Below the pieces are notes generated by a model. It ran no database searches. It was given only the letters and a program-made list of their open reading frames with translations, and was not told the DNA's origin. This document shows, piece after piece, positions 1-55,461 of a DNA stretch of 55,461 bases. Position numbers and translations under genes: made by a program. Location of the stretch: NCBI RefSeq assembly GCF_015062935.1, contig NZ_SUTM01000017.1, forward strand, positions 1 to 55,461, written 5' to 3'. This DNA comes from Methanobrevibacter sp. GTDB taxonomy: Archaea > Methanobacteriota > Methanobacteria > Methanobacteriales > Methanobacteriaceae. The stretch's first letter is position 1. Each line of letters starts with the position of its first letter.

Positions 1-369
1 TCTAAATCCATTTTTGGGATTCTTTTTGGATTTAAATCTTGGATAATTGGAATTTTTTTTAAAAAATCCATTAAATGCGTGTAATAAGTCACGATAAACC
101 TGTTGCAAGCTACTTGACTCACTTTTATACAAAAATGGATATTGTTTTTTCAACATTGTTAACATGGTGTTGAATGTGGTTTGATTGCATTTTAGCTTTG
201 TATAACCATGTTGTTTAAATAATTCAAAGGTTTTTTGGTATTCTGTTAATAAATTATTCCAGACAAATCTAGTATTACCCAGGCTCTGATTAAATTTATC
301 CTTCATAACCTTATCGGGATACAACTTAACCTTCAAACCTTCATTAACAATAATACACTCATCTAACAT
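1..369 (-). CDS. tnpB: TnpB-family RNA-guided nuclease (IS200/IS605 OrfB), N-terminal part only
   Basis: The 123 N-terminal residues visible begin MLDECIIVNEGLKVKLYPD and contain NTRFVWNNLLTEYQ, followed by a basic KSKKNPKNGF stretch. This is typical of the N-terminal helix-turn-helix/wedge region of transposon OrfB/TnpB proteins, the relatives of Cas12. Over 89 comparable residues it differs at nine positions from the copy starting at 55193, so the two are distinct members of one family. The catalytic RuvC-like domain lies beyond the left edge and cannot be checked for integrity. TnpB acts in the cytoplasm as an omega-RNA-guided DNA endonuclease that favours retention of the element; this role comes from family knowledge. 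Confidence 0.88.
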   Translation of the reverse strand, partial: MLDECIIVNEGLKVKLYPDKVMKDKFNQSLGNTRFVWNNLLTEYQKTFELFKQHGYTKLKCNQTTFNTMLTMLKKQYPFLYKSESSSLQQVYRDLLHAFNGFFKKNSNYPRFKSKKNPKNGFR

Positions 370-500
370 GAAAAAACACATCAAAATATCTATTTTATAT
401 TCCAATTAATTTTGAACACAAAATATAATATATCAACCGACAACATATAAAGAATTACCAAGAGCATTTGATAACTAATGCCCTTTTTTATGCAATTCAT

Positions 501-522
501 CCTCGACTTGAAGAAGTCAAGG
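501..522. repeat. IS left-end hairpin
   Basis: The arms are CCTCGACTT (501-509) and AAGTCAAGG (514-522) with a GAAG loop; they form 9 bp with one G-T wobble. TGCAA/TTGCA sequences outside the hairpin can extend it across a 5x5 internal loop. The same structure occurs at 55041-55062. Subterminal hairpins of this kind are what the Y1 transposase TnpA recognises in IS200/IS605 elements, so this copy would need TnpA in trans. Confidence 0.8.
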
Positions 523-659
523 TATTCTTGCACCATTTAGATAAATTAGCACAATAAGTTATATAAATTCCAAAATTTATTTTTTTTATTTTCTTCTTTA
601 TTTTATTTTAAGTCTATTTTTTTTTTTAAAGTTTTTATAATATGATAACATAACTATTT

Positions 660-1436
660 ATGTATAAATTTTTATTAAGTGATGAAATGTTTGATAATTA
701 TAAAAATAAATTCGTTCCTTTGATTCTACCAATAATTTTAATATTGTTTTGGTATGTAATTACTAACGGTATGGGATTATTTTCTTCATATATTTTACCG
801 GGTCCTTTGGATGTTTTAAATTCCGCATGGGTTGTTATTGAGAATGGAAAGCTTTTGACAAATACTATTGATACATTATTTAAGGTATTTGCTGGTTTGA
901 TACTGGCTTCAATAATAGCTATTCCTTTAGGAATACTGCTTGGATGGTATAAGACTTTGGAAGATATTGCTACTTTTGTAATAAGTATCTTAAGGCCAAT
1001 TCCACCTGTTGCATGGATTCCGTTTTCAATCTTATGGTTTGGAATAGGTACAGTTCCTGCAGTATTTATTATATTCATGGGTTGTGTTTTCCCTATTTTG
1101 ATATATACTCTTGATGGGGTTAAAAGAACCGACAAGGTTTTAGTAGAATCAGCTCAGACTTTAGGAGCTAATGATTGGAATGTCTTAAAACGTATTGTAG
1201 TGCCATCAGCTGTTCCATATATCGTTTCCGGACTGAAAGTAGGTATCGGTATTGCTTTAATGTGTACAATTTCTGCGGAAATGATTGGTTCAAGCAGCGG
1301 ATTAGGTTATATGATTTTAACAGCAACCAATTTATTCGATACAGGTACTACCGTAGTTGGTATGTTGGTTATTGGTTTAATTGGTTTAGTGTTTGACTTT
1401 GTATTTACTAAAGCACAAGATAGGATATTCTGGTAG
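660..1436 (+). CDS. ABC transporter permease, sulfonate/nitrate/taurine type
   Basis: This 258-residue membrane protein is the inner-membrane channel of an SsuC/TauC/NrtB-type importer. About six hydrophobic segments are visible. The cytoplasmic EAA loop, which docks on the ATPase, reads ESAQTLGANDWNVLKRIVVP near residues 163-182. The ATPase gene follows after 8 bp, so the two are co-transcribed. The start is uncertain: ATG 660 lacks a clear ribosome site, and ATG 687 (codon 10) follows GTGATG. No substrate-binding protein gene is present on either side; upstream there is only 115 bp and then the IS left end. The substrate cannot be inferred; sulfonate, taurine, nitrate or pyrimidine-like compounds are all used by this family. 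Confidence 0.85.
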   Translation: MYKFLLSDEMFDNYKNKFVPLILPIILILFWYVITNGMGLFSSYILPGPLDVLNSAWVVIENGKLLTNTIDTLFKVFAGLILASIIAIPLGILLGWYKTLEDIATFVISILRPIPPVAWIPFSILWFGIGTVPAVFIIFMGCVFPILIYTLDGVKRTDKVLVESAQTLGANDWNVLKRIVVPSAVPYIVSGLKVGIGIALMCTISAEMIGSSSGLGYMILTATNLFDTGTTVVGMLVIGLIGLVFDFVFTKAQDRIFW

Positions 1437-1444
1437 GTGAAATC

Positions 1445-2197
1445 ATGGCAATTGAAGTTAAAAATATTAATAAATCCTTTGAAGGCAAAAAGAAGGATGA
1501 ATTATCTGTTTTAGAAGATATTAACTTAACTATTAATGATGGTGAGTTGGTTTGTCTTTTGGGACCTTCCGGATGTGGAAAAACCACTCTCTTAAGATTA
1601 ATTGCAGGTCTTGACCATCCTACTTCTGGTGAAATAGTTGCTAATGGCGAAGTTGTTAAAAAGCCATCCGGTGATAGAGCAGTTATTTTCCAGCAATATT
1701 CACTATTTCCATGGTTGACTGTTCTTCAGAATGTTACATTCGGTTTGGAGATGACAAAAAAGAATTCCAAGGAAGAAAATATTGCTGCTGCAGAAAGATA
1801 TCTTACAAGTGTCGGTTTAATTGACTTTAAAGATAGCTATCCTCATGAACTTTCAGGTGGTATGAAACAAAGGGTTGCAATTATTAGATCTTTGCTTAAT
1901 CATTCACCTATTTTGCTTATGGATGAGCCGTTTTCTGCATTGGATATGCAAAATAGACATAAGTTACAGGAACAGCTCATTGGAGTTTGGAAAAGATTTG
2001 AAAATACAATAGTTTTTGTAACTCACGATGTGGATGAAGCAGTATTTCTTGCAGATAAAATAGTGATTCTTGATAAAAATCCTGGCCGTATTGCTTATGT
2101 AGTTGATGTTGATATTGAAAGGCCAAGAAGAAGGGACTCCCCTGAATTTATAAAGCTTCAGGAATCTATAGTAAAAGATTTAAATATGGAAGAATAG
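1445..2197 (+). CDS. ABC transporter ATP-binding protein, sulfonate/nitrate/taurine type
   Basis: This 250-residue ATPase drives the permease encoded just upstream. It has Walker A (GPSGCGKTT, about 40-48), a Q-loop in FQQYSLFPW, the signature LSGGM (about 138-142), Walker B (ILLMDEP, about 158-164) and the switch histidine in FVTHDVDEA. The SLFPWLTVLQNV stretch is characteristic of the SsuB/TauB/NrtD branch. The start ATG is preceded by AGGTGAAATC, a good ribosome site. It is convergent with the next gene, and only 35 bp of T-rich sequence separates them. Length is normal for the family. Confidence 0.9.
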   Translation: MAIEVKNINKSFEGKKKDELSVLEDINLTINDGELVCLLGPSGCGKTTLLRLIAGLDHPTSGEIVANGEVVKKPSGDRAVIFQQYSLFPWLTVLQNVTFGLEMTKKNSKEENIAAAERYLTSVGLIDFKDSYPHELSGGMKQRVAIIRSLLNHSPILLMDEPFSALDMQNRHKLQEQLIGVWKRFENTIVFVTHDVDEAVFLADKIVILDKNPGRIAYVVDVDIERPRRRDSPEFIKLQESIVKDLNMEE

Positions 2198-2232
2198 TTT
2201 TTTAAACTAATTCTCCTCAATTCTTCTTTTTT

Positions 2233-3225
2233 TTAGTAATGGTAACATGTGCTGGTTTTAGTTCTATAGCAGTTATTGCACATCAGGCATCTGGATTTGC
2301 TTTCAGAATTGTTTTTCCAGTCTTTTAAGAAATCGTTTTTTGCAACAAAAGGCCTGTACATGGACAGAAATTCAATATTGGTTGTATTTAAAATTTCATT
2401 CATATGATTCATGTCATTGAATCCTCCGCCGACAATAACAGGAACGTCAACGTTATCAATCAATTTGTTGGAATATTCAATCAGTTCTCCTTCTCCGGAT
2501 AATTTTTTAGTGAAATATAATGGTGAAAGAGGTCTTGTAACCTGAATTGAATCGACACCTACTTTTTCAAGCAGTTTGCACGCTTCAAGACTTTCATTTG
2601 AATCAAAACCATCCTTTCTCTCATCAAATGTGTTCACTTTACAGGATATGTGCAAATCAAGATTGTCCTTCATAACTTTAATCAGTTCCAGAACCAGTCT
2701 CATTCTGTTGAAGACATTTCCCCCATATTCATCTTCCCTTTGGTTGTAATATGGATTTATGAATTTGGATAGGTAAAAATTGTTTCCGATGGATAGCTGT
2801 ATGCCGTCAAAACCTGCAAGTTGAAGCTTTTGAGCGGCTTCAATAATGTCTGATTGAATTTTACGGATATCTTCAATTGTCAAATCATTGACTGCAATAT
2901 CCAAATCAATGTTTCGGTTGTATTTGATGAATTCGACCTGCCCTAATATTGGAACATCATAACTGTGTGTAATTTCAGTTATCTTTCCTGCCATTGTCAT
3001 GAAATTGAGATTTTCCATTTTAAATGAATGTTCGCTGAATTTGTCCATAGGATAAAGTGAATACAGCTCGGAGGTTATCAGACCAACTCCGCTTGAAGCG
3101 ATCTTTTCATATCTCTCATAAATTGCATTCAAATCACATTGCTGAGACTCCCAAAGACCTGTTCTGATTATGCGGCTATTGAGCTTCAAGTTTCCTAATT
3201 TACATTTGTCGAATATTGTTTTCAT
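2233..3225 (-). CDS. NADH:flavin oxidoreductase, Old Yellow Enzyme family
   Basis: This is a 330-residue FMN-dependent TIM-barrel oxidoreductase. The family pattern is clear: RIIRTGLWESQ near the N-terminus, QLSIGNNFYLSKFINPYYNQ, then REDEYGGNVFNRMR (about 165-178), the FMN-phosphate region VIVGGGF near residue 265, and YRPFVAKND. The last 20 residues carry a cysteine cluster, C-x2-C-x2-C-x7-C. This resembles the start of the [4Fe-4S] motif of the larger enoate-reductase/BaiC proteins, but here the protein stops and lacks their C-terminal NADH domain. It would therefore need an external electron donor. The substrate is unknown. It is transcribed alone, with a 77-bp gap to thiD upstream. Confidence 0.82.
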   Translation of the reverse strand: MKTIFDKCKLGNLKLNSRIIRTGLWESQQCDLNAIYERYEKIASSGVGLITSELYSLYPMDKFSEHSFKMENLNFMTMAGKITEITHSYDVPILGQVEFIKYNRNIDLDIAVNDLTIEDIRKIQSDIIEAAQKLQLAGFDGIQLSIGNNFYLSKFINPYYNQREDEYGGNVFNRMRLVLELIKVMKDNLDLHISCKVNTFDERKDGFDSNESLEACKLLEKVGVDSIQVTRPLSPLYFTKKLSGEGELIEYSNKLIDNVDVPVIVGGGFNDMNHMNEILNTTNIEFLSMYRPFVAKNDFLKDWKNNSESKSRCLMCNNCYRTKTSTCYHY

Positions 3226-3302
3226 AGAAATATTATTGTAAAAAATAGTATAAAAGGAAATAAGTAATTTTAAACTTACCCTGTGTTTAAAAAAGCAGTA
3301 AA

Positions 3303-4037
3303 TTATATTTTAGGTATCAATGTTCCATAGTTTCCGTTTTTTATCCCTTCATAGACATAATCAAGGGACTTTAAAATGGAATCCTTCAAATCATTGCCCT
3401 TAGCAAGATAAGCCGCTATTGCTGCGGACAAGTTGCACCCTGTACCGTGAAGATTGTCTGTTTCAATCAGTTCCTGTTTTTTAAATGAAACTTCTCCGTC
3501 AATGTTGAGGGTGTTAAGACCGTCCAGATGGCCTCCTGTGATGATGTTATTGCATTTCATAATTCGGGATGCCTTCTCAGCGCGGGTCCTGGAATCAATT
3601 TTTGTACCGGTTAACTTTTCTGCTTCGGCGATGTTTGGTGTTGTAAGAATGGCCTGGGGAAGAAGATACTTATTCAATGCTTTGGCAATGTCCTCCTTTG
3701 TTAGGTCGCCTCCGGATGTGGCAACCATTACAGGGTCGACAACTGCTTTTAAATCATATTCCTTAACTTTTCTTGAAACCAGTTTGATAATTTCAGGAGA
3801 ATATAACATTCCGGTTTTTATGAATTCAACTTCATAGGAATCCATAACGGCATCAATCTGCTCTTCAATATATGTTTCATTGACTGGCAATGTTGAAAAG
3901 AATTTATATGGATTTTGAGCTGTCAGTGCAGTTACAATTCCGGTTCCGTAAACGCCGATGGCCTGAAATGTTTTCAAATCAGCAAAAACCCCTGCTCCTC
4001 CTGAAGGGTCAACGCCAGCTATTGACATTACAATCAT
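3303..4037 (-). CDS. thiD: Hydroxymethylpyrimidine/phosphomethylpyrimidine kinase
   Basis: ThiD phosphorylates HMP and HMP-phosphate to HMP-pyrophosphate for thiamine synthesis. This ribokinase-fold protein of 244 residues starts MIVMSIAGVDPSGGAGVFAD, with the substrate-binding GVDPSGGAG loop. It has DPVMVATSGG (about 101-110) and the anion-hole/catalytic DNLHGTGCNLSAAIA near residues 193-207. It is a stand-alone ThiD without the ThiN domain fused in many archaea. The gene begins immediately after the cofC stop, in a proS-cofC-thiD operon. ATG codon 4 is an alternative start. Confidence 0.92.
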   Translation of the reverse strand: MIVMSIAGVDPSGGAGVFADLKTFQAIGVYGTGIVTALTAQNPYKFFSTLPVNETYIEEQIDAVMDSYEVEFIKTGMLYSPEIIKLVSRKVKEYDLKAVVDPVMVATSGGDLTKEDIAKALNKYLLPQAILTTPNIAEAEKLTGTKIDSRTRAEKASRIMKCNNIITGGHLDGLNTLNIDGEVSFKKQELIETDNLHGTGCNLSAAIAAYLAKGNDLKDSILKSLDYVYEGIKNGNYGTLIPKI

Positions 4038-4712
4038 CTAATCATCTCTGGTGACTTTTATTCGTTCGCTTCCTCTGAACGGTTCAAAGGTCACTTTCAG
4101 TTCTTTGAGGTATTGTCTTGTATGTGTTTTTTCGCCATGAATCATTATTTCACCTAAATCTTCAGCGGTATTCACATCCAATGCCATGAACAGTGAATCA
4201 TGAACCTGAGGATTTAATTTTTTTCTTTCAGCGGCATTAACATGTTCCTTGTAGCTGAAACCCTCAAATCGGGTTCTGATTGCCATAGGTTTCATGATAA
4301 TCATGTTTGTTCCGCCACCTTTTGACGGAACAATAATGAAATCCAAATTTTTAGAAGCGTCAATCAACATTTTAACATTGGTTTTTCCGATTAATGGAAT
4401 GTCTGAAGGAACAATCATGATTTTTCTGGTTTTTCCTTTGCAGTATTTCATTGCCTGTGTCAATGCTTTATTTAAGTTGGAATTCTCATTTTCCAAAATG
4501 GTATCCAAATTCAAGCTCTCTGCATAGCTCAATACATCCTCATCACGGCTTATGATGAAAATTTTGTCCACATATTTTTTTAAAGTATCTGTAACATCCT
4601 GAAGCATCACTTTTAGGAGTTTTTCCCGTTCTTCTTCGGATAAGAAAGGTGATAAACGTGTCTTTGCATTTTTGAATTTACTAACTGGAATTATTGCATA
4701 AATGTTGTCCAT
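4038..4712 (-). CDS. cofC: 2-phospho-L-lactate guanylyltransferase
   Basis: CofC activates 2-phospholactate (or a related phosphoacid) with GTP to build the side chain of coenzyme F420, the hydride carrier of methanogenesis. This 224-residue nucleotidyltransferase starts with AIIPVSKFKNAKTRLSPFLS, the GTP-binding glycosyltransferase-A motif. It continues with IMIVPSDIPLIGKTN (metal-binding Asp) and VPSKGGGTNMIIMKP, all typical of CofC. It sits 7 bp after proS and abuts thiD. Its occurrence supports the methanogen assignment. Confidence 0.92.
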   Translation of the reverse strand: MDNIYAIIPVSKFKNAKTRLSPFLSEEEREKLLKVMLQDVTDTLKKYVDKIFIISRDEDVLSYAESLNLDTILENENSNLNKALTQAMKYCKGKTRKIMIVPSDIPLIGKTNVKMLIDASKNLDFIIVPSKGGGTNMIIMKPMAIRTRFEGFSYKEHVNAAERKKLNPQVHDSLFMALDVNTAEDLGEIMIHGEKTHTRQYLKELKVTFEPFRGSERIKVTRDD

Positions 4713-4719
4713 ATTATCA

Positions 4720-6123
4720 CTAGTATGTTTTAGCTATCAATGCAATGTATTTGGCATCCTTGCCGCTTGCTATGCATGTACCTTCAGATACTTCTTCCTG
4801 AATTCCTAAAACGTCATAGCCGGTTTTTTCTTCAATTTCATGTCCGACTTCTTCATCTCCGCACCAATAAAATTTAACTACATTTCCTGCTTCAACAAGT
4901 TCAGGAACTTCTTCTAAGGTGTTTGCAAACTTGACATGTTCGTTCTGGAAGTCCCATGCTTGGGAGGATAGGTTTTCTGAAGACTGATTTAATAAGTCAA
5001 TGACTGTATCTGTCAGATTTTCGTCCAATGGAATTTCTGTTTTCTCTTCAGTGTCTCTGGTCATTGCAATAGTGATATTGTTTTCAAGATCCCTAGGTCC
5101 GAGTTCAAGTTTGATTGGAGTTCCTTTAAGTTCCCAGTTATTGAATTTCTTACCCGGCCTTATGTCCCTGTCGTCAATGTTGACTCTGATGCCTTCTGAT
5201 TCCAAAGTCTCTTTAATTTCTGAACATTTTGCCAGGACTTCCTCTTTTCCTTTTTTAAATAAAATTGGAATTATGGTTACCTGATTCGGTGATACTTTAG
5301 GTGGTAGGCGTAATCCCTTGTCATCTCCGTGAATTCCTATTACTGATGCAATGACTCTGTCTGATACTCCTGCACAGGTCTGATAGACAAGTTTGTGTTC
5401 ACCGTCCTTGTCTTCAAAGGTAATGTCAAATGTTTTTGCAAAAGTCTGGCCTAAATTGTGTATGGTACCAATCTGTAAGGTTTTACCGTTAGGCATGATT
5501 ACATCAAAAGCCATTGTGTAGTCAGAACCCGGGAACTTGTCCCATTCAGGTCTTTTGGAAATTAAATATGGAATTCCCAAATCATCGAAGAACTGTTTGT
5601 ACATTTCAATAAAGTCCTGTATCTGTTCATCAGATTCCTCTTTAGTTGCATGGGCAGTATGAGCTTCTTTGAATGTAGTGATTTCTCTTACTCTGATTAA
5701 AGGTCTAGTGTGTTTGGTTTCGTATCTGAAGGTATTCACAATCTGATACATTTTGATTGGAAGGTCAATGTGAGTCCTGATCCATAATGAATACATCGGA
5801 TAGATTGCAGTTTCACTTGTTGGTCTTAAGGCTAGCTGTTCATTCAATTCCCTTTGACCGCCTTTTGTTACCCAATATACTTCATCTTCAAATCCTTTTA
5901 CATGAATTCCTTCTTTTGCAAGTTCACTTTCAGGAACAAGCATTGGAAACAGTACTTCATCATGGTCTTTATCCAATAATTTTTTAATAATGTTCATTGA
6001 ATGTTTTCTAATCTGAAAACCATAAGGTCTCCAAACAGCCATTCCCTTAATAGGGTATCTTGAATCAGTTATATCCGCTTGTTCTAAAATATCATGAAAC
6101 CATTCGTCAAAATTTTCCACCAT
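4720..6123 (-). CDS. proS: Prolyl-tRNA synthetase, archaeal/eukaryotic type
   Basis: This class II synthetase of 467 residues charges tRNA-Pro. Motif 1 lies in the [13 protein letters not shown] region, motif 2 in [20 protein letters not shown], and motif 3 in [17 protein letters not shown]. It lacks the bacterial editing insertion and ends in IALIAKTY with a C-terminal Cys-bearing domain ([10 protein letters not shown]), both features of the archaeal/eukaryotic form. TTAGGTGAT lies directly upstream of the ATG, a strong ribosome site. The gene is first in the proS-cofC-thiD operon and divergent from egsA across 141 bp holding both promoters. Confidence 0.95.
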
Positions 6124-6264
6124 ATCACCTAATAATTTTTTATAATGTTAAATTATTTGTTTTTAATAAGTATTATATTTTTTTAATCATCATTTGTAAT
6201 AAGAAATCTATTTATAATTATATTTTACATATATAGTATTGTATAATTAATTTTAGGAGATATT

Positions 6265-7308
6265 ATGAGTAATAGGAAAATACAAATGCCTCGTGAAGTT
6301 TACATTGATCCGGGTATTATAAAAGATACTGCTGAGATTTGTAAGTCTCTACATTTAGATAAAAAGGCTTTGATTGTTACAGGCTCCCATACATATGATG
6401 TTGGTGCAAAACCTGCAATAGAAAGCCTTGAAAAGGAAGGTATTGAATATGATGTCATTAAAGTGAAGGATGCATCTGAAGAATCAATATCAGAAGTCGA
6501 AGAATTGATTACTCTCGATACTACCGTTTTGGGTATTGGTGGTGGAAGAGTAATTGATGTAGCTAAATTATCTTCTTTCAATCAGGGCGTATATTTTGTT
6601 TCAATGCCGACAACCGCATCTCACGACGGAATTGTATCTCCTATGGCATCAATTAAAAATCCTAATACTTCAATATCAGTTACAGCCCATTCACCAATAG
6701 CTGTAATTGCAGATTCCGAAATATTGGCACAATCCCCATTCAGACTTCTGGCTGCAGGATGTGCCGATTTGATATCAAATTTTACTGCAATTAAGGATTG
6801 GGAACTGGCGCACAGGCTTAAAAACGAGTCATTCAGTGAATCCGCAGCTGCATTGTCAATAATGTCTGCTCATTTGATTACAGACAATATTTCAAACATC
6901 AAGCCTAATCTTGAACCTAGTGCAAGAATAGTTATGAAATCACTGTTCAGCGGAGGTATGGCTATCAGTATCGCCGGCTCTTCACGTCCCGCCAGCGGTT
7001 CCGAGCATCTCTTCTCACATGCGCTTGATAAGATTCTGGATAAGCCTGCTCTGCATGGTGAACAATGCGGAATCGGTACAATAATGATGATGTATCTTCA
7101 TGGAGGTGACTGGAAAGCAATTAGAGATGCTCTAAAAGCTGTTCAGGCTCCTACCACTGCAGCTGAAATTGGTGTGGCTGAGGAGGATATAATTGAAGCG
7201 TTAATGATGGCTCATAGTATCAGGCCTGAAAGATACACTATTTTGGGCGATAATGGAATTTCAAAGGATGCGGCCTATGAATTGGCCCATAAAACAGAGG
7301 TGATTTAA
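6265..7308 (+). CDS. egsA: NAD(P)-dependent glycerol-1-phosphate dehydrogenase
   Basis: EgsA reduces dihydroxyacetone phosphate to sn-glycerol-1-phosphate, which sets the stereochemistry of archaeal membrane lipids. The 347-residue protein has the nucleotide-binding GIGGGRVIDVAKL (about 92-104), SMPTTASHDGIVSPMAS, and the zinc ligands in GCADLISNF, SGSEHLFSHALD and LHGEQCGIGT. ATTTTAGGAGATATT precedes the ATG. The stop overlaps the next start in TAATG, so translation is probably coupled. Together with the HMG-CoA reductase at 53.5 kb it accounts for both halves of the archaeal lipid backbone. Confidence 0.95.
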   Translation: MSNRKIQMPREVYIDPGIIKDTAEICKSLHLDKKALIVTGSHTYDVGAKPAIESLEKEGIEYDVIKVKDASEESISEVEELITLDTTVLGIGGGRVIDVAKLSSFNQGVYFVSMPTTASHDGIVSPMASIKNPNTSISVTAHSPIAVIADSEILAQSPFRLLAAGCADLISNFTAIKDWELAHRLKNESFSESAAALSIMSAHLITDNISNIKPNLEPSARIVMKSLFSGGMAISIAGSSRPASGSEHLFSHALDKILDKPALHGEQCGIGTIMMMYLHGGDWKAIRDALKAVQAPTTAAEIGVAEEDIIEALMMAHSIRPERYTILGDNGISKDAAYELAHKTEVI

Positions 7309-7748
7309 TGATTACATTGATAGGTAAGCAACTTGCAAAGGAAGGTCAGGAATTTATTTTTTTAGGCCCTGCTGAAGATTGTGAAAACTGCAGATTTAAA
7401 TCATCCTGTATCGGAAATCTGGAAGAAAACAGGAAATATGTCGTCGTTGATGTACGGGATAATGAACAGAAATGCCCTATTCATGGTGAGGGTATTGTTG
7501 TTCCGGTTGATGTGGACAGGGCTTCAATTGATTTGTTAACTGCTTCCAAAAGTATTTTTGAAGGATCAACATTCACATATAAGGCTCCTGACTGTGATGA
7601 AGAAGACTGTGAATTTCATGATTTATGTTTCCCCGAAGGTCTGTTTGAAGATGACAAGTGCATCGTATTGAGAAATGACGGAAAACATAAGCAGGAATGC
7701 AAAAAAGGTTATAAACTTAATAAATTAAATTTGGGATTTGTGATTTAG
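7308..7748 (+). CDS. UPF0179 family protein, two cysteine clusters
   Basis: This 146-residue cytoplasmic protein belongs to an uncharacterised family found in methanogens. It has two similar cysteine sets, CENCRFKSSC (about 26-35) with a later KCPIHGEG, and CDEEDCEFHDLC (about 97-108), suggesting zinc or iron-sulfur binding. It overlaps the egsA stop by one base and is followed at once by rpiA, so it belongs to the egsA-rpiA operon. Function is unknown. Family naming rests on recalled similarity of the N-terminus (LIGKQLAKEGQEFIFLGPA). Confidence 0.8.
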   Translation: MITLIGKQLAKEGQEFIFLGPAEDCENCRFKSSCIGNLEENRKYVVVDVRDNEQKCPIHGEGIVVPVDVDRASIDLLTASKSIFEGSTFTYKAPDCDEEDCEFHDLCFPEGLFEDDKCIVLRNDGKHKQECKKGYKLNKLNLGFVI

Positions 7749-8435
7749 ATGAAAAATGCTAGTAGCAATGATTCTAGTAAAAAGAATGCAGGTTATAAGG
7801 CTGCTGAATATGTAAAAGATGGAATGGTTTTAGGACTTGGTACAGGTTCAACAACCCATTATTTCATTGAAAAAGTAGGAATGAGAATAAAAGAAGAAGG
7901 AATTAATGTAATGGGAATTCCAACTTCATTTCAATCATTATTAATAGCTAAACAATGGAATATTCCAATAACTACATTAGAAGAACATGACATTGATTTG
8001 TCCGTTGATGGAGCAGATGAAGTCGATGCTGATTTCAATTTAATTAAAGGTGGAGGAGCTGCCCACACAAAGGAAAAAATAGTGGATTATGCAGCAAAAG
8101 AATTTATTGTTATTGTGGATGAATCCAAATGTGTCGATGCTCTAGGTGAGTTTCCGGTGCCTGTTGAAGTTTTGCCTGATGCTTCCCGTATGGTCATACA
8201 GACATTGGAGGATATGGGTGCTGAATGTGAAATCAGAATGGCTCAAAGAAAAGACGGTCCTGTAATAACAGACAACGGCAACTTTGTAATTGACGCCAAA
8301 TTTGATGAAATAGAATCACCTTCACACCTGGAAATAGACTTGAATTCCATTCCGGGTGTTGTTGAAAACGGAATCTTTTCACAGATGGTCGATAAGGTTA
8401 TTGTCGGAACACCTGAAGGTACAAAAGAATTATAG
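7749..8435 (+). CDS. rpiA: Ribose-5-phosphate isomerase A
   Basis: RpiA interconverts ribose-5-phosphate and ribulose-5-phosphate, supplying ribose for nucleotides in methanogens. The 228-residue protein has the typical [14 protein letters not shown] (about 28-41), IPTSFQS, the catalytic [11 protein letters not shown] with [16 protein letters not shown] (about 78-104), and [20 protein letters not shown]. The ATG follows the preceding stop directly, with GTGATT just upstream as a weak ribosome site. Length is normal. Confidence 0.95.
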
Positions 8436-8443
8436 GTGATTTG

Positions 8444-8662
8444 ATGCCAATTCCTTATGGAGGCCTTCCGGATTTAAGAGATATAGTCTATAAAATTGCA
8501 TTGTTATTTGGGATTTTAATCGTAATCTATGGTGTTTTATGGCTTTTGGCTGAATTAAAAATAATTCCTACAATAATTTTTGCAATATTTCCTCAAATCG
8601 TACTGATTCTGATTGGAATATTTATAATTTACATTGCATATTCCCGCAGGAATATGTACTAA
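8444..8662 (+). CDS. Small membrane protein, two predicted transmembrane helices
   Basis: The 72-residue protein begins MPIPYGGLPDLRD and has two hydrophobic segments, about 16-36 (IALLFGILIVIYGVLWLLA) and about 43-64, ending in RRNMY, so the C-terminus is probably cytoplasmic. AGGTGAT at 8434-8440 is well placed for the ATG at 8444; the TTG at 8441 is in frame but too close. It is the last gene of the egsA-UPF0179-rpiA operon, nine bases after rpiA. No family recognised. Confidence 0.7.
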   Translation: MPIPYGGLPDLRDIVYKIALLFGILIVIYGVLWLLAELKIIPTIIFAIFPQIVLILIGIFIIYIAYSRRNMY

Positions 8663-8691
8663 TCTTATTTTTTTAAAAAAAGAAAAATTAA

Positions 8692-8711
8692 AAGAGATTA
8701 ATTAATCTCTT
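8692..8711. terminator. Perfect 20-bp palindrome, likely bidirectional terminator
   Basis: AAGAGATTAATTAATCTCTT is a perfect inverted repeat between two convergent genes, with oligo-T and oligo-A tracts on the left (8669-8680) and T-rich sequence on the right. The position between stops 50 bp apart fits a shared terminator rather than an operator. Confidence 0.6.
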
Positions 8712-11669
8712 CTATTTAATTGTTATTTTAGGTTTTACGGTTTTAGCAGCATAGTAACTGTTACCTGCAAATTTAACAATAGCGGTGTATTTACCTTTTT
8801 TAGTTAATTTGGTAATTTTCAAGGTTGCTTGTCCTTTGCTGTTGGTTTTTGCAGAGAATGTTTTACCTTTAACTTTAATTGTAACTTTAGCGTTTTTAAT
8901 TACTTTACCTTTGTTGGTTTTTAAAGTTACAGTGTATTTTTTGGTTTTTACACTTGCTTTAAAGGTTTTAGCTTTAGCAGTTAATTTTGGAGCTGCTTTT
9001 TTAACTACAACAGTGACTTTTGAACTAGATTCTTTCAATTTGTCTTCACCTGCAAATTTAACGGTTGCAGTGTAGGTTTTAGGAGCTAAATTAGTTAATG
9101 CAATGCTTGCTTGACCTTTTGCATTGGTTACGTCTTTGTAGGTTTTACCGTTAATGACAAGGTATACTGTCTTATTAGCTAATACATTTTTATCAGCATC
9201 TTTTAATGTAATGACTACATTTTTAGCAACATTGTAAGTTTTTGTAACTTTAACTGCACTGATAGAAGTTGCATTTCTAATTACATTGATTTTTGCAGTT
9301 GCATTTGAACTTACGAAATAGCTTCTAGCATTATATGTGAAAGTTGCAGTGTTTTCACCATCTTTTGCAGTGACATCAAAGGATGCAATACCATTGGAAT
9401 CTGTTGTAGCAGTGTAATTTTTATCATTTAATGTTAAAAGAACTTCTTCATTGTATATTGCACTTCCGGAACCGTCTTTCAAGGTTACGGTAATAGTTCC
9501 TTTGGTATTGGTAAGGTTAATGTCTTCAGCAACAAGTTGGGTATTGATATTGGTACTGTAAAGTCCAACTATGTTTGCTGCACTTTGGAATTTGGAATCT
9601 GCAAATGCGATGAATTCCCTGAATGTTGGTGGGAATGGGTAGTACATTGAAGTTGCAGGGTATTTGTTGGTTCCAATGGTTACATTGTAGTATCCTCCAC
9701 CAAGCAGGAAGTGTAATCTTCCGGTACCTATGGTGTTGTTGAAGATAGCTTCATTTCCAGATCCGTATGCAGTAATAGCACTGATTTTATAATTGCTGAT
9801 TGTGTTTTCGTAAACACTGTGGCCTTTGGAGTGCATAAGATAGATTCCTTCTTTTGCACCGCTGACTGTGTTGTTGTAGATAACTACGTTAGGTCCGGTT
9901 CCGTGTCTCACATCGATACCATGGTTAAAAGCATTTGTGATTGTGTTGCTCATGATGGTAGTGTTAGCTGAACCGAAGTTCATGATACCTGTTGTGTATA
10001 CATCGTGGATGTTGTTGTTAGCTACAAGTCCGTTAGGTGAACTTCTTAAGAAAATACCCCAGGATGCGCCGGTAATATCCAAGTTTACAGCTGAGAATTT
10101 TTTGCTTTGTTCAATGTGTAATCCTACAGTTTTATATTCTTCAGTATTTGTTGTTGCTTTGGTGGTGTCATAACCAGGATACTGTGCAACAATATTTAAA
10201 TCGCTGATTACTGCTCCGGTTGTGTTTACAACATATACTACTGCATATTCTCCTATTGCATATCCGCCGTTAGCGGTTGCATTTCTAATTTTTACAGGTA
10301 TGTTTTCAGTGTTAAGGTTGTTGTATCCGATTAAGGTAGCGTTATTTCCGATAATTTTAATATTTTTATCAGTGTAAATGCAGATGTCATTAAATACTGC
10401 ATCTTTTTCAAAGGATAATGAGTCTCCATCAGCCATTGAATCGATTACGCTTTGGATTTCAGTTCCGCTCATTTCACTGGTGACATTGTATGTAGTTCCT
10501 GTTGGGTTGACGATTGCTGAGTAATCAGGGTTTACTTTAACAGGGGTTGCAATGTCTGCAGTTTTGGTGTATGAAACATCACTGGATGAACTGTCGGTGT
10601 AGGTTCCAATTACATTGTCTGCAGTTTGGTAAGCGCTATTTGCCTGAGCTACATAGTAAACGAATGTAGGTGGGAAAGGCAAATTGTCTAAACTGAAGGT
10701 ATTTTCTTCAATGTTGATGTCATAGTATCCTCCACCAAGTAAAATACCGATTCTGGATTTTTGTAAAATGTTATTGGAAAGAGTAATTTGACCTGATCCG
10801 TAACATGTGATAGAACTTGTAGTACAGTTAATAATGGTGTTTCCGCTTGCAGTGTGTCCTTTGGAGTGCATTAAGTATATACCTTCTTTGGAACCGATAA
10901 CTGTGTTGTTTAAAATTTGAACATTAGGTCCGGTTCCGTGTCTTGCATCGATACCGTGGTTTTTAGCATTGACAACTTTGTTGTTTGCAATAAGGGTTCT
11001 TGCAGATCCGAAGTTTATAATACCAATTGCTTCTTGGTTTTGAACGGTATTGTCTATAATAGTTCCGTCAGCACAGGAATTTAAGTAAATACCCCAGTAT
11101 CCTCCGGTAATTGTGGATTTTTCAATGGTTAAGTTTTTAGCCTGGGTTGCATAAACAGCTGCCTGTCCGTATGCAGGGTTCTGTCCGACAATGGTTAATC
11201 CGTTGATGACAACATTAGTATTGTTTATGAGATATAATGTTGCATAGTTTCCTATTCCGTATCCTCCGGCTTGTGTAGGAGTGATAACTTTATCAGGAGT
11301 AGTATTTTCGTTTGGATTTTCATATCCGATTAATGTTGCTCCGTTACCATTGATTGTAATGCTTTTGTCTACATATATACAAATGTCGTTATATGTTCCC
11401 TCTTCGAAGTTTAAAGTATCTCCATCGCTCATATTATTGATAGTATTTTGGATGGTTTGACTATCTGAATTAGCTTTAATGTCGTAGCTGGAAGATAACT
11501 TTGAATCTTCTGTACTTTGAATAATATCACTTACATCAGAGCTTTCCTGTAATCCTAATTCATCAGTTGTTGCAGCAATATCTGAAGCATCCTGTGCAAA
11601 TACTGCTGATGAACTTAAGATTATTGCGAAAACTAATAATGTAGTTATAAACAAACTCTTTTTGTTCAT
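8712..11669 (-). CDS. Secreted adhesin-like protein, duplicated beta-helix domain plus Ig-like repeats
   Basis: This 985-residue surface protein has a signal peptide at 1-25 (MNKKSLFITTLLVFAIILSS, cleavage after AVFA). Two homologous right-handed beta-helix blocks follow, at about 45-360 and 400-720. Each opens with a DGD(T/S)L-F-E, NDICIY-DK, NATLIGY pattern and contains GTGPNV and KEGIYLMHSKGH. The C-terminus has three Ig-like repeats with TNSKGQATLKITKL-type strands and is very Lys/Thr rich. There is no C-terminal membrane helix, so anchoring is probably by the basic repeats binding the cell wall (inference). The start at 11669 is chosen because it begins the signal peptide; an in-frame ATG at 11687 adds six residues. 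Such proteins are abundant in gut Methanobrevibacter. Confidence 0.85.
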   Translation of the reverse strand: MNKKSLFITTLLVFAIILSSSAVFAQDASDIAATTDELGLQESSDVSDIIQSTEDSKLSSSYDIKANSDSQTIQNTINNMSDGDTLNFEEGTYNDICIYVDKSITINGNGATLIGYENPNENTTPDKVITPTQAGGYGIGNYATLYLINNTNVVINGLTIVGQNPAYGQAAVYATQAKNLTIEKSTITGGYWGIYLNSCADGTIIDNTVQNQEAIGIINFGSARTLIANNKVVNAKNHGIDARHGTGPNVQILNNTVIGSKEGIYLMHSKGHTASGNTIINCTTSSITCYGSGQITLSNNILQKSRIGILLGGGYYDINIEENTFSLDNLPFPPTFVYYVAQANSAYQTADNVIGTYTDSSSSDVSYTKTADIATPVKVNPDYSAIVNPTGTTYNVTSEMSGTEIQSVIDSMADGDSLSFEKDAVFNDICIYTDKNIKIIGNNATLIGYNNLNTENIPVKIRNATANGGYAIGEYAVVYVVNTTGAVISDLNIVAQYPGYDTTKATTNTEEYKTVGLHIEQSKKFSAVNLDITGASWGIFLRSSPNGLVANNNIHDVYTTGIMNFGSANTTIMSNTITNAFNHGIDVRHGTGPNVVIYNNTVSGAKEGIYLMHSKGHSVYENTISNYKISAITAYGSGNEAIFNNTIGTGRLHFLLGGGYYNVTIGTNKYPATSMYYPFPPTFREFIAFADSKFQSAANIVGLYSTNINTQLVAEDINLTNTKGTITVTLKDGSGSAIYNEEVLLTLNDKNYTATTDSNGIASFDVTAKDGENTATFTYNARSYFVSSNATAKINVIRNATSISAVKVTKTYNVAKNVVITLKDADKNVLANKTVYLVINGKTYKDVTNAKGQASIALTNLAPKTYTATVKFAGEDKLKESSSKVTVVVKKAAPKLTAKAKTFKASVKTKKYTVTLKTNKGKVIKNAKVTIKVKGKTFSAKTNSKGQATLKITKLTKKGKYTAIVKFAGNSYYAAKTVKPKITIK

Positions 11670-11949
11670 ATAATCATCTTTCTCCATTTTTTACATAATT
11701 GCTTATAGTTTTTTCCAACGATAAGCAATTAATTATAGTTTGTATTTTTTATTATTTATATTAATTTTTTATAACAATGTTAAGCTATTCAAATTGAGTT
11801 AATAACACATGTTTAATCATATTAGTTAATTTAAAAAACTTTATATTGTTTAACTGTCAATATAATAATAATTAATCAATATTAAATAAAATATAATTCG
11901 TAAGTTTTATATTTTTATTTTTGATTAACAGTAAATTGAGGGTTTATAT

Positions 11950-13698
11950 ATGAATAAAAAGATAATTATTCTTTTATTTGTATGTTTTACATGTTTATTG
12001 CTAATTTCAACAGTTAATGCAACTGATAAGTCCAATAATAATTTAACTTCACAAAGTAATTCCTATCAGGTTACAAATGAATTGTCCAACGATGATATAC
12101 AGGTTATCTTTGACAATGCAAATGACGGGGATACAATTCAGTTTACTTCAAAAGAGTATAGAAATATATCTATTGTAGTGGATAAGAAGTTGAATGTTAT
12201 TTCCAGTGCTCACAGCAAGGTTTATGCTTCCGATAGCGTTACCAGCAAAGCTCAGGAATTAGGAATAGACAAAACTTTCGGTTTTTACTTCACACGCAAT
12301 AGTGTCGGAAGCGTCTTGTCAGGAATAACTATCACATCCAATTTCAATGATTATGGTGTTATTGTTGATTCATCAGACAATACGACAGTTAAAAATAATG
12401 TCATCACTGGTGGAAACAAAGCAGGAGTTCTTATTAAGGATTCAAAGTATGTGACTGTAAGTTTTAACTCAATTTCAAAATCAACAGGTGATGGGCTCCA
12501 GCTCAAGGATGTTGGATTCAGTACAATTAGAAACAATACAATATCTTATAATCAAAGGTCCGGAATCGAGACCTCAAATATAGATAACAACACTATTGTT
12601 TATAATGATATCCATCACAATGTGTTGAACGGAATAACTCTGCAAAATAAATCTTATGGGAATACAATTAAGCACAACAATGCTTATGAGAATCTTAATG
12701 GAATTTTCATCAATTCTACCTCAACATATGATGTAATCAATGCAAATTCATTTACAAGCAATCGTAAAAACCCTTCAATCAAAGAAACAGGGGGAGTTTA
12801 CGAGACAGGAAACGGACTCCTATTTGGTTCAGGATTCATAACCAAAAAGGAAAATACTCCGGGAAGACTTGAAGTCAAATACAATGTTTTGGCCCATAAT
12901 GAGATGTATCAGGCCAAAAACAATCCTGAATTGCCTGTATTCAAATTAGGTGACAACTGGTTTGATTCAACAGATGATTCAAATACCTTTGTATGCCCTA
13001 TGCTTCTTGCAGGTATTATGAAACTGGGAACCGTATCTGTTAAAAACGGTATTGGTCTTCAGATGTATGATACAAAAGGTGAAGCGGTAAAGGAATTCGG
13101 AACATTTGACACAAAAGTCAACATTGACGGAAATCAGTATTCTGCTAAATTTGTAAATGGTAAGGCTACTATTGATGCAAACTTGGATCCTGACAAGGAG
13201 TATGATATTGAAGTAATGGTTGGAGGGGAGCCTGTAAAATATAAGTATAAAGCAGCCTCCGGTGAAAAAGATGATAACCAGGACTCCACATCTTCAGATT
13301 CAACTGATGGTATTATGGGAGCAGACGGTTCCAGTTCACAGACTTCAACCGATTCAGTAACTGGTGGAACAGCAAAAGGAAATGGAAACCAACAGAATGG
13401 TACTTCCAATAGTGCACATTTCTCCAGCAACAAAAATTCTGGAGTTTATGGTACAAATGCCTCAGGGACACGTCAGGACTCATCAGATAATGGGCAGGAT
13501 GTTCAAACCGATGGGGATTTGAATGCTGGTGATGCCAGTGAAGGTGAAGTATCCCAGGAAGGTAAAGCATATGAAGTAGTTCCTCCAAGTAAAATCTCAA
13601 AAGAAGTTACAGATACATCAGGCCTTGTTGTATTGAGTATCGTTTCTTTGATGGGATGTTTAATATATGGATACAGACGAAAAAGTGATTTAGATTAA
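11950..13698 (+). CDS. Secreted beta-helix (NosD/PbH1-like) surface protein with C-terminal membrane anchor
   Basis: The protein has 582 residues. A signal peptide spans about 1-25 (IIILLFVCFTCLLLISTVNA). A beta-helix domain follows at about 40-290, with repeated N-N-I/V turns such as NTTVKNNVITGGNKAG and STIRNNTISYNQRSG. A smaller globular region is followed by a long low-complexity Ser/Thr/Gly/Asn/Asp linker (about 430-545). A single transmembrane helix near 553-572 (LVVLSIVSLMGCLIYGY) ends in positive RRKSD. The linker probably spans the pseudomurein wall. It is divergent from the other adhesin across 280 bp of AT-rich promoter sequence, and unlike it is membrane-anchored. Confidence 0.82.
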   Translation: MNKKIIILLFVCFTCLLLISTVNATDKSNNNLTSQSNSYQVTNELSNDDIQVIFDNANDGDTIQFTSKEYRNISIVVDKKLNVISSAHSKVYASDSVTSKAQELGIDKTFGFYFTRNSVGSVLSGITITSNFNDYGVIVDSSDNTTVKNNVITGGNKAGVLIKDSKYVTVSFNSISKSTGDGLQLKDVGFSTIRNNTISYNQRSGIETSNIDNNTIVYNDIHHNVLNGITLQNKSYGNTIKHNNAYENLNGIFINSTSTYDVINANSFTSNRKNPSIKETGGVYETGNGLLFGSGFITKKENTPGRLEVKYNVLAHNEMYQAKNNPELPVFKLGDNWFDSTDDSNTFVCPMLLAGIMKLGTVSVKNGIGLQMYDTKGEAVKEFGTFDTKVNIDGNQYSAKFVNGKATIDANLDPDKEYDIEVMVGGEPVKYKYKAASGEKDDNQDSTSSDSTDGIMGADGSSSQTSTDSVTGGTAKGNGNQQNGTSNSAHFSSNKNSGVYGTNASGTRQDSSDNGQDVQTDGDLNAGDASEGEVSQEGKAYEVVPPSKISKEVTDTSGLVVLSIVSLMGCLIYGYRRKSDLD

Positions 13699-13758
13699 AA
13701 AATTTACTTTTCTTTTTTTCTTTTATTTTATTAACTTGTTTTAACAAATATCTTTTCG

Positions 13759-14163
13759 ATGACAGTAAAATCTTATTCTTTAAAATTAGATACCAACAAA
13801 CAATTTGAAATTATTGATATCACATCAAGGATTAATGAATTGATTGACATTAACGAGGGAATTATATCTATTTTTTCAAGGCATTCCACTTCAGCCATTG
13901 TTGTCAATGAAAATGAAAAAGGATTATTGGCTGATTTTGAATTTACCCTTGAAAATCTGATTACTGATAAATATTCATATTCTCATGATAGAATTGACCA
14001 TAATGCAAGGTCTCATATGAAATCATTTTTGCTTTCATCAAGCGAATCACTGCCTGTCAAAAATCAGAAACTGGATTTGGGAACTTGGCAATCAGTATTT
14101 TTCGTTGAATTAGATGGACCAAGACGTTCAAGAACAATAACTTTGACAATGGTTGGTGAATAA
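13759..14163 (+). CDS. YjbQ family (UPF0047) protein
   Basis: This 134-residue protein of the YjbQ family has the conserved ISIFSRHSTSAIVVNENE (about 36-53), LLADFE, a DRIDHNARSHMKSFLL histidine segment (about 78-93), and the C-terminal TWQSVFFVELDGPRR. Family members share a trimeric fold with a His-rich pocket, and some show thiamine-phosphate-synthase-like side activity. The true role is unknown. It is followed without a gap by a TTG-initiated membrane peptide. Confidence 0.85.
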   Translation: MTVKSYSLKLDTNKQFEIIDITSRINELIDINEGIISIFSRHSTSAIVVNENEKGLLADFEFTLENLITDKYSYSHDRIDHNARSHMKSFLLSSSESLPVKNQKLDLGTWQSVFFVELDGPRRSRTITLTMVGE

Positions 14164-14304
14164 TTGAAGCGATGGACAATAATTTTAATAGCTATTATAA
14201 TTATATTGCTGATTTTTATCCTTGTTTTCTATAATTATGATGGTTCTCATGTTGTAAACAATTATTCCCAGATGGAAACAGACATGAGAAAATTATGGTA
14301 TTGA
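14164..14304 (+). CDS. 46-residue single-pass membrane peptide, TTG start
   Basis: A 46-codon reading frame begins with TTG at 14164, directly after the YjbQ stop, with GGTGA at 14155-14159 inside the upstream gene as a correctly spaced ribosome site. It encodes a short basic start (KRW), a strongly hydrophobic helix (about 4-25, IILIAIIIILLIFILVFY) and a polar tail ending DMRKLWY. It stops nine bases before the convergent pheT. The translation coupling and clean helix argue for a real gene. No family recognised. Confidence 0.55.
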   Translation: MKRWTIILIAIIIILLIFILVFYNYDGSHVVNNYSQMETDMRKLWY

Positions 14305-14312
14305 AAAAGAAT

Positions 14313-15968
14313 TTAGTTGATAAATTCAATTTCAAATGCAATAACAGGATATTCTAAAGTAAAGTTGGTTATTACTTCAGGTGATACCTCACCAAAGAAC
14401 CCTTTAACAGATCCTTTTTCAGCTGAACCGGTTACATCAGCAGCTCTTCCTGGAATAAATGTTTTGTTTTCACTGTCAGATATTTCCATGGAATATCCTA
14501 AGTTGGATAAAACACTTGTTACAACTGATTTGATTTCAGTGAAGTTTGCAGTTGAGTGACAGATTAATCCTGCTAGCTTTTTGGAAGTAACGGTTTTGTT
14601 TTCTTTGGAATCATCCAAGTATAGGACATCACCAATCTCAAATATTTTTTGAGGCAGGTCCTCATGTTTGTTGTCTTCTAAAAATTCCATCAAGGAATTA
14701 ATCAGGCTGGTTCTAATCATTGTTCTGTCGATTGTGATTGGTCTTGCAACCTGAACGTGAGGTTCTTCTTTTTGATTCATTTTTTCATAATGAGCTTCCT
14801 CATTTGTAAGCATTAAACTCATCACTTCCTGGAATCCTAAACTGATCATAATTTCACGGATTATGCTTTCGGATTTAAACCAGTCATTCTCATAAGCTAC
14901 GGTGTTGATGTCCGGAAGTTCGGCTTCAACACTGTTAATGTGATATTGCACTGCGATATTTTCGACAATGTCAACTTCATGAAGAATATCTACTCTGTAA
15001 GCCGGAATGATTGCTTTAACTTCATTGTCATCAATAATTTCCGCATCAAAACGTGCTTTTAGTAGCAGTTCCTTAATGTCCTGTGCAGTTAATGATGTTC
15101 CTCCAATTAAGCTGTTTGCAGTATCTACATGAACGTTCATTTCCTGAGGAGTTAAGTCAGGTGTTTTGATGGTTTTGTCTTCATATCTGACTTCCATGCT
15201 TTTGATTTGACCTCCAACTTCTGCAAATGATGAACAGATGATGTTCAATGATTGATTAACTGCTCTTTCATCAGTACCGGTTACATCAACAATAATGTTG
15301 TGTGTGTCTTCTTTAATTTTGGTTAACTCTCCGTTAATTATTGGAGGCATGGATAATACATTATCGTTTTTATCAAGAATTAATGGATATTTTTCGAAAT
15401 CTTCAATAAGGTGTGCATAGTCAACACCCTTTTCATGGTCGGTTAATATTGCATCAGGAGTCATTTCAACATCTTTTTCTAATGGAACAAATGCATTTAC
15501 ATCTTTTGGTGTTGCAATGTATTTGAATGGAGCTTCAACCACATCGGCATTGTGAATACCGATAGCTACTTTTTTCCTGTCCCTTCCAATTACCCAGTGG
15601 AGGTTTTCTTGAAATTCCATTATGTATTTGAGTTTGTCACCAGTAAAATCAACATTATCGATTTTAGCAAATCCTATGTATGGTCTGATGGCAGCAACAT
15701 CTTTGTCAACTGTCACATATTCTCCTGAATCTTCAACTTTATAATCCGGAAAACCAATTTCCTGACCGATAAACCCTTTAAAAGATCTAGCTACTCCTTC
15801 AACAGACAAATTGTCCGGTCTGTTAGGGAAGAATTCAACCTTGATTTCTTCATCGTCATAGTCTTCGATATCACTTGACATCATAGGTAAAGTGTCTATT
15901 AATTCGTCTTTTTCCATATCTATTCCTAAATCTTTTAAATCTTGATATTTAAATGTAATAACTGGCAT
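14313..15968 (-). CDS. pheT: Phenylalanyl-tRNA synthetase beta subunit, archaeal type
   Basis: PheT pairs with PheS, which is not in this window, to charge tRNA-Phe. The 551-residue protein is the short archaeal/eukaryotic form without the N-terminal EMAP domain. It has the [15 protein letters not shown] start, [18 protein letters not shown] (about 46-63), a B3/4-like domain with [18 protein letters not shown], the B5 domain (about 275-340), and the catalytic-like core with [15 protein letters not shown] and [10 protein letters not shown]. It is convergent with the 46-aa ORF, and a 22-bp gap precedes it from the upstream membrane protein. Confidence 0.94.
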
Positions 15969-15990
15969 TTAATAACTCCATTGCTTATTT

Positions 15991-16347
15991 TTATAATCCA
16001 TAAATTAAAATGAAAACTAGAGATTCAATTACGAAGTGTAATGCTCTATGTTCGAGTTCTCCCATATTTCTTATCAGTATTGTATGGGATACATCTATAA
16101 AGAAATGAATAAGGGCTGCTTCAATTCCGATAACCGGATTGAGGAAAAATATTGACAGGACAATAAAATGGAATCCTGCTTCCATTATTTCATGTGCTAA
16201 CCATGTTTGCCATGTTGTTTTGGTAGTCTGCTGAATTAACCCGCCCAAAAGTATGTAAAAGTTATTCAGAACTTTCCACATTAATTGTGTGTGCAGTATA
16301 TCGCTTAAAGCCAATACAATAGCAACATAAAACCATATTAAGTTCAT
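15991..16347 (-). CDS. Integral membrane protein of unknown function
   Basis: This 118-residue hydrophobic protein has about four membrane segments, including MNLIWFYVAIVLALSDILHT at the N-terminus and FVIESLVFILIYGL at the C-terminus. Several histidines lie near the predicted membrane faces (LAHEIMEAGFHFIV, ALIHFFIDVSHTI, LEHRALHFVI), which could bind metal. It lies 22 bp upstream of pheT and is probably co-transcribed with it. No family recognised. Confidence 0.65.
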   Translation of the reverse strand: MNLIWFYVAIVLALSDILHTQLMWKVLNNFYILLGGLIQQTTKTTWQTWLAHEIMEAGFHFIVLSIFFLNPVIGIEAALIHFFIDVSHTILIRNMGELEHRALHFVIESLVFILIYGL

Positions 16348-16548
16348 TTTTTCACAGTCCTTCTATTAGATTGATAATATTAATAATTTGATTTTTTAAT
16401 ATAATATAGTTAACTATTTTTTCATTTTTCTTGCTAAGTAAATTTGTTTTTGCTTCTTAAAATTGTTGTAACTGCGTAATATTGCTTTAATTTAGTACTA
16501 AGTAATTTATATATTATTAAAATTAAAATTTTATCTGGTGTATTGGTT

Positions 16549-17244
16549 ATGGTGGATTTTAGAAATTTTTTAAAATTAAAAAATATTCTCAGTAGGTTAA
16601 ATCCAATTCCTGCATTTCCTTTTGGTGATGAAGAGGAGGTCATTGTAAAGTCTCAGTCTCAGGAGGAATTGTTGAAATCAGTTATTAAAAAATATCCTCA
16701 ATTTAAGAGAATAATTATGATTTCAATTTATCATTTAATTAATACGCAAAATGTCGAAAAAGAATATTTGACTGTTCTAACCAAAGATTTAAGATTAATT
16801 GCAGATTTGATTGAAGGGGAAAGGGATAAAGTTTCTGTTCCTAAAAATGTTAAAGAGGAATCCAAAAAAGGGAATGTATTAGTAATATGTCACAATCATT
16901 TTCATGGTGCTATTATTTTCTCGTTGATTGATTTTAAAAACGTGCTGTGCTCTAAAATTAAGTTTTCCGTAATTGTTTCTAATGGCAATATTGGAATTTT
17001 AGTAAATGAGTTCAGCAGTTTTGATGAAAAATATTTAAAATCATTGAAAATTGAATTAAAAGATTATATTGGTTATGTCATGTTTACTTTCATTATCAAT
17101 AATGATGAAGCTATTGAAAAATTAGATAATTCTAATTTGGATGATGAATTATACTCTATTGAATATCAAAACTTATTTGACAGGTTCATTGCTAAAAATA
17201 ATCTGAAGTTTATTGATGAATTTAATTTAAGAATGAAAATATAA
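16549..17244 (+). CDS. Unknown protein with HNHxHG...FSLxDF motif
   Basis: The 231-residue soluble protein has an acidic segment near 26-30 (GDEEE). A central segment contains CHNHFHG (about 114-120) followed by FSLIDF (124-129) and a predicted strand IKFSVIVSNGNIGILV. The order of HNH-x-H, FS-x-x-D and a V-x-x-x-G-x-x strand resembles the HNHP...FSxxD pattern of some phage-head and toxin-like metal-binding domains, but the usual proline is absent. I regard this as a distant resemblance only. ATG 16549 is preferred over TTG 16543 because GGTG at 16537-16540 is better spaced. A 90-residue gene follows at once. Confidence 0.6.
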   Translation: MVDFRNFLKLKNILSRLNPIPAFPFGDEEEVIVKSQSQEELLKSVIKKYPQFKRIIMISIYHLINTQNVEKEYLTVLTKDLRLIADLIEGERDKVSVPKNVKEESKKGNVLVICHNHFHGAIIFSLIDFKNVLCSKIKFSVIVSNGNIGILVNEFSSFDEKYLKSLKIELKDYIGYVMFTFIINNDEAIEKLDNSNLDDELYSIEYQNLFDRFIAKNNLKFIDEFNLRMKI

Positions 17245-17282
17245 TTTATATTATTTATATATTAATTTTTAAGGAGGATACG

Positions 17283-17555
17283 ATGTCTGAAATAATGGAA
17301 AAATTTGACGGAGGATTAGGTTTAATTGATATAGATATTCTTTTAATATTATATCGTAAAGAAAGGATATCTCTTGAAACTCGTGAAAGTTATGAATCTT
17401 ATCTTAAAAATGATTTTCCTAATGAATATGCCAGTTTTTTAAAATATAAAAAAATGGTTGAGAAAAGAACACCTAATTTGAAACAAATATATTTTGACTG
17501 GTTAGACGGAAAAATCGATGAATTGGATTTTTCATTATTTTCCTATAAAAGTTAA
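17283..17555 (+). CDS. Small acidic protein paired with the HNHxHG protein
   Basis: This 90-residue, mostly helical, charged protein starts MSEIMEKFDGGLGLIDIDIL. It has YESYLKNDFPNEYASFLKYK (about 39-58) and a C-terminal FDWLDGKIDELDFSLF. AAGGAGGATACG before the ATG is one of the strongest ribosome sites in the window. It lies 38 bp after its partner, and the pair is flanked on both sides by gaps of about 200 bp, so the two probably form a transcription unit. Large followed by small with a strong site could fit an effector/immunity or toxin/antitoxin pair, but nothing proves it. Confidence 0.55.
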   Translation: MSEIMEKFDGGLGLIDIDILLILYRKERISLETRESYESYLKNDFPNEYASFLKYKKMVEKRTPNLKQIYFDWLDGKIDELDFSLFSYKS

Positions 17556-17758
17556 TTTCTTTTTTCAGTTTTTCTTTGTTAATACTTGATTTTTTTTGAT
17601 GAATTAATTGGATGTGTGGAAAAAGGATTATTCCTGATTTAAATTGTTTGAATTATATAATGATTAAATCCATTTTCATTTTTTCATAATTACTTTTTTA
17701 AATAATAAACAATATAATTAATAATATTATTTTTACTTTACTTATTAGGAGAAAATAT

Positions 17759-20473
17759 ATGTCAAACGAAGAAATTCCTAAAGACTATGATTTTAAAAAA
17801 GAAAAAGAATGGGAGAAGAAATGGGAAGATGAAAACATCTACAAATATATTGGAGATGGTTCTCGTCCTAGATATGTTATTGACACTCCCCCACCATACC
17901 CAACAGGATCAATCCACTTAGGTCACGTCCTCAATTGGGTTTATATTGATATGAATGCAAGATACAGAAGACAAAAAGGTCACGATGTGCTGTTCACCCA
18001 AGGATGGGACTGTCACGGTCTTCCAACAGAAGTTAAAGTTGAAGAAACTCACAATATCAGCAAGAATGATGTTTCAAGAGCACAGTTTAGAAAATATTGT
18101 GTCGATTTAACTACTGACAACATTGCAAAAATGAAATCACAGATGAGAGCAATGGGTTATTCACAGGACTGGACCCGTGAGTTTGTAACCATGACCCCAG
18201 AGTACATGAGAAAAACCCAATATTCATTTTTAAAAATGTATGATGAAGGCTTGATTTATCAGGGAATTCACCCTGTAAACTGGTGTCCTCGCTGTCAGAC
18301 AGCTATTGCATTTGCAGAGGTGGAATACTCTGACAATACCACATTTTTAAATTATGTTAATTTCCCTCCTGCAGTTGAAGATTCCTATGATGATATTGCA
18401 TCTTCACAGGCTTCAGGAAAACAGGCTGATCCTAAAACCGAAGGTATTTTGATTGCAACTACCCGTCCGGAATTAATGTCTGCCTGTGTGGCTGTTGTAA
18501 TTCACCCTGAAGATGAAAGATACACTCATCTTTTAGGAAAATATGTTGAAGTGCCTTTATCTCACCAAAAAGTTAAAATCATTGCAGATGAAGAGGTAGA
18601 CCCTGAATTCGGTACAGGTGCAGTAATGATTTGTACCTTTGGGGATAAAACTGACGTAAGCTGGGTACAGAAATATGACCTTGAAATCATCAATGCAATC
18701 GATGAAACAGGTACATTAACAGCAGCTGCCGGAAGATATGAAGGAATGGACTTGCAGACCTGTAAAAAACAGACTATTGAAGATTTGGACAGTGAAGGTT
18801 ACTTATTAAAACAGGAACAGGTCGACCAGAATGTAGGCCAATGCTGGAGATGTAAAACTCCTATTGAAATTCTTGTTAAAAAGCAATGGTTTGTAGCAGT
18901 TAGAGATTTAATCGAAAAAACCAAAGTCGCTGCAGACGAAATGAAATGGGTTCCTGAACACATGAAATCTCGTATGGTAAACTGGGCGGATTCCATGGAG
19001 TGGGACTGGTGTATTTCAAGACAAAGAATATTCGCTACACCAATACCTGTATGGTACTGTAAAGACTGCGGAAAAGTTATTTTACCTGACCCTGAAGATT
19101 TACCGATTGACCCAACAGTCGATAAGCCAAAACATGTATGTGAATGCGGCTGTGAAGAGTTCATAGGTGAAGAGGATGTTCTTGATACATGGATGGATTC
19201 ATCAATATCTCCGTTATCCATTGCAGGATGGCCTGATGAAGACTACATTAATCATTTCCCATCAGATATTCGTCCGCAAGGACACGACATCATCCGTACA
19301 TGGGCATTTTATACAACCCTTAGATGCCTTGCATTAACAGGTCAAAAACCGTTCAGTGACATTGTAATCAACGGTATGGTATTCGGTGAAGACGGAAACA
19401 AGATGAGTAAGTCAAGACCGGAATTCGTAGTCGGACCTGAAGAGGTAATCGAGCAGTACGGTGCAGATTCACTAAGAACATGGGCCGCTAACAGCGTTCC
19501 TGGATCAGATGTAATATTTGACTGGAAAGACATCAAACACGGATACAGATTCCTCAGAAAATTCTGGAATGCGTTCAGATTCATCAGCATGCAGATTTTT
19601 GATGAGGAAGTAACATATGATGAAGTTAAAGATAATTTAGGTCCAATTGATTTATGGATTTTATCCAAGTTAAACAACCTGAACAAAACTGTTGACAAGG
19701 CATTTGCAGACTATAACTTTGCAGATACAATAACCTCAATCGAAAGGTTCTTCTGGCATGATTTCTGCGATGAATACATCGAAGCTGTAAAATACAGATT
19801 ATACACAGATGTATCTGACGAATCAAGAAAAGCCGCAAAATATACCTTAAAAACAGTTGTGGAAACATCATTAAAATTGTTGGCTCCAATAGCACCATTC
19901 TTCACAGAAGAAGTTTACCAATACTTCTCAGACGAATCAATCCATACAACATTATGGCCGGAAGTTCATGAAGAATTGATCAGTGAAGATATGGAAACTA
20001 AAGGAGAAACTACAGTTGAGTTAATAGATGAAGTAAGAAGATTCAAATCAGCATCAAAAATCCCATTGAATGCAGAACTTTCAGAAGTAAATGTATACAC
20101 ATCTGATGAGGATTTAGTTGAAATATTCAATGAATTTGATGATGATTTAAAAGGAACTCTTAAAATCAATAATTTAGCTATCAGCTCAGGAAAACCTGAA
20201 GTTCATGAAAAAATCATAGAAGTGGAACCTGACATGTCCCAAATAGGACCTACATTCAAAGGAGATGCCGGAAAAATCATCGGTTATCTTAAATCCACTG
20301 ACATTTCAGAAATTGGTTCTGCTTTGGATGAAAACCATGAACTCACAATAGGTGATATTGTAGTTCCAGAAGATATGTTGAATATCAAAAAGGAGATTGT
20401 AGGTGCATCAGGTAAGAAAGTTGACATCTTACAGTCTGAAAACTTAGATATGATTGTAGAAGTAATAAGATAA
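17759..20473 (+). CDS. valS: Valyl-tRNA synthetase
   Basis: This class I synthetase of 904 residues charges tRNA-Val. It has the HIGH-type motif in [17 protein letters not shown] (about 41-57), the KMSKS motif in [11 protein letters not shown] (about 544-554), and CP1 editing domain signatures [13 protein letters not shown]. Zinc-binding cysteine pairs are CPRC, CWRC and CKDC...CECGC. The C-terminal helical anticodon domain follows. Start ATG has GGAG eight bases upstream. It is monocistronic or linked to DUF2115 downstream (46 bp gap with an oligo-T tract). Confidence 0.96.
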
Positions 20474-20519
20474 TTACTTCTTTCAATTACTTTTTTTTAA
20501 TTTTGGATAATTGATTATT

Positions 20520-20987
20520 ATGAAAGCAACAGAATTGCACAATGAAATCAAAGAAAAATTAAAGGATTATCCGATTGAATATCTTAGAAATAAAGTTACT
20601 GATGAGCGATACAAAGATCCTCTCACCAAACAACTTGCCAAATATAACTCAGAAACCTGGGATGAAATATTTGCGTTAGAAATCTCTGATGACTATGACA
20701 TAAAAGACAGAGTAGTTGAAAATATAAAAAGTGATATAGATTTCTATTTTGACACCTATGCCGGAGGAGATAAGGAAACCAGGGAATTTACAAAATACAT
20801 CTCACTTTATCTGGCACTGATGGCCAAAAAACCTCTGCATCCATATGGAGAAAATCCTACAAAAGACCAGGTCTTTTTGGAAAATGGGGAATACAAATGC
20901 AAAACTAGAATTATGAGCATCAAAGACGAAAATTCCCTATGCCGTTATTGTGTTTGTAAAAATGCAGGCTATTCATTTGGTTTTTAA
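20520..20987 (+). CDS. DUF2115 / UPF0305 family protein
   Basis: This 155-residue protein resembles the DUF2115 family of methanogens. It has an N-terminal helical part (TELHNEIKEKLKDYPIEYL) and a middle segment with FTKYISLYLALMAKKPLHPYG. Near the C-terminus is a conserved cysteine knuckle LCRYCVCKNAGY, preceded by YKCKTR. The three to four cysteines suggest metal binding. ATG 20520 is preferred over TTG 20511. Function unknown; family assignment is from recall. Confidence 0.7.
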   Translation: MKATELHNEIKEKLKDYPIEYLRNKVTDERYKDPLTKQLAKYNSETWDEIFALEISDDYDIKDRVVENIKSDIDFYFDTYAGGDKETREFTKYISLYLALMAKKPLHPYGENPTKDQVFLENGEYKCKTRIMSIKDENSLCRYCVCKNAGYSFGF

Positions 20988-21014
20988 TGAATTTACATGA
21001 CTTAAATGATAATA

Positions 21015-21581
21015 TCAATCAATATCATTTTCAATTTTTTTAATAACTCTTGCAGGAACTCCAACAGCAAGGGAATTTTCCGGAATGTCTTTTGTCACAA
21101 CCGCACCTGCACCAACAACAACATTGTTTCCGATTGTCACTCCCGGAAGAACGGTCACATTAGCACCTAACCAGACATCATTGCCAATTCTAATTTCACT
21201 GGCCTGGCCTAAATGTTCACGTCTTTTTTTAGGAGACAGGGGATGGCCAACAGTTGTGATAGTGGTATTTGGACCAATCATCACATTATCTCCAATATAA
21301 ACCTCTTTAATATCAAGAATGGTCAAATTAAAGTTTCCAGTAAAATTATTGCCTATGAAAATGTTTTTACCGTTATCAAAACAGAATCTTTTAGCTATCC
21401 ATACCTTTTCACCAACAGAACCTAAAATTTCACTTAAAACTTCATGCTGTTTGTCTAAATCATCTTCGGCAATTGAATTGAATATATTTGCATTTTCAAT
21501 TGCATGCAGTTTCATCATTGATATTTCTTCATCATCATAACAGTATTCAAGTCCGGCAAGCATTTTGTCCATTTCTTTCAT
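21015..21581 (-). CDS. Sugar/maltose-type O-acetyltransferase, left-handed beta-helix
   Basis: The 188-residue protein has a helical N-terminal Mac domain (MDKMLAGLEYCYDDEE) and hexapeptide repeats from about residue 70 to 170. The repeats include IGPNTTITTVGHPLSP with the catalytic histidine, then IGNDVWLGANVTVLPGVTIG, VVVGAGAVVTKDIPENSLAV and GVPARVIKK. This is the maltose/galactoside/nodulation-L acetyltransferase layout and uses acetyl-CoA. The acceptor is unknown; exopolysaccharide or free sugars are likely. It is divergent from aroA across 44 bp, and no ribosome site is obvious. Confidence 0.87.
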   Translation of the reverse strand: MKEMDKMLAGLEYCYDDEEISMMKLHAIENANIFNSIAEDDLDKQHEVLSEILGSVGEKVWIAKRFCFDNGKNIFIGNNFTGNFNLTILDIKEVYIGDNVMIGPNTTITTVGHPLSPKKRREHLGQASEIRIGNDVWLGANVTVLPGVTIGNNVVVGAGAVVTKDIPENSLAVGVPARVIKKIENDID

Positions 21582-21625
21582 AGGTAAGTATTTAATTTAT
21601 TTGAATTAAAAATATTATTGATAAA

Positions 21626-22948
21626 ATGATTCTTAAGGTAAAAAATATTTCTGAAATTGGGGGGACTGTCAAAGCACCACCGTCCAAAAGCTATTCTCAC
21701 AGAGCAGTAATTCTAGCATCACTTGCTAAAGGAACTTCAAAACTTTATGACATGTTATATTCTGAAGATACATTGGCTTCAATCAGAGTATGTAAAGCAT
21801 TGGGAGCTGAAATAAACAAAAAAGATAATTATCTGGAAGTTATAGGAACTGGGGGTAAACTTCATAATTCCTCTGAAAATCCAATTGATTTGGCAAATTC
21901 CGGCACTACCTTAAGACTTATGACAAGCGTTTCTGCATTGTCTGACAATGACGTTACATTAACCGGTGATGATTCTTTAAAAACCCGTCCGATGGGACTT
22001 CTGATGGGAGCTCTGCATCCTTTGGGTGTTGTAACAGAATCATTGAATGATAATGATAAGGCACCTATTTCAATAAAACCTGGATATGTGGGCGGTGAAA
22101 CCAATATCATGGGAAATGTCAGCTCACAGTTTATATCATCAATTCTAATTTCATCACCTCTGTCTGAGGAGGGTGTAAAACTATATGTGCTTCCTGAATT
22201 TAAATCAAAGCCGTATGTCAACATGACATTGGATATAATGAGGAAATTCGGCGTTAAAACATTAAGCGGATATTATCTTAAGCATGAATCCTGCGATAAG
22301 GACCATCAAAGCTGCAGAATTGATGAATTTGTAGTAAGAAAACAGGATTATATTGCATGCGACTATACTGTTGAGGGAGACTATTCCTCTGCATCATATC
22401 TTCTGGCACTGATAGCAATCAACGGCGGCAAAGCTGTTGTAAGGAATCTGTTTAGAGATTCCAAACAGGGTGACAAATTCATCCTTGACATTCTTCAGCA
22501 TATGGGTGCTACCGTAATTAGAGGGGAAGATTATGTTGAAATCGCCTCCAGCGGTGATTTAAAAGCAATTGATGTTAATCTCTCAAATGCTCCTGATTTG
22601 CTCATAACAGTTGCAGTTCTGGCCGCAATGGCTGAAGGAACAACAAATATTCGCGGTGTTGCCCATGCAAGAGTAAAAGAAACTGACAGAATCGATACCA
22701 CCTGCAGGGAACTTGAGAAATTGGGATGCAAAATCGAAGAGCATGAGGATGGTATGAGCATTACCGGCGGTGTAAAATCAGGTACTGTAGACTCCCATGG
22801 AGACCACAGGCTGGCGATGGCATTCAGTCTAATTGGCCTTAAGCATGACATTGAAATAACAAACGGCGAAGTATTTGATGTATCATTCCCGAATTTTATA
22901 GAAGCTATGGCAGAACTTGGATTTGAACTGGAGTTAAAAGATGAATAA
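21626..22948 (+). CDS. aroA: 3-phosphoshikimate 1-carboxyvinyltransferase (EPSP synthase)
   Basis: AroA joins phosphoenolpyruvate to shikimate-3-phosphate in aromatic amino acid synthesis. The 440-residue protein has [20 protein letters not shown] (about 15-34), [21 protein letters not shown], the [11 protein letters not shown] core and [14 protein letters not shown]. The C-terminal [16 protein letters not shown] is also present. A lysine/histidine/cysteine-rich insertion near residues 215-240 makes it slightly long. The stop overlaps the nth start by 8 bp. AroD, another shikimate enzyme, is encoded at 51.1 kb. Confidence 0.95.
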
Positions 22949-23570
22949 GGAAGAACGAGTAATTGAACTTATAAATCAGCTTGAAAATACATTTGAGATA
23001 AGAACATTTCTAGACCATGATCCGTATAAAGTATTGGTCAGGACAATATTGTCCCAAAGGACAAGGGATGAAAACACAGACCAGGCCACCAACAATCTGT
23101 TTGAAAAATATCCTGATATTTATGCAGTTGTAGATGCTCCAATCGATGATGTCAAGGAACTGATAAAACCTGCGGGTTTTTATAATGTCAAGGCGGCACG
23201 TATTCAGGAAGTCTCACAGATTCTGATTGACCAGTACGGAGGTGAAGTTCCGGATACTGTCGATGAGCTTGTAAAGCTTCCGGGTGTTGGAAGAAAAACC
23301 GCAAACTGCGTAATGGTGTTTGCATTTGAGCTTCCGGCAATACCTGTTGACACTCACGTTCACAGAATCTCAAACCGTTTGGGTCTTGTGGATACTAAAG
23401 ATCCCGAAGAGACTGAAGTGGAACTTTGCAAAATCGCTCCTGAGGATTTGTGGATTAAGCTGAATGATTTGATGGTTCAGTTTGGCCAGAACATATGCAA
23501 GCCAATCGGTCCTCAGTGTGAAATCTGTCCTTGCACTGAAATCTGTGACTATTACAGTGAAAATATCTGA
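22941..23570 (+). CDS. nth: Endonuclease III, DNA glycosylase/AP lyase
   Basis: Nth removes oxidised pyrimidines and cleaves the resulting abasic site. The 209-residue protein has [12 protein letters not shown], the helix-hairpin-helix [15 protein letters not shown] with the catalytic Lys (about 113-127), the catalytic Asp in [14 protein letters not shown], and the iron-sulfur cluster motif C-x6-C-x2-C-x5-C ([17 protein letters not shown], about 187-203). It overlaps aroA by 8 bp, indicating coupling. Full length. Confidence 0.95.
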
Positions 23571-23588
23571 TTTTTAAGGTGTTTTAAC

Positions 23589-23744
23589 ATGGAGTCTGTT
23601 GAATCTAAAATAAACATTAACGGCATTAACATATCAGTAAAGCAGGCAGGAACAGGTCCGGACATGATTTTAATTCATGGGATTTTCGCCACAAAAGAAA
23701 TTATGAATCCTTTATATGAGGAAATCTTATGGCTAAAGCAATAG
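23589..23744 (+). pseudogene. Alpha/beta hydrolase, N-terminal remnant
   Basis: A 51-codon frame starts with ATG at 23589 (AAGGTGTTTTAAC just upstream). It reads as the start of an alpha/beta hydrolase: ISVKQAGTGPDMILIHGIFA contains the first strand and the oxyanion HG motif of the fold, followed by TKEIMNPLYEEI. It then stops at TAG 23742. The nucleophile, acid and histidine of the fold are missing, since the remaining 200 or more codons are absent. From about 23716 the sequence belongs to a different small ORF in another frame, so this looks like a deletion or replacement scar. Confidence 0.72.
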
Positions 23745-23872
23745 CACCAATACCATCATTAAAAGGAAAAGACACTAAAAAATTTTTAGAAGAAATGAAA
23801 AGGCCAAATAAAATGATTGAAAATAAAATTAAAGACAGGATTAAAAATGGTAGGCATGTTGATTTCTTTTAA
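23729..23872 (+). CDS. 47-residue basic small protein, possibly antitoxin-like
   Basis: ATG 23729 is preceded by GAGGA at a good distance and opens a 47-codon frame: AKAIAPIPSLKGKDTKKFLE, then EMKRPNKMIENKIKDRIKNG, ending RHVDFF. The order short hydrophobic/proline start, G-x-D/K-x-x-x-F-L-E helix, then basic tail resembles small archaeal antitoxins that precede toxin genes. No toxin follows; cysK is next after 169 bp. It overlaps the hydrolase remnant by 16 bases in another frame. It may be a real orphan antitoxin or itself a fragment. Confidence 0.45.
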   Translation: MAKAIAPIPSLKGKDTKKFLEEMKRPNKMIENKIKDRIKNGRHVDFF

Positions 23873-23918
23873 TTACTAGTTTATTTTTTTTGCATTTTAT
23901 TTTTCCAATTTTTTCCAA

Positions 23919-23974
23919 AACATTTATAAAGTAAAACATTGTTATATAACAATAGTTATTATAACGAATGTTAT
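23919..23974 (+). promoter_or_regulatory. cysK promoter with two ATAAC-N4-GTTAT operators
   Basis: A TATA box TTTATAAA (23923-23930) within AACATTTATAAAG lies upstream. Two perfect 14-bp inverted repeats follow: ATAACAATAGTTAT (23946-23959) and ATAACGAATGTTAT (23961-23974), 15 bp apart start to start. Transcription should begin about 25 bp after the TATA box, near 23953, so the sites cover the start, as expected for a repressor. The same elements occur before metY. Confidence 0.7.
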
Positions 23975-24041
23975 ATTAACTTTTAATATAACCCTTTTAA
24001 TATACCAGTAAAACCAATTAAATAATATAGGAGAAAAAAAC

Positions 24042-24989
24042 ATGGCAAATATACCTGAATTAAAAAGAGGAGTGCTCGAAAGTATCACTGATGCTATCGG
24101 AAACACTCCAATCGTAAGATTAAACAATTTAACAAAAGATATGCAAGCAGAAGTAGATGTAAAAATTGAATCATTCAATCCAACTGGAAGTGTAAAGGAC
24201 AGAGTTGCAGTTGCAATGATTGAAGATGCAGAAGAAAAAGGTCTTTTAAAACCTGGTGCAACAATAATCGAGCCGACAAGCGGAAACACTGGTATTGGAC
24301 TTGCTTTTGCGGCTGCTGCAAAAGGCTATAAATTAATATTGACCATGCCTGACACCATGTCCATTGAAAGAAGAAAATTCCTAAGCGTTTTAGGAGCTGA
24401 ACTGGTACTGACACCAGGTGCTGACGGAATGGGAGGAGCTATTGCAAAGGCTAATGAGCTCAACGAAGAAACTGAAGGCTCCATCATTTTAGGCCAGTTT
24501 GACAATCCTGCAAACGTTAAAATCCACTCAGAAACAACCGCTCAGGAAATCTTAAGAGACACTGAAGGAAAAGTTGACATTGTCATCGGAGGTGTAGGTA
24601 CCGGCGGAACAATCACTGGAATCGGTAAAGTTTTAAAAGAGGAAGTTCCTGGCGTTAAAATCGTTGCGGTCGAACCGAAAGACTCTCAAACTTTAGGTAA
24701 AGGTGAAAAAGGACCACACAAAATCCAGGGTATTGGTGCAGGATTCGTACCGTCCATTTATGATGCGGATGTCATCGACGAGATTATTCCTGTTGCAAAC
24801 GAGGACGCTGGAAACACTTTACTTGCCCTTGCAAAAGAGGAAGGTATTTTTTCCGGTATCTCATCAGGAGCTGCAACCTGGGCTGCACTGGATTTAGCTA
24901 AAAAAGAAGAAAACAAAGGTAAAAGAATAATAGCAATTTTACCTGATAACGGTGAAAGATATCTCTCCGTAGACTGGTTATTTGATTAA
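24042..24989 (+). CDS. cysK: Cysteine synthase (O-acetylserine sulfhydrylase)
   Basis: CysK makes cysteine from O-acetylserine and sulfide using PLP. The 315-residue protein has the PLP lysine in NPTGSVKDRVAVAM (about 46-59), the substrate loop PTSGNTGIGLAFAAAA (about 78-93), the phosphate-binding GGVGTGGTITGIG and the late SGISSGAATWAAL. GGAG precedes the ATG by 11 bases. CysE, which makes its substrate, is next, and a pair of shared operators lies in front. The bacterial-type cysK/cysE pathway in a methanogen is usually explained by lateral transfer; this is inference here. Confidence 0.95.
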   Translation: MANIPELKRGVLESITDAIGNTPIVRLNNLTKDMQAEVDVKIESFNPTGSVKDRVAVAMIEDAEEKGLLKPGATIIEPTSGNTGIGLAFAAAAKGYKLILTMPDTMSIERRKFLSVLGAELVLTPGADGMGGAIAKANELNEETEGSIILGQFDNPANVKIHSETTAQEILRDTEGKVDIVIGGVGTGGTITGIGKVLKEEVPGVKIVAVEPKDSQTLGKGEKGPHKIQGIGAGFVPSIYDADVIDEIIPVANEDAGNTLLALAKEEGIFSGISSGAATWAALDLAKKEENKGKRIIAILPDNGERYLSVDWLFD

Positions 24990-25048
24990 GAATAACTATT
25001 TATACTATATGTTATATTATATAATATTATAAAACTTGGAGAATTCAA

Positions 25049-25753
25049 ATGTTTGATGGTTTAAGAAGTGAGATTCAGGCTGTAAAAGATAAAGACCCTG
25101 CAGCACGTTCCACACTGGAAATATTTTTGTGCTATCCTGGTTTTTATGCATTAATATTCCATAGGGTAAGTCATTGGCTGTGGAATCATTCTCTTAAACT
25201 TCTTGCACGTATGAATTCAAATTTAGCCAGATTTATAACTGGAATTGAAATTCATCCGGGCGCAACATTTGGAAAAAGAGTTTTCATTGATCATGGGATG
25301 GGTGTTGTTGTTGGTGAAACAGCAATTGTTGGCGATGATGTGCTGATATATCAGGGAGTAATTCTCGGAGGTACCAGTACTGAAAAAACAAAAAGACATC
25401 CTACCATTGAAGATGGAGTAATTATTGGAGCTGGCGCCAAGGTAATGGGAAACATTACAATAGGCAAGTATTCCAAAATAGGTACGGGGGCGGTTGTTTT
25501 AAAGGATGTTCCTCCGGAATCAACCTGTGTTGGAGTTCCCGGTCGTATAGTCAAGCATAAAGGAGTGCGTAAGAAAGTCGATCTTGACCACGACAAGCTC
25601 CCGGACCCTGTTGCCGATGCATTCAGGACAATTGAAAAACATCTTCAGGATAATGACAAGCGCTTTGAAATCTTATTTGACAAGCATGAAATATGTCTGG
25701 CAGAAGATATCAGGGATGAACAACAGGATTTAGAGGATTTGTTTAAAAAATAG
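25049..25753 (+). CDS. cysE: Serine O-acetyltransferase
   Basis: CysE acetylates serine to O-acetylserine for CysK. The 234-residue protein has the N-terminal SAT helical part ([20 protein letters not shown]) and then hexapeptide repeats with the catalytic histidines in [13 protein letters not shown] and [39 protein letters not shown] and VGVPGRIVK follow. The gene is 59 bp from cysK in AT-rich sequence that may hold its own TATA element and weak operator-like half sites (ATAAC at 24992, GTTAT at 25011). It is 11 bp before the regulator gene. Confidence 0.94.
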
Positions 25754-25764
25754 AAGGGATTTTT

Positions 25765-26145
25765 ATGAAACCACCTTGTGAAATCGTAGTATGGTATGTA
25801 ATACCTGCAATCAGATCAGAACTAGCAAAAGAACTATTGAATTTGGGAATGAAGCAGAAAGATGTTTCTGAACTTATGGATATAACTCAACCTGCAGTTT
25901 CCCAGTACATTACAGATAAAAGAGGCAGCGGAATAAAACTGGATGATGATGTAAGAGGCATGATTAAGGAATTCGCACGCCAATTGTCTGAAGGTGAAGC
26001 AACTAAAGCGGATTTGATACCAAGAACCTGCAAAATATGCAAAAATGTAAGAGCTATCGATGTTTTGGAACAGCTCAACATTGACAAGTCTGAACTTGGT
26101 GAAGACTGTGAAAGTTGCATTGGTTCTGAACTGGAAGCTAAGTAA
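25765..26145 (+). CDS. HTH transcriptional regulator with four-cysteine motif (COG2522-like)
   Basis: This 126-residue DNA-binding protein starts MKPPCEIVVWYVIPAIRSEL. It carries an XRE-type helix-turn-helix near residues 30-51 (KQKDVSELMDITQPAVSQYI) and a C-terminal pair of knuckles, C89-x2-C92 and C115-x2-C118. These could bind zinc or an iron-sulfur cluster and so sense sulfur or redox state. The N-terminal PPCEIVVWYVIPAIR signature is typical of archaeal COG2522 regulators. It is encoded 11 bp after cysE in the same unit and is the natural candidate for binding the ATAAC-N4-GTTAT sites; this link is inference. Confidence 0.85.
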   Translation: MKPPCEIVVWYVIPAIRSELAKELLNLGMKQKDVSELMDITQPAVSQYITDKRGSGIKLDDDVRGMIKEFARQLSEGEATKADLIPRTCKICKNVRAIDVLEQLNIDKSELGEDCESCIGSELEAK

Positions 26146-26223
26146 TTTTGTAAAATATTGGAAAATATAGTAAACTATTTAAACTATTAATTACCAATAT
26201 TTTATTATCCTATTAATTTTAGT

Positions 26224-26295
26224 GGCAAGTTTACCGAGTGGCTTAGGTGTGTGGCTGCAGACCATAATACGGGGGTTCAAATCCCTCACTTGCCT
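26224..26295 (+). tRNA. tRNA-Cys (anticodon GCA)
   Basis: The acceptor stem GGCAAGT (26224-26230) pairs perfectly with ACTTGCC (26288-26294). The D stem is ACC/GGT. The anticodon stem TGTGG/CCATA encloses CTGCAGA with anticodon GCA. The T arm GGGGG-TTCAAAT-CCCTC pairs with one wobble. U73 (26295) is the known cysteine identity base. CCA is not encoded. The gene lies 32 bp upstream of cysS, the synthetase that charges it. Confidence 0.93.
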
Positions 26296-26327
26296 TTTAC
26301 AATTACTATTTTTTGAGGTTATTTTTT

Positions 26328-27674
26328 ATGGAAATTTATTCAACTTTATCTCGCAGTAAAGAGAATTTTGTGACTATTAACGATAACAGAGTTAACTTAT
26401 TTGTATGCGGTCCTACCGTTTACGATGATGCTCACATTGGGCATGGTAGAACCTACATATCTTTTGATACAATAAAAAGATACTTGGAATACAAAGGATA
26501 TGCCGTATTCTACATTCAAAATGTCACCGATGTGGATGATAAAATTATTAACCGTTCAAAAGAAAGCGGAATTCCGGCAGATGTACTGGCCCGCAAATTT
26601 GAAAAAAGATATCGTGAAGACATGCACAGATTAAATGTTGACGGTGTTAATCTATTTGCAAGAGCTACAGATCACATGCCTGAAATCATAGACCAAATCC
26701 AAAGGTTAATTGATAAGGGATTTGCATATGAAACCGATGACGGTGTTTACTTTGAAATAGATACATTTGAAGAATTTGGAAAACTTTCAAACAGAAATGT
26801 TGAAGAGCTGGAATCTCATCGTGAAATCGCAGAAACTTCCAAGAAAAATCAGCAGGACTTTGCGCTCTGGAAAAAACGTGAAGGAGTTGATGAACCAACC
26901 TGGCCGTCTCCATGGGGTGATGGAAGACCTGGATGGCACATTGAAGATACTGCAATTACCGAATACTACTTCGGAGAACAGTATGATGTGCACGGCGGCG
27001 GATTGGACTTGATTTTCCCTCACCACGAAGCGGAAATCACACAAATGGAAGCTGTCAGCGGAAAATCACCGATGGTAAGATACTGGTTACATACAGGATT
27101 TTTAAATGTTAACGGAGAAAAGATGTCAAAATCACTCCATAACTTCATTACAATCCGTGAACTGCTTGAAACCTATGAACCGGATACATTCAGATTCTTT
27201 GTACTGTCCACTCACTACAGAAGCCCTATAGACTTTTCAAAAGATTCACTTCACCAGTCTGAAAAAAGTCTTGAGAGAATCAGAAAATACTATGAACAGT
27301 TGGATGTTGAAGTTGATGACGGAGAATATGAATTCGATGCACTGACTCCTCACAAAAAAGAGTTCTTTGACAGTATGGATGATGATTTTAACACTCCAAA
27401 AGCCATTGCTGCAATATTCGGTTTGATTAATGACACCAAAAACGATTTAAGTGATTATTCAGATGAGGATAAAAAAGCTATCAAAGCATTCCTTGATGAT
27501 GCCGCTCATATTTTGGGTGTTAGCTTTGAGATTGAAGAGGTTTCTGCAGGATCTGACGATTTGCTTAACTTAATTTCAGAAGTTAGATCAGAGTTAAGAG
27601 CCAACAAGCAATATGACTTATCAGATAAAATTCGTGATAACCTGCAGGCATTAGGTTATGAAATCAATGACTAA
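26328..27674 (+). CDS. cysS: Cysteinyl-tRNA synthetase
   Basis: CysS charges tRNA-Cys directly, so this organism does not depend only on the SepRS/SepCysS route used by some methanogens. The 448-residue class I enzyme has the zinc-cysteine CGPTVYD, the HIGH motif in DDAHIGHGRTYISF (about 37-50), WHIEDTAITEYYFG, the zinc-ligand histidines in FPHHEAEITQ, and KMSKS in GEKMSKSLHNF. ATG 26328 is chosen over TTG 26313 because TGAGGT lies just before it. It may be co-transcribed with tRNA-Cys. A hairpin terminator follows. Confidence 0.95.
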   Translation: MEIYSTLSRSKENFVTINDNRVNLFVCGPTVYDDAHIGHGRTYISFDTIKRYLEYKGYAVFYIQNVTDVDDKIINRSKESGIPADVLARKFEKRYREDMHRLNVDGVNLFARATDHMPEIIDQIQRLIDKGFAYETDDGVYFEIDTFEEFGKLSNRNVEELESHREIAETSKKNQQDFALWKKREGVDEPTWPSPWGDGRPGWHIEDTAITEYYFGEQYDVHGGGLDLIFPHHEAEITQMEAVSGKSPMVRYWLHTGFLNVNGEKMSKSLHNFITIRELLETYEPDTFRFFVLSTHYRSPIDFSKDSLHQSEKSLERIRKYYEQLDVEVDDGEYEFDALTPHKKEFFDSMDDDFNTPKAIAAIFGLINDTKNDLSDYSDEDKKAIKAFLDDAAHILGVSFEIEEVSAGSDDLLNLISEVRSELRANKQYDLSDKIRDNLQALGYEIND

Positions 27675-27691
27675 AGGGAATTATTCTCTTT
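27673..27691 (+). terminator. Terminator hairpin after cysS
   Basis: AAAGGGAA (27673-27680) and TTCTCTTT (27684-27691) form an 8-bp stem with one wobble around TTA, followed by a T-rich run. It overlaps the cysS stop codon. Confidence 0.6.
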
Positions 27692-27936
27692 ATTTTTCTT
27701 ATTTTTTTGTGTACTTGCTTTATTTTTGATAACATTTTGGCGATAAAAATTGATTGTATTATTTTTTGTATATGTGCAATATTGTCAATTTTTGATTGAG
27801 CCTATTCAAGTTTTTATTGAGCATTATTTAATTAGATTTATGGATTAAATTTGAATTAGTTTTTTTATTTATTATATTTTAATTTTTTTCTTTTTTGAGA
27901 TTTTTAATTTTTTTTATCAAAGTTTTTTTTCAAAAT

Positions 27937-28083
27937 ATAACAATGTTTATATACTAAAAATAACAGATGTTATGTCTGTATAACATAAGTTATAATTTAT
28001 TTTTTGTAGTTGTTATTTAGGCATACAAAACATTTATATATAAAAAATAACTATTGTTATATAGTAAATATAACACGTGATAT
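27937..28083 (+). promoter_or_regulatory. metY promoter region with five ATAAC-N4-GTTAT-type operators
   Basis: The 444-bp gap between cysS and metY holds three perfect copies: ATAACAGATGTTAT (27960-27973), ATAACATAAGTTAT (27980-27993) and ATAACTATTGTTAT (28047-28060). It also holds two one-mismatch copies: ATAACAATGTTTAT (27937-27950) and ATAACACGTGATAT (28070-28083). The copy at 28047 is the reverse complement of the first cysK site. The TATA box lies in AAAACATTTATATATAAA (28027-28044) and shares AAAACATTTATA with cysK. The last two sites straddle the expected start near 28062. The first part of the gap (27692-27930) is oligo-T-rich, and I see nothing else in it. Confidence 0.72.
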
Positions 28084-28118
28084 ATTTTACAGAAAATCAA
28101 AAATTAAGGTGATTATTA

Positions 28119-29417
28119 ATGACAAATAACAAAAATTACGGATTAGCAACATTAGGTGTACGCGCAGGACAACAACCAGACCCCGTAACAGGGGCACAGG
28201 CAGTTCCAATTTATCAGACCACTTCATACGTATTCAAAGACTCAGATGAAGCTGCTAGGAGATTCGCCCTTCAAGAGTTTGGACAAATCTACTCCAGACT
28301 AACCAATCCTACCAGTGATGTATTTGAAGCAAGAATAGCTGCTATCGAAGGTGGAAACTCTGGAATTTCAACTGCAAGCGGTCTTGCAGCAATTACATAT
28401 GCAATTTTGAATGTAACCGAACCTGGAGACAACATAGTTTCAGCAGACAACCTCTACGGTGGAACTTATCAATTATTTAATTACACTTTCAAAGATCTCG
28501 CAAGAGATGTAAAATTTGTTGACTCTCAGGATTTGGATGCTTTTGAAGCAGCAATTGATGAAAAAACCAGAGCAATATATGTTGAATCAATCGGAAACCC
28601 AAAACTTGATGTTCCGGACTTTGAAGCACTTGCAGAAATTGCACATTCACACGACATTCCATTGATTGTAGACAATACCGTCGGTGTAGGATTAGTCAGA
28701 CCACTGGAACATGGTGCAGATGTCATTGCAGCATCAGCAACCAAATATGTCGGCGGACACGGTACTGCAATCGGAGGATACATCGTAGATTCAGGTAAAT
28801 TCAACTGGGGAAACGGCAAGTTTGCAAACTTCACCAAACCTGACCCAAGTTACCATGGACTCGTATTCTGGGATGCATTCGGTGACGTTCCTGAACTCGG
28901 AAATCTCGCTTTTACTGTAAGAATCAGAGCAAGACTTTTAAGAGACCTTGGAGCAACACAGGCGCCAGTGCACAGCTTCATATTCCTGCAGGGACTTGAA
29001 AGCCTTGATGTCAGAGTAAAAAGACACTCAGAAAATGCACTTAAAGTGGCTAAATTCCTCGAATCCCACCCTAAAGTAAAATGGGTAAACTATCCAGGAC
29101 TCGAATCCCACCCAACATATGAAATCAACAAGAAATACCTGAAAGACAATTTTGCAGGAATTTTAGGATTCGGTGTTGAAGGCGGAGAGGAAGCCGGAAG
29201 AAAAGTAATTGAAAAATTAGAACTGTTCTCAATACTTGCAAACATCGGTGATGCAAAAAGTCTCGCAATCCACCCTGCAAGTACAACCCATCAGCAATTA
29301 AGCAGGGAAGAACAGGAAGCTACAGGAGTAACTCCTGACTTCATCAGACTTTCCATTGGTCTTGAAGATGTTGATGATTTAATCGAAGACCTCGCTCAGG
29401 CATTAGATAGTATTTAA
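28119..29417 (+). CDS. metY: O-acetylhomoserine sulfhydrylase (aminocarboxypropyltransferase)
   Basis: This PLP enzyme makes homocysteine (or, with methanethiol, methionine) from O-acetylhomoserine and sulfide. The 432-residue length and motifs fit Met[21 protein letters not shown] at the N-terminus, [30 protein letters not shown] (about 58-77), the PLP lysine in [14 protein letters not shown] (about 206-219) and the C-terminal [27 protein letters not shown] precedes the ATG. The multiple upstream operators tie its expression to cysK. No O-acetyltransferase for homoserine is in the window. Confidence 0.92.
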
Positions 29418-29485
29418 ATTACTATCTAATAATTTTAAATTTATTAAAGTTTTTACCATAAAAAAGACAATTGGGAGATAATGAA

Positions 29486-30694
29486 ATGTATTTGGACAAC
29501 TCAGCAACTACACAAGTTAGCGAAGAAGTTTTTGAAGAAATGAAACCATATTTCATTGAAGAGTATGGAAATCCTTCCACTCTTTATGGAATTGGTCGTG
29601 AATCTAAAAAAGCATTAGATCAAGCCCGCCAAAGAGTGGCTGATGCAATTAATGCAAAACCTGAAGAAATAATCTTCACCAGCGGAGGTTCAGAATCTGA
29701 TAATTTGGCAATCAAAGGTATTGCCTTTAAATTAGCTAAAAAAGGTAAACATATTATCACAACTAATATTGAACATCCTGCTGTTAAAAATACTTTAGGA
29801 TTTTTGGAATCCCTTGATTTCAAAGTAACCTATCTGCCGGTCAATGAAGATGGTATAATCAGTATTGAAGATTTAAAAGATGCAATAACTGATGAAACAA
29901 TCCTGATAACCATTATGCACGCTAACAATGAACTTGGTACTATTCAGCCAATTGAAGAAATTGGAAAGATTGCACGTGAGAAAAAAATCAAGTTCCACAC
30001 AGATGCCGTTCAAAGTTTCGGTAAAATTGAAGTGGATGTTGAAAAATTGAATGTCGATTTGCTTTCATTATCTTCTCATAAAATCAACGGTCCAAAAGGT
30101 GTTGGAGCATTATACATCAAGAAAGGAACTCGCGTTGTACCTCTTATTCATGGAGGCGGTCAGGAAAAAGGAATCAGATCAGGAACTGAAAACGTACCTG
30201 GAATTGTCGGATTTGGAAAAGCCTGTGAACTGGCTGCAAATCAATTGGAAGAGCATTATGAAAAATTATCTTCAATTCGTGATGAACTAATTGATAAAGT
30301 TTTAACTACCATTCCTGAATCCTACCTGAACGGTTCTAAAGAAACCAGATTACCAAACCTTGTAAACTTCAGATTTAAAGCTATTGAAGGAGAATCATTA
30401 ATTCTTCTTTTAGATGCAAAAGGTTATCAGGCATCCACTGGTTCAGCATGTTCATCAAATACCTTGGAAGCATCACCTGTACTGACTGCATTGGGCCTTG
30501 ACCCTGTTGATGTACATGGATCATTAAGGATATCATTGGCACCTGAAAGCGATACTTTCGATGTTGATGAATTTGTAAATACAATTGCAGAAGCTGTTGG
30601 AAGATTAAGACAGATGTCACCATTATGGAATCAGGAACTTGACTATGATGGCGTAATGTGTAAAAAAGATCACGATGACTGTAGGAGATGTTAA
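29486..30694 (+). CDS. nifS: Cysteine desulfurase (NifS/IscS class)
   Basis: This enzyme takes sulfur from cysteine for iron-sulfur cluster assembly. The 402-residue PLP protein has MYLDNSATTQVSEEV, PSTLYGIGRES, FTSGGSESDNLAI and the PLP lysine in SLSSHKINGPKGVGALYI. The persulfide-forming Cys is in STGSACSSNTLEASPVL, the short active-site loop of the NifS/IscS group. It ends with an unusual KKDHDDCRRC tail carrying extra cysteines. ATG 29486 follows GGGAGATAATGA and is preferred to TTG 29471. The scaffold gene follows after 2 bp. Whether it is NifS or IscS cannot be told from sequence; nitrogenase genes are absent here. Confidence 0.93.
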   Translation: MYLDNSATTQVSEEVFEEMKPYFIEEYGNPSTLYGIGRESKKALDQARQRVADAINAKPEEIIFTSGGSESDNLAIKGIAFKLAKKGKHIITTNIEHPAVKNTLGFLESLDFKVTYLPVNEDGIISIEDLKDAITDETILITIMHANNELGTIQPIEEIGKIAREKKIKFHTDAVQSFGKIEVDVEKLNVDLLSLSSHKINGPKGVGALYIKKGTRVVPLIHGGGQEKGIRSGTENVPGIVGFGKACELAANQLEEHYEKLSSIRDELIDKVLTTIPESYLNGSKETRLPNLVNFRFKAIEGESLILLLDAKGYQASTGSACSSNTLEASPVLTALGLDPVDVHGSLRISLAPESDTFDVDEFVNTIAEAVGRLRQMSPLWNQELDYDGVMCKKDHDDCRRC

Positions 30695-30696
30695 TT

Positions 30697-31071
30697 ATGG
30701 ATTATTCAGAAAAAGTAATGGACCACTTTGCAAACCCAAGAAACTGTAGAATGATGGAAGACGCTAACGGTGTTGGAACTGTAGGAAACCCAACATGCGG
30801 GGACTTGATGACCATCTACATCAAAGTCAATGACGATGAAGTAATTGAAGACATTTCATTCCAGACTTTCGGATGCGGTGCAGCGATTGCAACAAGCAGC
30901 ATGATAACAGAAATTGCAGTCGGAAAAACATTGGATGAAGCATTGAAAATATCCAGAAATGATGTAGCAGAAGAACTGGATGGTCTTCCACCAATTAAAA
31001 TGCATTGTTCAAACCTTGCTGCAGACGGACTTCAGGCAGCTATTGAAAACTATTATGAAAACAATCAATAA
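30697..31071 (+). CDS. iscU: Iron-sulfur cluster scaffold, IscU/NifU N-terminal type
   Basis: This scaffold, on which the desulfurase builds clusters, is 124 residues long. It has the three ligand cysteines and the aspartate in GNPTCGDLM (about 32-40), FGCGAAIATSSM (about 59-70) and MHCSNLAADGL (about 105-115). It starts MDYSEKVMDHFANPRN, as IscU/NifU proteins do. GGAG at 30684-30687 is in the end of the desulfurase gene, which supports ATG 30697 rather than ATG 30688. It lacks the C-terminal NifU domains. Confidence 0.93.
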   Translation: MDYSEKVMDHFANPRNCRMMEDANGVGTVGNPTCGDLMTIYIKVNDDEVIEDISFQTFGCGAAIATSSMITEIAVGKTLDEALKISRNDVAEELDGLPPIKMHCSNLAADGLQAAIENYYENNQ

Positions 31072-31127
31072 TAATAAATACTTTAAGTAATAAAATATCT
31101 TTAACCTATTTTTAGGAGATGTTTATT

Positions 31128-31493
31128 ATGGCAAAAATATTAAAATGTGACGATTGTGGAAGTATTATCCAAGTTTTAGCTGAAGGCGATGAAAAAGTAT
31201 GTTCCGACCACATGCTTGAATTCCCTGTACAGACCGAAGGAGAAAAATCTCCAAAACACAAACCTGTTGTTGAAATCGATGGTGACAAAGTAACCGTTAA
31301 AGTCGGTGAAGCAGCTCACCCAATGGATGATGACCACTACATTGAATTTGTTATTGTTGAAGCTGGTGCTGAACAATACGCAAAATGCTTTAAACCAGGA
31401 GACGTTGCAGAAGCAACTTTCACAGTAAACTCCACAGATGATGTTAAAGCATTAGCATTCTGTAACCAACACGGACTTTGGTCCAGTGAATAA
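31128..31493 (+). CDS. Superoxide reductase (desulfoferrodoxin-like), altered center I
   Basis: Superoxide reductase detoxifies superoxide in anaerobes using rubredoxin or similar as donor. The 121-residue protein has all center II iron ligands: H44, H64 and H70 in HPMDDDHYIEF, and C112 and H115 in FCNQHGLW. The catalytic lysine is K43. An N-terminal desulforedoxin-like domain is present, but it has only C7, C10 and C25. The fourth ligand of the usual CC pair is S26, and the Glu that normally precedes the catalytic Lys is P42. Center I may therefore be absent or changed. ATG 31128 follows GGAGATGTTTATT. It is 56 bp after the scaffold gene. Confidence 0.88.
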   Translation: MAKILKCDDCGSIIQVLAEGDEKVCSDHMLEFPVQTEGEKSPKHKPVVEIDGDKVTVKVGEAAHPMDDDHYIEFVIVEAGAEQYAKCFKPGDVAEATFTVNSTDDVKALAFCNQHGLWSSE

Positions 31494-31550
31494 GTTTAAA
31501 ATTAATTTTTAAACTTCTTTTTTTTATTTTTAAAAAATTTTCAATTAAAT

Positions 31551-32984
31551 CTATTTTCCTACTTTATTTACATTAGTTTTATTGTAATCTGTATTTCCGT
31601 TAGTCTGTTTGGAAATCAACTGTTTTGCAATGCCGAATATTGTTTTCAGTAAAATCAGTCCGTCAGTTGAAACCTGGCGAATGAGATAATTTGGTCTTAA
31701 ATAAAACCCGATAAACGCTTTTTTTTGGATTTTTCTAAGTTCTTCACTGGAACAATCCACGGTTTTTAAAACAGGATTAATAAGAGTGTATTTTGACCAG
31801 TCCTTAATATTGATTAGGTTTTTCTTAAAAGTTTCATTATAAAATCGGGTACCTGGATATGGTGTAGCAAGACTGTATAATGCATAATTAGGATTAAGTT
31901 TTTTAACAAATTTTATAGTCTGTTTCATGCTTTTAATGGTGTCTTCAGGCATGCCGATGACACATGATGCAATTGACCTGATGCCTACTTCACGGGCAAG
32001 CTTAAATGCGTTTTCAGTTTTGGAAACTGTAATATTTTTATTCATTTTTTCAAGCATTTGCTGGTCTGCACTTTCAACACCAATGAAAATGGTTATGCAG
32101 CCTGCATCTTTCATTGTTTGCAGTAAATCCCTATCAAGAGTATCGACTCTTGAAGTGCATCCCCACCAGAATTTCAAGTCACGTTTTTTAATTTCAGAAC
32201 AGAATTCCTTTACGAAACGTTTGTTTAATGTAAAAGTATCATCCATAAATGCTATTGTGTCAATATTCTGCTCCATTAAGCGCATCTCAATTTCATTAAC
32301 CACATTTTCCACTGATCTTCTGCGCAGTTTATGGCCGTGAAGGGCGGCTGATGAGCAGAAGGAACATTGCATAGGACATCCCCGTGTGGTAATGATGGTT
32401 GCAACATTGGTTGTAATGTTTAGGATTCTATACTTTTCCATTGGGAATAAATGGAAAGCAGGAAACGGCAGTTCATCCAGATTTTCAATTATTGGTCTGT
32501 CTGGAGTAACTATTAATGAACCGTCATTTTCATCATGGAATGCCAATCCCTCAACATTAAATAAATCACCGTTATTTTCAATTGTCCTGACAAGTTCAAG
32601 TAAAGTGTACTCTCCTTCTCCTCTAACAACTACATCAACGCTTTCTTCTTCCAAAACGCTTTTATATTCAAAAGTAGGATGATAACCTCCTAAAACAACT
32701 ATTGTATCAGGTTTTACCTGTTTTATTTTGTCGGCTGAATCAAGTGCAACTCCGATGGTTGGTGTTAATGCACTGATGGATACAATATCAGGATTTCTTT
32801 TTAAAATCTCTTCACCGATTTCTTCATAGGTTAATTCCAGCGCTGAAGCATCCAGTACATCAACATCGATATTGTGCTGTTCCAGTACTGCAGCCATATA
32901 TCCGATTCCTAATGACGGCGCTACAACGCCTAAAAATTTATATTTTGAATTTGTTTGAGGAGGATTGAGAAAAGTTACCTTCAT
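31551..32984 (-). CDS. B12-binding-domain radical SAM protein (BchE-like)
   Basis: The 477-residue protein begins with a cobalamin-binding Rossmann domain (about 1-140; SLGIGYMAAVLEQHNIDVDV, VVLGGYHPTFEY, VVRGEGEYTLLELV). It continues with a radical SAM barrel carrying RGCPMQCSFC, with cluster ligands C203, C207 and C210. The SAM-binding strands follow (DDTFTLNKRFV, IFIGVESADQQMLEKMNK). The C-terminus is helical and basic. The B12 domain lacks an obvious DxHxxG lower-axial histidine, as in many class B members. Members of this group methylate unreactive carbons, cyclise porphyrins or join lipid chains; the substrate here is unknown. It is transcribed alone, convergent with the superoxide reductase. 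Confidence 0.82.
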   Translation of the reverse strand: MKVTFLNPPQTNSKYKFLGVVAPSLGIGYMAAVLEQHNIDVDVLDASALELTYEEIGEEILKRNPDIVSISALTPTIGVALDSADKIKQVKPDTIVVLGGYHPTFEYKSVLEEESVDVVVRGEGEYTLLELVRTIENNGDLFNVEGLAFHDENDGSLIVTPDRPIIENLDELPFPAFHLFPMEKYRILNITTNVATIITTRGCPMQCSFCSSAALHGHKLRRRSVENVVNEIEMRLMEQNIDTIAFMDDTFTLNKRFVKEFCSEIKKRDLKFWWGCTSRVDTLDRDLLQTMKDAGCITIFIGVESADQQMLEKMNKNITVSKTENAFKLAREVGIRSIASCVIGMPEDTIKSMKQTIKFVKKLNPNYALYSLATPYPGTRFYNETFKKNLINIKDWSKYTLINPVLKTVDCSSEELRKIQKKAFIGFYLRPNYLIRQVSTDGLILLKTIFGIAKQLISKQTNGNTDYNKTNVNKVGK

Positions 32985-33086
32985 GTTATCAACAATTTTG
33001 AATTTTATATAGTTTATTTTTATTAAAATATATATAAGTTTTTTTCATGAAAAATTATAATAATATGTTTTTAAATAATATATATC

Positions 33087-33599
33087 GTGTCTAGTTATAT
33101 AAAATTAATAATTTTCATTGTTGTTTTAGTACTTATTTCAACAGCCATCGTCTTTGTAGAAAGTTCAACAGATGATATGAACAAATCAATGCACAGTATT
33201 AGTGACGGCATTGTTCAGGGCGATAGCGAGTATAATGAGGCTGTTGATTTGGTCAACAGTAAAAATTTTCATGATGGAATGGAAAAGGTGGAATCTGCAG
33301 GTAACAGTTTCAATAATAGTTTAGATAAGTTGCGCCAGATTCAAAACAGTTCTCAGGATATTAATGAAATCCACAGAGAATATATTAATGTTGTCATTAC
33401 TGAATTGGAACTAAAACTTCAAGCTATTGATTTATTTAAGGAAGCTATAGATTGTTTTGAAGTCCAGTCAAATTATACTGGTTCAAATTATGCTTATCAG
33501 GCAAATGATTTGATGCTTCAGGCAAAAGAATATCAAAACCAGAGAGATTCTATAGTTGCCAATAATTCAAATTTATTTAAGGAAGAATTTAATATATGA
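33087..33599 (+). CDS. Membrane-anchored extracytoplasmic helical protein
   Basis: The 170-residue protein starts with GTG, has an N-terminal membrane helix (about 5-24, IKLIIFIVVLVLISTAIVF) and then a long, mainly helical outside domain with Asn-rich NNSL, NSS and NYTGSNY glycosylation-type sequons. It is probably a membrane-tethered protein facing the wall. No ribosome site is visible before the GTG, and a TATA-like run lies close upstream, so it may be nearly leaderless. It lies 14 bp before the RecJ-like gene. No family recognised. Confidence 0.6.
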   Translation: MSSYIKLIIFIVVLVLISTAIVFVESSTDDMNKSMHSISDGIVQGDSEYNEAVDLVNSKNFHDGMEKVESAGNSFNNSLDKLRQIQNSSQDINEIHREYINVVITELELKLQAIDLFKEAIDCFEVQSNYTGSNYAYQANDLMLQAKEYQNQRDSIVANNSNLFKEEFNI

Positions 33600-33613
33600 T
33601 ATGAGGTTTTAAA

Positions 33614-35875
33614 TTGAAAACTAATTGTCCGAAATGTAAAGGTGTAGGTTCAGTTGTAGTGGACTACAAAGAATGTGATGCCTGTGGTGGAACCGGGTAT
33701 GAAGAAGACTTATTTGATGTAGGTAGTCATTTTAAAGGAGTAAATAGTAAAGCAAAAGCTAAATTTGATTTAGGTTCAGATCAGGATATTCCCTGCGAAG
33801 TATGTAATGGAAAAGGTCAGGTTGAAGTATTTGAAGACTGCCCTCACTGTCATGGAACTGGTCAGGTAAATGTATGTCGTGACTGTGGAAAATTAATAGG
33901 TGAAAATGAGGATGTCTGTTCTGAATGTATGGAAAAAAGAAAGGTAGAAAAAATGAAGCATGATGAGTATATTGCACGTCAAAATCAGGCAAGGGATGTT
34001 TATATTCTTGATTCCCTATGTCAAATGAGGGATTTAGACAAAGACAGATTATATAAAGGAAAAATCACAAGAGTTGAAAAATACGGTGCATTTGTTACAT
34101 TAAACAATAACGTTTGGGGACTTATGAGAGGAGATGTCTCTGAATATAAGGTTGGTGATGAAGTTATTGTATTTATTACTGCCATTAAGTCAAGGGAAGG
34201 CAAAATTGATTTCGCACCGGCTTATGTTGATAAGTATAACCTTAAAAGATTAACCAAATCCATTCCTAGAACTTTAATATCCAAACTTGAAGAGAAAAAA
34301 GGAAAGGTTGTCAGAATCAATGGTGAAGTTCAGCAGGTACAACAGACTTCAGGTCCGACAATATTCATAATCAATGATGAAAGCGGAACAACTGAAATTG
34401 CAGCATTTGACAAGGCCGGAGAAAGGTCATATCCTGAAATTGATGTGGGCGATGCGGTTCAGGTAATTGGTGAAGTTAATGAACACAGTGGAAAAACACA
34501 AATCGAGTCATCTTCAATGACAAAACTTGGTGAAGAAAATACGAGGAAGCTATTAAAATTAATTGACGATGCATTAAACAAGAAGGCTCAACCTGAAGAT
34601 GTCGATTTCTTGGTCAAAAGTGATGTTTTAAACAGACTAAAACCTAAGATGTATGAAGCTGCTCAAAAAATCAGAAGAGCAATACTTGACGGAAGAACAA
34701 TTCTTTTAAGACACCACAATGATGCCGACGGAATCTGTTCAGGAGTGGCAATGGAAAAAGCTATTGTTCCGTTAATTCAGAAGGCAAATCCAAGCAATGA
34801 TGCAGAATATTATTATTTCAAACGTTCTCCTAGTAAAGCACCATTCTATGAACTGGAAGATGTTGTTAAAGACTTGTCATTTGCATTGGAGGACCAGGAA
34901 AGACACGGTCAGAAATTGCCTTTGATTGTTCTTTTGGACAACGGTTCAACAGAAGAGGACATCGTTGCATTGATGCAGGCAAAAATATATGATATTGAAG
35001 TTGTTGTTATAGACCACCACTCCCCTGGAGATTTAATCACCAAAGACGAACGTGACGGTGAGATATATGGTGGAACTGTTGCAGTAGATGAATATGTGGA
35101 CTGTCATGTAAATCCTTACATTGTTGGTGGAGATTCCCAGCTGACAGCGGGCTGTCTTGCAACAGAAGTGGCACATATTATCAATCCTGATGTTAAAGAA
35201 CTGATTATGCATTTACCGGCTATTGCAGCATTGGGGGACCGTGCTGAATGCGGTGAAGTTTACCAATACCTGCAGCTTGCATCTAAGAAAGGATTCAGCA
35301 GGGAACATCTGGCAAAAGTTGCAGAATGTGTTGATTTTGAAGCATATTTCTTAAGATTCATGAATGGTAGGGGAATAATGGATACCATTCTAGCTGTTGA
35401 TAACCTTGATAAGCATGAAAAAATGATTGATGCATTATATAAGGAGTACCAAAAAAGAATCGATACCCAACTTAGGGCAGCTCTGCCGAATATCAAGAAA
35501 ACTCAACTTGAAAACGGCATTTACTTTAATTTGCTTGATGTTGAAAAATTCGCACATAAATTCACATTCCCCGCTCCTGGAAAAACATGCGGTTTTGTTC
35601 ACGATCATGTGATTAAAGAGTTGGGAGAAGACAAACCGATTGTAACATTAGGTCATGGTCCTGATTTTGGTGTATTCAGAGCCACTGATGCGGTAAACGA
35701 GCAATACGGTTTTAATGTTAATGAAATTGTATCCGCAATGATTGATAAAGTTCCTCAGGCAGGTATTGACGGCGGAGGCCATGAATGCGCAGGTTCAATC
35801 AAATATATTGAAGGGCTTGGCGAAGAAGTACTGTACAAGGTCGTTGAAGAAATTCAATCTCTGTCAAAAAAATAA
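33614..35875 (+). CDS. Archaeal RecJ-like DHH exonuclease with DnaJ-type zinc finger (COG1107)
   Basis: This 753-residue protein is of the archaeal RecJ/GAN group, single-strand exonucleases some of which join the replisome. Four CxxCxGxG repeats (residues 5-12, 21-28, 61-68, 76-83) form a DnaJ-like zinc finger, followed by a ribbon CRDC...CSEC (88-105). Then come an S1 domain (about 147-200), an OB fold (about 230-305), the DHH core with RHHNDADG (366-373), LDNGS (441-445), DHH (467-469) and GDR (541-543), and the DHHA1 signature DGGGHECAGS near the C-terminus. It starts with TTG after GAGGT. The catalytic residues are all present. Confidence 0.9.
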   Translation: MKTNCPKCKGVGSVVVDYKECDACGGTGYEEDLFDVGSHFKGVNSKAKAKFDLGSDQDIPCEVCNGKGQVEVFEDCPHCHGTGQVNVCRDCGKLIGENEDVCSECMEKRKVEKMKHDEYIARQNQARDVYILDSLCQMRDLDKDRLYKGKITRVEKYGAFVTLNNNVWGLMRGDVSEYKVGDEVIVFITAIKSREGKIDFAPAYVDKYNLKRLTKSIPRTLISKLEEKKGKVVRINGEVQQVQQTSGPTIFIINDESGTTEIAAFDKAGERSYPEIDVGDAVQVIGEVNEHSGKTQIESSSMTKLGEENTRKLLKLIDDALNKKAQPEDVDFLVKSDVLNRLKPKMYEAAQKIRRAILDGRTILLRHHNDADGICSGVAMEKAIVPLIQKANPSNDAEYYYFKRSPSKAPFYELEDVVKDLSFALEDQERHGQKLPLIVLLDNGSTEEDIVALMQAKIYDIEVVVIDHHSPGDLITKDERDGEIYGGTVAVDEYVDCHVNPYIVGGDSQLTAGCLATEVAHIINPDVKELIMHLPAIAALGDRAECGEVYQYLQLASKKGFSREHLAKVAECVDFEAYFLRFMNGRGIMDTILAVDNLDKHEKMIDALYKEYQKRIDTQLRAALPNIKKTQLENGIYFNLLDVEKFAHKFTFPAPGKTCGFVHDHVIKELGEDKPIVTLGHGPDFGVFRATDAVNEQYGFNVNEIVSAMIDKVPQAGIDGGGHECAGSIKYIEGLGEEVLYKVVEEIQSLSKK

Positions 35876-35885
35876 TTAGGTAAAA

Positions 35886-36773
35886 ATGGTTTTAGAAAAT
35901 TATTGTAAACATTGCGGTCATAGACTGCATCATGATGAGCCTTATTGTAAGGAATGTGGGCGAAAAACTCAATATTTGCCCACTAAGGACAACTATATTT
36001 TAGATATTCCAATATATGACATTGGATTTTTTGATTTTGACATTGATTTTTCTCCATACATAAACAGTTCAAAAGAGGATTTTAAATACGAGATATGCTC
36101 CTGCGGATATTTGAATGACGTAAATAATGAATACTGTTATATGTGTGGTGCAAAAAGGAATCACAGCAAATTTGAAAGAATTTTAAAAAACAGCTCAAAA
36201 CCTCAGTTTTCCATAGACAATGTTTTATGTGACTGCGGAGCCATAAATTCCCGTGAAAATATTTTCTGTGAAATGTGCGGTAAACAGCTGAAGGACAACG
36301 GGCCTGTTAAAGAGGATAATTACAGTAACTTTAATTTGGAGTTCACTGATTCTGTTTTCTGTTTTTGCGGAGAGGAAAACGACAAATTCTCTCAATTTTG
36401 CAGAAACTGCGGCCTTCCATTATTCAATTACGGCAAACAGGGTGATGTTCATATTTTATGCACATGCTCTACAATAAATGAAATAACCTCCGATTACTGT
36501 ATCGGATGCGGAAAGAATTTAAATATTGAAAGTTCGGTTATCCTTTGTATCTGCGGTGAAAAAAATCCCAAGGGCACTAAATTTTGCCATAGCTGTGAAA
36601 GACCATTAAATCCTCAAAAAACAATCAAAACCAGAATAATCTGTTCATGTGGGGAAGTATTGGATTGGGATGCCGATTATTGTCATAATTGTGGAAAAAA
36701 TATTAAAAGGACATTTATTCGTAAAAATACTGTAAATGATACAGTCAAATCTCTGAAAAATCTGTTAAGGTAG
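35886..36773 (+). CDS. Protein of seven tandem zinc ribbons, six with CxC-x10-CxxC spacing
   Basis: The 295-residue protein has a first ribbon of standard form, C7-x2-C10-x10-C21-x2-C24. Six more begin at C71, C115, C159, C192, C221 and C253, each with exactly C-x-C-x10-C-x2-C. Most read (I/L)C-x-CG and then YC-x-x-CG. The first knuckle is one residue shorter than in ordinary ribbons. An acidic aromatic linker (about 36-60, rich in D, F, Y and I) separates ribbons 1 and 2, and the last 25 residues are basic. There is no membrane segment. It begins ten bases after the RecJ-like stop and ends 7 bp before another zinc-ribbon gene. Function unknown. Confidence 0.72.
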   Translation: MVLENYCKHCGHRLHHDEPYCKECGRKTQYLPTKDNYILDIPIYDIGFFDFDIDFSPYINSSKEDFKYEICSCGYLNDVNNEYCYMCGAKRNHSKFERILKNSSKPQFSIDNVLCDCGAINSRENIFCEMCGKQLKDNGPVKEDNYSNFNLEFTDSVFCFCGEENDKFSQFCRNCGLPLFNYGKQGDVHILCTCSTINEITSDYCIGCGKNLNIESSVILCICGEKNPKGTKFCHSCERPLNPQKTIKTRIICSCGEVLDWDADYCHNCGKNIKRTFIRKNTVNDTVKSLKNLLR

Positions 36774-36780
36774 TGATTTT

Positions 36781-37758
36781 TTGAAAACTTGTGATATTTG
36801 CGGCACTTTAAATTTTAAGGAAAATAATTATTGCACCCATTGTGGAAACAAATTCATCACAGAAAATTTATGTCCTTACTGCGGTGCAGTTAATGAGGAT
36901 GTCGCAACACATTGCGTAAAATGCAACAAACAGATTAATCCGGTATATATTGATGATTTTGATACATTATTCAGTGATTATAATCATGATTTGCTTTTGA
37001 ATGCAGAAATAAGCGATGAGGAATATGAAGAGATTGTCTCAAAATTATTCATCAGAGCAGATTATCTGGAAATTTATGGGGATACCACTAAAAATAAGAT
37101 TCTTAATTTTGCAAGTGCATTTACTGAGTGCAAAACCAAGGCAAGAGGATACGAAAGAGGTTATATCTTTCTTGGAAACTGCATTTACTATGATGATCGT
37201 TTAAGCGATTCAGTGCAGATTGCTACATTAATTCATGAACTGGCTCACTATTTTTTATTCAGCATTGTTGAAAGTATTTTATGCCACATATTCAAGGTTA
37301 AACCGTCAGTAACTCTGCAAAGTTTCATCTGGTATTTTTTAACCCTTCCTGAATTTAAAATTATGAATGAATACTGTGCTCACACTGTTGAAGGCAGGTT
37401 TGTTCCATTCGGATATCAGAATTACGGTTCATATAATATTCTGATTAAGAATTTAGGTGTAGATAAGGAATCTTTGGATGGCATGGTTATTTTTGGAAAT
37501 ACTTTTGCAAATGAGATTATTCATTATCTGGAAAACTATATTGATGAAGAGTTGAGGGAAGAAATAAAACTTCAATATAAAAAGGATTTGACACCGCCAT
37601 CTTATGAATCAATATTGACGGAAACAAGTGATGAATTACCATTGTATATAAAAAATAAGACTTTATTGCAAGTATTATATGATATTTTTAAAGAAGCTTC
37701 AAAAGAAAGTGTAAGAATTGAATTGGAAGATATAAAAAAAGGGATTGAATTAAACTAA
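36781..37758 (+). CDS. Zinc-ribbon protein with HExxH metallopeptidase-like motif
   Basis: The 325-residue protein has two ribbons (C4/C7/C18/C21 and C31/C34/C45/C48). An alpha/beta domain follows, with an HELAH motif at 152-156 preceded by ATLI, as in gluzincin/SprT/ImmA-type peptidases. A candidate third ligand is the Glu or His in MNEYCAHTVEG near residue 195-205. The rest is helical, with an acidic C-terminus. It is TTG-started after AGTGAT. It continues the gene string from the RecJ-like nuclease (gaps of 10 and 7 bp). Whether it cleaves protein is inference from HExxH only. Confidence 0.65.
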   Translation: MKTCDICGTLNFKENNYCTHCGNKFITENLCPYCGAVNEDVATHCVKCNKQINPVYIDDFDTLFSDYNHDLLLNAEISDEEYEEIVSKLFIRADYLEIYGDTTKNKILNFASAFTECKTKARGYERGYIFLGNCIYYDDRLSDSVQIATLIHELAHYFLFSIVESILCHIFKVKPSVTLQSFIWYFLTLPEFKIMNEYCAHTVEGRFVPFGYQNYGSYNILIKNLGVDKESLDGMVIFGNTFANEIIHYLENYIDEELREEIKLQYKKDLTPPSYESILTETSDELPLYIKNKTLLQVLYDIFKEASKESVRIELEDIKKGIELN

Positions 37759-37762
37759 TCGT

Positions 37763-38056
37763 TTACTGTTTCTTTTTTTGCTCTTTTTTTTCTATGCTTT
37801 CCAATACTTCTTTTCCGGTATCAGTTAAACGGTATAGTCTTCCTTTACGAGCTTCTTCATTTATACATTCAACAATTTCTTTGCTTTTTAGTTCGCTTAG
37901 GACTTTTGAAATATGATTTGTTCTAATTCCACTGTCTTGAGCGATGTGAGTTGGTATTTTAACTTCGTCTCCAATTGATTTCAATGTTTTTTCTCTATAT
38001 TTGGAAATTTGAACATATGAAGTTAATTTCAAAAGCTCATCGTTTTCATTTGACAT
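37763..38056 (-). CDS. Winged-helix transcriptional regulator (MarR/ArsR-like)
   Basis: The 97-residue protein is a single winged-helix domain. It has TPxHIAQ-type helix 2 (IPTHIAQDSGIRTNHISKVL, about 36-55), then SELKSKEIVEC and the wing ARKGRLYRLTDTGKEVLESI (about 69-88). A basic KKEQKKKQ tail follows. No effector domain is present. It is convergent with the HExxH gene (4-bp gap) and divergent from the ribbon-membrane protein across 160 bp, so it may act on that promoter. Confidence 0.78.
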   Translation of the reverse strand: MSNENDELLKLTSYVQISKYREKTLKSIGDEVKIPTHIAQDSGIRTNHISKVLSELKSKEIVECINEEARKGRLYRLTDTGKEVLESIEKKEQKKKQ

Positions 38057-38216
38057 AATAGAATATATGTACTTATACTATAAAATATTTTATACCAGTT
38101 TATTATTTTGATATAATTATTTTAACCACTTGTTTACCTATTTTAAACAATAATTAACTTATTATATAAGTGGTGTCAAAAATAATAGTATATTATTATT
38201 TCGTTTATGTGATAAT

Positions 38217-38843
38217 ATGAAATGTGAAAATTGTGGATTTGAAAATAAGGATACTGCCAAGTTTTGCACAAAATGCGGTGCATCATTTGTAGAACAACCT
38301 CCCGCACCCCCTGAAGGGCCAAAAGAGACTAATAATACAACTAAATACGTGATTGTAGCATTAGTCATTGTAATAATTATGCTTGTTGCGGGTCTTTCTT
38401 ATTTTGCGGGGTCAATGAATTCAAATGATGTTTCCAGTGATGCTGCCGTGCAGAATGACACTGCTTCTCAGGATGCTGGAAGTGATGACAGTCAGGAATC
38501 TCAAAGTACCTCAACTCAAACTACAAGTTCTTCAAGTTCCAAATCCAAATCTTGGGAAATTATAGGTACTTATTCGGGTTCAGGTTCCGGTTCTCAAACT
38601 GTTGAGGTTCCTTCAGGTCAGATAATGGTAAAATTGTCTGCATATCCAATTAAGAATTATGCAACCAATCATTTGTATGTATCAGGATCCAATGGTCAAT
38701 CCGGTGGCGTTGATTGGGGTTCACACAGTGATGTGGAAACAAGGTCTGATTCATTCAGTTACACATCATCATCTTCTGAGACATTTACCATAGATTATTA
38801 TGAAACCGTAAGCTGGGAAGTTGAATTCTATCGTTATCAATAG
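38217..38843 (+). CDS. Zinc-ribbon membrane protein with extracytoplasmic beta domain
   Basis: The 208-residue protein has an N-terminal ribbon C3-x2-C6-x10-C17-x2-C20 (MKCENCGFENKDTAKFCTKC) and a proline-rich linker. A membrane helix follows (about 43-66, YVIVALVIVIIMLVAGLSYF), then a Ser/Thr/Asp/Gln spacer (about 68-112) and a C-terminal beta-rich region. The ribbon is in the cytoplasm and the tail outside. ATG comes after GTGATAAT. A hairpin terminator follows. Such ribbon-membrane proteins are common in methanogens, but their function is unknown. Confidence 0.72.
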   Translation: MKCENCGFENKDTAKFCTKCGASFVEQPPAPPEGPKETNNTTKYVIVALVIVIIMLVAGLSYFAGSMNSNDVSSDAAVQNDTASQDAGSDDSQESQSTSTQTTSSSSSKSKSWEIIGTYSGSGSGSQTVEVPSGQIMVKLSAYPIKNYATNHLYVSGSNGQSGGVDWGSHSDVETRSDSFSYTSSSSETFTIDYYETVSWEVEFYRYQ

Positions 38844-38860
38844 GTGATTTTAAATCACTT
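38842..38860 (+). terminator. Terminator hairpin
   Basis: AGGTGATTT (38842-38850) pairs with AAATCACTT (38852-38860), with one wobble, and is followed by ATTTTATTTTTTTT. It lies at the stop codon of the zinc-ribbon membrane protein gene. Confidence 0.6.
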
Positions 38861-38912
38861 ATTTTATTTTTTTTGAAAAATTATTAATACATAAAGTAAT
38901 AAAGTATCTACT

Positions 38913-39623
38913 ATGTTTTTTGATTTAAATATTGAAGGAAGTAGCCTAGAAGATAATATTGATTTGGCTTGTGAAGCTTCTAAATATGGATGGAACCATA
39001 TTAACTTTTCTTATAATCAGAATGATTTTAAACAGGCTTTGGAATTTAAACAGGATTTGTATGACAATTTAGAAAAAACAATCGATTTTGATTATACTTT
39101 GGAAATTAAATCAAATAATGTTGCTGAGATAAGAAAGATTGTACGTAAATTTAGAAATAAATCTTCCTGCATTTCAGTTGTCGGTGGAGATTTGAAGGTT
39201 AACCGTGCCGTTTTGGAAAACATTCAGATTGATGTCTTATCAAGGCCATATCTGAGAAGGTATGATAGTGGATTAAATCAGGTATTGGCAAAGGAATCAG
39301 TCAGAAACAATGTTGCAATAGAGTTATGCTTTAAGGATGTTTTAAAAAGTTATCTGGCTCACAGGGCAAAGGTAATTTCAAACTTTAAGGATATTTACAC
39401 ATTATACAGGAAGTTCGACTTCCCGTTGATTTTGTCAAGCCGTGCCGAAAGCGTTTTCGATATCAGAACCACTCATGATTTCATTGCATTTTTCAAGCAA
39501 ACCGGTCTTGAGGCTGGTGAAATAAATAAATCATTTTTAACTGCTCAAAATATTTTGGAATTTAACCGGGATAGAAAAAACCTTATTTTAAAAGGGGTTA
39601 GGAGGGTCAGTGATGAAGCTTAA
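38913..39623 (+). CDS. rnp3: Ribonuclease P protein component 3 (Rpp30)
   Basis: This protein subunit of archaeal RNase P, which trims the 5' end of tRNA precursors, has 236 residues and the Rpp30 TIM-barrel pattern: MFFDLNIEG, ASKYGWNHINFSY, VVGGDLKVNRAVLENIQIDV, and LILSSRAESVFDIRTTHDFI followed by IAFFKQTGL. The stop overlaps the rnp2 start region, and the two subunits form a complex. It opens the rnp3-rnp2-psmA-sdo1-exosome gene string conserved in archaea. Confidence 0.92.
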   Translation: MFFDLNIEGSSLEDNIDLACEASKYGWNHINFSYNQNDFKQALEFKQDLYDNLEKTIDFDYTLEIKSNNVAEIRKIVRKFRNKSSCISVVGGDLKVNRAVLENIQIDVLSRPYLRRYDSGLNQVLAKESVRNNVAIELCFKDVLKSYLAHRAKVISNFKDIYTLYRKFDFPLILSSRAESVFDIRTTHDFIAFFKQTGLEAGEINKSFLTAQNILEFNRDRKNLILKGVRRVSDEA

Positions 39624-39969
39624 GGTATTGCCTCCAACTCTTAGAAAGAACAACAGGTACCTTACAGTTGAAATAAAAATCCAAACTCCAATCACAAAGG
39701 ATGATTTTGTCAATATCATATGGGATTCATGTGTTAGGTTTCAGGGGGAAGCTAATACGGCCAATTTTAATTTATGGGTTATGAAATTCTATGAAATGGA
39801 CAAAACAGAGAAATATTATTCTTACAAATCAATAGTTCGCTGTCAAAGGGGTTTTGTTGATGAGGTCAGATCAGCTTTGGCTTTGGCCAATATGTATAAC
39901 AATGGCAAGATTGCCATAACGACCATCGGGTTGTCAGGAACTATCAAAGCATCACAAAAATACATTTAA
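39613..39969 (+). CDS. rnp2: Ribonuclease P protein component 2 (Pop5)
   Basis: Pop5 dimerises with Rpp30 and activates the RNase P RNA. The 118-residue protein starts KLKVLPPTLRKNNRYLTVEI, has NIIWDSCVRFQGE and VRCQRGFVDEVRSALALAN, and ends TIGLSGTIKASQKYI, all family-typical. GGAGGGTCAGTG upstream favours ATG 39613 over GTG 39610. It overlaps rnp3 by 11 bp. Confidence 0.92.
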   Translation: MKLKVLPPTLRKNNRYLTVEIKIQTPITKDDFVNIIWDSCVRFQGEANTANFNLWVMKFYEMDKTEKYYSYKSIVRCQRGFVDEVRSALALANMYNNGKIAITTIGLSGTIKASQKYI

Positions 39970-39997
39970 TTACTTTTTGTTAGTTTAAAATAGAAAA

Positions 39998-40209
39998 CTT
40001 TATAAATAATATATTAATATAAATAACAATTGGATTTATGGAATGAAGAATATAAAATATTTTAATAAACTACTATGTAGTGATTAAAATTAAAATTTGC
40101 CTTTTCATGGAAGATTTGGTTTTGATTTTGAAATAATATTTTTTTAAAACGTAGTTGAATTAAAATTTTTAATATTTATAAAATTTGTATATGAATGTGA
40201 GGTATTATT
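39998..40209 (+). promoter_or_regulatory. Two TATA boxes and leader before the proteasome-exosome operon
   Basis: A strong TATA-like CTTTATAAATAA lies at 39998-40009 and a second TATTTATAAAA at about 40173-40183. The first would start a transcript near 40027 with a leader of about 180 nt, including a small ACTAC-TAT-GTAGT hairpin near 40069-40081. The second fits a short leader ending in GTGAGGT before psmA. A separate small RNA from the first promoter cannot be excluded. Confidence 0.4.
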
Positions 40210-41001
40210 ATGCAACCTTTACAAAATGCTGGATATGATAGAGCTATTACTGTATTTAGCCCAGATGGAAGACTTTTCCAAGTAGAATACGCAAGAGAAG
40301 CTGTTAAAAGAGGAACTACATCTATAGGTGTAAAAAGTTCTGAAGGAATAATTTTAGCTGTAGATAAAAGAACTACTTCCAATTTAGTAGAATCATCATC
40401 TATTGAAAAAATATTCAAAATAGATGAACATATTGGAGCAGCTACTTCAGGTCTTGTTGCAGATGCTAGAGCTTTAGTGGAAAGAGCTAGAGTTGAAGCA
40501 CAAATCAATAAAATAACCTATAGCGAACCTATCCGTGTTGACAGCCTATCTAAAAAACTATGTGACATGTTACAGTTATACACCCAAAATGGTGGAGTAA
40601 GGCCATTCGGTTCCGCTTTAATCATTGGTGGTGTATATGACGGCAAATGCAAACTGTTCGAAACTGACCCAAGTGGTGCATTAATCGAATACAAAGCAAC
40701 CGCTATCGGTTCAGGAAGAAATGCTGCTATGGATATTTTTGAAGAAAAATATAGTGATGACTTAACTTTAGACGGAGCTATTGAATTGGCTTTAACTGCT
40801 ATTAATGACGCTACCGATCACGAAACCACTTCAAAAAATGTTGAAATTGCTGTCATTAAATGTGATGATGGAAAATATGTAAAACTTTCTCCGGACGAAG
40901 TGCAAAAATACATTGATGAAGTACTTGTCGAAGAGGAAGAAGAGGAAGAAGAAGCTTCTGAAGAAGAAGCAGATGAAGATTCCGAAGAAGACGAAGAATA
41001 A
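40210..41001 (+). CDS. psmA: Proteasome alpha subunit
   Basis: PsmA forms the outer rings of the 20S proteasome and the gate contacted by PAN. The 263-residue protein has the alpha-subunit start [20 protein letters not shown] and [16 protein letters not shown], then ISGLVADAR-like [20 protein letters not shown] and [14 protein letters not shown]. The last 25 residues are almost entirely Glu and Asp. The HbYX-docking residues (Lys in [10 protein letters not shown]) are present. The beta subunit is not in the window. TGTGAGGT precedes the ATG. Confidence 0.95.
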
Positions 41002-41032
41002 TTATTTTAATAACTAGTTAGGGGATGTTTCA

Positions 41033-41734
41033 ATGGTAAATGTTGATGAGGCGATAATTGCTAAATATGAATATTGCGGTGAACATTTTGAAATATTGGT
41101 TGACCCTGATTTAGCAGCTGATTATAGAAATCCGGATGGTCCTGATGTTGCCATTGAAGATCTTTTAGCTGTTGAAGAAATTTTTAAAGACTCCAAAAAA
41201 GGAGATAAAGCTTCTGATGAAGCTATGAATAAAATATTTGAAACTACAGATCCTATTGAAGTTTCCAAGATTATACTTGAAAAAGGAACTGTTCAATTAA
41301 CTGCTGATCAAAAAAGAAAGATGCAAGAGGATAAAAGGAAATTGGTTATTAACAAAATAGCTAAAGAAGCTATAAATCCTCAAAATGGTCTCCCTCACCC
41401 TGTTCAAAGAATTGAAAATGCATGTGATGAGGCTCGTGTTAAATTTGATCCATTTACTTCTGTAGATCAACAAGTTCAAACAGCTCTAAAAGCGATTAAA
41501 CCTCTTATTCCAATCAGGTTTGAAAAAGTTAAAGTTGCTGTTAGACTCCCAGGATCTGCGGCAGGCGGTGCTTATTCTGTAATTCATGGTTTCGGTGAAA
41601 TAATTAATGAAGAATGGCAACAAGATGGCTCCTGGATTGGTATTATTGAAATGCCTGGTGGTCTTCAAGATTCTTTTGCTGCAAAAATGGCTGAAATTTC
41701 AGGCGGAGAAGCAGAAACTAGAACTATTAAATAA
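41033..41734 (+). CDS. sdo1: Ribosome maturation protein SDO1/SBDS
   Basis: SBDS removes anti-association factor 6 from the large ribosomal subunit during maturation. The 233-residue protein has the FYSH domain ([19 protein letters not shown] region, 10-95) with [14 protein letters not shown], then [16 protein letters not shown] and the third domain [19 protein letters not shown]. The late MPGGLQDSF is also present. It sits between psmA and rrp4, as in most archaea. GGGGATGTTTCA precedes the ATG. Confidence 0.94.
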
Positions 41735-41760
41735 TAATTAATTAAGCTTATGGGATTATT

Positions 41761-42702
41761 ATGATATACGTGGAAAATAAAGATTTAGTAATTCCTGGTC
41801 AGATTTTATCTGACGATGAATACTATTCAGGAAGAGGTACCTTTAAAGAAAATGGTAAAATTTGCTCTTCTTTAATAGGGCTTGTTTCTTTAAGGAATAA
41901 AAAAATCAGAGTTATTCCTTTAAAAAGTAAATATGTTCCTAAAAAAGGAGATGTTGTAATAGGTAAAATCAATGATGTAAGATTCTCAATGTGGGATGTT
42001 GACATCAATTCACCTTATTCCGGAATTTTACCTGCTTTTGAAGTGTTTGGTCGTGAGAAAAAAGAACTCAACAAAGTATATGATGTTGGGGATGTTCTAT
42101 TTTTAAGAGTTGTCGATGTTGATGAAATCAAAAAGGCAAAACTCGGTTTAAAAGGAAGAGGAATGGGTAAATTTAAAGGAGGTATCATTGTAGATATTGC
42201 TCCAACTAAAGTTCCTAGATTAATCGGTAAAAAAGGTTCTATGATTAACATGATTAAGGACAAAACAAAATGTAAAATTGTCGTTGGTCAAAACGGTCTC
42301 GTTTGGGTAAAAGGAGACGAAGACATGGAACAGCTTACCAGAAATATTATTCATTTAATTGAGGCTGAGGCTCATACTTCTGGTTTAACTAATAAAATTA
42401 AAAACAAATTATACTTGGCTATTGACGGTGAATTGCCACCTGAAGAAGAACCTCAAGAGGAAGAAGAATTTGTTTTGGAAAAACCTAAACTTCAAAATTT
42501 TAAAGAAGAATTAGAACAAGAAGAAAGAGAAGCTGAAGAAAAAAGAATGGCTGAAGAAGAAGAGCCTGAAGAAGATAAACAAAAAGAAGATAAGCCAAAT
42601 ATTGCTGAAGTTATTGAAGAATTAAAGAAGAAAAATAATAAGGATCATACTTTATCTTATGGCGATAACTCAAATAATTCTTTTATTTTGAATAATAAAT
42701 AA
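41761..42702 (+). CDS. rrp4: Exosome complex RNA-binding protein Rrp4, with acidic C-terminal extension
   Basis: Rrp4 caps the archaeal exosome and feeds RNA to the Rrp41/Rrp42 ring. The protein has the N-terminal domain ([19 protein letters not shown]), an S1 domain (about 60-130), and a KH domain with [20 protein letters not shown] (about 152-171). It is 313 residues, longer than the usual 220-250. From about residue 225 on it is a Glu/Lys-rich low-complexity tail, [10 protein letters not shown] followed by [15 protein letters not shown] and later KKKNNKDH. The tail is probably disordered. It is 26 bp after sdo1. Confidence 0.93.
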
Positions 42703-42741
42703 TGATTATTAATTCTTCGTAGTTTAAATGAGGTAGATATA

Positions 42742-43434
42742 ATGTCTGATATGATAAGAGAAGACGGTAGGAAATTTGATGAATTACGTCCTATCAAAAT
42801 TGAAGCAGGAGTTCTTGAACGTGCAGATGGTTCTGCTTATTTGGAAGTTGGAGGAAATAAGATTTTAGTAGCTGTATATGGTCCTAGGGAATCATACATC
42901 AGGAGGCTATTAAAACCAAACACTGGTGTAATTAGATGCAGATATAATATGGCACCATTTTCAGTAGATGACAGAAAAAGACCAGGTCCAGACAGAAGGT
43001 CTTCCGAAATTTCTAAAATCACTGCTGATGCTTTAAGACCAGCATTAATGTTAGAAAATTATCCTCGTTCAATGATTGATATTTATATAGAAGTAATTGA
43101 AGCAGAAGGAGGAACTCGTTGTGCAGGAATTACCGCAGCTTCTGTTGCATTAGTAGATGCAGGAATACCTATGAAAGATATTGTTGTAGGTTGTGCTGCA
43201 GGTAAAGTAAATGATGAAATTGTGCTTGATTTATCTGAAGTTGAAGATAAGGAAGGACAAGCTGATGTTCCAATAGCTATGATGCCAAGAACCGGTGAAA
43301 TCACATTACTGCAAAGTGACGGTGATTTAACTGAAGAAGAATTTGCAAAAGCAATCGATTTAGCTATGGAAGGATGTCGTCAAGTGAGCGAACTTCAAAA
43401 AGAAGCTTTAATGAAAAGGTATTCTACAGAATAG
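42742..43434 (+). CDS. rrp41: Exosome catalytic subunit Rrp41
   Basis: This RNase PH-fold subunit carries the phosphorolytic active site. The 230-residue protein has [60 protein letters not shown] (RNA/phosphate-binding Arg), [20 protein letters not shown] and the catalytic Asp region VADVPIAMM-like [15 protein letters not shown]. It forms hexamers with Rrp42. ATGAGGTAGATATA precedes the start. Confidence 0.95.
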
Positions 43435-43446
43435 TGGGTGGATAAT

Positions 43447-44232
43447 ATGGATATAGTACCAGAAATTACAAGACAAAGTATTTATAATCTTGCCAAAAAT
43501 GATAAAAGAGAAGATGGCAGACAATTAACTGAATATAGGGATATTACTATTGAAACTAATGTCATTTCTAAAGCTGAAGGTTCTGCTCGTGTAACTCTTG
43601 GTGGAACTCAAGTTATTGTAGGTATTAAACCACAACTTGGAAGCCCATTCCCTGACACTCCTGATTTAGGAGTTTTAATGACTAATTGTGAAATGTTACC
43701 AATGGCTGATCCTAACTTTGAACCAGGACCACCTAGTGAAGATTCAATCGAACTTGCACGTGTAGTTGACAGGGGTATTCGTGAAAGTGAATTGGTGGAA
43801 TTGGATAAATTATGCGTTGAAGAAGGAAAACATGTCTGGATGTTATTCATTGACTTGCACATTATCGATAACTGCGGAAACCTTTTTGATGCATGTGAAT
43901 TAGCTGTAATGGCTGCATTAAAATCCACTAAATTACCTGTTGCAAGCATAGTTGATGAAGAAGTTGTCTTAAGTGAAGATGAAACTTTCGATTTACCAAT
44001 TAACAATGAATTAGCTTTATGTACTTTCGTTAAAATTGGTGACAAAATGGTCATTGACCCAACATTGGATGAAGAAAGAGTAGCAAGTGCTCGTTTGAAT
44101 GTTGGTGTTACAAAAGATGGTCACATCTGCTCAATGCAAAAAGGCGGAGAAAAACCATTGACCAAAGATGAAATTCTCTACTGTGTAAATACTGCAATAG
44201 GAAAAGTAAAAGAGTTAATAGAATATCTTTAA
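43447..44232 (+). CDS. rrp42: Exosome complex component Rrp42
   Basis: Rrp42 is the inactive RNase PH-like partner of Rrp41 and helps bind RNA. The 261-residue protein has KNDKREDGRQLTEYRDITIE, AEGSARVTLGGTQVIVGIKP, FEPGPPSEDSIELARVVDRG and the late SARLNVGVTKDGHICSMQKG. GTGGGTGGATAAT before ATG 43447 makes it a better start than GTG 43438. It ends the operon, since the convergent mobA overlaps its last four bases. In related methanogens ribosomal protein L37Ae and rpoP often follow; they are not here. Confidence 0.94.
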   Translation: MDIVPEITRQSIYNLAKNDKREDGRQLTEYRDITIETNVISKAEGSARVTLGGTQVIVGIKPQLGSPFPDTPDLGVLMTNCEMLPMADPNFEPGPPSEDSIELARVVDRGIRESELVELDKLCVEEGKHVWMLFIDLHIIDNCGNLFDACELAVMAALKSTKLPVASIVDEEVVLSEDETFDLPINNELALCTFVKIGDKMVIDPTLDEERVASARLNVGVTKDGHICSMQKGGEKPLTKDEILYCVNTAIGKVKELIEYL

Positions 44233-44858
44233 ATGTCTGAAGGACGATTAAGATTTCTAAATTCTTTTTTTTCTATTTTTTTATTATCTATTAAAACAAA
44301 TTTTGTATCTATTTTTTCAATCAGCCCTTTAATGTGCAAAACATCATCATTTATCAGATTTTCAATTGTTTCAACAATGTCTCTGCTGTAGATTGAATGA
44401 AGTGGTTCTGATGTTTTAAGTTTCATTTCAGGGTCATGATATGGTACAACAGCATCAAAATTTTCATCAATTTCTTTAAAAATAGTGTTTATATAGTTTT
44501 TGGTAACGTAAGGGCTGTCGCAAGGTAGAATCAGTGAATATTTGCCTTTAATGTTGGATAATCCTGTCATTATTCCAGGCATCGGGCCTTTGTTTTTAAT
44601 TTTGTCTTCAACAAATTTCAGTGTATATGCATAATCATTTGGATTTATGAATTCGCCGTATTTTTCAATTCTGGTCTGGTCATTTAAAAGGATTATGACT
44701 TCATCTATCTGGTGGTTTAAAGTAGAAAGGATGTGTTTAATCATAGGTTTATCCTGAATAATCATAGATCCTTTATCACGCCCCATTCTACTGCTTTTGC
44801 CTCCACATAGAATAATGCAAGATTTAATATTTTCATTGTTTTTATTTTCATTACTCAT
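44229..44858 (-). CDS. mobA: MobA-like molybdenum cofactor guanylyltransferase
   Basis: The 209-residue nucleotidyltransferase has the NTP-binding motif IILCGGKSSRMGRDKGSM (about 15-32), PMIKHIL, PGIMTGLSNIKGKYSLILPC, and CDSPYVTKNYI with the metal-binding Asp. MobA makes the dinucleotide (MGD) form of the pterin cofactor, used by formylmethanofuran dehydrogenase and formate dehydrogenase. Motifs fit MobA better than other GTP transferases. It is the last gene of a minus-strand string and overlaps rrp42 by 4 bp. Confidence 0.86.
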   Translation of the reverse strand: MSNENKNNENIKSCIILCGGKSSRMGRDKGSMIIQDKPMIKHILSTLNHQIDEVIILLNDQTRIEKYGEFINPNDYAYTLKFVEDKIKNKGPMPGIMTGLSNIKGKYSLILPCDSPYVTKNYINTIFKEIDENFDAVVPYHDPEMKLKTSEPLHSIYSRDIVETIENLINDDVLHIKGLIEKIDTKFVLIDNKKIEKKEFRNLNRPSDI

Positions 44859-44876
44859 ATTAAACCTTCCATGATA

Positions 44877-45641
44877 TTATTCTGTAACGTATACGCTTGC
44901 TGTTTCATCAAATGGATTTGTACGTATTATCAATGCAATCATATATGGATAATGCTTGTTGAGGTATCTTAGATAATATACCCATTCATACACTAATTTT
45001 TCATATACTCTTTGCATGTCTCCATTGAGGTGCGCAAAATCGGAATTAGTAACCAAATCTAGTTTTTGCCTGTGTTCCAGTTCTTCATCCAGGTGAAGAA
45101 TGGCATTAATCAGACCAGTGAACTCTTCTTTTTCAAGTAAATTTGGATTGTTAATTAAATTAATGATGAATTCTCTTTTGCCTGCAAGCAGTGTTCTTAA
45201 ATCTTCTAAAAACTCTTCTCTTTTTTCAAGCGGAATGTCCATTGCTGAAAAATCAACATTTGAATTTTCAAGTTCGTTTAATTTATTTTCATAATCGGCA
45301 TCGTTCCAGTTTTTGATGGATTTTAAGTTTTCTGTACTTGCCTTATATTTGTTGACTGTACTCAATTGGTTGATTAAGTCATTTCCAACTTCAGAAAAGA
45401 ATGTGCTCATTAGCATATCCAATTTTTCAAGCATTGCTTCTTTTTCTTTTCTTTCGATAATTTCATCAAGTAAAAATGCTACAATAAGTATATCTACAGG
45501 AATGAAACCTAAATGTGTCCATATATAGGAAATGATATGTTCGGCATCTCCCAATACGAGATAGTTTGATCCGTAGATAATAATTATTAAAATAATCATT
45601 AAAATGGAAAATTTCGCTTTCCAGCTTAATCGCTCACTCAT
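44877..45641 (-). CDS. Two-helix membrane protein with large cytoplasmic helical domain
   Basis: The 254-residue protein has membrane helices at about 10-32 (FSILMIILIIIIYGSNYLVL) and about 42-62 (HLGFIPVDILIVAFLLDEII). It then has a basic ERKEKEAM turn and a roughly 180-residue acidic, helical region with coiled-coil character (LNELENSNVDF, REEFLEDLRTLLAGKREFII). No enzymatic motif. It lies 20 bp after cbiT and 18 bp before mobA. No family recognised. Confidence 0.65.
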   Translation of the reverse strand: MSERLSWKAKFSILMIILIIIIYGSNYLVLGDAEHIISYIWTHLGFIPVDILIVAFLLDEIIERKEKEAMLEKLDMLMSTFFSEVGNDLINQLSTVNKYKASTENLKSIKNWNDADYENKLNELENSNVDFSAMDIPLEKREEFLEDLRTLLAGKREFIINLINNPNLLEKEEFTGLINAILHLDEELEHRQKLDLVTNSDFAHLNGDMQRVYEKLVYEWVYYLRYLNKHYPYMIALIIRTNPFDETASVYVTE

Positions 45642-45661
45642 ATTTATAATCTCCGTTTTTT

Positions 45662-46225
45662 TTATCTTTTTTTAGCGGTAATTATAGCTATTGGGTTTTC
45701 ACTAATCATCAGTATTCCACGATCTAAAACCCGTCCATTGGAAACGTTTACTTCCATAATCTTAGGATTATATCCTAAATCTTTAAGTTTATTTATCGCT
45801 TCGACTTTAGTGTCAACCAGTATTGCTGTAATTATAATTCTTCCTTTTGAATTTAATTTTTCATCAACGATGTCCAAGATATTTTCCAGTTGTCTGCCGC
45901 TTCCCCCAACAACGGCAATGTCAATGTCGTCAATATCTTTAAGGGCATTGGCCCCGTCATCATTAATCAGTGTGACATTGTCTCCCAGTCCAAATTTTTC
46001 AAGATTTCTGATGGTAACTTCAATGGCTTCAGGGTTTGTGTCAATGGATATGACTTCACGTGCTCTCTGGGAAAATTCACATGTAAGTCCTCCGGTTCCA
46101 CATCCGCAATCCACCACCTTGTCTTTTTCAGTCACTTCAGATTTATACAGCAGTATAGCTCTTATTGCTTCTTTTGTTGGTCCGGGTACGTCACAGGATT
46201 TAATAAAATCCTTATCTTCTAACAT
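45662..46225 (-). CDS. cbiT: Cobalt-precorrin-6B C15-methyltransferase (decarboxylating)
   Basis: CbiT methylates and decarboxylates the corrin ring in anaerobic cobalamin synthesis, needed by the methyltransferases of methanogenesis. The 187-residue Rossmann methyltransferase has PGPTKEAIRAILL, the SAM-binding DCGCGTGGLTCEFSQRA (about 38-54), IDTNPEAIEVTIRNLEKFGL, VVGGSGRQLENIL and NGRVLDRGILMISENPIAII. It starts exactly after the ubiX stop, with AAGGTGGGAATAA as ribosome site. Confidence 0.93.
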   Translation of the reverse strand: MLEDKDFIKSCDVPGPTKEAIRAILLYKSEVTEKDKVVDCGCGTGGLTCEFSQRAREVISIDTNPEAIEVTIRNLEKFGLGDNVTLINDDGANALKDIDDIDIAVVGGSGRQLENILDIVDEKLNSKGRIIITAILVDTKVEAINKLKDLGYNPKIMEVNVSNGRVLDRGILMISENPIAIITAKKR

Positions 46226-46774
46226 TTATTCCCACCTTTTAAATAAATTATTTTCAATTTTTAATGAGTCTAGAATTTTCCCGACAATAAAATCGATTTG
46301 GTCATCAAGGGTTTTAGGATTTGAATAAAATCCAGGCATTGCAGGTAAAATTATAGCTCCTTCTTGTGATAATGTTAGCATGTTCTGCAGATGAATGCTT
46401 CTAAGCGGAGTTTCACGGGGAACAATAATGGTAGGTCTTCTTTCTTTAAGACTTACATCTGCCACTCTTGTAATTGTATTTGCCCCATAGCCGTTGGCAA
46501 TTGAGGATAATGTTTTCATGGAACATGGCACGATAACCAGTCCGTCCGCTTTAAATGATCCGCTGTTTACGGAAGCTGTAAGGTCATTGAAATCATAGTA
46601 ATTGTCGGCTAAATCAATAATGCCTTCTATTTTATAGTCGGTTTCTGAGTTTATCACTGTCTTTGCAGCATCACTAATAATTAAACTATTTTCTATTTTC
46701 AGTTCTTTCAATGCTTCAAGTAATCTTATTCCATATATTACTCCACTGGCACCTGTAATTGCAATTACTATCAT
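46226..46774 (-). CDS. ubiX: UbiX-type flavin prenyltransferase
   Basis: UbiX attaches dimethylallyl phosphate to FMN, making the prenyl-FMN cofactor of UbiD decarboxylases. The 182-residue flavoprotein has the TGASGVIYGIRLLEALK start (about 7-23), LIISDAAKTVI, DGLVIVPCSMKTLSSIANGY and RPTIIVPRETPLRSIHLQNM, then GAIILPAMPGFYSNPKTLDD. It is complete. No ubiD is in the window. It abuts cbiT and lies 8 bp after the HD hydrolase gene. Confidence 0.93.
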   Translation of the reverse strand: MIVIAITGASGVIYGIRLLEALKELKIENSLIISDAAKTVINSETDYKIEGIIDLADNYYDFNDLTASVNSGSFKADGLVIVPCSMKTLSSIANGYGANTITRVADVSLKERRPTIIVPRETPLRSIHLQNMLTLSQEGAIILPAMPGFYSNPKTLDDQIDFIVGKILDSLKIENNLFKRWE

Positions 46775-46782
46775 TTTATCTC

Positions 46783-48009
46783 CTAGAATAGTTTTATTTG
46801 GTCATAATGAATACCATGGAATTTTTCTCTATCAATTTCAGGTAAATCAAGATAATTGTCCAATTTGAATTTGCCAAACTTAACCTTTTCCTCTTCGGGA
46901 ACGTAAACGCTAATGTCTGGTATGTTGAATCGGGCTTTACTTAATGCTCCTATAATATTTGAAATTTCTGTCAATGGGAACAGTTTGCCTTCAACACTTA
47001 CTTGAGTTTTCATTTCGTCAAAACGAGGATATTCAGCTATATTTATAAACACATAATCCTTGTCGATTCCATAATCTTCAGCTATTTCCTCTTCAGCTTT
47101 TCTCAGCTGGCTTGCTTCTATTTTATACATTTTTTCAGGGTATTTGAAGTTATCAAGCCGTATGGTTTTTACTCTTTTCATGATGCGGCGGTTATCAAGT
47201 CTTGCCATAATGTCATTGACGAAGTTGTTTTCGCAGTGTCTGAATATTCCGATAATGTCTGCATCATCGTATTTGTAAATGTCATTTTCATTGATGATGT
47301 CTTCATCGATGACCCTTTTCAATGCTCTTCTAAACATGGAATTGACGATTCTTGTTGTGTGGTGTTGATATACACTCGGATACATGAAATATCTTGATAC
47401 TAATGCTCCTTCAGCGGCCTGAACTCCTTTGATGTCTAAAATCAGCCCGTCATCAAGACTTAAGTTGGATATTATCCTTTCATAATCTATGACTCCGTAG
47501 GCCACTCCGGTATTGTGGGAATCCCTTAAAAGATAATCCATTCTGTCCACATCAAGCTCTCCGGAAACGATAGGTCCGAGATAACCTTTTCCGTTTACAA
47601 TATCAACTATATCATTAACGTCGAATTTTTCTTCAAGCAAATCCCTCATGGAAGTTTCAGTAACGACATATTTGGTCAGTTCTTCATGTGGAAATGACAA
47701 TACTCCTTCGGATACGTGTGAAAATGGGCCGTGACCGACATCATGCAGCAGTGCGGATGTTCGAACTAATTCAATCTCATCCTGTGTCAAATCGAGTTCC
47801 GTTGCCAGTTTGGATCCTAAATTCATGGTTCCCACACAGTGTTCGAATCTTGTGTGTGTAGCTCCGGGATAAATCAGGCTGATTAATCCTAATTGTTTAA
47901 TTCTTCTTAAACGTTGGAATTGGGGCATATCCATGATTCTTTCTTCAAATTTGTCTAAACTAATATCTCCATAGACACTGTCTCTGATAAACTTTTTCTT
48001 TTCAGTCAT
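46783..48009 (-). CDS. HD-domain phosphohydrolase (dNTPase/SAMHD1-like)
   Basis: The 408-residue protein has FIRDSVYGDISLDKFEERIM and FQRLRRIKQLG (both typical of the COG1078 family). The HD set follows: HTRFEHCVGTMNLGSKLA, SALLHDVGHGPFSHVSEG (H, HD, H) and ELDVDRMDYLLRDSHNTG (D). Members are metal-dependent nucleotide phosphohydrolases related to dGTPase/SAMHD1. ATG 48009 is preferred to the in-frame ATG 48042 because it lies just after the upstream stop in TAAAATG and starts the conserved MTEKKKFIRD. Confidence 0.87.
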   Translation of the reverse strand: MTEKKKFIRDSVYGDISLDKFEERIMDMPQFQRLRRIKQLGLISLIYPGATHTRFEHCVGTMNLGSKLATELDLTQDEIELVRTSALLHDVGHGPFSHVSEGVLSFPHEELTKYVVTETSMRDLLEEKFDVNDIVDIVNGKGYLGPIVSGELDVDRMDYLLRDSHNTGVAYGVIDYERIISNLSLDDGLILDIKGVQAAEGALVSRYFMYPSVYQHHTTRIVNSMFRRALKRVIDEDIINENDIYKYDDADIIGIFRHCENNFVNDIMARLDNRRIMKRVKTIRLDNFKYPEKMYKIEASQLRKAEEEIAEDYGIDKDYVFINIAEYPRFDEMKTQVSVEGKLFPLTEISNIIGALSKARFNIPDISVYVPEEEKVKFGKFKLDNYLDLPEIDREKFHGIHYDQIKLF

Positions 48010-48010
48010 T

Positions 48011-48304
48011 TTACCAATCATCCCATTCTTCGATTGTTTCATTCAATATGTCCGTCCAGTTGTCATCGGTTACTGTGGTATTTGTTTCGGTAGTGTTGTT
48101 TGTGAGGTTTGTTTCAACTTTAGGCATGATTGTCGGAACTTCCTCAATGTAATTGGGTTCAAAGGAGTCATTTTCAATTGAACTTAATTTGTAAGAGTCG
48201 GTTTTTTCAACAATTGTTAAACTTGCAAAAGCGCTGCTGATAACAAATGCTAAAACGGCAATTATTAAAAATATTATCAAATTTGCTTTTACTGACTCTT
48301 TCAT
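48011..48304 (-). CDS. Small membrane-anchored protein
   Basis: The 97-residue protein has one N-terminal helix (about 8-30, NLIIFLIIAVLAFVISSAFA) that could be an anchor or signal. A polar outside tail follows with NLTNNTTETNTTVTD glycosylation-type sequons and a Trp/Asp/Glu-rich end (NWTDILNETIEEWDDW). The TAA lies one base before the HD-hydrolase ATG, so the two are coupled. Function unknown. Confidence 0.6.
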   Translation of the reverse strand: MKESVKANLIIFLIIAVLAFVISSAFASLTIVEKTDSYKLSSIENDSFEPNYIEEVPTIMPKVETNLTNNTTETNTTVTDDNWTDILNETIEEWDDW

Positions 48305-48483
48305 AATAACACTTTTATTTATTTTGTTTAAAAATTTAAACTATACTATTATTATTTTTTTTAAAAGCTATTATTTAATCTTTACTTATTTAAATAGATT
48401 TTAATCTATTTCTTATCTAAATTTTGATTTAATTTCATTATTTTTTTTACAATTTTTAATTTGTAATTTTTTTCTTACGAAAC

Positions 48484-48545
48484 TTTTATATATTGTGGAA
48501 GATTATCATTATATATCGGAAGTATACTTCCGACAGTATACTTCC
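48484..48545 (+). promoter_or_regulatory. amtB-glnK promoter with NrpR-type operators
   Basis: A TATA box TTTATATA (48485-48492) is followed by GGAAGTATACTTCC (48518-48531), an exact GGAA-N6-TTCC palindrome. Abutting it is GACAGTATACTTCC (48532-48545), whose right half is intact. The pair forms a 14-bp direct repeat. Transcription should start near 48517, so both sites block or overlap the start. GGAA-N6-TTCC is the operator of the methanogen nitrogen repressor NrpR. Confidence 0.82.
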
Positions 48546-48578
48546 GACTATGTTAAAAAAATTTTTGAGAATGATATA

Positions 48579-49796
48579 ATGGATATGTTTAGTGCTGGTG
48601 ACACTGCCTGGATTTTAATATGTACTCTTTTAGTTCTTCTAATGAGTATTCCGGCAGTCGCATTTTTTTATGGAGGATTAAGTAAACGTAAGAATGTCTT
48701 AAATACAATATTTTTAACTTTCATAGCATTTTCAATAATCAGTGTTATATGGGTAATATTTGGTTATCAATTTGCATTTGGAAGTGACATTAACGGATTA
48801 ATAGGATCACCGACCAACTTCTTCCTGCAGGGAATCGGTTTGGATGATTTAAACGGTACTATACCAACATTACTATTTGTAATGTTTCAGTGTGCCTTTG
48901 CAGGGCTGACCTGCGCAATCATGTCTGGTGCCCTAGTTGGCAGGATGAAAACAAAAGCTTGGGTTGTTTTTGCTGCACTATGGGCCTGCCTTGTATATGT
49001 CCCTATTGCCCACTGGGTATGGGGAGGAGGATGGCTCATGCAGATGGGTGCACTTGACTTTGCAGGAGGTGCTGTAGTTCATATGAATTCAGGTATTTCC
49101 GCATTGGCTGTCGCTTTGGTATTAGGTAAAAGGAAAAATACTGCACTGATTCCACATAACCTCGGATATGCTGTTTTAGGAGCCGCACTCTTGTGGTTTG
49201 GATGGATGGGATTCAATGGAGGATCAGGTCTTGCAGCTGACGGACTTGCTGCAAATGCAATTATAGTATCAAACGTAGCGGCTGCAGTAGGTTTAATCGT
49301 ATGGACTTTAATAGATACTTTCACTATTGGAAAACCTACAGTTTTAGGTGCTATATCCGGTGCAGTTGCAGGTCTTGTAGGTATTACTCCTGCAGCAGGT
49401 TTTGTTGATGTATTCGGTGCTTTAGTAATCGGTGCCGTAGCTCCAGTAGTTTCATACTTTGCAATCAATTACATGAAACCGAAACTCGGATATGACGATG
49501 CTTTGGATGCATGGGGCATACATGGAATGTCTGGAGTATGGGGAGCAATAGCAACAGGAATATTTGCTGTTCCTGCAATCGGAGGAACTGCAGGACTCTT
49601 ATACGGAAACCCTAATCAGGTAGTTGTTCAAATTATAAGTGTAATAGCTACTATTGTATATGCATTTGTTGTAAGCTACATTTTAGCTAAACTATTAGAC
49701 AAAGCAATGGACGGTATCAGAGTGGATGAATCAGATGAAATAGGAGGTCTTGATTCAAATCTCCACAAAGAATCTGCATACAACTTCAACTCATAG
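48579..49796 (+). CDS. amtB: Ammonium transporter
   Basis: AmtB carries ammonium inward under nitrogen limitation. The 405-residue protein has eleven expected membrane segments, the start [20 protein letters not shown], the twin-histidine pore residues in [10 protein letters not shown] and [13 protein letters not shown], and the ammonium-family patterns [16 protein letters not shown] and [20 protein letters not shown] 48579 is chosen because the reading frame upstream to 48495 would include the operators. GlnK, its PII regulator, follows after 11 bp. Confidence 0.95.
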
Positions 49797-49807
49797 GAGA
49801 AATTTAT

Positions 49808-50146
49808 ATGAAAAGCGTTGTAGCAATTATAAGAGAGGAAAAGTTCACAGACGTTAAAGATGCCCTTATTGAAGTCGGATGTGAAGGGATGAACGTTTCT
49901 GAAGTTAAAGGAAGAGGAAGTCAAAGAGGAATCAGAGAATCTTATAGGGGATCCAGCTACTGTATAGATCTGATTCCTAAAACCCGTATTGAAATTGTCG
50001 TAAAAGAAGAAGGTGTTGATGCAATAGTTGATGCCATTAAAAAAGGAGCCTATACCGGAAATATAGGTGACGGTAAAATATTTATCTATCCGATGGATAA
50101 TGTAATAAGAATCAGAACTGGAGAAGAAGGTGATAATGCAGTTTGA
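49808..50146 (+). CDS. glnK: Nitrogen regulatory protein PII (GlnK)
   Basis: GlnK senses ATP/ADP and 2-oxoglutarate and plugs AmtB when nitrogen is plentiful. The 112-residue protein has KSVVAIIREEKFTDVKDALI, the T-loop KGRGSQRGIRESYRGSSY (about 38-55), and KTRIEIVVKE. The C-loop nucleotide region has GNIGDGKIFIYPMDNVIRIR. Pairing with amtB under the same operators is the standard arrangement. GGAG lies close to the start. Confidence 0.95.
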   Translation: MKSVVAIIREEKFTDVKDALIEVGCEGMNVSEVKGRGSQRGIRESYRGSSYCIDLIPKTRIEIVVKEEGVDAIVDAIKKGAYTGNIGDGKIFIYPMDNVIRIRTGEEGDNAV

Positions 50147-50480
50147 ATTTTTTCTTTAAATTATTATGGAAGCCCAATCTCCTAATGTAATTAAAGGTAA
50201 TAATGTAAACACTTTCAAAATATGCTATAATTAATAACTTCTCTTGATTATCAACCGGTATTATTATTTTTAATTACATTCACGATTATCTTTTAATAGA
50301 TAATAAATACCAAATTAACTTATTGAAGAGGATGATATTCAATCTGTCATCCTTTTCCATATTAAAATTAGTCCTGATTATTTTTAATTCATTAAATAAT
50401 ATATTAATAATATTATACTGTTTTTACATTAACGTTAAGGATTTCAATTTTTAGGGTTAAATTCTTTTGATGATATATAT
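50147..50480. other. 334-bp gap with one hairpin
   Basis: The region between glnK and the convergent peptidase gene has no convincing ORF. At 50325-50357 GAAGAGGATGA pairs with TCATCCTTTTC (11 bp with one wobble, 11-nt loop). This could end the glnK transcript, though it lies 180 bp past the stop, or belong to a small RNA. I found no GGAA-N6-TTCC site here. Confidence 0.4.
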
Positions 50481-51083
50481 CTAATATTTGATAACGACAC
50501 CGTTAATGTCTGAAAAGTCAACCCATGTGGTGATTCCTTTTATTTCGTACAGATTGCCGTTAATGTATTCATAGGAAATGTCCTTGTTGTCGCTTGTCAG
50601 ATATATTGAATCACCGTTAATGTCACTAACTCTTTTTATGATTCCGCCATATTCATCAGATTCAGCTACAACAATATCCCCAACATGGACATTGTGGGTT
50701 TTATTTACAAGAACGCTTTGACCGTCCTGCAGGGTAGGAAGCATTGATGTTCCATCCACATGAACAATGACCGGAATCTGATTTTCACCCAGTGTGGAAT
50801 CTATGTTGATTTCCACATCCTCAAGTCTGTATTTGCTGCAAGTGTCTCTGATTTCACTTTTCAAGGTACTTGCATTTGAGGAGGTGTCGTTCATTGCATG
50901 TATGGCCAAATCACAAATGTCCTGATTCAGTGAATCCCTGTCAATTTGTGAAAGGGTACTGGTACTGACGCTGACATTCTCCCCGTCAATGAAAACATCG
51001 ACGCTATCATTGCCTAAAAATGTCAACGCTAAAAAAGCAATTAAAATAAGTATGATTAATGCTAAAATAATTTTTTTAGCCAT
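50481..51083 (-). CDS. S26-family signal peptidase-like protein, Ser-Lys type
   Basis: The 200-residue protein has an N-terminal membrane helix (about 4-22, KIILALIILILIAFLALTFL), a roughly 85-residue extracytoplasmic region and the peptidase core. The nucleophile motif is DGTSMLPTLQDGQSVLVNK (S112). The second box is GDIVVAES followed by GGIIKRV with K149. Archaeal signal peptidases usually have His in place of Lys, so this one looks more like the bacterial or LexA-like Ser-Lys type. It may cleave signal peptides of exported proteins such as the two adhesins, or be a specialised member. It follows aroD by 4 bp. Confidence 0.8.
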   Translation of the reverse strand: MAKKIILALIILILIAFLALTFLGNDSVDVFIDGENVSVSTSTLSQIDRDSLNQDICDLAIHAMNDTSSNASTLKSEIRDTCSKYRLEDVEINIDSTLGENQIPVIVHVDGTSMLPTLQDGQSVLVNKTHNVHVGDIVVAESDEYGGIIKRVSDINGDSIYLTSDNKDISYEYINGNLYEIKGITTWVDFSDINGVVIKY

Positions 51084-51087
51084 TTTT

Positions 51088-51765
51088 TCACTCGTCCATG
51101 ATATTTAAATCCATATTTAAAAGAGCTTTCATTGTTTCTATGTCAATCTGTCCGGGTGCTGTAACATCGGTTCCGGCCGCAAAAGTAATCGGTGAATCGA
51201 ATTTGGATGCCATGACTCTGGTGTAACTTCCCAAATCTCCCATGGAGATTGCAATTGTGTCTTTGCAGTGTGAAAGGACAGCAAGTATTGTTAAAGTGTC
51301 TTCCAGATTCTGAGGCATGAAAGCAACTTTTGCAATATCTCCCAATTGATGTTCCTTATCAACTATATATGTAATTTCATTCAAATCAGGAGTTTTTTCA
51401 AAATCATGGTAAGAAACAATGGTTTTAACACCTGTATTATGGATTTTTTCAATGTATTCGTCGCTGCTTTGCAGTTCTATATCGACATATTCAACCAGAT
51501 CGCAGCATTCATATAATATATTGAACCTTTCTTCTTCTGTTCCCTTAAAAGATCCGCCTTCTGAGTTAATTCTATTTGTAGCTATCATTGGAAAGTTGAT
51601 TTCTTCAATTGTGCTTTTAATTTCATCAATATTTGGATTTTTAAGACCATCAATTCTAAATTCCAATACATCTGCACCCTTTTCAATGCAGTCGTTAGCT
51701 ACTTCAATAACGTCACGGCAATTTTCCTGAAAGATAGGAATTGCAATTTTAGTTTGTGAATACAT
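51088..51765 (-). CDS. aroD: 3-Dehydroquinate dehydratase, type I
   Basis: AroD removes water from 3-dehydroquinate in the shikimate pathway through a Schiff base. The 225-residue TIM barrel has VLEFRIDGLKNPNID (about 34-48), PMIATNRINSEGG, VKTIVSYHDFEKTP with the catalytic His, and the Schiff-base lysine in IAKVAFMPQN. SMGDLGSYTRVMA and FAAGTDVTAPGQIDIETM follow. Start and length are normal. AroA is at 21.6 kb, so pathway genes are dispersed. Confidence 0.94.
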   Translation of the reverse strand: MYSQTKIAIPIFQENCRDVIEVANDCIEKGADVLEFRIDGLKNPNIDEIKSTIEEINFPMIATNRINSEGGSFKGTEEERFNILYECCDLVEYVDIELQSSDEYIEKIHNTGVKTIVSYHDFEKTPDLNEITYIVDKEHQLGDIAKVAFMPQNLEDTLTILAVLSHCKDTIAISMGDLGSYTRVMASKFDSPITFAAGTDVTAPGQIDIETMKALLNMDLNIMDE

Positions 51766-51906
51766 TAGTTAGTATATATTATTTTACTATTAATTAATAC
51801 TTTCTTAAATAACGGTTAATATTTATATAAATTAAAAAACAAAATATATACCAATAAAATATTTATATTTTATTCATTTATTTAATCAATTTTAAAAGGT
51901 GTTAAT

Positions 51907-52632
51907 TTGAAAATTACAGCTATAGGTGCGGATATATCAAAAAATGATGTGTCTTGCAGTACTAAGCTAGTAGAAACTATTGAAAACAACCTTTACAAAG
52001 TAAAAGAATTAGGTGCAAGGGATGTTGCATTAACAAATGTCACAGGAGACGATGTTGTAGTAAGTGCATTTGTTGAAGACGATCTGCTTGAATCTATTAA
52101 TGAAGGTATTGTTAATGTTTTAAAAGAGAGTGCAGAAAACTTAGGTGACCTGTCCGGAATTTCTGATAATCCGGATGATGCAGGTGAAGGGATTTCCTAT
52201 GCCGAAGCAAATATTAGGCCAGACAGATATCCTGATGCCATTGTTTTAGGTTTCGATACATATGGGGGAGAATCTTTTGTAGCGGATGCCGCAAATTCAG
52301 CGATTGAAGCTGCCAAAGGAATGAAAAATATGACAGATGTATCTGATTTGATAGAGCCAAAAACAAGAAAGATACCTGGAGTAGGTTACGTTTCACCGGA
52401 AACCGACGATCCTGTTGTTGTAGCTACTGTTGAAAACATAGAGCATATTGGTGTAATAGCAGGCGCAATGATTGGAGCTGTACTTGGAAATAAAAATACT
52501 TATTTAGTTAAAAGAGGAACAACCTGCAATGTATTGCCGGGCAGTGTAATATTTTCAGCCACTGCATTTATGAACGGTAATGTAATTGATTTGGCTGTTC
52601 CGTTTGAAAACAAAACTAGAATTTTAAGATAG
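51907..52632 (+). CDS. Conserved archaeal protein of unknown function
   Basis: The 241-residue protein starts with TTG after AAAAGGTG. It has no membrane segment. Notable are two stretches, DNPDDAGEGISYAEANIRPD and AIVLGFDTYGGESFVADAAN, and a C-terminal hydrophobic glycine-rich part, HIGVIAGAMIGAVLGNKN. I do not recognise a catalytic motif. It lies 12 bp before sucD, with HMG-CoA reductase after that. A similar order is recalled from Methanothermobacter, which suggests a conserved role linked to acyl-CoA or isoprenoid metabolism (inference). Confidence 0.7.
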   Translation: MKITAIGADISKNDVSCSTKLVETIENNLYKVKELGARDVALTNVTGDDVVVSAFVEDDLLESINEGIVNVLKESAENLGDLSGISDNPDDAGEGISYAEANIRPDRYPDAIVLGFDTYGGESFVADAANSAIEAAKGMKNMTDVSDLIEPKTRKIPGVGYVSPETDDPVVVATVENIEHIGVIAGAMIGAVLGNKNTYLVKRGTTCNVLPGSVIFSATAFMNGNVIDLAVPFENKTRILR

Positions 52633-52644
52633 GAGTATAAAATC

Positions 52645-53508
52645 ATGATTTTATTAAATGAAGATACAAAATGTTTAGTTCAAGGAATAACCGGTAAACA
52701 AGGTTCATTCCACACAGAACAAATGTTAAAATACAATACTAATATTGTTGCAGGTCTTACCCCTGGAAAAGGCGGTCAAAAATTCTTAGACCAGGTACCG
52801 ATTTTCAATTCAATGGAAGAAGCTATCGAAGAAGTGGATGTAAATGCTTCAATTATTTTTGTACCTGCAAGATTTGCAAAAGACGCTGCTTTTGAAGCAA
52901 TAAGACACTTAGATTTAGTAGTAATTATTTCAGAGCATATTCCAGTACATGACAGTATGAAAATCATGGCATATGCAAAAGAGATGGGAACCACCATTAT
53001 CGGACCAAACACTCCTGGAATCATTTCACCAGGTGTCGGTAAATTAGGTATCATGCCTACACATATCTTTTCTGAAGGTAATGTTGGTGTAATTTCCAGA
53101 AGCGGTACATTAACATATGAAATAGCTAGCGAATTAACCAATGCAGGAATAGGTCAAAGTACTGCTGTCGGTATAGGTGGAGACCCAGTAACCGGGGACA
53201 ATTATGTTGATATCCTGAAAAGATTTGACAAGGATGACCAAACTGATGCAGTTGTTTTAATCGGTGAAATCGGAGGAACTGCTGAAGAAAGAGCAGGTAA
53301 ATATATTGCTGAAGAAATGTCAAAACCGGTTGTATCATACATTGCAGGAAGAACTGCACCTCCGGGCAAAAGAATGGGACACGCCGGAGCTATCATTCAA
53401 GGTTCTTCAGGTACTGTTGCAAGTAAAACCAAAGCATTAAATGAAGCTGGTGTTGAAGTAGCTAAAAAACCATCTGAAATTGTAGAATTACTTAGAAAGG
53501 TAATGTAG
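52645..53508 (+). CDS. sucD: Succinyl-CoA synthetase alpha subunit
   Basis: SucD forms, with SucC, the enzyme interconverting succinate and succinyl-CoA, part of the incomplete reductive citric acid pathway of methanogens. The 287-residue protein has [61 protein letters not shown] and the phosphorylated histidine in [12 protein letters not shown] (about 246-257). AGGAGTATAAAATC precedes the ATG. SucC is not in the window. Confidence 0.94.
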
Positions 53509-54711
53509 ATGTCAAATCAGGAAATTATTGATAAATTATTAAAAGGCGAAATGAAGCTTTATCAGGTTGATAAAGAAGTTTCAGCCAAAGAAGCAACTGA
53601 TATCAGAAGAGAATTTATTGAACAGAAATATGACCTGAAACTGGATAATATTTCAAATTACACTCTTGATATGGAAAGGGCTTCAGCAAGAAATATTGAA
53701 AACTCAATTGGAGTACTGCAGCTGCCTATGGGTATTGCAGGCCCATTAAAAATAAATGGTGAACACTGCAAAAGAGAAGTATTTGTTCCATTGGCAACTT
53801 CCGAAGGAGCATTAGTCGCATCAATAAATAGGGGAGCATCCACAATAACTGCTTCCGGAGGCGTTAATGCAAGAGTTGTTTCAGATTGCATGACCCGTGC
53901 ACCTGCAATCAAATGTGAAAATGCAGGTGAAGCCTTAAAAATCAGACAATGGTTTATTGATAATTTCGATGAGTTAAAACAACTGGCTGAAAGTACAACT
54001 TCACACGGTAAACTGTTAAAAATTGATCCTATCTTAATCGTTGGAAGCTATGTATACCCAAGATTTGTTTTCTCAACCGGTGACAGTATGGGAATGAATA
54101 TGGTTACAATAGCTTCTGAAAAAATCCTCGATAAGCTCTCACAGGAAACCACTGCAACACACATTGCATTAAGCGGTAATGTATGTGTTGACAAAAAACC
54201 TGCAGCTATAAACATTGTTGAAGGAAGAGGAAAAAGCGTAGTTGCAGATATATTGATACCTGAAGAAATCGTGGAAAAGAAACTTAAAACCACTGCAGAT
54301 GCAATCGTTGAAGTAAACACAGCTAAAAACCTTATAGGTTCCGCAGCAAGTGGAGCCATGGCATATAATGCTCATTATGCAAACATGGTTGCAGCAATAT
54401 TTTTAGCAACCGGCCAGGATGCCGCCCATGTTGTTGAAGGATCTCTTGGAATTACTACAGCTGAAAACAGAAATGGGGACTTGTATTTCTCAGTTAACTT
54501 GCCGGACTTGCCTGTGGCAACAGTCGGTGGAGGAACAAGTCTGGAAGTCGCACATGAAGGATTGGAGATTCTAGGTGTTGCAGGTTCAAATCATGCCCGT
54601 GAATTTGCAGAAATCGTTGCATCAACAGTTTTGGCAGGTGAACTGTCACTTGTCGGAGCACTGGCAGCAGGACACCTTGCAAGAGCTCACCAGGAACTTG
54701 GAAGAGGATAA
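53509..54711 (+). CDS. hmgA: 3-Hydroxy-3-methylglutaryl-CoA reductase, class I
   Basis: This enzyme reduces HMG-CoA to mevalonate with NADPH, the committed step to the isoprenoid chains of archaeal lipids. The 400-residue protein has ENSIGVLQLPMGIAGPLKIN, the catalytic Glu in ATSEGALVASINRG, DSMGMNMVT (NADP-binding), the Lys in GNVCVDKKPAAINIVEGRGK, TAKNLIGSAASGAMAYNAHY with the catalytic Asp region GQDAAHV, and the late His in AGSNHAREFAEIVA. The ATG follows the sucD stop directly. Confidence 0.95.
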   Translation: MSNQEIIDKLLKGEMKLYQVDKEVSAKEATDIRREFIEQKYDLKLDNISNYTLDMERASARNIENSIGVLQLPMGIAGPLKINGEHCKREVFVPLATSEGALVASINRGASTITASGGVNARVVSDCMTRAPAIKCENAGEALKIRQWFIDNFDELKQLAESTTSHGKLLKIDPILIVGSYVYPRFVFSTGDSMGMNMVTIASEKILDKLSQETTATHIALSGNVCVDKKPAAINIVEGRGKSVVADILIPEEIVEKKLKTTADAIVEVNTAKNLIGSAASGAMAYNAHYANMVAAIFLATGQDAAHVVEGSLGITTAENRNGDLYFSVNLPDLPVATVGGGTSLEVAHEGLEILGVAGSNHAREFAEIVASTVLAGELSLVGALAAGHLARAHQELGRG

Positions 54712-54713
54712 AA

Positions 54714-54917
54714 ATGGATGACCCTTTAGATGAATTATGTCCTCAAATTACCCTCGAAACAGATGATTTTATTATGGAAATATCTGTTAAGAAGGATTAT
54801 TCTCAAATTAAAGATTTAGATGAAAGAAAAGAAGAATTCATCAATGATTTAAAAGATTTCATTAATGAATTCAGTGAAACTCCTGAATCAAAGGAGTTCA
54901 TGGCTTTTTTTGATTAG
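54714..54917 (+). CDS. Small acidic protein
   Basis: The 67-residue protein is rich in Asp and Glu and largely helical, MDDPLDELCPQITLETDDFI then ERKEEFINDLKDFINEFS, ending in SKEFMAFFD. It starts two bases after the HMG-CoA reductase stop, after GGAAGAGGATAAAA. No family recognised. Its last 40 bp are repeated 87 bp downstream, near the IS boundary. Confidence 0.6.
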   Translation: MDDPLDELCPQITLETDDFIMEISVKKDYSQIKDLDERKEEFINDLKDFINEFSETPESKEFMAFFD

Positions 54918-54922
54918 TAGTA

Positions 54923-54950
54923 GGATTCATACATAAATTTGTATGATTCC
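54923..54950 (+). terminator. Imperfect inverted repeat, likely terminator
   Basis: GGATTCATACA (54923-54933) and TGTATGATTCC (54940-54950) pair over 11 bp with one mismatch around TAAATT. It lies six bases after the last gene of the sucD-hmgA string and is followed by AT-rich sequence. Confidence 0.5.
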
Positions 54951-54963
54951 ATTATATAATTTT

Positions 54964-55013
54964 AAACTCCTGAATCAAAGGATTTTTATGGCTTTTTTTT
55001 TTGATTTGTAAAC
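54964..55013 (+). repeat. Duplicate of the 3' end of the small acidic gene
   Basis: AAACTCCTGAATCAAAGGA at 54964 repeats 54877-54895 exactly. The following ATGGC plus oligo-T plus TTTGATT then matches with small changes (GTTC becomes TTTTT, and the T run is longer). The repeat is direct, offset by 87 bp, and ends at the IS left end near 55018. Confidence 0.75.
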
Positions 55014-55040
55014 TATTTTTATCTAAATGGTGCAAGAATA

Positions 55041-55062
55041 CCTTGACTTCTTCAAGTCGAGG
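55041..55062. repeat. IS left-end hairpin, second copy
   Basis: This 9-bp stem (CCTTGACTT/AAGTCGAGG) with one G-T wobble and a four-base loop is the reverse complement of the hairpin at 501-522, so both copies keep the same terminal structure. Confidence 0.8.
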
Positions 55063-55192
55063 ATGAATTGCACAAAAAGAGCAGTTAGTTATCAAATGCT
55101 CTCGCTTATTCTTTATATATTGTCGGTTGATATATTATATTTTGTGTTCAAAAATTAGTTGAAATATAATAGATATTTTGATGTGTTTTTTC

Positions 55193-55461
55193 ATGTTAGA
55201 TGAGTGTATTATTGTTAATGAAGGTTTGAGGGTTAAGTTGTATCCTGATAAGGTTATGGCGGATAAATTTAATCGGAGTCTGGGTAATGTTAGATTTGTT
55301 TGGAATAATTTATTAACAGAATACCAGGAAACCTTTGAATTATTTAAACAACATGGTTATACAAGGCTAAAATGCAATCAAACTACATTCAATACAATGT
55401 TAACAATGTTGAAAAAGGAATATCCATTTTTATATGACAGTGAATCTAGCACATTGCAGCA
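55193..55461 (+). CDS. tnpB: TnpB-family RNA-guided nuclease (IS200/IS605 OrfB), N-terminal part only
   Basis: Eighty-nine codons are visible from ATG 55193, starting MLDECIIVNEGLRVKLYPDK and including NVRFVWNNLLTEYQ and TTFNTMLTMLKKEYPFLY. It is about 90 per cent identical to the left copy, with nine differences (for example K13R, K23A, T33V). The open frame reaches the window edge without a stop. The nuclease domain cannot be assessed. Confidence 0.88.
   Translation, partial: MLDECIIVNEGLRVKLYPDKVMADKFNRSLGNVRFVWNNLLTEYQETFELFKQHGYTRLKCNQTTFNTMLTMLKKEYPFLYDSESSTLQ

Follow-up and report, generated by a model that had tools for sequence, protein, structure and literature searches.

What a protein built of tandem zinc ribbons does in Methanobrevibacter, which of its neighbours it works with and how far its repeat departs from known ribbons are the questions raised by an ORF lying between a gene for a HAN-like (Hef-associated, RecJ-like) nuclease and a gene for an IrrE/M78-like zincin. 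The window considered here, i.e. the whole stretch of DNA that was analysed (55,461 nt), corresponds to contig C17 in a genome of 2.5 Mb. The ORF product, termed ZR below, and its neighbours are summarized in Table 1.

Table 1. Positions of ZR, its parts and the flanking genes in the window
Feature	Position (nt)	Strand	Details
HAN-like (Hef-associated, RecJ-like) nuclease	33614..35875	+	upstream, ends 10 bp before ZR
ZR (seven-ribbon protein)	35886..36773	+	ATG start, 295 aa
ZR ribbon 1	35904..35957	+	CxxC-x10-CxxC, C7-x2-C10-x10-C21-x2-C24
ZR linker between ribbons 1 and 2	36009..36062	+	P-x4-GFF-x4-DFxPxI, without Cys
ZR ribbon 2	36096..36146	+	CxC-x10-CxxC
ZR ribbon 3	36228..36278	+	CxC-x10-CxxC
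ZR ribbon 4	36360..36410	+	CxC-x10-CxxC; first ribbon of the confidently modelled block 4-7
ZR ribbon 5	36459..36509	+	CxC-x10-CxxC, first knuckle CxCS
ZR ribbon 6	36546..36596	+	CxC-x10-CxxC, end CxxCE
ZR ribbon 7	36642..36692	+	CxC-x10-CxxC
ZR C-terminal basic helix	36702..36767	+	helix 273-294 in model
IrrE/M78-like zincin	36781..37758	+	325 aa, separated from ZR by 7 bp
Zincin ribbon 1	36790..36843	+	CxxC-x10-CxxC
Zincin ribbon 2	36871..36924	+	CxxC-x10-CxxC
Zincin HELxH active-site motif	37234..37248	+	H152, E153, H156 invariant in 41 sequences

Sequence and predicted structure of ZR

The first-pass annotation saw seven ribbons in this protein, six of them with CxC in place of CxxC in the first knuckle, and this is confirmed: all 28 cysteines lie inside ribbon motifs, and ribbons 2-7 read C-x-C-x10-C-x2-C, with first cysteines at C71, C115, C159, C192, C221 and C253. 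The spacer is x10 and the second knuckle CxxC throughout, as had been claimed, but CxCG and CxxCG are not kept by every ribbon: ribbon 5 has CxCS in its first knuckle and ribbon 6 closes with CxxCE (Table 1). The Pfam profiles DZR (2.1e-21, six stretches; 76.3 bits against a curated gathering score of 27.3) and Zn_Ribbon_1 (2.1e-13; 50 bits against 25) both match. The invariance of every ribbon cysteine across 23 aligned orthologues speaks for some form of metal binding, and each of the seven ribbons probably holds one Zn2+. Zinc-ribbon look-alikes in Haloferax include zinc-free proteins, and AlphaFold2 cannot settle such cases (PMC11241148).

Two parts of ZR lie outside the ribbons. The linker between ribbons 1 and 2 has eight invariant columns (P42, G47, F48, F49, D54, F55, P57 and I59), although the model has a pLDDT below 50 over residues 37-63. 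Near-invariant residues combined with low model confidence would be expected of a docking motif, so that the GFF-DFxPxI linker is a possible candidate for one. Ribbons 4-7 form a block that is modelled confidently, together with the C-terminal basic helix (net charge +5 over residues 275-295). Overall the protein is near-neutral (pI 6.4), a charge that would be atypical for nucleic-acid binding and does not favour it. A fold search with the whole model gave no match below E 0.02, and single ribbons gave local matches to the ribbons of RanBP2, NUP153, Mdm4 and ArnA, each with a weak E-value.

Relationship to known zinc ribbons

ZR shares a CG-x2-N-x6-CxxCG core and the x10 spacer with ribbons of the Zn_Ribbon_1 (PF13240), DZR (PF12773) and RanBP2 types. 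The spacer, with Asn as its fourth residue, and the second knuckle, CxxCG, make up the standard signature of these groups. ZR differs from them in the CxC first knuckle of six of its seven ribbons, and in that a single protein joins all seven by conserved linkers and ends in a helix. The usual Zn_Ribbon_1/DZR form, with CxxC in both knuckles, does not hold for those six ribbons, yet the profiles still match, and ZR may therefore be filed as a variant of this class. The consensus of the RanBP2-type zinc finger is W-x-C-x2-4-C-x3-N-x6-C-x2-C; most ZR ribbons have its Asn and x6, but the knuckle is x1 and there is no leading Trp.

The CxC pair itself has precedents. In PDB chain sequences, the zinc-binding domain of the RNA polymerase beta-prime subunit is a CxCG ... 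CxxCG ribbon with a CxC first knuckle; it differs from ZR in having an x12 spacer and in occurring as one copy within a large enzyme. CXC is among listed zinc-binding pairs (PMC7907104), and CxC plus CxxC make up the redox-switch zinc centre by which Hsp33 senses oxidants (PMC8282892). The latter is one site in a chaperone, and ZR, with a spacer of only 10, gave no match to the Hsp33 profile. The zinc site of Hsp33 has a long spacer and lies in the C-terminal domain. Single CxC-x10-CxxC ribbons were found in ResB-like cytochrome c biogenesis proteins of Bacillaceae; their N-terminal ribbon has the exact CxCGxxN-x6-CxxCG form (e.g. CECGHVNPEGTELCEACG) but is a lone ribbon opening a membrane protein, with no tandem array. 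In two other phyla, sampled at 300 and 299 genomes, the pattern was present in only 8 and 11 genomes, with one match each. The earlier statement that no protein with this repeat had been described thus needs dividing: the spacer, the second knuckle and the CxC pair were already known, and the new part is the tandem CxC x10 array, found only in Methanobrevibacter within the genomes sampled. A search of open-access papers yielded nothing on ZR.

Two further occurrences of CxC ribbons may be recorded. A protein from another archaeal phylum (L094, L096-L099) has one CxC-x10-CxxC ribbon at its C-terminus, and SPFH-like proteins of Clostridia (L075:3718-5145 and L078:4957-6216) carry tandem CxC ribbons with a shorter spacer (about x7).

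Distribution and constancy of the array

A strict DNA-level search for the ribbon as CxCGxxN-x5-[FY]CxxCG matched 64 of 67 Methanobrevibacter genomes, the same 64 that carry a ZR orthologue, and none of 85 others of the phylum; the reversed control pattern gave no match. Public relatives are labelled Methanobrevibacter, loci labelled M. thaueri and M. millerae among them. ZR is carried by nearly every genome of this genus of gut methanogens. First-knuckle lengths are exactly 2,1,1,1,1,1,1, with the spacer always x10, in 71 of the 74 orthologues read, and an order kept so widely shows that the array is not a product of chance.

There are three exceptions. One genome (G021) has an eighth ribbon, likewise CxC; in two others (G080 and G094) ribbons 2 and 3 are CxxC, and ribbon 1 is absent from G094. 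Knuckle lengths are therefore exchangeable in at least two ribbons, and the specific metal geometry that had been read into the regular shortening becomes doubtful. In the HAN tree, the nearest companion of G080 and G094 is G090, with G021 and G113 joining at a greater distance; as this nests both in a clade with the CxC-bearing G021, the possibility that their CxxC ribbons are ancestral was rejected, and reversion from CxC is more parsimonious. The occurrence of CxC and CxxC at the same ribbon position in different genomes amounts to a natural experiment on knuckle length. An apparent fusion of ZR and zincin in G080 (a 615-aa frame) was discounted, as the reading frame crosses a stretch of N.

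Whether the ribbons arose by expansion from one ancestral ribbon, as first suggested, was considered by comparing the 20 residues of each ribbon other than Cys. Between genomes, ribbons of equal rank in the array are 52-69% identical, compared with 9-32% for ribbons of different rank, indicating that the array predates diversification of the orthologues compared. Among themselves, the six CxC ribbons have a mean BLOSUM score of 16.8, whereas background ribbons of these archaea score 6.4-11.2 to the CxC ribbons and 11.9 mutually, the spread being about 8. The CxC ribbons are hence somewhat more alike, which is consistent with, though no proof of, their old expansion from one ribbon. Zincin ribbon 1 scores 19.8 and 21.1 against ZR ribbons 2 and 3 (background 6.9 and 10.3) and is not similar to most other ZR ribbons; that the ribbons of the zincin gave rise to the array is unproven, as the likeness is limited mostly to these two.

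Gene neighbourhood

The upstream gene product matches the HAN family NF053577 at E 7.8e-209 (695 bits, under the curated cutoff of 840) and does, as the first-pass annotation had stated, have its own zinc finger, which is DnaJ-like. HAN was found in 145 of 151 genomes, with every one of the 19 genera of the order represented, and ZR in one genus; outside Methanobrevibacter, HAN is followed by other genes. Of 44 public ZR loci, 43 have an ORF of HAN size immediately before ZR and 43 have the zincin immediately after it; at the locus where the zincin is missing, the contig ends. The gap between ZR and zincin is -1 to 12 bp at these loci, and the order HAN-ZR-zincin recurs at loci L001-L024 wherever the locus extends far enough. 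ZR and the zincin form a two-gene cassette and are probably co-transcribed. Both genes are missing from G090, a genome of the same genus, in which HAN is directly followed by the conserved wHTH gene that elsewhere comes after the pair. Two other genomes are uninformative about absence of the pair, the contig ending inside HAN in G113 and the sequence past HAN being about 200 bases long in G012.

Tail to tail with the zincin in the window is a gene for a slowly evolving wHTH protein (nt 37763-38056, minus strand), which is retained in G090. Beyond it (nt 38217-38843, plus strand) is a protein that combines one ribbon with a hydrophobic segment and a tail rich in Ser and Thr; in L118, L138 and L139, too, the wHTH gene is followed by a gene resembling it.

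The downstream zincin and its paralogues

The relation of the zincin to IrrE is marginal at the sequence level. Profile PF06114 (M78, IrrE N-terminal-like) matches 21 of 41 family members with E-values up to 0.01 (best 1.5e-5), and the window zincin reaches 20.0 bits against a cutoff of 22; a TPR-fused paralogue, at 22.3, is above it. Residue E197 (nt 37369-37371) is, like the active-site motif, invariant in 41 sequences, and we infer that it is a metal ligand. The best PDB fold match of the model (pLDDT 87.6) is to Deinococcus PprI/IrrE (prob 0.90, with a weak E-value of 0.057 and a low TM-score), and IrrE was not found when PDB sequences were searched by profile with the zincin. The gene pair resembles IrrE/PprI and other M78 peptidase systems in having a HExxH zincin next to ZR, but the partner would be a seven-ribbon protein as opposed to a DdrO-type repressor.

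The zincin family has many paralogues in Methanobacteriaceae, and in some the zincin is joined with TPR repeats or with the R subunit of a type I restriction enzyme. At 16 of 18 loci with stand-alone paralogues (L120-L137), a protein of a recurring type that bears 1-6 ribbons is encoded beside the zincin; these loci were chosen from the best-scoring paralogues and share descent, so that they show a pattern and are neither an unbiased count nor independent cases. The two without such a neighbour are L136 and L137. All three of the ribbon-bearing neighbours tested have a SAP domain.

Examples of such neighbours are L127:1118-3031 and L123:3929-5671, which have an N-terminal LTGG motif, a SAP domain and CxxC ribbons numbering five to six. 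The fused type is seen in L147:2226-5720 (minus strand) and L146:3-3098 (plus strand), where a type I restriction R subunit ends in a ribbon and an M78-like zincin domain; HSDR_N and SWI2/SNF2 are present in the R subunit of L147, and the gene beside each R subunit encodes an HsdS-type specificity domain.

Covariation of evolutionary rates

Relative branch rates of only five genes were compared over 35 genomes on a fixed tree, the guide tree being built partly from ZR and the zincin themselves. ZR and zincin are the most strongly covarying pair (r = 0.81, p = 4e-12), other pairs reaching up to 0.54. Spearman correlation, run with the branch filter slightly altered, gives 0.77 over the full set of branches and 0.71-0.76 when four subsets are taken; ZR-zincin always ranks first and the next best pair never exceeds 0.54. 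Covariation of ZR with HAN (0.54) equals that with RPP30 (0.53), a nearby control gene that evolves, overall, roughly as fast as ZR. These values single out the zincin as the suggested partner and place HAN at control level. As HAN occurs in 19 genera and ZR in one, and their covariation is that of a control, the functional tie to the RecJ-like nuclease proposed at first is not upheld: the link is positional only, and HAN stands outside the ZR unit. The zincin, which the first-pass annotation did not mention, is the better-supported partner.

Possible functions of ZR

The reading favoured here, to which we would give about an even chance, is that ZR is a zinc-loaded scaffold or regulator of the downstream zincin. 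The conserved gene order, the joint absence from one genome and the strong rate covariation point to the zincin as partner, and the ribbon-bearing neighbours at 16 of the 18 paralogue loci fit this; the near-neutral array, the confident ribbon 4-7 block and the near-invariant, low-confidence linker point to a scaffold or regulator. Each ribbon would hold one Zn2+ in a Cys4 site and at least ribbons 4-7 would pack as one block; the array would bind the zincin through the conserved linker or the ribbons, and could then either bring substrate to the zincin or hold it in check. Several observations weigh against a partnership. Neighbouring accessory genes can covary through shared relaxed selection or joint transfer; the ribbon-bearing partner is missing at two of the 18 paralogue loci, and the TPR- and R-subunit-fused zincins show no obvious partner. 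The partners of the paralogues are homologous to ZR only as generic ribbons, and the modelled fold match to IrrE is, as described above, weak. ZR, one of the numerous archaeal zinc-ribbon proteins, most of which have no known function, thus has a candidate partner, with a possible tie to the zinc-controlled M78-type proteases described in bacteria (PMC7907104).

ZR might instead be a zinc donor or redox switch, its Cys4 sites releasing Zn2+ (up to seven ions) when oxidised and so loading and activating the adjacent zincin, an explanation that we regard as unlikely. The sites, six of them with CxC knuckles, would then be labile to oxygen or electrophiles, in a cis version of the zinc signalling proposed for Deinococcus IrrE. 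The organisms that carry ZR are anaerobes and are strongly stressed by oxygen, as would suit such a switch. IrrE is activated by zinc, with oxidised Zn/Cys sites as the proposed source (PMC7907104), the oxidant-sensing Hsp33 centre has the same pairs of cysteines (PMC8282892), and the zincin, itself IrrE/M78-like, covaries with ZR. CxC spacing alone is not lability, however (compare the CxC-x12-CxxC ribbon of RNA polymerase beta-prime); the presence of a conserved linker and a helix suggests a role beyond storing metal, and partners of the paralogous zincins have CxxC ribbons. The fullest form of the idea, an encoded redox-labile reservoir that switches on an IrrE-like metalloprotease, with zinc as a second messenger of oxidative stress in archaea, is by analogy conceivable but very unlikely; were it true, zinc donor and acceptor would be encoded in one methanogen operon.

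There is also a small chance that ZR is the substrate of the zincin, being cleaved by it and, when intact, acting elsewhere. ImmA and other M78 proteases have as their target the product of a neighbouring gene, which agrees with this, and the covariation fits any intimate pair. The ribbon proteins beside the zincin paralogues, some with SAP domains, could be DNA-bound substrates. IrrE is a precedent, as it cleaves the repressor DdrO (PMC7907104). Profile searches, however, gave ZR no recognisable DNA-binding repressor domain, and it has no known cleavage site.

That ZR is an accessory of HAN in DNA repair, binding nucleic acid or the nuclease through its ribbons, is quite improbable. In its favour, fingers of the RanBP2 type are able to bind RNA, HAN carries a zinc finger itself, and the position of ZR about 10 bp downstream of HAN is conserved; HAN is moreover abundant and may have further partners (PMC5717133). 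Against this, 18 other genera have HAN without ZR, G090 keeps HAN without the ZR-zincin pair, and the control-level covariation and the near-neutral charge also count against it. A viral origin and a role as a defence system were rejected, as viral contigs yielded no relative of ZR or the zincin and PADLOC matched neither.

Elsewhere in the window, two ORFs (nt 8712-11687, minus strand, and nt 11950-13698, plus strand) give the impression, from their sequences, of large, repeat-rich, adhesin-like proteins.
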